A stretch of DNA of 27,146 bases from a virus. Under the pieces are notes generated by a model. That model made no database searches, was not told the origin of the DNA, and worked only from the letters and a program-made list of their open reading frames with translations. The translations under genes were made by a program, and so were the position numbers. Shown in pieces: positions 1 to 27,146 of the stretch. Numbering within the stretch: the first letter of the stretch is position 1; each line of letters opens with the position of its first letter. The stretch lies in IMG/VR virus record IMGVR_UViG_3300009705_003312, positions 1 through 27,146 of that record; one strand, 5' to 3'.

Positions 1-2964
1 ATGATATCGCCTCTGTTCTCAGATGCAGCTGTCGGAGACGTGATAGGAGCCGCACTTGCATCACTTGTAGATCAGTCTACGTCAATCCCGTCAACGGCCG
101 CCATATTACAAGGCTTCAATGGGATCTGGAGTTCACCCGAGGCCCCTGAAGGTGACCCCAATGCCCCGGGACTACCGGTAATAATAACACCCTATGACTC
201 AACGTTCGGAGAGTCCGTAGGCACAGCGATCGGGGTCAACAAAGGCTACAAAGATCCTGCGCCTCAAGGCTACGGAAAACCCACCGGAGGCGTGCACTAC
301 ACTACGTCCCAAGATCTTATGCCGAAGGCTGAGCAAGAAGAAATCGCCCCAGTTACTGTTATTCAAATATTCTCCCCCATTCAGGCAGTAAATGTGTCCT
401 GCACAGACGTTGCTAGCATTTTTATGAATAGTATCCCGCCGCTGGAGTTGTCCAGAGCAGTGCCTTACATGGAAGTAACCTTCTCAGTCCCTAACCCGTC
501 TGGCCCTATGCAAGCCGACTTCGCCGGCGACGGCCAAAGCGGAACCACCACCGGAACACCTTCGATGTCAACGATGAGGTTTCTTATGGGAAGAGCAATG
601 GACCCGAGCACTTACGCCGCTTCAATCGCAGACAAATCTCTGATCAATGGGCCGTACGACAATCTCCCAGGGCACTTTGCTCAACAAGCAGATACAGATA
701 TAGGCCAACCTGCGACCCTCGCGAGACGTGACAAGATGGCAACTGTCGCTGCAATGGATATTTTTACCATGCCTCAGACTATGGTAAATGCAGGAGGATT
801 TTACGACCCATCACTCACTAACGGCACTCCCGGAGGCTATGACCCTTTTAAGCCTTTTATGAGTATAGAAAGTTTTAAATGTACGACCACAACAACAGCT
901 TTTCTAGAACCGCTATCTCCGCTGACATTCGAAGGCCCGGAAAATGTACTCCAAGACAAAACGGGAAACCTACAGCTACGGCTCCATGACCGCGGCCGTC
1001 TCAATGACATCGCTCCGCTTGTAAAACCAAAAGCATTCGGGTCTGGGCACTTAAGAATAACTTACGGATGGTCTCACCCAGATGGATCGGATATAAACCG
1101 ACCCTCGGACGCTGATTATAGTGCCAGATTTGGTGATCTTATCAATGCCATGAAAATAACCGAAATTTATCATATTGAAAATTCACAATTTTCGTTTGCA
1201 GAAGGCGGCGAAATCTCCTTAAATTTAACACTTCAAGAAGCTGGAGGTGAATGGGCTAAGAGTATAACAGAAGGATCAATCCGAGGTGTAGGTCAGCACC
1301 AGATGAATGACTCTTTGCAAGAGATGGTCAACGCAGCCTCCGCAGGCTCCAAGTCAAAAAAGGTCCTCACACCCTCATATGTGCTTCCAATAGGTAAGAC
1401 CATCAAAGACTCCCAGGAATCCTTGGCCGCTGTACAGAAACTCATCGAGGACTTCCAGTCCTTCGATTTTAGCAAAGAGTTCGACGAGGCCTTCGAAAAA
1501 GTTTTTAATGCCGGCCAAAATTCCGAAGCCGAAGAAGCAGTGGCCGAAACTGAAAAGTTAAACAACAGTAACATGGCTGCGACTTTTGACGCCTTCTGGG
1601 CGGATATGATGAGCAAGCCAGACCCGTTTTTAAGACCTGCTACCACCGGAGCCACTTCCACATCAAAATCCAAGCCTGGCCCGCCGATCAGCGACTTCTC
1701 TAATACCGGCACGAAAGGCCATGCCACCTACGTCTCGCTCGGAAAAGTGTTGACTTATATAATGGGCGGAAATCTTCAAAAACAAAATAACGATTATGAA
1801 GAAATACAGTTTCTTTTTTATCCCTTTAACGCCCATGCAGGGGCGATGTACAACCACAATCTCTCTCAATTTCCAATGGAACAGAAAGTCCTCAAGAAGC
1901 ACTTGGCAAAGCCTATGAAATCGGGCAAAGCGATTTCTGTTAAATCGCTCCTTGGGTTGATCAATGATAAATTTATGAACAGCCCTACAGCGAGAGCCTT
2001 TGGCAACCCAGTTGGAGGAGGTAAAGCCGCCCAGAAAAAACTCCGTGATATCTATGGTATTGAGCCTTCCGGGCCAGTTGGCCCATTTCAAATCCCAAGA
2101 CTCGCTGTAAAACCACAGATCGGACCTTCTAGAACAAAGTTAAGTGACGGAGATATAAACACTGCTATGGGTGGAAACATACTTAGACTTCACATATATG
2201 ACACTTGCTGCAGTACTATGAGCATTATTCACGATCTTAAGAAAGGTTTGGAGAACAGCACATTTTCTGTCCTCCGGAGAGACGTAGACCGAGACGTCGC
2301 TGCCATGGGTCTGGCGCCGACCTCGATAGTGTATGGCTCTAATCATCAAGCTTATTATGACGTTGTAATTCAACAATTCGAGCAAATGGGCGCAGTAGTA
2401 GCGATCTCAGATGAGTCTATGAAAGATTTCCAAGATGGAGCTGGCAAGAATTTAGATCCGGAAAAGCTCGCAGCCCTTAAGAAAAACTACAGATTTGTGA
2501 CATCCTCACCTGAAGTTGTTAAAGGCACGATTGGAACGATATTTCCAACAATTAACTATGGCTCCGCGGGCACTTCAATAATTCAAGCAAATATCCAGAC
2601 CAACGGCAACACCGAAAACGCAAATCTAGATATGACGAGAGGGAAAAATCCAGAAGAGCTAGCGAGTTTTGCAAAACTCGACACAATTCAGTACACAGTG
2701 ATGCCTATCGAGGCGAATTTTACTTCTCTCGGATGTCCATACATTATGCCAGGGCAGCAGTATTTCATAGACTTCCAAACCAACACTGACGTCGACGATG
2801 TCTACACTATTCAAGAAATTACTCACGACCTCTCGCCTGGAAAATTTGAGACTCAGTTTAAATGCACAATGACGCAATATCAGAGGCTTTATCAAATGCA
2901 GACTGATAAGATTGGCGACGCAGTCGCTGCTGCAATTGCTAGGGCAATGAAGATAGAAACGTAA
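1..2964 (+). CDS. Large virion structural protein, tail/baseplate hub-like (possibly 5'-partial)
   Basis: A 987-residue protein starts at the first base of the window, so the true start may lie upstream and no ribosome site can be checked. It has no signal peptide or membrane segment. It has a Pro/Gly-rich N-terminal quarter, a middle part with 'LRITYGWSHPDG' near residues 350-360, an Ala/Glu/Ser-rich helical insert near 480-560, and a beta-rich C-terminal part containing 'MPGQQYFIDFQTNTDVDD' and a terminal Tyr/Gln-rich stretch. The YGWS segment and the C-terminal beta part resemble large tail or baseplate-hub proteins of contractile-tail phages; this is by eye only. It is the last structural gene before the replication block, and a weak hairpin overlaps its stop. 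It is richer in G+C than several genes downstream. The specific tail role is a guess; 'virion protein' is more secure. Confidence 0.5.
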   Translation: MISPLFSDAAVGDVIGAALASLVDQSTSIPSTAAILQGFNGIWSSPEAPEGDPNAPGLPVIITPYDSTFGESVGTAIGVNKGYKDPAPQGYGKPTGGVHYTTSQDLMPKAEQEEIAPVTVIQIFSPIQAVNVSCTDVASIFMNSIPPLELSRAVPYMEVTFSVPNPSGPMQADFAGDGQSGTTTGTPSMSTMRFLMGRAMDPSTYAASIADKSLINGPYDNLPGHFAQQADTDIGQPATLARRDKMATVAAMDIFTMPQTMVNAGGFYDPSLTNGTPGGYDPFKPFMSIESFKCTTTTTAFLEPLSPLTFEGPENVLQDKTGNLQLRLHDRGRLNDIAPLVKPKAFGSGHLRITYGWSHPDGSDINRPSDADYSARFGDLINAMKITEIYHIENSQFSFAEGGEISLNLTLQEAGGEWAKSITEGSIRGVGQHQMNDSLQEMVNAASAGSKSKKVLTPSYVLPIGKTIKDSQESLAAVQKLIEDFQSFDFSKEFDEAFEKVFNAGQNSEAEEAVAETEKLNNSNMAATFDAFWADMMSKPDPFLRPATTGATSTSKSKPGPPISDFSNTGTKGHATYVSLGKVLTYIMGGNLQKQNNDYEEIQFLFYPFNAHAGAMYNHNLSQFPMEQKVLKKHLAKPMKSGKAISVKSLLGLINDKFMNSPTARAFGNPVGGGKAAQKKLRDIYGIEPSGPVGPFQIPRLAVKPQIGPSRTKLSDGDINTAMGGNILRLHIYDTCCSTMSIIHDLKKGLENSTFSVLRRDVDRDVAAMGLAPTSIVYGSNHQAYYDVVIQQFEQMGAVVAISDESMKDFQDGAGKNLDPEKLAALKKNYRFVTSSPEVVKGTIGTIFPTINYGSAGTSIIQANIQTNGNTENANLDMTRGKNPEELASFAKLDTIQYTVMPIEANFTSLGCPYIMPGQQYFIDFQTNTDVDDVYTIQEITHDLSPGKFETQFKCTMTQYQRLYQMQTDKIGDAVAAAIARAMKIET

Positions 2965-2987
2965 TGCTTTTAATATAAGCATATTTT
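2964..2987 (+). terminator. Weak hairpin with short T-run after structural gene
   Basis: ATGCTT (2964-2969) pairs with AAGCAT (2977-2982) around a 7-nt loop, followed by ATTTT. The stem is only 6 bp and AT-rich, so termination would be weak. Its position, overlapping the stop codon of the virion gene and just before the replication genes, is what makes it plausible. Confidence 0.3.
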
Positions 2988-3024
2988 CTAATGTACTTTT
3001 GAGGCAAAAGACTTTTAATTGACT

Positions 3025-4185
3025 ATGAAAGTATATTTGACAACAGGAAAGAGTGTCTCCATCGAGGTGGGAGAATTGGAAACAACTAGCGCTTCTGAGA
3101 TTTATCTCTCTACAAACGATAATAGAGACGAAGTGCTTGACTTTTTAAAAATGTTTGGTCATAAAAAGTCAGTGCTATCACCAGAATACGGCTTAATACA
3201 AAAAGCACTACATCTTACAGACAAGGAAGCGCTCCATGCGGTCCCTAAAGAAAAAGTATCCAGCCGTATCAGTGATGTTGTAGAGACCCTGCAGAACGTC
3301 CTTAGATGCACAGACAATGATGAATACCTTGTAACCTATTTGTCAATTAAAAGATTCCTTAGAGAGCTCTCTGCACCACTTGTGTGTACACAGACACTTA
3401 AGTCAGTGATGAGAGCAACAGAACATAAGCCGACTGCTGATAGAATAGCCCAACTTATACCAAACGATTCTGGCCGGCCTCAAAAGACGTGCTATAATAT
3501 GGTAGGTAGTTCTACTGGAAGGCTCACAGTCAAATCAGGCCCTCAAATCTTGACAATTTCAAGCAAAGCTCGTCAATCTTTTAGAAGTGAGTTTAAAAAT
3601 GGTAAAGTCTTGCAAATCGATCTGATATCAGCAGAACCAAAGATTGCGCTTCAAGTCCAAGGCAAGAAATCGCCTGTAGACCTGTACGAATACCTTTCAA
3701 GGCATATTCTGGAAGGAAAAGTTAGCCGAAAAGAATCAAAATTAATAACACTGAGCGCGCTCTACGGTCAATCAGCTGCCAATCTTAAGAAGATACTCCC
3801 GGAAGACGTCAACGCGAACATTGTAATTAGAAAGACTAAAGATTATTTCGATTCGTCTTATCTAGAAAGGACTTTAAAACAGAGTCATCGATCTAGAAAT
3901 TTAAGAAATATCTTAGGAAGACCTTTAAACATACCTGAAAATGATGAGAGGCTTGTGGTAAGCTATTTTTTACAAAGTTCTGCTGCTGAAGCTGCAATAC
4001 TAATGTTTTCTAATTGGTCCGCGGAGCATAAAGACGTCGCAGTCCCACTGTATGTAATACATGATGCCCTTATAGTAGATTGCAACGAAGAGCTGTCTTC
4101 AAGCCTCTTGCAGAAAAAAAATATACAACTTAATGTAGGAGATTGGTCTTTTGACGCAAAAGTGACTCAAGTATCAAATATTTAG
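3025..4185 (+). CDS. Short family A DNA polymerase (polymerase domain only)
   Basis: This is a PolA-type DNA polymerase of about 386 residues, well under the roughly 600 of a Klenow fragment. The motifs are clear: 'STGRLT' near 165-170; motif A 'IDLISAEPKI' with catalytic Asp201; the O-helix with Arg237, Lys241 and Tyr249-Gly250; motif C 'IHDALIVD' with Asp350 (numbered from the TTG at 3019). The position matching E. coli Phe762 is Leu245, and the usual HDE of motif C is HDA. No 3'-5' exonuclease domain fits in the N-terminal 150 residues, and the 5' nuclease is a separate gene at 8248. I prefer ATG 3025 (MKVYLTTG) over the in-frame TTG at 3019; neither has a well-spaced ribosome site. DnaE at 21135 is the likelier replicase, so this enzyme may fill gaps or process primers. 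Confidence 0.85.
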   Translation: MKVYLTTGKSVSIEVGELETTSASEIYLSTNDNRDEVLDFLKMFGHKKSVLSPEYGLIQKALHLTDKEALHAVPKEKVSSRISDVVETLQNVLRCTDNDEYLVTYLSIKRFLRELSAPLVCTQTLKSVMRATEHKPTADRIAQLIPNDSGRPQKTCYNMVGSSTGRLTVKSGPQILTISSKARQSFRSEFKNGKVLQIDLISAEPKIALQVQGKKSPVDLYEYLSRHILEGKVSRKESKLITLSALYGQSAANLKKILPEDVNANIVIRKTKDYFDSSYLERTLKQSHRSRNLRNILGRPLNIPENDERLVVSYFLQSSAAEAAILMFSNWSAEHKDVAVPLYVIHDALIVDCNEELSSSLLQKKNIQLNVGDWSFDAKVTQVSNI

Positions 4186-4189
4186 TATT

Positions 4190-4759
4190 ATGATGGAAAA
4201 ACATTTAAGAAACAAAATACGAAGTGCACTGTTTCAGATATTAAGAGAAGCGCCTGAAGAGGCCTCCTCTGAAGCAGAAACCGCTGAAGCAGAAAAGCCA
4301 AAGAAAGCCCGACGAAAGTCTAGAACTAGCAATAAGGGTGTGATAAGCACTAAGGGTGCTTTCGGCTCAGGTGGTCGATCAAAAAAATTCGTTGCAGATG
4401 CTCGCTCTAGAGCCGAAGACGACCCAAAAGGACTAATGAAAGATCTCGGTCTATCAGCAGCTGTCTCCGGAGGATCAGATCTACAAAAAGCTTTGAAAAT
4501 ACTAAATCTGGCAATTCACACCAACCTAGCGATGTCCGAAGCATATACAGGCGCTAGAAGTTCTTTTGATATCGTAAAGGGCGTTAATGAGAAGGTCGCT
4601 GTTGTTGCAATTAAGCTAGGAAAATTGGATAGAAAGAACGGTGTGAGATTTTTGGCCCACACCCTAGCCGCAGCACAGAATGCCGGCTATCTGGTCTTAG
4701 ACGGAGGCTTGCAATTTGCCCAAGGCCAGTCTGCTTCTGTGGTGATTTATTCTAACTAA
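4190..4759 (+). CDS. Hypothetical phage protein with N-terminal LRxxIR helix
   Basis: I do not recognise this 189-residue protein. It has three parts. Residues 1-22 form a basic amphipathic helix (HLRNKIRSALFQILRE). Residues 23-75 are a charged, low-complexity Ala/Glu then Lys/Arg/Ser/Gly linker. Residues 95-189 look globular, with beta strands ending 'QSASVVIYSN'. The N-terminal helix shares a pattern with the small protein at 5367. There is no signal peptide or membrane segment. The start (ATG ATG at 4190/4193) lies 4 nt after the polymerase stop with no ribosome site, which implies translational coupling. A basic tail on a small globular domain could suit a virion-internal or DNA-bound protein, but nothing proves it. 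Confidence 0.6.
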   Translation: MMEKHLRNKIRSALFQILREAPEEASSEAETAEAEKPKKARRKSRTSNKGVISTKGAFGSGGRSKKFVADARSRAEDDPKGLMKDLGLSAAVSGGSDLQKALKILNLAIHTNLAMSEAYTGARSSFDIVKGVNEKVAVVAIKLGKLDRKNGVRFLAHTLAAAQNAGYLVLDGGLQFAQGQSASVVIYSN

Positions 4760-4763
4760 ATAG

Positions 4764-4792
4764 TTGAACACATACGTGTATATTCATATAAT
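4764..4792 (+). promoter_or_regulatory. Sigma70-like promoter with +1 at the start codon
   Basis: TTGAAC (4764-4769), a 17-nt spacer and a perfect TATAAT (4787-4792). The expected +1, seven bases after the hexamer, is 4799, which is the A of the next gene's ATG. No Shine-Dalgarno sequence precedes that ATG, so the transcript would be leaderless. Read as TGAACA-N16-TATAAT, it matches the other promoters proposed in this window. Confidence 0.65.
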
Positions 4793-4798
4793 ATCTGT

Positions 4799-5362
4799 AT
4801 GAATGAAAATATTTTATTAGAACGATACGAAAAATACGCAAGTTTACTATCTAGAGTCTTTGAAGAAGATAAAGTTCAAGCAATGTTGGATGCCCTAGGT
4901 GAAAGGATAGTGTTGTGTCCTACTTCTCTCATTGATGGACAGGGTGGAAACCCAGGCATGCTGGTAGAAACTTCTTTGCAAGTAGCTCAAAAGTCAAAAA
5001 TGCTAGCAGAGTCTCATGGTCTTTCAAGGTCCGCAGTTCGAGTAGCTTTGGTACATGAACTGGGAAGAGTAGGTGATCTATCAGAAGATCTATATCAGAT
5101 TCAAGACTCAGAGTGGCATCGAGACAAGCTTAATCAAAATTACAAGTATAATGAAAAGTGTGTCAAGATGAATATAGCACACAGAAGCCTGTATATTTTG
5201 CAAAACTTTAAGTTAGAGCTGTCTCAAGACGAGTGGATTGCCGTCGTCACATCACAAGGTCTTCAAGCTCCGGAAAATTCTTTTTACAATAGTAATCAAA
5301 GTATTTTAGGCCCAATTTTAAGATTCTCAAAAGAGCATGTAACTCACATGTTTGATACTTAA
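4799..5362 (+). CDS. Phage HD-domain-fold protein with eroded active site
   Basis: This 187-residue protein follows the layout I associate with phage HD-superfamily hydrolases: 'GMLVETSL', then 'VRVALVHELGRVGDLSEDLY', then 'SEWHRDKLNQNYKYNEK', then 'HRSLYILQNFKLELSQDEW'. Those proteins usually read GGLVxHSL, HDLGK, a later DG and a C-terminal AD. Here the first His is Thr, HD is His86-Glu87, DG is Gln-Gly (153-154), and the terminal AD region reads KEHVTH. All expected metal ligands except His86 are therefore changed, so hydrolase activity is unlikely and a binding or regulatory role is more plausible. It starts at the ATG sitting on +1 of the promoter at 4764. It ends 4 nt before the ATG of the next gene. 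Confidence 0.65.
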   Translation: MNENILLERYEKYASLLSRVFEEDKVQAMLDALGERIVLCPTSLIDGQGGNPGMLVETSLQVAQKSKMLAESHGLSRSAVRVALVHELGRVGDLSEDLYQIQDSEWHRDKLNQNYKYNEKCVKMNIAHRSLYILQNFKLELSQDEWIAVVTSQGLQAPENSFYNSNQSILGPILRFSKEHVTHMFDT

Positions 5363-5366
5363 TGAT

Positions 5367-5591
5367 ATGCACCCACTAAGAAAATACATAAGACTTCTCA
5401 TTCAAGAACAGAACAAAAAAGAAAAAGAAGGCGAAAAGTCTAAGGACATTTTAGGTGAGCCTGATTTTAGCCCGGATGAAGACGAACAAGAAGTCTCGGG
5501 CGGAGGCGTCGCCGGCGTCGCGACACCCATAGGCACAGGACCTACCTATCCGTCTAAAACTAGTCACAAAAAAGAAAGTTCCAGGTCTTGA
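5367..5591 (+). CDS. Small hypothetical protein, basic helix plus acidic/Gly-rich tail
   Basis: This 74-residue protein starts at ATG 5367 (MHPLRKYIRLLIQEQ). An in-frame TTG at 5352 would overlap the previous gene and is less likely. Residues 1-18 form an amphipathic basic helix of the same LRxxIRxxL pattern as the protein at 4190. Residues 19-45 are Lys/Glu/Asp-rich, and the rest is Gly/Ser/Thr-rich and probably disordered. No catalytic motif is visible. The stop codon TGA is directly followed by the GTG start of the next gene, so the two are probably translationally coupled. No function is assigned. Confidence 0.5.
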   Translation: MHPLRKYIRLLIQEQNKKEKEGEKSKDILGEPDFSPDEDEQEVSGGGVAGVATPIGTGPTYPSKTSHKKESSRS

Positions 5592-6044
5592 GTGAAACCC
5601 GACGATTTCAGGTCTGATGACTTGGTTGCTGTTTTTGGGGGAGAAGTAGGTAAAGAGGGCGATATCGCAGACGTCGTGTCTATCTGTAGAGTTATAGCTA
5701 CAGGAGAAAGCGATTTAATAGTGGAAGAAGTGCTGAAGACCGTATTTTCTAGAAATTTAACGCACATAGTTCCAAAAAGCCTATGTAAAAAACTAACAAT
5801 AGAGCCATCGAGGCTCTCTCGAGATCAGGTCCTAACACCTGCTCCAGGCGACTTAGTATTTTCTTATGCTAGGGAGAATTATGGCTCTCGAGGCGCTAAT
5901 GAAAAAGTTGAAGAAATAACAGGTATTTTATATAAAACAACTTATCGCTTAGGGAAACCGTATAAGTGCACACTTATATGCGGAAAAGAAATGAAGGAGG
6001 TGACATTTGATAGTTTACTAGTTTTGCAGACAAACACAAAATAG
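5592..6044 (+). CDS. Hypothetical phage protein (GTG start)
   Basis: I do not recognise this 150-residue soluble protein. It begins with GTG directly abutting the TGA of the preceding gene, with only a weak ribosome site, so coupling is likely. It is rich in short beta-prone segments ('DLVAVFGG', 'DVVSICRVIATGESDLIV', 'APGDLVFSYA', 'YKCTLICGKEMKEVTF'), which suggests a small barrel such as an SH3- or OB-like fold. No metal-binding or catalytic signature is seen. It is the last gene before the SSB promoter and may share a transcript with the HD-like gene at 4799. Confidence 0.6.
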   Translation: MKPDDFRSDDLVAVFGGEVGKEGDIADVVSICRVIATGESDLIVEEVLKTVFSRNLTHIVPKSLCKKLTIEPSRLSRDQVLTPAPGDLVFSYARENYGSRGANEKVEEITGILYKTTYRLGKPYKCTLICGKEMKEVTFDSLLVLQTNTK

Positions 6045-6053
6045 CAATTTAAA

Positions 6054-6083
6054 TTGAACATTTAGACCCCACAATAATACACT
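6054..6083 (+). promoter_or_regulatory. Candidate promoter for the SSB gene
   Basis: TTGAAC (6054-6059) with an 18-nt spacer to TACACT (6078-6083), equivalently TGAACA-N17-TACACT. The -10 matches the consensus at only 4 of 6 positions. It would give an A-rich, unstructured leader of about 50 nt ending in a strong AAGGAG site before the ATG at 6143. Confidence 0.4.
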
Positions 6084-6142
6084 ATTATAAGCAATAACAA
6101 CACATATGCCAATTTGCACATCAAACATTTAAGGAGATAAAA

Positions 6143-6955
6143 ATGGCACTAGACCTAGACGCAATCAGAAATAAATTAAACCAACTCTCAGGTAATTCTT
6201 CAAAAAGAAATACAATGTGGAGGCCCCAGGAGGGAGAAGAGACCACAGTTCGACTACTTTCTTTTCCTGACAACGAAGGCCAACCCTTCATGGAGCGTTG
6301 GTTCTACTACAACATCGGCAACAACCCAGGCCTTCTAGCACCGTATCAATTCGGCCAGCCAGACCCCATCCAAGAACTTATTAATAAGCTTCGGGACGAC
6401 AGCTCTAAGGAGTCTTATGATCTTGCTAAAAAGCTTTATCCAAAGATGCGCTGTTATGCTCCTGTTATTGTTCGAGGAGAAGAAGATAAAGGCGTGAGAG
6501 TTTGGGCGTTCGGAAAGATGGTATATCAAAGTCTTCTGAACATCATGCTTGATGAAGATTATGGTGACATTACAGACCCACTCGAAGGACGTGATGTAAA
6601 GGTTACTTGCTCTAAGCCACCAGGTCGACAGTGGGCAACTACTGAAGTACGCCCCCGCGGCAAGAGTAGCAAGCTTTCTGAGAATACCGATCAATCTCGC
6701 GACTGGGCAGCATCAATTCCTAATCTTGACGATATGTACACATGCAAGACTTACGAGGAACTTGAAAAAATCGTAAATGATTGGCTCTCTGGAGACGATG
6801 ACGATTCTTCTGGTGACGACGGCACATCGAGAGGCGGCCCCAGTCCGTCAGACAGCTCGAATAGCTCTAGCGACACTGAGTCTGATTCATCATCACCTGA
6901 ATCAAAGAAGTACAAAAGTCTAGACGAAGCTTTTGCTGACTTAGAAGATCTGTAG
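6143..6955 (+). CDS. gp32-like single-stranded DNA-binding protein
   Basis: This 270-residue protein has the size and plan of T4 gp32. The basic N-terminus (residues 1-25, 'LDAIRNKLNQLSGN...KRNTMWRP') would mediate cooperative binding. An OB-type core follows ('TTVRLLSFPD', 'MERWFYY', 'RVWAFGKMVYQSLLNIM'). A long Asp/Ser-rich linker (about 218-255) ends in 'KSLDEAFADLEDL', the acidic peptide that contacts replication partners. The zinc-binding His/Cys cluster of T4 gp32 is not visible: the few cysteines (in MRCYAP, VTCSKPP and MYTCK) are dispersed. A strong AAGGAG precedes the ATG. The gene has its own likely promoter and a strong terminator, so it is probably a separate, highly expressed unit, as expected for a stoichiometric protein. 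Confidence 0.88.
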   Translation: MALDLDAIRNKLNQLSGNSSKRNTMWRPQEGEETTVRLLSFPDNEGQPFMERWFYYNIGNNPGLLAPYQFGQPDPIQELINKLRDDSSKESYDLAKKLYPKMRCYAPVIVRGEEDKGVRVWAFGKMVYQSLLNIMLDEDYGDITDPLEGRDVKVTCSKPPGRQWATTEVRPRGKSSKLSENTDQSRDWAASIPNLDDMYTCKTYEELEKIVNDWLSGDDDDSSGDDGTSRGGPSPSDSSNSSSDTESDSSSPESKKYKSLDEAFADLEDL

Positions 6956-6976
6956 GGGCTCCAGCGCTTACACATT

Positions 6977-7008
6977 AAAGGCGGCGCCCAGGCGCCGCCT
7001 TTTTTTTT
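6977..7008 (+). terminator. Strong Rho-independent terminator after the SSB gene
   Basis: GGCGGCGCC (6980-6988) pairs perfectly with GGCGCCGCC (6991-6999). AAA (6977-6979) can extend the stem with the start of the nine-T run at 7000-7008. The very GC-rich stem and uninterrupted T-run make this the clearest terminator in the window. Confidence 0.95.
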
Positions 7009-7014
7009 ACTTTC

Positions 7015-7042
7015 TGTACACTAGAGTGTTTTTAAATAGAAT
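7015..7042 (+). promoter_or_regulatory. Candidate promoter for uvsX
   Basis: TGTACA (7015-7020), a 16-nt spacer and TAGAAT (7037-7042, 5 of 6 matches to TATAAT). It lies directly after the SSB terminator and about 20 nt before the uvsX start, where new initiation is needed. The -35 word and spacing match those at 15057 and 21074. Confidence 0.5.
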
Positions 7043-7063
7043 TGTCTTATAAGGAGTCATTAT

Positions 7064-8248
7064 ATGACAAAAAAAGAAAAGGCCAGTAATTTCACAGACG
7101 AACTCATAAAGTCTTTGAATAAAGAGCATGGGACTCGAGTCGCCTACAATTTGGCGTATGACACGTCCCCTACACATGTAAAAAGATGGATAAGCACAGG
7201 ATCTAAGCTCCTAGACTATATCGTCTCAAATAGATCAAACGGCGGTCTTCCAGAAGGAAGAATTGTTGAGATTTTCGGACCACCGTCCATTGGTAAATCT
7301 CACATAGCCATTCAGATCGCTAGAAGTACACAGGAGATGGGCGGGATAGTAGTTTACATCGACACTGAAAATGCAACTTCTGTAGAAAACCTCGGCTTGT
7401 TAGGCGTTGATATTAGTAAGCGATTCGTATACGTTGATACACACTGTACGGAAGAAGTACTTTCAATTGCTGAAGCTACAATTATGAAAGCGAAGGCGAT
7501 GGACAAGGATGTGCCTATTACGATTGTCTGGGATTCTGTTGCTGCATCTTCACCAAAAGCTGAACTGGTTGGTGATTATGATAAGGAAACCATTGGCCTC
7601 CAAGCCCGTGCAATTTCTAAGGGAATGAGAAAAATTACAGGAGTAATAGGGAATCAGAATGTTCTGTTCATAATTCTCAATCAGATTCGAACAAAAATTG
7701 GTGTAATGTACGGAGACCCAACAACAACCCCCGGGGGTAAAGCTATTCCGTTTCATTCTTCAGTAAGAATCAAGCTTGGTGCCGGCCAAAAAATTGAAAA
7801 CAAAGACAAGGAAGTTGTTGGAATTCATGTTTCTGCTAAGACAATTAAAAACAAGGTCGCACCACCTTTCAGAACAGCAAACTTTGAAATTCACTTTGGA
7901 AAAGGGATCCGAGAGCACGAACAAGTCTTTGACTTTTTGAGAAAGCACGGACCAGAAGTCATCGATGGAAAAGAAATCGGAATCACCGGCTCAGGTTCTT
8001 GGAAGTCTCTAATAGTTTCAGACGTCGAGACAGGTGAAATCCAGGTAGAAAAAAAATTCTATAAGGCCGACTTCGATAAGGTCTTAAATGACCCTAAATA
8101 TGGCGCGTACTGTGACATACTGTTAGAAAAGGCAATGATTAGAATAATGTCTAGCGATGAAGGCGAAGACTTTGATAATAATTCTTACGAAGAAGCGAGA
8201 TCAGTTTCTATAGAGATGGAGAACGAGCTAATAGATCCGGAGGCTTAA
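7064..8248 (+). CDS. uvsX: UvsX/RecA-family recombinase
   Basis: This 394-residue RecA-fold ATPase would coat ssDNA and drive strand exchange for recombination-dependent replication and repair. Walker A is 'GPPSIGKS' (72-79) and the Walker B strand is 'ITIVWDSVAA'. A RecA-like 'ILNQIRTKIGVMYG' segment follows, then the L2-region 'TTTPGGKAIPFHSSVRI', in which RecA's TGG is PGG. The C-terminal about 40 residues are acidic (DEGEDFDNN... ELIDPEA), as in many RecA proteins. A strong AAGGAGT site lies before the ATG. Its stop overlaps the next start (TAATG), so it is coupled to the exonuclease. UvsX and RecA are close relatives; the gp32-type SSB and helicase favour UvsX. Confidence 0.9.
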   Translation: MTKKEKASNFTDELIKSLNKEHGTRVAYNLAYDTSPTHVKRWISTGSKLLDYIVSNRSNGGLPEGRIVEIFGPPSIGKSHIAIQIARSTQEMGGIVVYIDTENATSVENLGLLGVDISKRFVYVDTHCTEEVLSIAEATIMKAKAMDKDVPITIVWDSVAASSPKAELVGDYDKETIGLQARAISKGMRKITGVIGNQNVLFIILNQIRTKIGVMYGDPTTTPGGKAIPFHSSVRIKLGAGQKIENKDKEVVGIHVSAKTIKNKVAPPFRTANFEIHFGKGIREHEQVFDFLRKHGPEVIDGKEIGITGSGSWKSLIVSDVETGEIQVEKKFYKADFDKVLNDPKYGAYCDILLEKAMIRIMSSDEGEDFDNNSYEEARSVSIEMENELIDPEA

Positions 8249-9207
8249 TGTCGTTACGTCCTATTCTTTTAGTAGACGGTCTAAATCTATTCATGCGTCA
8301 CTTTGTAGTTAATCCTACAATAAGCGAGTCAGGTGACCATGTTGGTGGAACAGTTGGATTTTTAAAATCTTTAAAATTTCTTTCTGATAGAATCGGTCCT
8401 TCGAAAATAGTCGTGGTGTGGGAAGGCGGCGGTTCGCCGCGGCGACGCGCCATTTTTAAAGATTATAAAAGCGGCCGAAGACCCCAACGCCTTAATAGAT
8501 ACTACGCTGAAGACATACCTGACACGCTAGAGAACAGAGATGATCAAGTTTCACTCACTATACGACTTTTGAACAACACACCTGTTCACCAGGTGTATGT
8601 AGAAGATTGTGAAGCCGATGACGTCATCGGTTATATTGTAGGCAACGATAGAAAAGACTACAAATACGTGATAGCCTCTTCTGATAAAGACATGTATCAG
8701 TTGTTGGACAAAAACACGATACAGTGGTCGCCTGGCCAAAAAAAGTTTATCACTTTTAGAGATGTTAGAGAAAAGTTTGGCATTAGCGCTGTCAATTTTT
8801 GCACCGCGAGATGCTTTGTAGGAGACCCGTCAGACGGCTTACCAGGTGTTCCGAAAGTTGGGTTTGCTTCTCTTTCAAAACGGTTTCCTAAGATGAAATC
8901 TGATGAATTTATGAGTGTCGAAGAAATAGTTCAGCAATCCGAAAGTTTGATTGAAAATAGTAAAATCAAGGTCTATACTAGCATTATTGAAAATCAAGAA
9001 ATCGCAAAAAGAAACTGGAAGTTGATGTTCTTAAATACACAAAACCTCTCAGCTACGCAAATACAAAAAATAGAAAATTTAATGTCAAATTATGTACCTA
9101 CAATAAATAAGCTAAGGCTGATCAAAGACTTGTCAAACCACGGAATAAAGAATTTTGACGTCGACGGCTTTTTTGCTTCTATAAAAGCAAACCTGAGGAG
9201 AAAATAA
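8248..9207 (+). CDS. 5'-3' exonuclease (FEN/Pol I N-domain-like)
   Basis: This 319-residue stand-alone flap or 5' exonuclease is equivalent to the N-terminal domain of Pol I and to phage FENs such as T5 D15 or T4 RNase H. Metal-site acids are visible: Asp10 ('LLVDGLNL'), Glu122/Asp124/Asp125 ('EADDVIGY'), Asp146/Asp148 ('SSDKDMYQ') and Asp193/Asp196 ('GDPSDGLPGVPKVG', leading into the helix-hairpin-helix). The basic arch region 'SPRRRAIFKDYKSGRR' follows a WEGGG where FENs often have FDG. It would remove RNA primers and flaps. It overlaps uvsX by TAATG and the helicase by TAATG, with GGAGG just ahead of its ATG. Confidence 0.88.
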   Translation: MSLRPILLVDGLNLFMRHFVVNPTISESGDHVGGTVGFLKSLKFLSDRIGPSKIVVVWEGGGSPRRRAIFKDYKSGRRPQRLNRYYAEDIPDTLENRDDQVSLTIRLLNNTPVHQVYVEDCEADDVIGYIVGNDRKDYKYVIASSDKDMYQLLDKNTIQWSPGQKKFITFRDVREKFGISAVNFCTARCFVGDPSDGLPGVPKVGFASLSKRFPKMKSDEFMSVEEIVQQSESLIENSKIKVYTSIIENQEIAKRNWKLMFLNTQNLSATQIQKIENLMSNYVPTINKLRLIKDLSNHGIKNFDVDGFFASIKANLRRK

Positions 9208-10592
9208 TGTCTCAAATGTCTGAAGCACATTTCAGCAAGTACGGAAAGTCCTTTCAAGAAAAGATCTTCCAGTGTTTTATGTCAGATCGAGAGTGGGCTG
9301 CTCAAATGGTGGAGGTGATGAACCCGTCATTTTTTGATGTAAGCTATCTACAGTATCTTTCAGAAAGATTTTTTGCTTATTACACAAAGTATAAATGTTT
9401 TCCAACGCTCGGCCTTCTCGTGACTATTATAAAGGAAGACCTATCTCAGAAAGATGACTCTATTTTAAGAGACCAGATAGTATCATTTTTACATCGGTTA
9501 AAGACAAATCCTGCCATTGCCGATTTAGGCTATGTGAAGGATAAGACATTAGACTTCTGTAGAAAGCAAGCCTTCAAAGAAGCACTCGAAGAATCAGTAG
9601 AGCTAATACAAACAGAAAAGTTTGATTCTGTCCTTACAATTATGAAAAAAGCAGTATCTGTAGGACTTCCGTCCAGTACTGGCCATGACTTTTTCGAAGA
9701 CGCAGAAGCTCGATTTGTAAAGCTCAATAGACAGGCATGCCCAACAGGCTTACCAAAGCTCGATGCAAAAGACATACTGAGAGGCGGCCTGGGCCGCGGC
9801 GAGATTGGAGTAGTCACCGCGAACACCGGCGTTGGAAAGTCTCATTGGCTCGTTGCTATGGGGACTAATGCCATGAGAGCAGGCAAAAATGTCTTGCACT
9901 ACACATTCGAACTCACAGAGCATGCGGTCGGCCTTAGGTATGACTCTAATCTCTGTGATATTCCATCAAACGAGGTCCAGGACAGAAAAGACGAAGTACT
10001 CAAGAAGTATGAAGATCTCGAGCTTGGAAGGCTTATAATCAAAGAGTATCCGACAGGATCAGCAACATCAATCACGATAAGAAACCACATAGAGAAACTT
10101 ATGCTAAAAGGATTTTCTCCTTCTGTGGTTATTATTGATTACGCTGATATCATGAGATCTACGAAGTCGTATGACTCTTTGCGGCATGAGCTTAAGTTAA
10201 TCTACGAAGAGCTAAGAAATCTTGCAATGGACATGAGTATTCCTATCTGGACAGCATCGCAAGCTAACAGAGAATCTGCAAAGTCAGATATTGTAGGGCT
10301 TGAGAATATGTCTGAAGCCTATGGCAAAGCGATGGTCGCCGACTTGGTGATATCTATTTCTAGAAAGGCCACCGAGAAGGCCGGAAATTCTGGTCGACTA
10401 TTCGTTGCAAAAAATAGAGCTGGAAGAGACGGAATAGTTTTCCCGCTTCAAATAGACACGGCCAAAAGTACATTTAAGATTCTAGACGAGAGTGTTTTGA
10501 CACTTACTGAGGCAGTAAAGCAAACAGACTCAGAAATGAAAAACATTTTAAGAAAAAAATGGAGAGAGGTAAATGAAGAAGACAAACATTGA
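9207..10592 (+). CDS. DnaB/gp41-type replicative DNA helicase
   Basis: This 461-residue RecA-fold hexameric helicase has a helical N-domain (residues 1-150, DnaB-N-like), Walker A 'ANTGVGKS' (205-212), 'HYTFELTE' carrying the catalytic Glu, Walker B 'VVIIDYADIM' (307-316) and the sensor-like 'TASQANRES'. It unwinds the fork ahead of the polymerase. Its length suits T4 gp41 or DnaB. GAGGAGA precedes the ATG, which overlaps the exonuclease stop. Its own last 20 nt overlap the dUTPase start. No primase is seen in this window, so it must be encoded elsewhere or be taken from the host. Confidence 0.9.
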   Translation: MSQMSEAHFSKYGKSFQEKIFQCFMSDREWAAQMVEVMNPSFFDVSYLQYLSERFFAYYTKYKCFPTLGLLVTIIKEDLSQKDDSILRDQIVSFLHRLKTNPAIADLGYVKDKTLDFCRKQAFKEALEESVELIQTEKFDSVLTIMKKAVSVGLPSSTGHDFFEDAEARFVKLNRQACPTGLPKLDAKDILRGGLGRGEIGVVTANTGVGKSHWLVAMGTNAMRAGKNVLHYTFELTEHAVGLRYDSNLCDIPSNEVQDRKDEVLKKYEDLELGRLIIKEYPTGSATSITIRNHIEKLMLKGFSPSVVIIDYADIMRSTKSYDSLRHELKLIYEELRNLAMDMSIPIWTASQANRESAKSDIVGLENMSEAYGKAMVADLVISISRKATEKAGNSGRLFVAKNRAGRDGIVFPLQIDTAKSTFKILDESVLTLTEAVKQTDSEMKNILRKKWREVNEEDKH

Positions 10593-11076
10593 AATATGTT
10601 TAACTGAGAACGCCCAGGTAATATTACAACGTCTAGGGTTGGATCCTGAAAAATACGGAAGCGCGTATAATGGAGAAAGTGCAGGATTAGACCTTTATAA
10701 TATTGGCCCAGAAGTTAATATCTTAAGTAGGAACAAGTGGACTGCCTTCGGAGAAAAGTCTGTACAAATACCTACAGGTGTAAGAGTTAATATTCCTATG
10801 AACATGGTTGGACTAATAAAAGGCCGAGGAAGCATAACACAGACGGGCCTTATTGTCCGAGCCGGCGTCATAGACGCTGGATATACCGGAGAGATTTTTG
10901 TTAACTTAGTAAACATTGGTGAGAGAGACACAACAGTTAATCCGGGCGCAAAACTCCCCGTTCAGCTAGTTGTGTTACCATGCCACAATATATTTAAGAC
11001 AATCACATATACAGATTATATGAAGTCCATGGACCAAAGCAAGCGCATGGGCGGAAGCCTTGGTAGTTCTGATTAA
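10573..11076 (+). CDS. dut: Trimeric dUTPase (Dut)
   Basis: This 167-residue protein hydrolyses dUTP to dUMP and pyrophosphate, keeping uracil out of DNA and feeding dUMP to ThyX. The five motifs are present with variations: I 'SAGLDLYN' (36-43), II 'KGRGSITQTG' (83-92, GRGS instead of the common RSS), III 'GVIDAGYTGEIFVNL' with catalytic Asp101, IV 'GAKLPVQLVVLP', and a C-terminal Gly-rich motif V 'RMGGSLGSS' lacking the usual Phe. It overlaps the helicase gene by 20 nt, with GAGAGG inside that gene serving as ribosome site. It is distinct from the all-alpha pyrophosphatases further on. Confidence 0.9.
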   Translation: MKKTNIEICLTENAQVILQRLGLDPEKYGSAYNGESAGLDLYNIGPEVNILSRNKWTAFGEKSVQIPTGVRVNIPMNMVGLIKGRGSITQTGLIVRAGVIDAGYTGEIFVNLVNIGERDTTVNPGAKLPVQLVVLPCHNIFKTITYTDYMKSMDQSKRMGGSLGSSD

Positions 11077-11101
11077 ATGAATCTTTTGACGAGAGAGTGG
11101 A

Positions 11102-13561
11102 ATGTCGAATTTTAGTGATGCTATAAAAACTAGCACAAAATATTTCAAAGGTGACGAGCTTGCGGCTAATGTTTTTGTAACAAAGTACGCGCTGACTGAC
11201 AGAGAAGGAAACATACTAGAAAGTTCTCCCGATGAAATGCATGCTCGTCTGGCCAAAGAATTTTCTAGAATAGAAGAGAAATATCCAAACCCTCTTTCCG
11301 AAGAAGAGATATACAGTCTTTTCAAAGACTTTAAGTACATTATCCCGCAAGGCTCACCCATGTCAGGCGTAGGAAACCCATATCAGGTACAATCGCTTTC
11401 TAACTGTTTCGTAATCGAGCCGCCACATGATTCGTACGGAGGCATCTTAAAAGTGGATCAAGAGCTGGTTCAAATCGCAAAACGCCGCGGAGGCGTAGGG
11501 TTTGATCTTTCATCTATAAGACCTAAGGGATTGGCCACAGGAAACTGTGCCCGTACGACAGACGGAATAGAAGTTTTCATGGACCGTTTTTCAAATTCTT
11601 GTAGAGAAGTTGCACAAGGCGGCCGCCGCGGCGCACTTATGTTGACAATATCTGTTCATCACCCCCAAATAGAAGATTTTATAAAGATAAAACGAGACTT
11701 ATCAAGAGTAACAGGGGCAAATATTTCAGTTCGTCTTTCTGACGAATTTATGAATGCAGTTCAAGAAGACAAGACCGTCGAGCTAAGATTTCCAGTTGAT
11801 AGCACGTCTCCAGACGTGACTCGGCAAGTATCTGCCAGCAGTCTATGGAACGATATAGTCGAATCAGCCCACGCATGCGCCGAACCCGGACTTTTATTTT
11901 GGGACAATGCTACTAGACTAACGCCATCGGATATCTACACAGAAGAAGGCTTTGGATCAAAGTCCACCAATCCATGTGGAGAAATTATTCTTTCTCCATA
12001 TGATAGTTGCCGACTGATGGTTGTCAACCTTCTATCATTTGTCAAAGATCCATACACACCTAATGCAGAGTTTGACTACAAACATATGTTTGAAGTTGTT
12101 CACCAAGCGCAGAGACTAATGGACGATATGATCGATCTGGAGATAGAACAGGTTGAGAAGATTTTAGAAAAAATTAATAACGATCCAGAACCGGAAAGTG
12201 TAAAGCAAATTGAGAAAGACATGTGGGAAAAAATAAAGACTCAAGCGCTTCGAGGCCGAAGAACAGGTCTAGGCGTTACTGCTGTAGGCGATGCGCTAGC
12301 TGCATTAGGAATACAATACGGATCTGACGATTCTATCGAAGCAGTTGAGAAATTTTATAAGACGCTAGCTACGAGTGCCTATCGATCTTCTTGTATCTTG
12401 GCTAAAGAAAGAGGATCGTTTGAAATACACAATCATGACAAAGAAAGAGGCCACGAATTTTTAGAAAGAATCTGGAATGAGTCGCCTGAAATTAGAGAGC
12501 TAAGTAAAAAATACGGCCGCCGAAACATCGCCTTGACCACAACGGCCCCTGCCGGTTCCGTAAGTGTTCTGACACAAACAACTAGCGGCATAGAGCCTGC
12601 TTATATGCTAAAGTACACAAGACGAAAAAAGATAAATCAGGAAACAGACCCAGGGTCTCGAGTAGACTTCGTTGATGATTCAGGCGATGCATGGCAAGAA
12701 TATGATGTCTACCATCAAGGTTTTAAGAATTGGATGAGTGTTTCTGGAAAGGAAGACATGGAGTCTTCTCCTTTTTATGGAGCGACTTCTAACGATGTTA
12801 ACTGGGTTAATAAAGTAAGAGTTCAGGCAGCAGCACAAAAATGGGTTTGCCATGCAATTTCTAATACTACAAATGTTCCAGCTGAGACAGATGTAGAAAC
12901 TGTCAAGAAAATATATCTAACAGGGTGGAAATCCGGGTGTAAGGGTGTAACAGTATACAGAGACGGGTGCAGATCCGGTGTACTTGTCTCCAAAGAGAAA
13001 AAAGAAACGACTTTTAATTCTCATCATGCACCTGATAGACCAGAAGAGCTTAAGTGTTCTATACACCACGCGACAATTAACGGTGAGGCGTGGACAATTT
13101 TGATAGGATTGCTTGATGGTAGACCTTATGAAGTTATGGGAGGTCTCCAGAAGTACATAGAGATACCTAAGAAGTATAGGCAAGGGTCTATTATCAAGCA
13201 ACACTACAAAACTAAGAACTCAAGATACGATCTAAGAATTGGTAAAAATGGAGACGAGATCTTAATAAAAGATATCGTCGACGTATTCGATAATCCTAAT
13301 CACGCAGGGTTTACCAGAACTATATCGCTAGCCCTGCGAAGCGGCGCACCAATTCAGTACGTTGTTGAGCAGCTCCAAAAAGACAGAGAGATGGACATGT
13401 TTTCTTTCTCAAAAGTCATTGCTAGAGTTCTCAAGTCGTATATAAAAGACGGAACTGTGCCAGGAAAAAATGTTTGTGAGAATTGTAGTGCTGAAGATAC
13501 ACTAAGCTACCAAGAGGGCTGTGTGACGTGCACGTCCTGTGGCCACGGAAAATGTGGGTAA
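11102..13561 (+). CDS. nrdJ: Class II (adenosylcobalamin-dependent) ribonucleotide reductase
   Basis: This 819-residue single-chain enzyme reduces ribonucleotides to deoxyribonucleotides using coenzyme B12. Visible signatures are 'SNCFVIEPPHDSYGGI' with Cys102, 'STNPCGEI' with Asn290, Cys292 and Glu294 (catalytic centre), 'TTAPAGSVS' (phosphate binding), 'SGCKGVTVYRDGCRSG', and a C-terminal Cys-rich tail ending 'CTSCGHGKCG' that would shuttle electrons. No beta (radical) subunit, glycyl-radical motif or activase lies nearby, which fits class II. The region 620-780 between the core and the Cys tail is the extension typical of NrdJ. A GAGAG site precedes the ATG. It is the main source of deoxynucleotides for the pathway genes around it. 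Confidence 0.92.
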   Translation: MSNFSDAIKTSTKYFKGDELAANVFVTKYALTDREGNILESSPDEMHARLAKEFSRIEEKYPNPLSEEEIYSLFKDFKYIIPQGSPMSGVGNPYQVQSLSNCFVIEPPHDSYGGILKVDQELVQIAKRRGGVGFDLSSIRPKGLATGNCARTTDGIEVFMDRFSNSCREVAQGGRRGALMLTISVHHPQIEDFIKIKRDLSRVTGANISVRLSDEFMNAVQEDKTVELRFPVDSTSPDVTRQVSASSLWNDIVESAHACAEPGLLFWDNATRLTPSDIYTEEGFGSKSTNPCGEIILSPYDSCRLMVVNLLSFVKDPYTPNAEFDYKHMFEVVHQAQRLMDDMIDLEIEQVEKILEKINNDPEPESVKQIEKDMWEKIKTQALRGRRTGLGVTAVGDALAALGIQYGSDDSIEAVEKFYKTLATSAYRSSCILAKERGSFEIHNHDKERGHEFLERIWNESPEIRELSKKYGRRNIALTTTAPAGSVSVLTQTTSGIEPAYMLKYTRRKKINQETDPGSRVDFVDDSGDAWQEYDVYHQGFKNWMSVSGKEDMESSPFYGATSNDVNWVNKVRVQAAAQKWVCHAISNTTNVPAETDVETVKKIYLTGWKSGCKGVTVYRDGCRSGVLVSKEKKETTFNSHHAPDRPEELKCSIHHATINGEAWTILIGLLDGRPYEVMGGLQKYIEIPKKYRQGSIIKQHYKTKNSRYDLRIGKNGDEILIKDIVDVFDNPNHAGFTRTISLALRSGAPIQYVVEQLQKDREMDMFSFSKVIARVLKSYIKDGTVPGKNVCENCSAEDTLSYQEGCVTCTSCGHGKCG

Positions 13562-13583
13562 ATAACCTGAAAACGAGAATGTA

Positions 13584-14186
13584 ATGAAACATACAGTAAA
13601 AATATCTCCACTAATTAAAGAAATAGAACTAAGAAAAAGTCCAGTCATTGTTCGTGTTAACAAGTTCGACGAGGAATCGGCTAAGAAATTTGCCGAGCAG
13701 GTCGCACTAGCACATAATACAGGGCAGAAAATAGTTCCCGTAGTTATTGACTCATATGGAGGCCAAGTCTATAGCTTGATGAGCATGATAAGTGCTATAA
13801 AGTCTGCCGAGCTTCCGGTAGCGACCATCGTAGAAGGAAAAGCAATGTCATGTGGTGCAATACTTTTCTCGTGCGGTACCGAAGGGTATAGATTCATGGA
13901 TCAAAACTCGACAGTGATGATTCATGATGTGTCTTCTATGGACATGGGCAAGGTTGAAGAGCTCAAAGCTGGAGCACAAGAAGCAGATCGCCTTAATCAG
14001 ATCGTCTACAAGATGATGGCACAAAACTGCGGAAAGAAAGACGATTATTTTCTTAAAATAGTCGATAAGAAAAAGCACGCCGACTGGTTTTTAGACGCCG
14101 CCGAGGCAAAAAAGCACGGTATGGCGAATCATCTTCGAGTGCCTACACTAAGAATAGCTGTAGACGTAAGCATTGAGCTTGACTAA
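13584..14186 (+). CDS. ClpP-like serine protease
   Basis: This 200-residue ClpP/crotonase-fold protein matches the length of ClpP. 'VIDSYGGQVYSLMSMISAI' matches the ClpP substrate-groove region. The triad is complete by alignment: Ser89 in 'GKAMSCGAILF', His114 in 'VMIHDV', and Asp167 in 'HADWFLDAAEAKKHGMANHL'. No signal peptide is present. There is no ATPase partner and no capsid gene beside it. It could be a prohead protease of the ClpP type, but its setting among nucleotide-metabolism genes also allows a role in degrading or remodelling host proteins, perhaps with a host Clp ATPase. The ribosome site is weak (ACGAGAATGTA before ATG). Confidence 0.85.
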   Translation: MKHTVKISPLIKEIELRKSPVIVRVNKFDEESAKKFAEQVALAHNTGQKIVPVVIDSYGGQVYSLMSMISAIKSAELPVATIVEGKAMSCGAILFSCGTEGYRFMDQNSTVMIHDVSSMDMGKVEELKAGAQEADRLNQIVYKMMAQNCGKKDDYFLKIVDKKKHADWFLDAAEAKKHGMANHLRVPTLRIAVDVSIELD

Positions 14187-14249
14187 TAAAGACAATTAAA
14201 ACCCAAGTCAAGCTTTCGCCGCTTACATTTTTCCAAGATAATTAAGATT

Positions 14250-15053
14250 ATGGATAAAATTAAAGTAAGAGGCTACATGAAGCCCACATCGTCTTTTTAT
14301 ACACTAGGCGAGTGGGAAGAAATGGCAATGTATCTACTAGATCTTCAAGGCCGCGGCATCGACAGCCGCGGCGGAGAGCTTAGTTGTAAACATCCAACTG
14401 TGTGCAACCAACAAGACGTTGATAACTTTCTAGGAATGATATATCAGTTTTTCGGATATCAGCTTAAAGATGAAGTTGATAGGTGGCAACTCTTAACTCA
14501 AAAAAATGTTCTGGATTTTATAGAAGACTTTGTCAATCACAGATTGTGGTCTTTTGAAAATAATCACAGTCGTCACTTTCCGGATATTAGAAAGCTTAAA
14601 TTTGCTTTCTTTTATTCACGCGGTGACTTAGAACCCTACGTGATGCTCGACGATGAATATACAACTCAGCTTTACGGATCTGTCTATAATCCGAAGCTTC
14701 TTTGTCACTATACGACCTCAGAAAGCTTGGATCGTCTGTTTAGATCAATAAAAGAAGGCCCGGAATTCGATATATCTTCTTTCACTGTTATGGAGAGAGA
14801 GTTTTTCAGGCCTGAGTCTACTGTTCTAGTTACCTTCGTCGGAAATGTTAGGGCAGGATTTAGAAGTGATGTAAAATCTATGGCACTGACATCTGGTCGA
14901 AGAGCGTGTAACATGCATCGTCTAGAGTATCCTGGCAAAGACGTTAATAATATATGTTATGAGCTGGATTCTTGTGACTCTGAAGTTCGGACAAGTCTTT
15001 GGAATGAGTATATTGCGACGCCTATACAAATAATCAAAGTAGAGCAACGCTAG
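14250..15053 (+). CDS. Uncharacterised protein, possible ADP-ribosyltransferase-like C-terminus
   Basis: I do not recognise this 267-residue soluble protein with confidence. The N-terminal about 145 residues are helical with conserved-looking Trp/His ('RLWSFENNHSRHFPDIRKL'). The C-terminal half runs 'LCHYTTSESLDRLF' (151-164), 'FDISSFT' (173-179), 'VLVTFVGNVRAGFRSDVKS' (192-210) and 'WNEYIATPIQII' (251-262). That order (a strand with H/R, an S-x-T strand, a late strand with Glu253) resembles mono-ADP-ribosyltransferase folds, but I see no decisive motif. A weak -10 (GATAAT, 14237-14242) lies 7 nt before the ATG and there is no ribosome site, so it could be leaderless. It ends just before the promoter at 15057. 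Confidence 0.5.
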   Translation: MDKIKVRGYMKPTSSFYTLGEWEEMAMYLLDLQGRGIDSRGGELSCKHPTVCNQQDVDNFLGMIYQFFGYQLKDEVDRWQLLTQKNVLDFIEDFVNHRLWSFENNHSRHFPDIRKLKFAFFYSRGDLEPYVMLDDEYTTQLYGSVYNPKLLCHYTTSESLDRLFRSIKEGPEFDISSFTVMEREFFRPESTVLVTFVGNVRAGFRSDVKSMALTSGRRACNMHRLEYPGKDVNNICYELDSCDSEVRTSLWNEYIATPIQIIKVEQR

Positions 15054-15056
15054 ACC

Positions 15057-15084
15057 TGTACAATGTGTTTATGTGTGATATAAT
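15057..15084 (+). promoter_or_regulatory. Extended -10 promoter ahead of the DNA glycosylase genes
   Basis: TGTACA (15057-15062), a 16-nt spacer and TATAAT (15079-15084), with TGA directly before it forming an extended -10 (TGATATAAT). The expected +1 is about 15091, two bases before the ATG of a 44-codon frame. It would drive the glycosylase gene at 15220 and those downstream. Confidence 0.7.
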
Positions 15085-15092
15085 TCTCTATC

Positions 15093-15227
15093 ATGAGAAA
15101 ACATTATACATGGCGACCACCAACATCTTCTATAGGGATGCCCCAAGAAGAGGCCTGGCCTAATTCTTGGAAAATGCTCGTTGTTTGCATGCTTTATAAA
15201 AAAGAAAAGAGTGTGAGCAATGCCTGA
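15093..15227 (+). pseudogene. 44-codon ORF resembling the N-terminus of an HhH-GPD glycosylase
   Basis: This short frame reads MRKHYTWRPPTSSIG... then 'WPNSWKMLVVCMLYKK' and stops. The Trp-Lys-x-Leu-Val-x-x-x-Leu segment resembles the first core helix of EndoIII/MBD4-type HhH-GPD glycosylases (there 'PWKLLVACILL'-like). The helix-hairpin-helix and catalytic Asp are missing, so if the likeness is real this is a truncated remnant. Alternatively it is a small leader peptide. It starts 2 nt after the predicted +1 of the promoter at 15057 with no ribosome site. Its stop overlaps the glycosylase start by 8 nt (ATGCCTGA), a sign that it may be translated to couple that gene, whose own ribosome site is weak. 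The identity is tentative. Confidence 0.35.
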
Positions 15228-16029
15228 AGGCCCTGAAGTTAGAAGAATGGCTCAAGACCTTGCCACACATGTTTCTGAGAGGACTCTGACGAGCTTTGAG
15301 GTTTTAAGTGGAAGATATACTAAGAAGTCTATTCAAGGGATCACAGAGTTAAAGCAGGAGCTTCCTATGAAGGTTATAGGCGTAGGATCACATGGAAAGT
15401 TTATGTACATGCTAACAAATTCAGGATTCAATATCTGGAATACACTAGGTATGACAGGAAGCTGGTCCTCTACTGAAAAGAAGCATTCTAGAGTCAGATT
15501 TAATTTTCTAGATGGAACATGTGTCTATTTTAACGATATAAGAAATTTTGGAACTCTCAAATGTGTCTATGGAAAAGACAAGTTGTTGACGAGGCTCAGA
15601 CAGCTCGGCCCGGATCTTCTATCTGAAGATATCGATGAGGAGTTTTTTGTGCAAAGGCTAAGAGACAAGAATTGTTTTAATATAACTAAAATTCTAATGG
15701 ATCAAAAAACCTTTTCTGGGATAGGAAACTATGTTAAATCTGAGTCTCTGTGGTTAGCCGAAATAAACCCACTTAAAGATATTGAACAAATAAATGATGA
15801 AAAATTAAAAATATTGTGCAGAACTGTTAAAAGTGTTCTAAGAACTTCATATAATTCAGGCGGAGCAACTTTCATGACGCATAAGAATTTTTCAGATAAG
15901 CCAGGATCGTATTCAGATCGGTTTCTTTGTTATAATAGAAAAATTGATGCTGAAGGAAACAAAGTCATAAAAACAAAAACGCCCGACGGGAGAACAACTC
16001 ATTGGGCACCCAACAAACAGGAGAAATAA
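15220..16029 (+). CDS. Fpg/Nei-family DNA glycosylase with zincless finger
   Basis: This 269-residue base-excision enzyme removes damaged bases and cuts the abasic site. The N-terminus MPEGPEV, with Pro2 as nucleophile after Met removal and Glu3, is closer to Nei (PEGP) than to Fpg (PELP). Lys60 lies in 'GSHGKFMYM'. The H2TH region is 'QKTFSGIGNYVKSESLWLAEINP' split over residues 162-184. The C-terminal finger 'FLCYNRKI...TPDGRTTHWAPNKQ' keeps the hairpin Arg258 but has only one of four zinc cysteines (Cys237), as in NEIL1-type zincless fingers. The ribosome site is weak and the start overlaps the stop of the small frame at 15093, so coupling is likely. The next gene's ATG directly abuts its TAA. 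Confidence 0.88.
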   Translation: MPEGPEVRRMAQDLATHVSERTLTSFEVLSGRYTKKSIQGITELKQELPMKVIGVGSHGKFMYMLTNSGFNIWNTLGMTGSWSSTEKKHSRVRFNFLDGTCVYFNDIRNFGTLKCVYGKDKLLTRLRQLGPDLLSEDIDEEFFVQRLRDKNCFNITKILMDQKTFSGIGNYVKSESLWLAEINPLKDIEQINDEKLKILCRTVKSVLRTSYNSGGATFMTHKNFSDKPGSYSDRFLCYNRKIDAEGNKVIKTKTPDGRTTHWAPNKQEK

Positions 16030-16269
16030 ATGAGTGAGAAGAGCAAATCATACAACCTTTCAGATCGTGCAATCGCACAAATTATTCAGCTGATGCAATT
16101 AGGTATCTTAACTGGGACCGACGTCTCAGATCAAATGAGAACACTAAGAGTTGTAGAAGGCACAAATAATAAACTTGAGCCTTGCCCTGAGTATATGGAC
16201 ATGTTTAACGAGAATCTCGAGAAGATGAGGGCCATGGCCGACTCTGATGGCGATGCTGAAAATGAGTAG
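16030..16269 (+). CDS. Small hypothetical phage protein
   Basis: This 79-residue acidic protein is mostly helical: 'LSDRAIAQIIQLMQLGILTGTDVSDQMRTLRVVEG' (10-44), then 'CPEYMDMFNENLEKMRAMADSDGDAENE'. It starts directly after the glycosylase TAA with AGGAGA as ribosome site, and its end overlaps the start of the pyrophosphatase gene. No catalytic motif is seen. The tight coupling to a nucleotide pyrophosphatase suggests a shared operon but not a function. Confidence 0.6.
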   Translation: MSEKSKSYNLSDRAIAQIIQLMQLGILTGTDVSDQMRTLRVVEGTNNKLEPCPEYMDMFNENLEKMRAMADSDGDAENE

Positions 16270-16639
16270 CGACAATCTGTCTAGACTCTTTGGTCTAAGA
16301 AGAGATTTTATGAAGCGTCTTGAAGAATCTAAGCCGGGATCTTATCCTGATTGGCCTCTGGAGATCTCTTCGAAGAAGTCACAGCAAGTTTTAAGAGACA
16401 CAGCGCTAAAAGGCATAGAAGAAATGTTCGAAGCATTGCAGCATCTTAAGAATTGGAAGCCTCATAGAGACACAGAGCTAAAAGAGTTTGATAGAGATGA
16501 GTTTCTTGAAGAAGTTGTAGACGCTTTTAATTATTTTTTGAGCGTTCTGGTTCTTGTAGGCGTCGACGAAAAAGAATTCTTTGATGCCTACTGCAAGAAA
16601 GACGAGATCATCAGTAGCAGGTTGTCTAATGGATATTAG
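16262..16639 (+). CDS. All-alpha NTP pyrophosphatase (MazG/dimeric dUTPase-like)
   Basis: This roughly 125-residue protein (130 if it starts at the ATG at 16247) has the helical E-x-x-E / E-x-x-D metal site of all-alpha NTP pyrophosphatases: Glu59 and Glu62 in 'KGIEEMFEALQHLKNW', Glu89 and Asp92 in 'DEFLEEVVDAFNYFLSVL' (130-residue numbering). It ends 'KKDEIISSRLSNGY', a C-terminal pattern (K...R..NGY) that I associate with phage dUTPase/MazG-like proteins. It would split a (d)NTP into (d)NMP and pyrophosphate; the substrate (dUTP, dCTP or other) cannot be read from the sequence. T4 gp56 dCTPase/dUTPase belongs to this superfamily. I prefer ATG 16262, which overlaps the previous stop; neither start has a good ribosome site. 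It converges on the leftward gene with a 3-nt gap. Confidence 0.8.
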   Translation: MSSDNLSRLFGLRRDFMKRLEESKPGSYPDWPLEISSKKSQQVLRDTALKGIEEMFEALQHLKNWKPHRDTELKEFDRDEFLEEVVDAFNYFLSVLVLVGVDEKEFFDAYCKKDEIISSRLSNGY

Positions 16640-16642
16640 GTT

Positions 16643-17278
16643 TTAATACGCCAACACAAGAACTCTTGAGCAAGCAGCCAAATGAAGCGTAAAGCCTACC
16701 ATAACCAGAACATGCCACCATGTATGATTCCATTTTATAGTGTCTCTAGAGTAGAAACCCAAACCAATGCTATAAGCAACTCCGCCTAGAATCAGTATCC
16801 AAAGTGAAGATGTTTCAATATAGCCTGTTTTTCCAACCAAGCCAAGTGCCGGAAAGATTGCAGCCCACCCTAGAAGAACATAAGAAACCACAGAAAAAAC
16901 TTCTGTGGTTTTCCTTTTAATACAAAGTGAAGCTGTGAAAAATCCACCTAGTAAAATTAAAAATGAAGCAGACCCTGCAGCTGCCAAGCTGTTATAACAT
17001 GTTAAGCTTATTGATGTTCCACACCCAACAATCATTAAATAGATAGCAGCTTTATCTACGAGTCTATTTCTTTCTTTTTTTCTTGGGTTTTGTGTTGAAT
17101 GATAGAGAAAAGATGAAAAAAATGTCCAACAGGAAAGAGATATCATGAAGAGAAAAATAATCTTCCCCCTTAGCACAAGATTCTCATTTAAGAGGACAAT
17201 TAGAAGTGAGACAACTGAAAGAACGGACCAGACAAAGTGTGTATATGCATTGACGACCTCTTCTTCACCTGTTCTCAT
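16643..17278 (-). CDS. Hemolysin III / PAQR-family membrane protein
   Basis: This 211-residue protein with about seven hydrophobic helices is the only convincing leftward gene in the window. The family landmarks are present: N-terminal 'EEEVVNAYTHFVW', 'SSFLYHSTQNP' with His60, 'LVDKAAIYLMIVG' with Asp75, and 'NHTWWHVLVMVGFTLH' with the His185-x3-His189 pair. In PAQR proteins the Ser/His/Asp and HxxxH residues form an intramembrane zinc site proposed to act as a lipid amidase. It would sit in the host inner membrane. GGAGG lies 6 nt before the ATG. It faces away from the gene at 17399 and collides tail-to-tail with the one at 16262. The orientation and lack of a nucleotide-metabolism role suggest an acquired accessory (moron) gene. 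Confidence 0.85.
   Translation of the reverse strand: MRTGEEEVVNAYTHFVWSVLSVVSLLIVLLNENLVLRGKIIFLFMISLSCWTFFSSFLYHSTQNPRKKERNRLVDKAAIYLMIVGCGTSISLTCYNSLAAAGSASFLILLGGFFTASLCIKRKTTEVFSVVSYVLLGWAAIFPALGLVGKTGYIETSSLWILILGGVAYSIGLGFYSRDTIKWNHTWWHVLVMVGFTLHLAACSRVLVLAY
16885..16918 (+). terminator. Rightward terminator-like hairpin inside the antisense of the PAQR gene
   Basis: AACCACAGAA (16886-16895) pairs perfectly with TTCTGTGGTT (16901-16910) across a 5-nt loop; A16885-T16911 can extend it. It is followed by TCCTTTT on the plus strand only. The T-rich tail is directional for rightward transcription, so it could stop read-through from the upstream operon into the antisense of the leftward gene. 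It lies wholly within coding sequence. Confidence 0.5.
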
Positions 17279-17307
17279 ATAAAACCTCCATTCTTAAATA
17301 TATTAAA

Positions 17308-17337
17308 TTGTAAATCTAGTGCTCCCCAGAATAAAAT
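17308..17337 (+). promoter_or_regulatory. Candidate rightward promoter in the divergent intergenic region
   Basis: TTGTAA (17308-17313) with an 18-nt spacer to TAAAAT (17332-17337), equivalently TGTAAA-N17-TAAAAT. It lies between the leftward PAQR gene and the rightward gene at 17399, where a promoter is required. It would give a leader of about 55 nt. A leftward promoter must also be here, but I could not pick one convincingly. Confidence 0.4.
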
Positions 17338-17398
17338 AAAAGTATGTTACGATGCGCTTTAAATAACTTTTACCCCAGACACATCGGTGCAATAAAAA

Positions 17399-18349
17399 AT
17401 GTCTAAAAAAATTAACGATATTTTAGAAATTCAGAAAAGTTTTTCTGACAACTTTTTTGACCCCGCTATGCTCTCTGAAAAAGAAAAAATAGAAAGGCAT
17501 AAGACATTTTGCCTGGCCCTTCACGATGAAGCATCTCAGCTTTCAGATGCTGTGCACTACAAAGACCATAGAGATTTCATAACACCCACTAACAAGCAGA
17601 AAATTCTTTATGAAGCAATAGACATTTTAAGATACTGCTTTGCTACGCTAAATCTTTGGGACTTCACTGCTGATGAGATCGAAGATGCATTCGACGCCCG
17701 GGACGCTTTTTTGTGGGACAGAAAGCAAAAACCTATTGAGGCCTGGGCCGGCCAGCCTGTAATTATAGTCGACGTCGACGATGTAATTGCATGTTTTAGA
17801 GACACATTTTTTGGCTGGCTTAATGAAAACTTTGGCTTAAAACTTTCTGTAGATTTGCCTGAATACTATTATAATGGTAAGGTTGGTGATCTAACTGGAG
17901 AAGAAGCATTTATGAAGTTCATTGACGAAAGCATGGTAAGAAGTATAGGCACCAGCCAGATAATGAAAGAAAGTCTACAAAAGCTAAGAGACGAAGGCTT
18001 CTGGATTCAGCTTTTGACTGCGAGGCCTTCAGATAACTTGAAGTGTTTGTATGACACTTATCACTGGCTAAATAGTAACAATATCCCGTACGATAATATT
18101 GCATTTTCATCAGAGAAATATAGATGGATAGCAGACAAAAAGTTTTTTAAAGAAGACAAAATATTCTGTGCAGTGGATGATTCACCAAAGCACGCGTCGG
18201 AGTACGCGTCTCACGGTGTGTATACACTGGTGCCTAGAAGATCTTATAACAAGACAGTTTGGTCTGACAAGAACATAAAAACTTTTGACTGGGAGAAGGA
18301 GTCGATTTATGACATCATTACACAGGCCTGGAATGAGCGTGATAAGTAG
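17399..18349 (+). CDS. MazG-like pyrophosphatase fused to HAD 5'-nucleotidase-like domain
   Basis: This is a 316-residue two-domain protein. Residues 1-112 form an all-alpha NTP-pyrophosphatase-like bundle ('HDEASQLSDAV' with Glu44; 'YEAIDILRYCFATLNLWDF' with Glu72 and Asp75). Residues 119-300 are a HAD hydrolase: nucleophile Asp125 and Asp127 in 'VIIVDVDDVIACF', Thr207 in 'LLTARP', lysines near 247-251, and Asp260-Asp261 in 'FCAVDDSPKHA'. The HAD part resembles deoxyribonucleotidases that release phosphate from dNMPs. In series the two domains could take a dNTP to a nucleoside plus pyrophosphate and phosphate, which would drain an unwanted or host nucleotide. No ribosome site is evident before the ATG. 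Its last 17 nt overlap the next gene. Confidence 0.78.
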   Translation: MSKKINDILEIQKSFSDNFFDPAMLSEKEKIERHKTFCLALHDEASQLSDAVHYKDHRDFITPTNKQKILYEAIDILRYCFATLNLWDFTADEIEDAFDARDAFLWDRKQKPIEAWAGQPVIIVDVDDVIACFRDTFFGWLNENFGLKLSVDLPEYYYNGKVGDLTGEEAFMKFIDESMVRSIGTSQIMKESLQKLRDEGFWIQLLTARPSDNLKCLYDTYHWLNSNNIPYDNIAFSSEKYRWIADKKFFKEDKIFCAVDDSPKHASEYASHGVYTLVPRRSYNKTVWSDKNIKTFDWEKESIYDIITQAWNERDK

Positions 18350-18569
18350 CGTGATACAAAGACTAAGAAAGGGGGAGACTGTAGACTTATCAGTATTTCC
18401 TACAAAAGAGATTGATATGATACGGTCTCTTTACGACGATTACTTAATGAACATTTGGTTTCATTTAGGTGACACTAATTTTAACCGGTTAGGGTATAGA
18501 AATGCCACTGACCATTTAAGCAGAGAATTACAAATTTTAAATCAGGAGAAAATCAATGCCGTTAAATAA
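18333..18569 (+). CDS. Small hypothetical protein upstream of thyX
   Basis: I do not recognise this 78-residue protein (MSVISSVIQRLRKGETVDL...). It is helical and contains aromatic patches ('YDDYLMNIWFHLGD'). The ATG at 18333 overlaps the preceding gene by 17 nt; a longer frame from 18285 is possible but lies inside that gene and has no ribosome site. Its own end overlaps the thyX start by 14 nt. Its place between two coupled nucleotide-metabolism genes suggests co-expression. Confidence 0.5.
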   Translation: MSVISSVIQRLRKGETVDLSVFPTKEIDMIRSLYDDYLMNIWFHLGDTNFNRLGYRNATDHLSRELQILNQEKINAVK

Positions 18570-19527
18570 TAAATTGGAACCCATTAACTTACCTATGGAT
18601 CTTAAGTTTGGAGAAGAACCTTCGACTGTTTTTCATAATAACTTAAGAGCACTAAAGGTAGAGCTAGTAGATGCACCAACATCAAACCAGGCTAGAGATG
18701 TCGCATGGCACTTTGTAAAGGCCACTTGGGCTGACACACCATCAGAAATTAATCCGGACGAAGCACAAGATAGCCTGAAGAGCAAAAATCTTCTAGACGT
18801 TCTGCAATTTAGAGCGCTTCCAACCCCAATGGAGTGTTTAGGATTTACTTTTAGACTTTCGGGTCTGTCTTTTCAAGAAGTGACACACATTATCAGGCAC
18901 AGGGCCGGATCTTTTGCAGCGCAATGTACCGGTGATAGAGACCTCAGAGGTGATGACGCTGTGATTCCGGAGTCCGTTGAAAATTCTCCTGAGTTTTTGG
19001 AGCGCTACACGAGAATCGTCCGAGACTCCAAGCAGTTATATTCTGACATGACTGATTCAAAGACAGTCTCCATGATGGATTCTAGAATGATCTTGCCTAA
19101 GTGTATGACGTCCTTTTACTACATGCGCTTGAACTTAAAAGACTTAATAGGCTTTGTTAAGCAGCGTCAAGATATCCAGATTCAGCCAGCTGCAGACAAT
19201 ATTTTAGCAGCTAGAATGGCAATTGCCGCGGCTGCGGCGATTCCAGAGTTAACTCAAGTATTTAACTTTGACAAGCCTGATTTTCACTATATCAATACTT
19301 TCCGGGTCAAGGAGGGAGACAAGTGGATTAGCAACGGTACAAACCTGTACCAACCAGAACCGAAAAACGATACATTTGATTATCACGAAGAAGACACGAT
19401 CTACCCGTGCAGAAGAGAAGAACTAAACGGTACCGACGGCTCCGGAGAAAAGATCTTCACAACAATGTGGGGAGATTTAATGGGTCAATTTCAACAACTT
19501 AAATCAGACTACGAAAGTAGTTTCTAA
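18556..19527 (+). CDS. thyX: Flavin-dependent thymidylate synthase (ThyX)
   Basis: This 323-residue enzyme methylates dUMP to dTMP with methylene-tetrahydrofolate, FAD and NADPH. The ThyX signature is at 114-124: 'RHRAGSFAAQC', i.e. RHR-x7-Cys where the family usually has RHR-x7-Ser, followed by 'TGDRDLRGDD'. The upstream 'LGFTFRLSGLSFQEVTHIIRHR' and downstream 'SMMDSRMILPKCM' and 'DIQIQPAADNILAARMAI' fit ThyX helices. It is longer than typical bacterial ThyX (about 220-250), with a C-terminal extension from about residue 240. AGGAGA precedes the ATG. It works after dUTPase and before dNMP kinase. Confidence 0.85.
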   Translation: MPLNNKLEPINLPMDLKFGEEPSTVFHNNLRALKVELVDAPTSNQARDVAWHFVKATWADTPSEINPDEAQDSLKSKNLLDVLQFRALPTPMECLGFTFRLSGLSFQEVTHIIRHRAGSFAAQCTGDRDLRGDDAVIPESVENSPEFLERYTRIVRDSKQLYSDMTDSKTVSMMDSRMILPKCMTSFYYMRLNLKDLIGFVKQRQDIQIQPAADNILAARMAIAAAAAIPELTQVFNFDKPDFHYINTFRVKEGDKWISNGTNLYQPEPKNDTFDYHEEDTIYPCRREELNGTDGSGEKIFTTMWGDLMGQFQQLKSDYESSF

Positions 19528-19536
19528 GAGGAAAAA

Positions 19537-19992
19537 ATGAGTAATACTAAAAAGATTTACCTAGCATCTGGGTGGTTCAACCCGATGCAGGCTGAAGAAC
19601 TAACCAGGCTTGAGGACATTTGTGACACTCGCGAATGGATCGACTTAGCTTCACCCAGGAGGATTTTTGTGTGTCCTCCAGATGCCCCCAAAGAGACACA
19701 AGACGAGACTTTTGACGGTAATCTTCACCACATAAAGACAGCAGATTTTCTTATTGTCAATACTAGGGACAAGGATATCGGTACAATTTGGGAGGCTGGC
19801 TTTGCCCATGCAAATAATGTACCAATTGTATACTTTTGTCAAGGCCTGCCTGCAGGCGCCAAGTTCAATTTAATGCTCGCGAGAAGCGGCGCCAAGGTGT
19901 GTACTTCTTATGAGCAATTAGAAGACTACTTGGATAGATGCAATGCTGAGGGTGTTCTTTTAAACGAGCCTTACGACAAGGATATTGAATAG
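19537..19992 (+). CDS. Nucleoside 2-deoxyribosyltransferase-like protein
   Basis: This 151-residue protein exchanges or removes the base of deoxyribonucleosides, or hydrolyses nucleotides in related enzymes. It has 'KIYLASGWFNPMQAEE' at the N-terminus, Asp70 in 'TADFLIVNT', Asp80 in 'DKDIGTIWEAGFAHA' and the likely nucleophile Glu86. Its length fits the NDT family. AAGAGGA is a good ribosome site. Set between thyX and an epimerase, it probably belongs to base salvage, perhaps recycling deoxyribose from host nucleosides or handling an unusual base. The substrate cannot be read from the sequence. Confidence 0.8.
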   Translation: MSNTKKIYLASGWFNPMQAEELTRLEDICDTREWIDLASPRRIFVCPPDAPKETQDETFDGNLHHIKTADFLIVNTRDKDIGTIWEAGFAHANNVPIVYFCQGLPAGAKFNLMLARSGAKVCTSYEQLEDYLDRCNAEGVLLNEPYDKDIE

Positions 19993-19994
19993 AC

Positions 19995-20975
19995 ATGAAA
20001 GTACTTGTAACAGGAGGCGCCGGGTTCATAGCTAGTAATCTAGATGTGAGCCTTAGAAAAATGGGACACGAGACTATTCACATCGATGATTCCAACGTTG
20101 CAAGAATTACAAAGACAGCAGAGATGTGTGTTCATAGAAACACTGCTGAGACGTGGTCATGGCATCTTGATAATCTAGGTGTTGATTGTGTAATTCATAA
20201 CGCAGCTGTTGTAGGCACCGATGTGGTAGCATTGCATGCCAATGAAGCTTCTTTGACAAACGTTGCGGGAACCTATAATATAGTTCGAGCATGCAATCAG
20301 TCTAAGATACCAGTCTGCTATATGGGGACTACTGTGATCTACGACACAGCAAAATATCAGAATCAAAGGATTGTGGAAGATTCTGAGAAAAACCCTATGA
20401 CTTTTTACGGCATCCAGAAATTATCAAGTGAACAAATCATTACTTCACATGCAAAAGAATGGATGATCATCCGCCCACTTTTCGCGTATGGCGGGGTAGG
20501 CGATATGAATTCCTTAATAGCAAAGTCTATTTACGCTGTCAAGGATGAAAGAGAGTCATTAGATATGTTTTTGGATCCCGGCAAGATCAAAGATTACCTT
20601 CATGTTTCTGACTTCTGCGACGCTGTGACATTAGGTTGTCAAGAGGGTCTGTGGGGAGAAGACTATAATATTGCTTCTGAAAACCCAAGGTATACAGCTC
20701 AGATAGTTTCCATGCTAGCCGACGTGGTTAGTAGTAATCTTCCTCAAATTATTAAGTGGCACCCAGAGACCGATTATCTAGGCAACCATATGCTGTCTTC
20801 TGAAAAATTTAGGAATGCAACTTCATGGATGCCGAAGATTTCTTTGCTAGATGGAATAAAAATGTCTAAAAAAGAAATACTAGGTGATGAATCAGGATAC
20901 AACCCTCTTTTACATCTCGATGACGCAGAAGATAAGAAAATCAAGTTGACAGATTTCTATAATTCAAATATTTAG
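19995..20975 (+). CDS. NAD-dependent epimerase/dehydratase (extended SDR)
   Basis: This 326-residue Rossmann-fold enzyme acts on nucleotide sugars or related substrates. The dinucleotide motif 'VTGGAGFIASN' (5-15) is followed by an acidic pair at the second strand end (Asp31-Asp32), which favours NAD. Catalytic residues are Thr112/Thr113 ('GTTVIYD') and Tyr138-x3-Lys142 ('YGIQK'). It also has 'DYLHVSDFCDAV' typical of GDP- or dTDP-sugar epimerases. The ATG lies 2 nt after the preceding stop. No glycosyltransferase is in the window, so whether it serves a virion or surface sugar, or a sugar destined for DNA, is open. Confidence 0.85.
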   Translation: MKVLVTGGAGFIASNLDVSLRKMGHETIHIDDSNVARITKTAEMCVHRNTAETWSWHLDNLGVDCVIHNAAVVGTDVVALHANEASLTNVAGTYNIVRACNQSKIPVCYMGTTVIYDTAKYQNQRIVEDSEKNPMTFYGIQKLSSEQIITSHAKEWMIIRPLFAYGGVGDMNSLIAKSIYAVKDERESLDMFLDPGKIKDYLHVSDFCDAVTLGCQEGLWGEDYNIASENPRYTAQIVSMLADVVSSNLPQIIKWHPETDYLGNHMLSSEKFRNATSWMPKISLLDGIKMSKKEILGDESGYNPLLHLDDAEDKKIKLTDFYNSNI

Positions 20976-21073
20976 ATTTGTAGGACATTTTTACATCGTT
21001 CTCATTCTGACATAATCTAGATCATTTTCATGTTTTGTATGAATGATAACTAGATATACTTACATCAATCCGG

Positions 21074-21101
21074 TGTAAAAACTCGAGCCTGATGATATAA
21101 T
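21074..21101 (+). promoter_or_regulatory. Extended -10 promoter for dnaE, inside the terminator
   Basis: TGTAAA (21074-21079), a 16-nt spacer and TATAAT (21096-21101), with TGA before it, giving TGATATAAT exactly as at 15076. The expected +1 is about 21108, within the 3' arm of the hairpin, leaving a short leader with AGGAG before the TTG start at 21135. Confidence 0.6.
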
Positions 21102-21118
21102 ACTATCATCAGGCTTTT
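21086..21118 (+). terminator. Terminator hairpin ahead of dnaE
   Basis: AGCCTGATGATA (21086-21097) pairs perfectly with TATCATCAGGCT (21104-21115) around a 6-nt loop, followed by TTTT then CC. The 12-bp stem is strong and the T-run is short. The stem-loop contains a consensus extended -10 element (see 21074). It would end the transcript of the epimerase operon. Confidence 0.75.
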
Positions 21119-21134
21119 CCTATAGGAGTATACA

Positions 21135-24100
21135 TTGTCTTCATCCTTTGACTCGTTCAAACCACCCACCAGATTTACCGGGCTTCATGCTCACTCCTCT
21201 TTCAGCACTTTCGATGGCTTAGGCTATCCTAAAGAACATATTGATTTCATTCTAAGCGAACAGCAAGGAATGGACTCTTGGGCTCTGACAGATCATGGAA
21301 ACGGCTCAGGCCTTGCACATGCAAGGGCACATACAGTAAAAATGCAAAAAGCTGGACGAAACTATCGACAGCTTTACGGTGTAGAATTTTATTTCGTGCC
21401 TTCTTTGTCAGACTGGCGAGATCAATATGACACTCATCGTCAAGAAGTTAAAAATGCAAAGTCTGCTAAAGAGCAAGAAAAGCGGGCAACTCAGAAAATT
21501 GTTATTGACGCCGAAGGTGAAGTAGAGCAAGGCGGCCATGTCATCGAAGACGAAGAAGAGACCAAACGTTCAAGCGCGAATAAGCCTGAATGGAAGAGAT
21601 ACTATCACCTGGTTATTATTGCAAAAAATCAGGTTGGTCTTGGAAACTTGTTCACCCTAGTCAAGAAGTCTTATAAGCATGGGTTCTATAGATTCCCTAG
21701 AATCGACTATAAAATGCTTAAAGAGCATGGCGAGGGGCTAGTAGTATCAACTGCCTGTGTAGGCGGCCTCGCGTCAGGATTAATTTATAAGCAATTCAGC
21801 GGCCTAAAGTTTGACGAGTTACATCCAAACTTGATGGACAACGTAGATAACTACAATCCTATTATGAATCGCCTAGAAAACATGGCAGATCGATTTGTAG
21901 ATTGCGTAGGGCCTGACAATTTCTTTCTAGAGATGCAATTTAACGATCTTCCGGCGCAGCACCTAACCAACAGATGTCTAATTGACCTTTCAGACAAGAC
22001 AGGGGTTCCTCTTGTAGCCACGGCCGACTCACACTTTCCAAGTGCTGATAAATGGCAAGCCCGGGAGCTTTATAAAAAGCTAGGCTGGATGGGCGCTAAG
22101 CTTGATCAAAGTATGCTCCCAAAAGAAGAGGATCTTAAGTGTATGCTGTACCCTAAGAACGCTCAACAGATGTGGGACGAATTCAAGCAAGGCCACGATC
22201 AGTATGATTTCTATAAGGGCCGCGAAATTCTTGTCAAAGATGCCATCGAGCGCACTCATGACATAGCCTGGCAAAAGTGTGAAGACACTTGGATTGACAC
22301 ATCAGTTAAGCTTCCTAAGTTCGGAACGCCTGAAAAGCCTGCATTTAAAATGCTAGCTGACCTTGTGAAAGAGGCTATGATCCGAGAAGACTTAGCATCC
22401 AACCCAGTGTACGTCGAGCGTATGAAGGAGGAGATGTCTGATATCAAGTTCCTTGGGTACGAGGCATATTTCTTAGCAATGTACAAGATTTTTCATCTTG
22501 CGGAAAAAAGAACGCTCTTCGGCCCAGGCCGCGGCTCAGGCGCAGGCTCTCTTGTAAACTACTTGCTGGGTATCACACAGATCGATCCCCTTCCGCACGG
22601 TCTTCTTTGGTCACGTTTTCTCGGCCGTCACCGAACATCCTGGCCCGATATTGACACAGATGCCGGCGATCGCAATGCTCTAATTGATGCTTCTCGTGAG
22701 CTATTTGGAGATGATGCTGTTATTCCTGTTTCCAACTTTAACACCCTAAAGTTAAAGTCACTGGTGAAGGATATCGCCAAGCTGTATGGCATCGACTTTG
22801 CAGAAGTTAATAAGATGACAGGCCCTCTTCAAGATGAAGTAATGCCTCATGCCAAGGATGAAAATCAAGAAAAGTCTGTGTTTGTATTAAGACATGAAGA
22901 CTGTATGAAGTATTCCACTGGCTATCGTGAATTTATGGAAAAGTATCCAGAAGTCGGTAAGCATGTAGAGACGTTGTTTATGGAAAACAGATCTATTGGT
23001 CGACACGCCGGCGGCGTTATTATTGCGCCACCAGACGAGCTGGCTTCAACAATGCCAATTATCGGTGTTAGAGGAGAGTTACAAACTCCCTGGACAGAAG
23101 GCATGAATTTCCGTAATCTTGAAGATAACGGATTCTTAAAGTTTGATTTTCTTGGCCTTACTCTCTTAAAAGACGTGGAAAATTGTATTGGCCGAATTCT
23201 TAAAAAGCAAGGAAACAATTCACCTACTTTTGCTAATATTAGAGACTTTTTTGATGAACAGCTTAATTGTCGCTATAACACACAAGACGACTCAAGTGTG
23301 TGGGAACATGTTTATCACAAGGGTCATTTTACCGGAATATTCCAGTTCACTGCTCCCGGAGCTAGAAAGTTCTGCTTAGCTGCCAAACCCACAACGATCA
23401 CAGAGTTGGCTGCTCTGACTGCTATCTATCGGCCTGGCCCACTAAAGGCTAACGTTCATAGAAAATATGTCAAAGCCAAAAAGAATTCATCTGAGATCAA
23501 ATACGATCATCCTGTAATTGAAAGCGTCCTCAGTCCTACGTTCAACTTTGTTGTGTTCCAAGAACAGTTTATGACACTTGCCGTCGAACTAGCAGGATTT
23601 TCTCCTGGCGAGTCTGACAAACTTCGTAAGACTCTTGTCAAGAAATCCTTAGACACCATGGGTAAAAAAGGCGGTGAAAGAGAAGCCGCACGTAAAAAGT
23701 TTATCCAGGGCGCAAAAGACTTACATGGAATCAACGAAGATATAACTCAAGCATTGTGGGAGACCATCGAAGCATTCTCTGTGTATGGGTTTAATAAATC
23801 TCACGCTGTGGCCTATGCGATTGACTCCTATTACGCTGCTTGGTTGCATACACACTACGAGGAAGAGTGGCTCGCTACAATATTGCAGTCTGAAAACACC
23901 AGTCCAAAAGGCTTAGCCAAAGCAATGGGCGAAATTAAAAGTTATGGCTACGAATTCACCGCTGCAGACATAAATCACTCTGGTGAAGAGTGGGTCTTTT
24001 CAAAAGATATTAGGGGATTCACACCACCACTCAGTTCTGTTAAGGGTGTAGGAAACACAGCGATGTCAGAGATCCTGCATATGAGGCCCTACCGGAGCCT

Positions 24101-24773
24101 AAATGATCTATTCTATGATGAAGAAGGCACATGGAAGCACTCTAAGGTTAACAAGACTGCACTTTCTTCTTTATGTAAGATTGAAGCTTTTGGTTCTCTA
24201 GAAGAGATCAAAAATAATAAAGTAAGCAACCATCGCCAGCTTCTTGCCATGATGACGGACGGCAAAAATTACGATACTCTTCGCCGCGGCCACTACGGCC
24301 TAACCAAAACACAAGTCAAACGAGCTGTTAAGAATGAAGAAACACTTCTGCCGTTAATAGACAGACTCATGAGCGATTATAGTGATATTCCAGATTGGAC
24401 CCGGCAAGAGAAGATAGTAAACTATGTAGAAATTACTTCTGGCGTCGACGCCGATCTCGTATTCCCGCCTAAGTTAATGAGTAAGATCAGAGAAAAAGAC
24501 CTTATTTCCATTCACGAAATAGCCCCGGGCTCTAGAAATGTAGGCTGGTTCTGCGTTTCTGAAGTCATTAAGAAAAAGACTAAGAATGGAAAAGACTTCC
24601 ATCGGCTCAAGGTGATAAACGATGAGTATCAGACATCTTGGATCAGAGTTTGGGGTCGACCCAACGAAGACATTGTGCCGTATACTCTCTGGGTGGCTGA
24701 TGTTCATCATGACGATACTTGGGGTTATTCGACATCATGTTACAAGATGAAGAGAGTGAGTTCTTTTGACTAG
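21135..24773 (+). CDS. dnaE: DNA polymerase III alpha subunit, DnaE type, with intact PHP domain
   Basis: This 1212-residue C-family polymerase is probably the phage replicase. The PHP domain (about 12-310) keeps all nine metal ligands by alignment: His18, His20, Asp27, His54, Glu84, His158, Cys208, Asp298, His300. It carries a charged insert at 100-150. The palm has 'GPGRGSGAGSLVNYL' (463-476), Asp505 and Asp507 in 'WPDIDTDAGDRN', and Asp671 in 'KFDFLGLTLL'. 'GFNKSHAVAYAIDSYY' lies in the fingers. A helix-hairpin-helix ('VKGVGNTAMSEIL') and an OB-like C-terminal part follow. The start is TTG at 21135 with AGGAG 6 nt upstream; no nearby ATG fits. No separate proofreading exonuclease or sliding clamp is seen in the window. 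Confidence 0.93.
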   Translation: MSSSFDSFKPPTRFTGLHAHSSFSTFDGLGYPKEHIDFILSEQQGMDSWALTDHGNGSGLAHARAHTVKMQKAGRNYRQLYGVEFYFVPSLSDWRDQYDTHRQEVKNAKSAKEQEKRATQKIVIDAEGEVEQGGHVIEDEEETKRSSANKPEWKRYYHLVIIAKNQVGLGNLFTLVKKSYKHGFYRFPRIDYKMLKEHGEGLVVSTACVGGLASGLIYKQFSGLKFDELHPNLMDNVDNYNPIMNRLENMADRFVDCVGPDNFFLEMQFNDLPAQHLTNRCLIDLSDKTGVPLVATADSHFPSADKWQARELYKKLGWMGAKLDQSMLPKEEDLKCMLYPKNAQQMWDEFKQGHDQYDFYKGREILVKDAIERTHDIAWQKCEDTWIDTSVKLPKFGTPEKPAFKMLADLVKEAMIREDLASNPVYVERMKEEMSDIKFLGYEAYFLAMYKIFHLAEKRTLFGPGRGSGAGSLVNYLLGITQIDPLPHGLLWSRFLGRHRTSWPDIDTDAGDRNALIDASRELFGDDAVIPVSNFNTLKLKSLVKDIAKLYGIDFAEVNKMTGPLQDEVMPHAKDENQEKSVFVLRHEDCMKYSTGYREFMEKYPEVGKHVETLFMENRSIGRHAGGVIIAPPDELASTMPIIGVRGELQTPWTEGMNFRNLEDNGFLKFDFLGLTLLKDVENCIGRILKKQGNNSPTFANIRDFFDEQLNCRYNTQDDSSVWEHVYHKGHFTGIFQFTAPGARKFCLAAKPTTITELAALTAIYRPGPLKANVHRKYVKAKKNSSEIKYDHPVIESVLSPTFNFVVFQEQFMTLAVELAGFSPGESDKLRKTLVKKSLDTMGKKGGEREAARKKFIQGAKDLHGINEDITQALWETIEAFSVYGFNKSHAVAYAIDSYYAAWLHTHYEEEWLATILQSENTSPKGLAKAMGEIKSYGYEFTAADINHSGEEWVFSKDIRGFTPPLSSVKGVGNTAMSEILHMRPYRSLNDLFYDEEGTWKHSKVNKTALSSLCKIEAFGSLEEIKNNKVSNHRQLLAMMTDGKNYDTLRRGHYGLTKTQVKRAVKNEETLLPLIDRLMSDYSDIPDWTRQEKIVNYVEITSGVDADLVFPPKLMSKIREKDLISIHEIAPGSRNVGWFCVSEVIKKKTKNGKDFHRLKVINDEYQTSWIRVWGRPNEDIVPYTLWVADVHHDDTWGYSTSCYKMKRVSSFD

Positions 24774-24785
24774 GGAGGCTCTAAA

Positions 24786-25694
24786 ATGAAATTTAATACG
24801 CAGAGTTTAATACTCGAAGGCCCAGACCTTTCAGGTAAAACAACGTTATACGAAGACCTTCACAAGCTATCAGGCTTTAAGTGGAACATCCAGGACCGAT
24901 CTTGTCTTTCAATGGTTTGTTACGCAATACAGTTTGGAAGAGATGTGTCTAAGTGGAGAGACCAGCTTGAGATAGAACTGTCGAACCTTAATAATCGGAT
25001 GATAGTTTTGTTGCCAAAGTTCTCTGTGCTGGAAGAAAGATATCATCAGAGAGGCGACGACATTCAAGATATTGACTCCTTGAGGTGTTTGTATGAGATA
25101 TTTAAAAATGAAATTGAACGACTAGGCCCTCGCCCCACACTTAAGATTATAAGATCATCTTGGAGCACAAATCAAAATGCTTCTGATATATTAAACTGGA
25201 TTGAGACTTTGGAAAACACTTCACCGAAAGATGTAGGGACAATTATAAGAGATTATGTTCTAAACTCCGAGAAAGATGAGTATGTTCTGGATGTGACAAT
25301 TGAAAACACATTAAAAGTGGTCAACCCCGACATAATGAATCATCCGAGTGAAGGAAAATATTACTCAGAAATCCTAAATAGCTTTGATAGAAAAATTTGT
25401 AATGAAAAAGCAGGCCGCAATGAGTATAAAAAGACTCAAGGCGATGACAGCAGAAGATTCTATTACAGCTCTGACTCTTGCATCTCAAGTCTACATATAA
25501 TGCCCCGCGACAATAAACTTAAAGCTGTATGTTCGCTAAGGAGCACAGATGTTGTTAGGAATGGTGAGATTGATCTTGTCTTTCTAGATTACATGATGTC
25601 TCTTTTAGGACAAAATCATTTTAAAAATTATAGAAATTATAACATGCGTGTAAGATTAAATAGCGCACACTTTAGACGAGATCTAGACCGATAG
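24786..25694 (+). CDS. P-loop dNMP kinase fused to a ThyA-fold (dCMP-hydroxymethylase-like) domain
   Basis: This 302-residue protein has two parts. Residues 1-145 are a thymidylate-kinase-like P-loop domain: Walker A 'GPDLSGKTT' (12-20), 'DRSCLS' near 37-42, and 'ERYHQRGDD' (84-92) where dNMP kinases have DRY. Residues 150-302 resemble a compact thymidylate-synthase fold: 'YVLDVTIENTLKVVNP', 'DSRR' (221-224, the phosphate-binding SRR), candidate nucleophile Cys232, 'MPRDNKLKAVCSLRSTDVV' with Arg252, Ser253 and Asp255. Eight residues after Asp255, where E. coli ThyA has base-reading Asn177, is Asp263, as in T4 dCMP hydroxymethylase. The domain is shorter than ThyA, and the SRR-to-Cys gap is about 8 rather than about 19, so it could be degenerate. 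GGGAGG precedes the ATG. Confidence 0.6.
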   Translation: MKFNTQSLILEGPDLSGKTTLYEDLHKLSGFKWNIQDRSCLSMVCYAIQFGRDVSKWRDQLEIELSNLNNRMIVLLPKFSVLEERYHQRGDDIQDIDSLRCLYEIFKNEIERLGPRPTLKIIRSSWSTNQNASDILNWIETLENTSPKDVGTIIRDYVLNSEKDEYVLDVTIENTLKVVNPDIMNHPSEGKYYSEILNSFDRKICNEKAGRNEYKKTQGDDSRRFYYSSDSCISSLHIMPRDNKLKAVCSLRSTDVVRNGEIDLVFLDYMMSLLGQNHFKNYRNYNMRVRLNSAHFRRDLDR

Positions 25695-25728
25695 TTTTAA
25701 AATAGTTATCGATACTTAAGAGGTAAGA

Positions 25729-26295
25729 ATGCAACCTGAATTAATAGTTTACACGGGCCCTATGTTTGGCTCCAAGACGACAAAAATGCTAACTGTTCTA
25801 GAACGAGCATGCTATCAAAACAAGTCTGTGATAGCTTTCAAGCCTAAGATGGATGATAGATATGATTCAGGCAATATAGTAACTCATGCCGGTCTGAAGT
25901 TTGTTGCACAAAACGTTCAGACCGGACAAGAAATATTAGAGAAAGCCACAGAATATGATATTGTTGGAGTCGACGAAGCATTTATGATAGAAGGAGCCGC
26001 CACCGCATTGATAGAGCTTTATAAAATGGGCAAGACTGTAGTAGTATCTTCGATTCAACTTTCTGCCTCGGGTCAAGTCTTTGAAGAAATAAAAGACTTG
26101 CTTCCTTGGGCTACGAAAATAGAAGTATGCCCAGCAGTGTGTGTCAAATCCGGCCTGGATGCCTACTTTACAGTTCGAAAGTCAGATGGAAGACAAGAAA
26201 TCGAAGTAGGCGGCTCAGAGCTATACGAGCCCCGCGCGTGGTCTCACACACCTTTCGTTAATTTAAAGTTTGGAGTCAATAATGGACCCGTCTAG
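25729..26295 (+). CDS. tdk: Thymidine kinase (TK1 family)
   Basis: This 188-residue enzyme phosphorylates thymidine to dTMP. It has the P-loop 'GPMFGSKTT' (10-18), where the family norm is GPMFSGK[ST]: the Ser-Gly pair is reversed, so the Gly before Lys16 is lost. 'VGVDEAFMI' carries the catalytic Glu83, and 'SSIQLSASGQVF' is the region after it. The zinc lobe is eroded: Cys134 and Cys138 remain around 'CPAVCVKSGLDAYFT', but the second Cys pair of 'YxxxCRxC' reads 'YEPRAWSH'. Length is usual. AAGAGGT is a good ribosome site. It overlaps the DHH gene by 14 nt. Confidence 0.82.
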   Translation: MQPELIVYTGPMFGSKTTKMLTVLERACYQNKSVIAFKPKMDDRYDSGNIVTHAGLKFVAQNVQTGQEILEKATEYDIVGVDEAFMIEGAATALIELYKMGKTVVVSSIQLSASGQVFEEIKDLLPWATKIEVCPAVCVKSGLDAYFTVRKSDGRQEIEVGGSELYEPRAWSHTPFVNLKFGVNNGPV

Positions 26296-27146
26296 TGTTG
26301 ATTGTGTAATTTATCATGCTGACTGTACTGATGGCTTTGGTGCAGCATATTCCACTTGGAAGCTTCTTGGGAATCGAGCAGAGTACCATGCTTGCAAGCA
26401 CGGAACGGCACCGCCTAATGTCAAGGGCAAAAACGTTGTCATTCTTGACTTTTCTTTTGACAATAAGACAACAAAGAAGATGATTGACGATGCAAACGCG
26501 CTTCTTGTTATTGATCATCACAAGTCAGCCATGGTTGAGCTACATGATATTACTAATACCCACTTTGATATGACAAAATCTGGTGCCATACTTTCATGGG
26601 AGTTCTTCCATCCAGGAAAGGAGCCACCAAAATTTATCAAATATATCCAAGATAGAGATCTTTGGAAATGGGAGCTGGAATATTCTAAAGAGTTTAGCGC
26701 TGCATTTGATATGGTCCCCTTCGATTTTGAAGAATTTGAAAAGTTTGAAGATGATTCTGTCTTTGATGATGCAAGAAAGCGTGGATCGTTTATACTTGCT
26801 TATTCTAAAACAGTTGTAAAGAAGGTTTGCGAAAAAGCTCAACCTCGAAAAATGGGTGGGAAAGATGTATTAGTCGTCAATGCTTCCCATTGGATGTCTG
26901 AGATCGGCGCACGCCTCTCTCCTGACTGTGACTTTGCATTAATTTGGCATTGGGATCACGAGTCAATGCAGACAAAAGTTTCGCTAAGAGCATTTCACGA
27001 TGCAGTCGACGTTTCAGAAATTTCAAAAAAATTTGGTGGAGGTGGACACAAAAAGGCCGCAGGTTTTATACTTCCAAGAGGGTATGACATCGAGACTCTT
27101 TTTGAGGACACCAAGTCTAAGACACCTAGCAGAAAGAAAAGTAACA
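26282..27146 (+). CDS. DHH-family phosphoesterase (3'-partial)
   Basis: An open frame from ATG 26282 (MDPSSVDCVIYHADCTDGFG) runs off the window after 288 codons without a stop. It shows the DHH/DHHA1 plan: 'YHADCTDGFGAA' (metal site I), 'VVILDFSFD', 'LLVIDHHKSA' (the DHH), 'YIQDRDLWKWEL', then after a linker the DHHA1 signature 'FGGGGHKKAAGF'. Relatives include RecJ and the oligonucleotide/cyclic-dinucleotide phosphodiesterases NrnA and GdpP; the compact size and late GGGGHKKAAG are NrnA-like. It could degrade short oligonucleotides or nucleotide signals. It overlaps the thymidine kinase end by 14 nt. Confidence 0.85.
   Translation, partial: MDPSSVDCVIYHADCTDGFGAAYSTWKLLGNRAEYHACKHGTAPPNVKGKNVVILDFSFDNKTTKKMIDDANALLVIDHHKSAMVELHDITNTHFDMTKSGAILSWEFFHPGKEPPKFIKYIQDRDLWKWELEYSKEFSAAFDMVPFDFEEFEKFEDDSVFDDARKRGSFILAYSKTVVKKVCEKAQPRKMGGKDVLVVNASHWMSEIGARLSPDCDFALIWHWDHESMQTKVSLRAFHDAVDVSEISKKFGGGGHKKAAGFILPRGYDIETLFEDTKSKTPSRKKSN

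Follow-up and report, generated by a model that had tools for sequence, protein, structure and literature searches.

A phage-encoded fusion of a kinase domain and a minimal ThyA-fold domain as a predicted one-chain route from dCMP to modified dCDP

The window analysed here, a complete IMG/VR entry of 27,146 bp and a linear fragment, encodes a protein in which a dNMP-kinase-like domain is joined to a minimal domain with a predicted ThyA fold. The active-site residues of this fusion are fixed across its family, its ThyA-like half has dCMP-acting enzymes as its nearest relatives, and its gene is linked to that of a DNA polymerase (Table 1). We consider it reasonably probable that the protein is a bifunctional precursor enzyme, predicted to act both as a dCMP C5-modifier and as a kinase for the modified dNMP. 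An initial annotation of this DNA had proposed such a one-chain route to modified cytosine, and the residues that it named (Walker A, SRR, Cys232, RSTD, and Asp263) are all present in an intact open reading frame. The core of that proposal, a kinase fused to a ThyA fold with a cytosine-type Asp, is upheld by the predicted fold and by residue conservation, whereas two of its props, the redundancy of a thymidylate synthase next to ThyX and a kinase like T4 gp1, had to be given up, as discussed below.

In known ThyA-type enzymes, the phosphate-binding Arg pair is supplied by the other subunit. By the mechanism proposed here, the ThyA-fold domain, which is probably dimeric, would bind dCMP through R223' and R224' of the other subunit together with R252, S253, and H295, and Asp263 would read the cytosine. 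Cys232 would then attack C6, and a one-carbon or one-oxygen group would be added at C5. The N-terminal kinase may subsequently phosphorylate the modified dCMP to the diphosphate, and it is proposed that the modified deoxycytidylate is in this way passed on towards the DnaE polymerase specified by the adjacent gene, possibly for incorporation into DNA.

Table 1. Features of the fusion gene and of its neighbourhood in the window
Feature	Position	Strand	Basis
Fusion protein, 302 aa: dNMP-kinase-like N-domain and minimal ThyA-fold C-domain	24786..25694	+	intact ORF; 80 distinct relatives
P-loop kinase domain (YorR/thymidylate-kinase-like), residues 1-145	24786..25220	+	phrog_761, YorR 2axp, Foldseek
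Walker A GPDLSGKTT, residues 12-20	24819..24845	+	G12, D14, G17, K18 invariant, 81 sequences
Minimal ThyA-fold domain (predicted), residues 146-302 (~157 aa)	25221..25691	+	AlphaFold, Foldseek, profile E 2.4e-4 to T4 dCMP hydroxymethylase
Glu189, candidate counterpart of folate-activating Glu58 (E. coli ThyA)/Glu60 (T4)	25350..25352	+	E 80/81
S222-R223-R224, predicted phosphate-binding Arg pair	25449..25457	+	R 80/81 at each Arg
Cys232, predicted catalytic nucleophile (E. coli Cys146, T4 Cys148)	25479..25481	+	C 80/81
RSTD 252-255, predicted phosphate-binding RS motif	25539..25550	+	position 255 N/D/E across family
Asp263, pyrimidine-reading position (E. coli ThyA Asn177, T4 gp42 Asp179)	25572..25574	+	D 80/80; 26/26 in second sample
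S293-A294-H295, counterpart of ThyA His207 region	25662..25670	+	H 79/80; aligned
DnaE-type DNA polymerase III alpha	21135..24773	+	PF07733, PF17657, PHP; directly upstream of fusion
Thymidine kinase	25729..26295	+	PF00265 E 1e-31; near fusion in 64/80 loci
All-alpha dNTP pyrophosphatase, gp56/dUTPase_2 superfamily	16247..16639	+	phrog_12184 E 6e-16
Divergent ThyX paralogue with AQCTGDR loop	18556..19527	+	PF02511 E 8e-17; motif in 80/80 relatives

A first relative was obtained from a scan of environmental viral contigs and further ones through alignments, which after de-duplication gave 80 distinct relatives besides the window protein, nearly all of about 300 aa. Their carriers form a large family of environmental phages, with contigs of up to 284 kb. 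Among 50,697 isolated phage genomes there was no direct homologue at E 1e-3, and relaxed limits gave only weak matches to the kinase half. A separate scan for a free-standing ThyA-like domain, with patterns taken from the C-terminal domain alone, returned only loci carrying the whole fusion, so that no free-standing copy was detected at that reach. Since the search patterns that yielded the relatives might skew the residue counts, a second sample was collected through the neighbouring ThyX gene, thus not selected on the fusion protein, even though some contigs are shared with the first. No publication describing this fusion was found in a partial coverage of the literature. One phage-like contig (PBHZ01000014.1) with the fusion, DnaE, and the ThyX variant has been assigned to a Euryarchaeota MAG; it is probably viral and possibly mis-binned.

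The initial annotation had called for a structure prediction as a check on its proposal, and the predicted fold is indeed ThyA-like rather than unrelated to ThyA. AlphaFold models of the fusion (69 family sequences; pLDDT 96.1, pTM 0.90) and of the C-terminal domain alone (52 sequences; pLDDT 96.0, pTM 0.90) were compared with the PDB by Foldseek, and the dCMP hydroxylase AfhB (9iqu) came first for both, with a TMq of 0.64 for the domain model. T4 dCMP hydroxymethylase and ThyA followed in both lists. MilA appeared as well when the domain model was used, and the E-values of the C-terminal domain against these four enzymes ranged from 1e-6 to 1e-4. The global TM-scores, about 0.4-0.64 relative to the query, are moderate because the domain lacks around 100 ThyA residues. 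In BFVD, its best viral structural match was the dCMP hydroxymethylase gp42 of Acj9. On these models, the C-terminal domain is a ThyA fold.

Comparisons that made no use of structure point in the same direction. A profile of 52 C-terminal domains, searched against 177,635 distinct PDB sequences, matched just two ThyA-fold enzymes, both dCMP-acting: T4 dCMP hydroxymethylase (E 2.4e-4; D179N mutant 6l18, E 0.005) and AfhB (E 0.009), whose PDB sequences are labelled 'thymidylate synthase' while the entry titles give dCMP hydroxylase. The D179N mutant still scores, so the relation to the T4 enzyme does not depend on the Asp alone. Against single sequences, the profile gave 27.8 bits with PAU gp182, 24.2 with the T4 enzyme, and 9.4 with E. 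coli ThyA. The alignment to nine ThyA-superfamily enzymes by hhalign covered the whole domain (E 3.6e-10), and three relatives matched the phrog_160 thymidylate synthase (E 9e-4 to 4e-3). The fusion gives no match to PF00303 (ThyA) at its curated cut-off, which is a recognition criterion and not a biochemical one.

The superfamily order of an RR pair, a catalytic Cys, RSx[D/N], and a His is kept throughout the family, with a Glu at the RSx position in 14 relatives. R223, R224, C232, and Glu189 are each conserved in 80 out of 81 sequences, and R252, S253, and H295 in 79 out of 80; one degenerate copy is the source of the outliers at C232, R223, R252, S253, and H295. The residue eight positions past the acidic position of RSx[D/N/E], D263, is Asp in every sequence scored (80/80). 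In the ThyX-derived sample, D263, C232, R223, R224, E189, and H295 are present in all 26 sequences. The spacing of 20 residues between the Cys and the RS motif, found in 75 out of 78 sequences scored, is also that of E. coli ThyA, T4 gp42, the Mosigvirus AfhB-type enzyme, and PAU gp182. The short distance between SRR and Cys, flagged by the initial annotation as a caution, is real: the first Arg of SRR lies 9 residues before the Cys in 78 out of 78 sequences scored, against 20 in E. coli ThyA, and is thus a trait of the family.

An Asp at the position of Asp263 has been linked to cytosine in published work. The Asn177 of dUMP thymidylate synthases is replaced here by Asp in both samples (80/80 and 26/26), as is the case in T4 gp42 with its Asp179. 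The D179N substitution lowers the kcat of T4 dCMP hydroxymethylase up to ~3600-fold (PMC6400193). In phage contigs split by an experimental selection for cytosine modification, position 177 was one of the two top positions separating modified (Asp) from unmodified (Asn) contigs, and the ThyA-type genes there co-occurred with dCMP deaminase and with a domain of the phosphoribosyl-ATP-pyrophosphohydrolase type (MazG-like) (PMC8670742).

The nearest alternative to a dCMP enzyme is a thymidylate synthase and thymidylate kinase in one chain, converting dUMP to dTMP and dTDP. The initial annotation had set this aside on the grounds that ThyX already makes dTMP. However, the ThyX of the window is divergent, with a conserved catalytic loop RHRxxSFxAQCTGDR in place of the canonical RHRxxSYNExSRRY, so its production of dTMP cannot be assumed and the redundancy argument falls; a one-chain route to dTDP would be needed precisely because the local ThyX has diverged. 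This keeps the thymidylate reading alive, though we regard it as improbable. The kinase half falls in families named thymidylate kinase, and the nearby dCMP deaminase, dUTPase, and thymidine kinase would feed dUMP and dTMP. Among 49 long records, ThyX is found in 46, no canonical ThyX is shown in 26, and PF00303 ThyA passes the cut-off in none. On the other side, a canonical ThyX is additionally present in 23 out of these 49 carriers, the pyrimidine-reading position is Asp and not Asn in all relatives, and the catalytic Cys is followed by Ile or Leu where E. coli ThyA has His. The domain-profile search, moreover, gave no dUMP thymidylate synthase at E<1, even though many are among the PDB sequences.

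The AQCTGDR motif was also found in 25 out of 25 ThyX proteins of the neighbour-derived set, whereas for the set of 80 relatives the search pattern could include the motif. When the 49 ThyX loci extending 6.5 kb or more downstream were examined, 24 had the fusion there; several of the other loci lie on contigs that carry it elsewhere, so no conclusion is drawn on whether this ThyX variant and the fusion are strictly linked. The divergent ThyX also has an extra C-terminal stretch and gave 210 matches in viral contigs. We regard the AQCTGDR-type ThyX as a candidate for an unusual pyrimidine-modifying flavoenzyme.

T4 gp42 is the best PDB sequence match of the fusion domain. Both share the ThyA fold, SRR, Cys, RSxD, the Asp at +8, and the His, but T4 gp42 is a stand-alone protein of 246 aa with a full folate site, whereas the fusion domain has ~157 aa, is linked to a kinase, and lacks Gly173. 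The best structural match is instead the 5-hydroxy-dCMP synthase of AfhB/Mosigvirus type (PDB 9iqu, 9iqc). This type shares the Asp at +8 and the SAH motif with the fusion, and differs from it in its separate genes, a Phe at the Glu58 position, RSQN, and a larger domain. The genus Mosigvirus has been reported to build arabinosyl-cytosine from 5-hydroxy-dCMP (PMC13390438). In Mosigvirus p000v, a ThyA-like gene is found two genes away from a 'thymidylate kinase' gene, a pair that by analogy represents an unfused parallel to the fusion. MilA, the CMP hydroxymethylase, also has a ThyA fold and a cytidine nucleotide as its substrate, but belongs to antibiotic biosynthesis and has no kinase; it has ~319 aa and prefers ribose (PMC5175136).

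The residues that distinguish these chemistries appear to be split in the fusion family, some being hydroxymethylase-like and others hydroxylase-like. The folate-type enzymes compared keep Glu58, Asp169, and Gly173, and mostly Trp80, whereas the corresponding residues in the three hydroxylase-type enzymes compared are Phe, Asn, Val/Thr, and Ala/Ser. Glu189 sits in an ExxYY motif, and two profile alignments place it at Glu58 (ELLWF/ELEWY), with low local confidence. Position 255, the counterpart of the folate-contacting Asp169, varies in the family (Asn in 35, Asp in 31, and Glu in 14), no Gly is among the residues listed at position 259, the counterpart of Gly173, and that of Trp80 was not identifiable in the family alignment. 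Given a dCMP C5-modifier, hydroxymethylation would have not far short of an even chance, hydroxylation would be possible though on the doubtful side, and methylation would be unlikely.

A flavin-dependent hydroxylase of AfhB type, producing 5-hydroxy-dCMP, is a sub-case of the dCMP reading and not additional to it, and taken by itself we judge it unlikely. AfhB was the top Foldseek match in both PDB searches, the highest profile score belongs to the hydroxylase-type PAU gp182, and the RSxN of 35 relatives, the missing Gly173, and SAH[IV] in place of xxHxY would all fit. Against this, the three hydroxylase-type enzymes have Phe where the Glu189 of the family (80/81) aligns, again with low confidence, and the window protein itself has RSTD.

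The strong truncation with respect to ThyA, the loss of several folate contacts, and the presence of a real kinase could also suggest a sensing rather than a catalytic role for the ThyA-like domain, which would detect dNMPs and regulate or target the attached kinase. We regard this possibility as improbable, slightly more so than the thymidylate one. The catalytic Cys and Glu189 vary as little as the residues that bind phosphate and base, which a pure sensor would not be expected to show.

The kinase half matches the phrog_761 thymidylate kinase (E 2e-10), its profile matched YorR (2axp, E 5e-11) among the PDB sequences, and in Foldseek the kinase half of the fusion model matched YorR 3kb2 and vaccinia TMPK. 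K18, D37, R38, R85, R89, G90, and D91 are invariant, and the Walker A, the DRS motif, and the RGD lid segment of YorR/TMPK-type dNMP kinases are all present. In Pfam, the window protein gave only sub-threshold matches to DUF1951 (E 0.06) and AAA_28. YorR of SPbeta and the phage 'thymidylate kinases' of phrog_761 are thus alike in sequence and fold, but YorR has 173 aa and no ThyA-like domain. The dNMP kinase gp1 of T4 phosphorylates hm-dCMP, and the initial annotation had taken it as the model for this half. Such a homology was rejected (hhalign E 0.016, probability 3): the pathway role would be analogous, with no homology detectable past the P-loop.

A DnaE-type polymerase gene is present in 80 out of 80 loci, and in the loci inspected closely it immediately precedes the fusion gene. 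Also near the fusion are a dCMP deaminase (65/80), a sugar-nucleotide epimerase (57/80), and a DHH-like protein (46/80). The nearby pyrophosphatase of the T4 gp56 superfamily, expected from the initial annotation, is confirmed: the protein at 16247 and its relatives align with the T4 gp56 dCTPase (hhalign E 5e-6), and 43 out of the 49 long records have a PF08761 (dUTPase_2) match and 47 a member of the dCMP deaminase family. Even though dCMP deaminase and MazG-like enzymes are commonplace in phages generally, this context would correspond, by analogy, to the T4 set of steps around dCMP. No conserved second-step transferase was found, with a carbamoyltransferase in 1 and a GT2 in 4 out of 27; T4-type AGT was found in none of the 49 records, an uninformative result since the control matched nowhere.

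If true, the proposed function would represent a compact pathway on a single chain that takes dCMP to modified dCDP in environmental phages, and the sequence of the fusion would serve to mark out phages whose cytosine is likely to be modified. It would bear on the evasion of restriction and CRISPR and on the bias of sequencing against modified DNA, and would offer a minimal ThyA fold for asking what this superfamily needs for C5 chemistry. A bolder and doubtful extension is that a widespread lineage of DnaE-encoding environmental phages combines one-polypeptide synthesis of modified dCDP, by means of an unusually small catalytic domain of ThyA type, with the AQCTGDR-type ThyX, in which case both DNA pyrimidines could be non-standard.

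Several other features of the region were observed. Two adjacent all-alpha pyrophosphatase-like proteins (16247-16639 and 17399-18349) have relatives that match different halves of dUTPase_2, and in the second this part is joined to an NT5C-like deoxynucleotidase/HAD domain. Just upstream of DnaE lie a nucleoside 2-deoxyribosyltransferase-like protein (19537-19992) and a nucleotide-sugar epimerase (19995-20975), both of which many relatives also have next to the fusion. Among genes of the region with a Pfam match, the only sizeable one on the minus strand encodes an HlyIII-family membrane protein (16643-17278). In 52 out of 80 loci, a gene similar to Fe/Mn superoxide dismutases follows the fusion at a distance of ~5 kb (10038-10757 in locus L007). 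Finally, the DnaE of some relatives (L004, 3540-5999; L005, 4926-5999) has an apparent intein-like interruption, ending in ...HN right before TSWPDID or SHSVSYAIDS.
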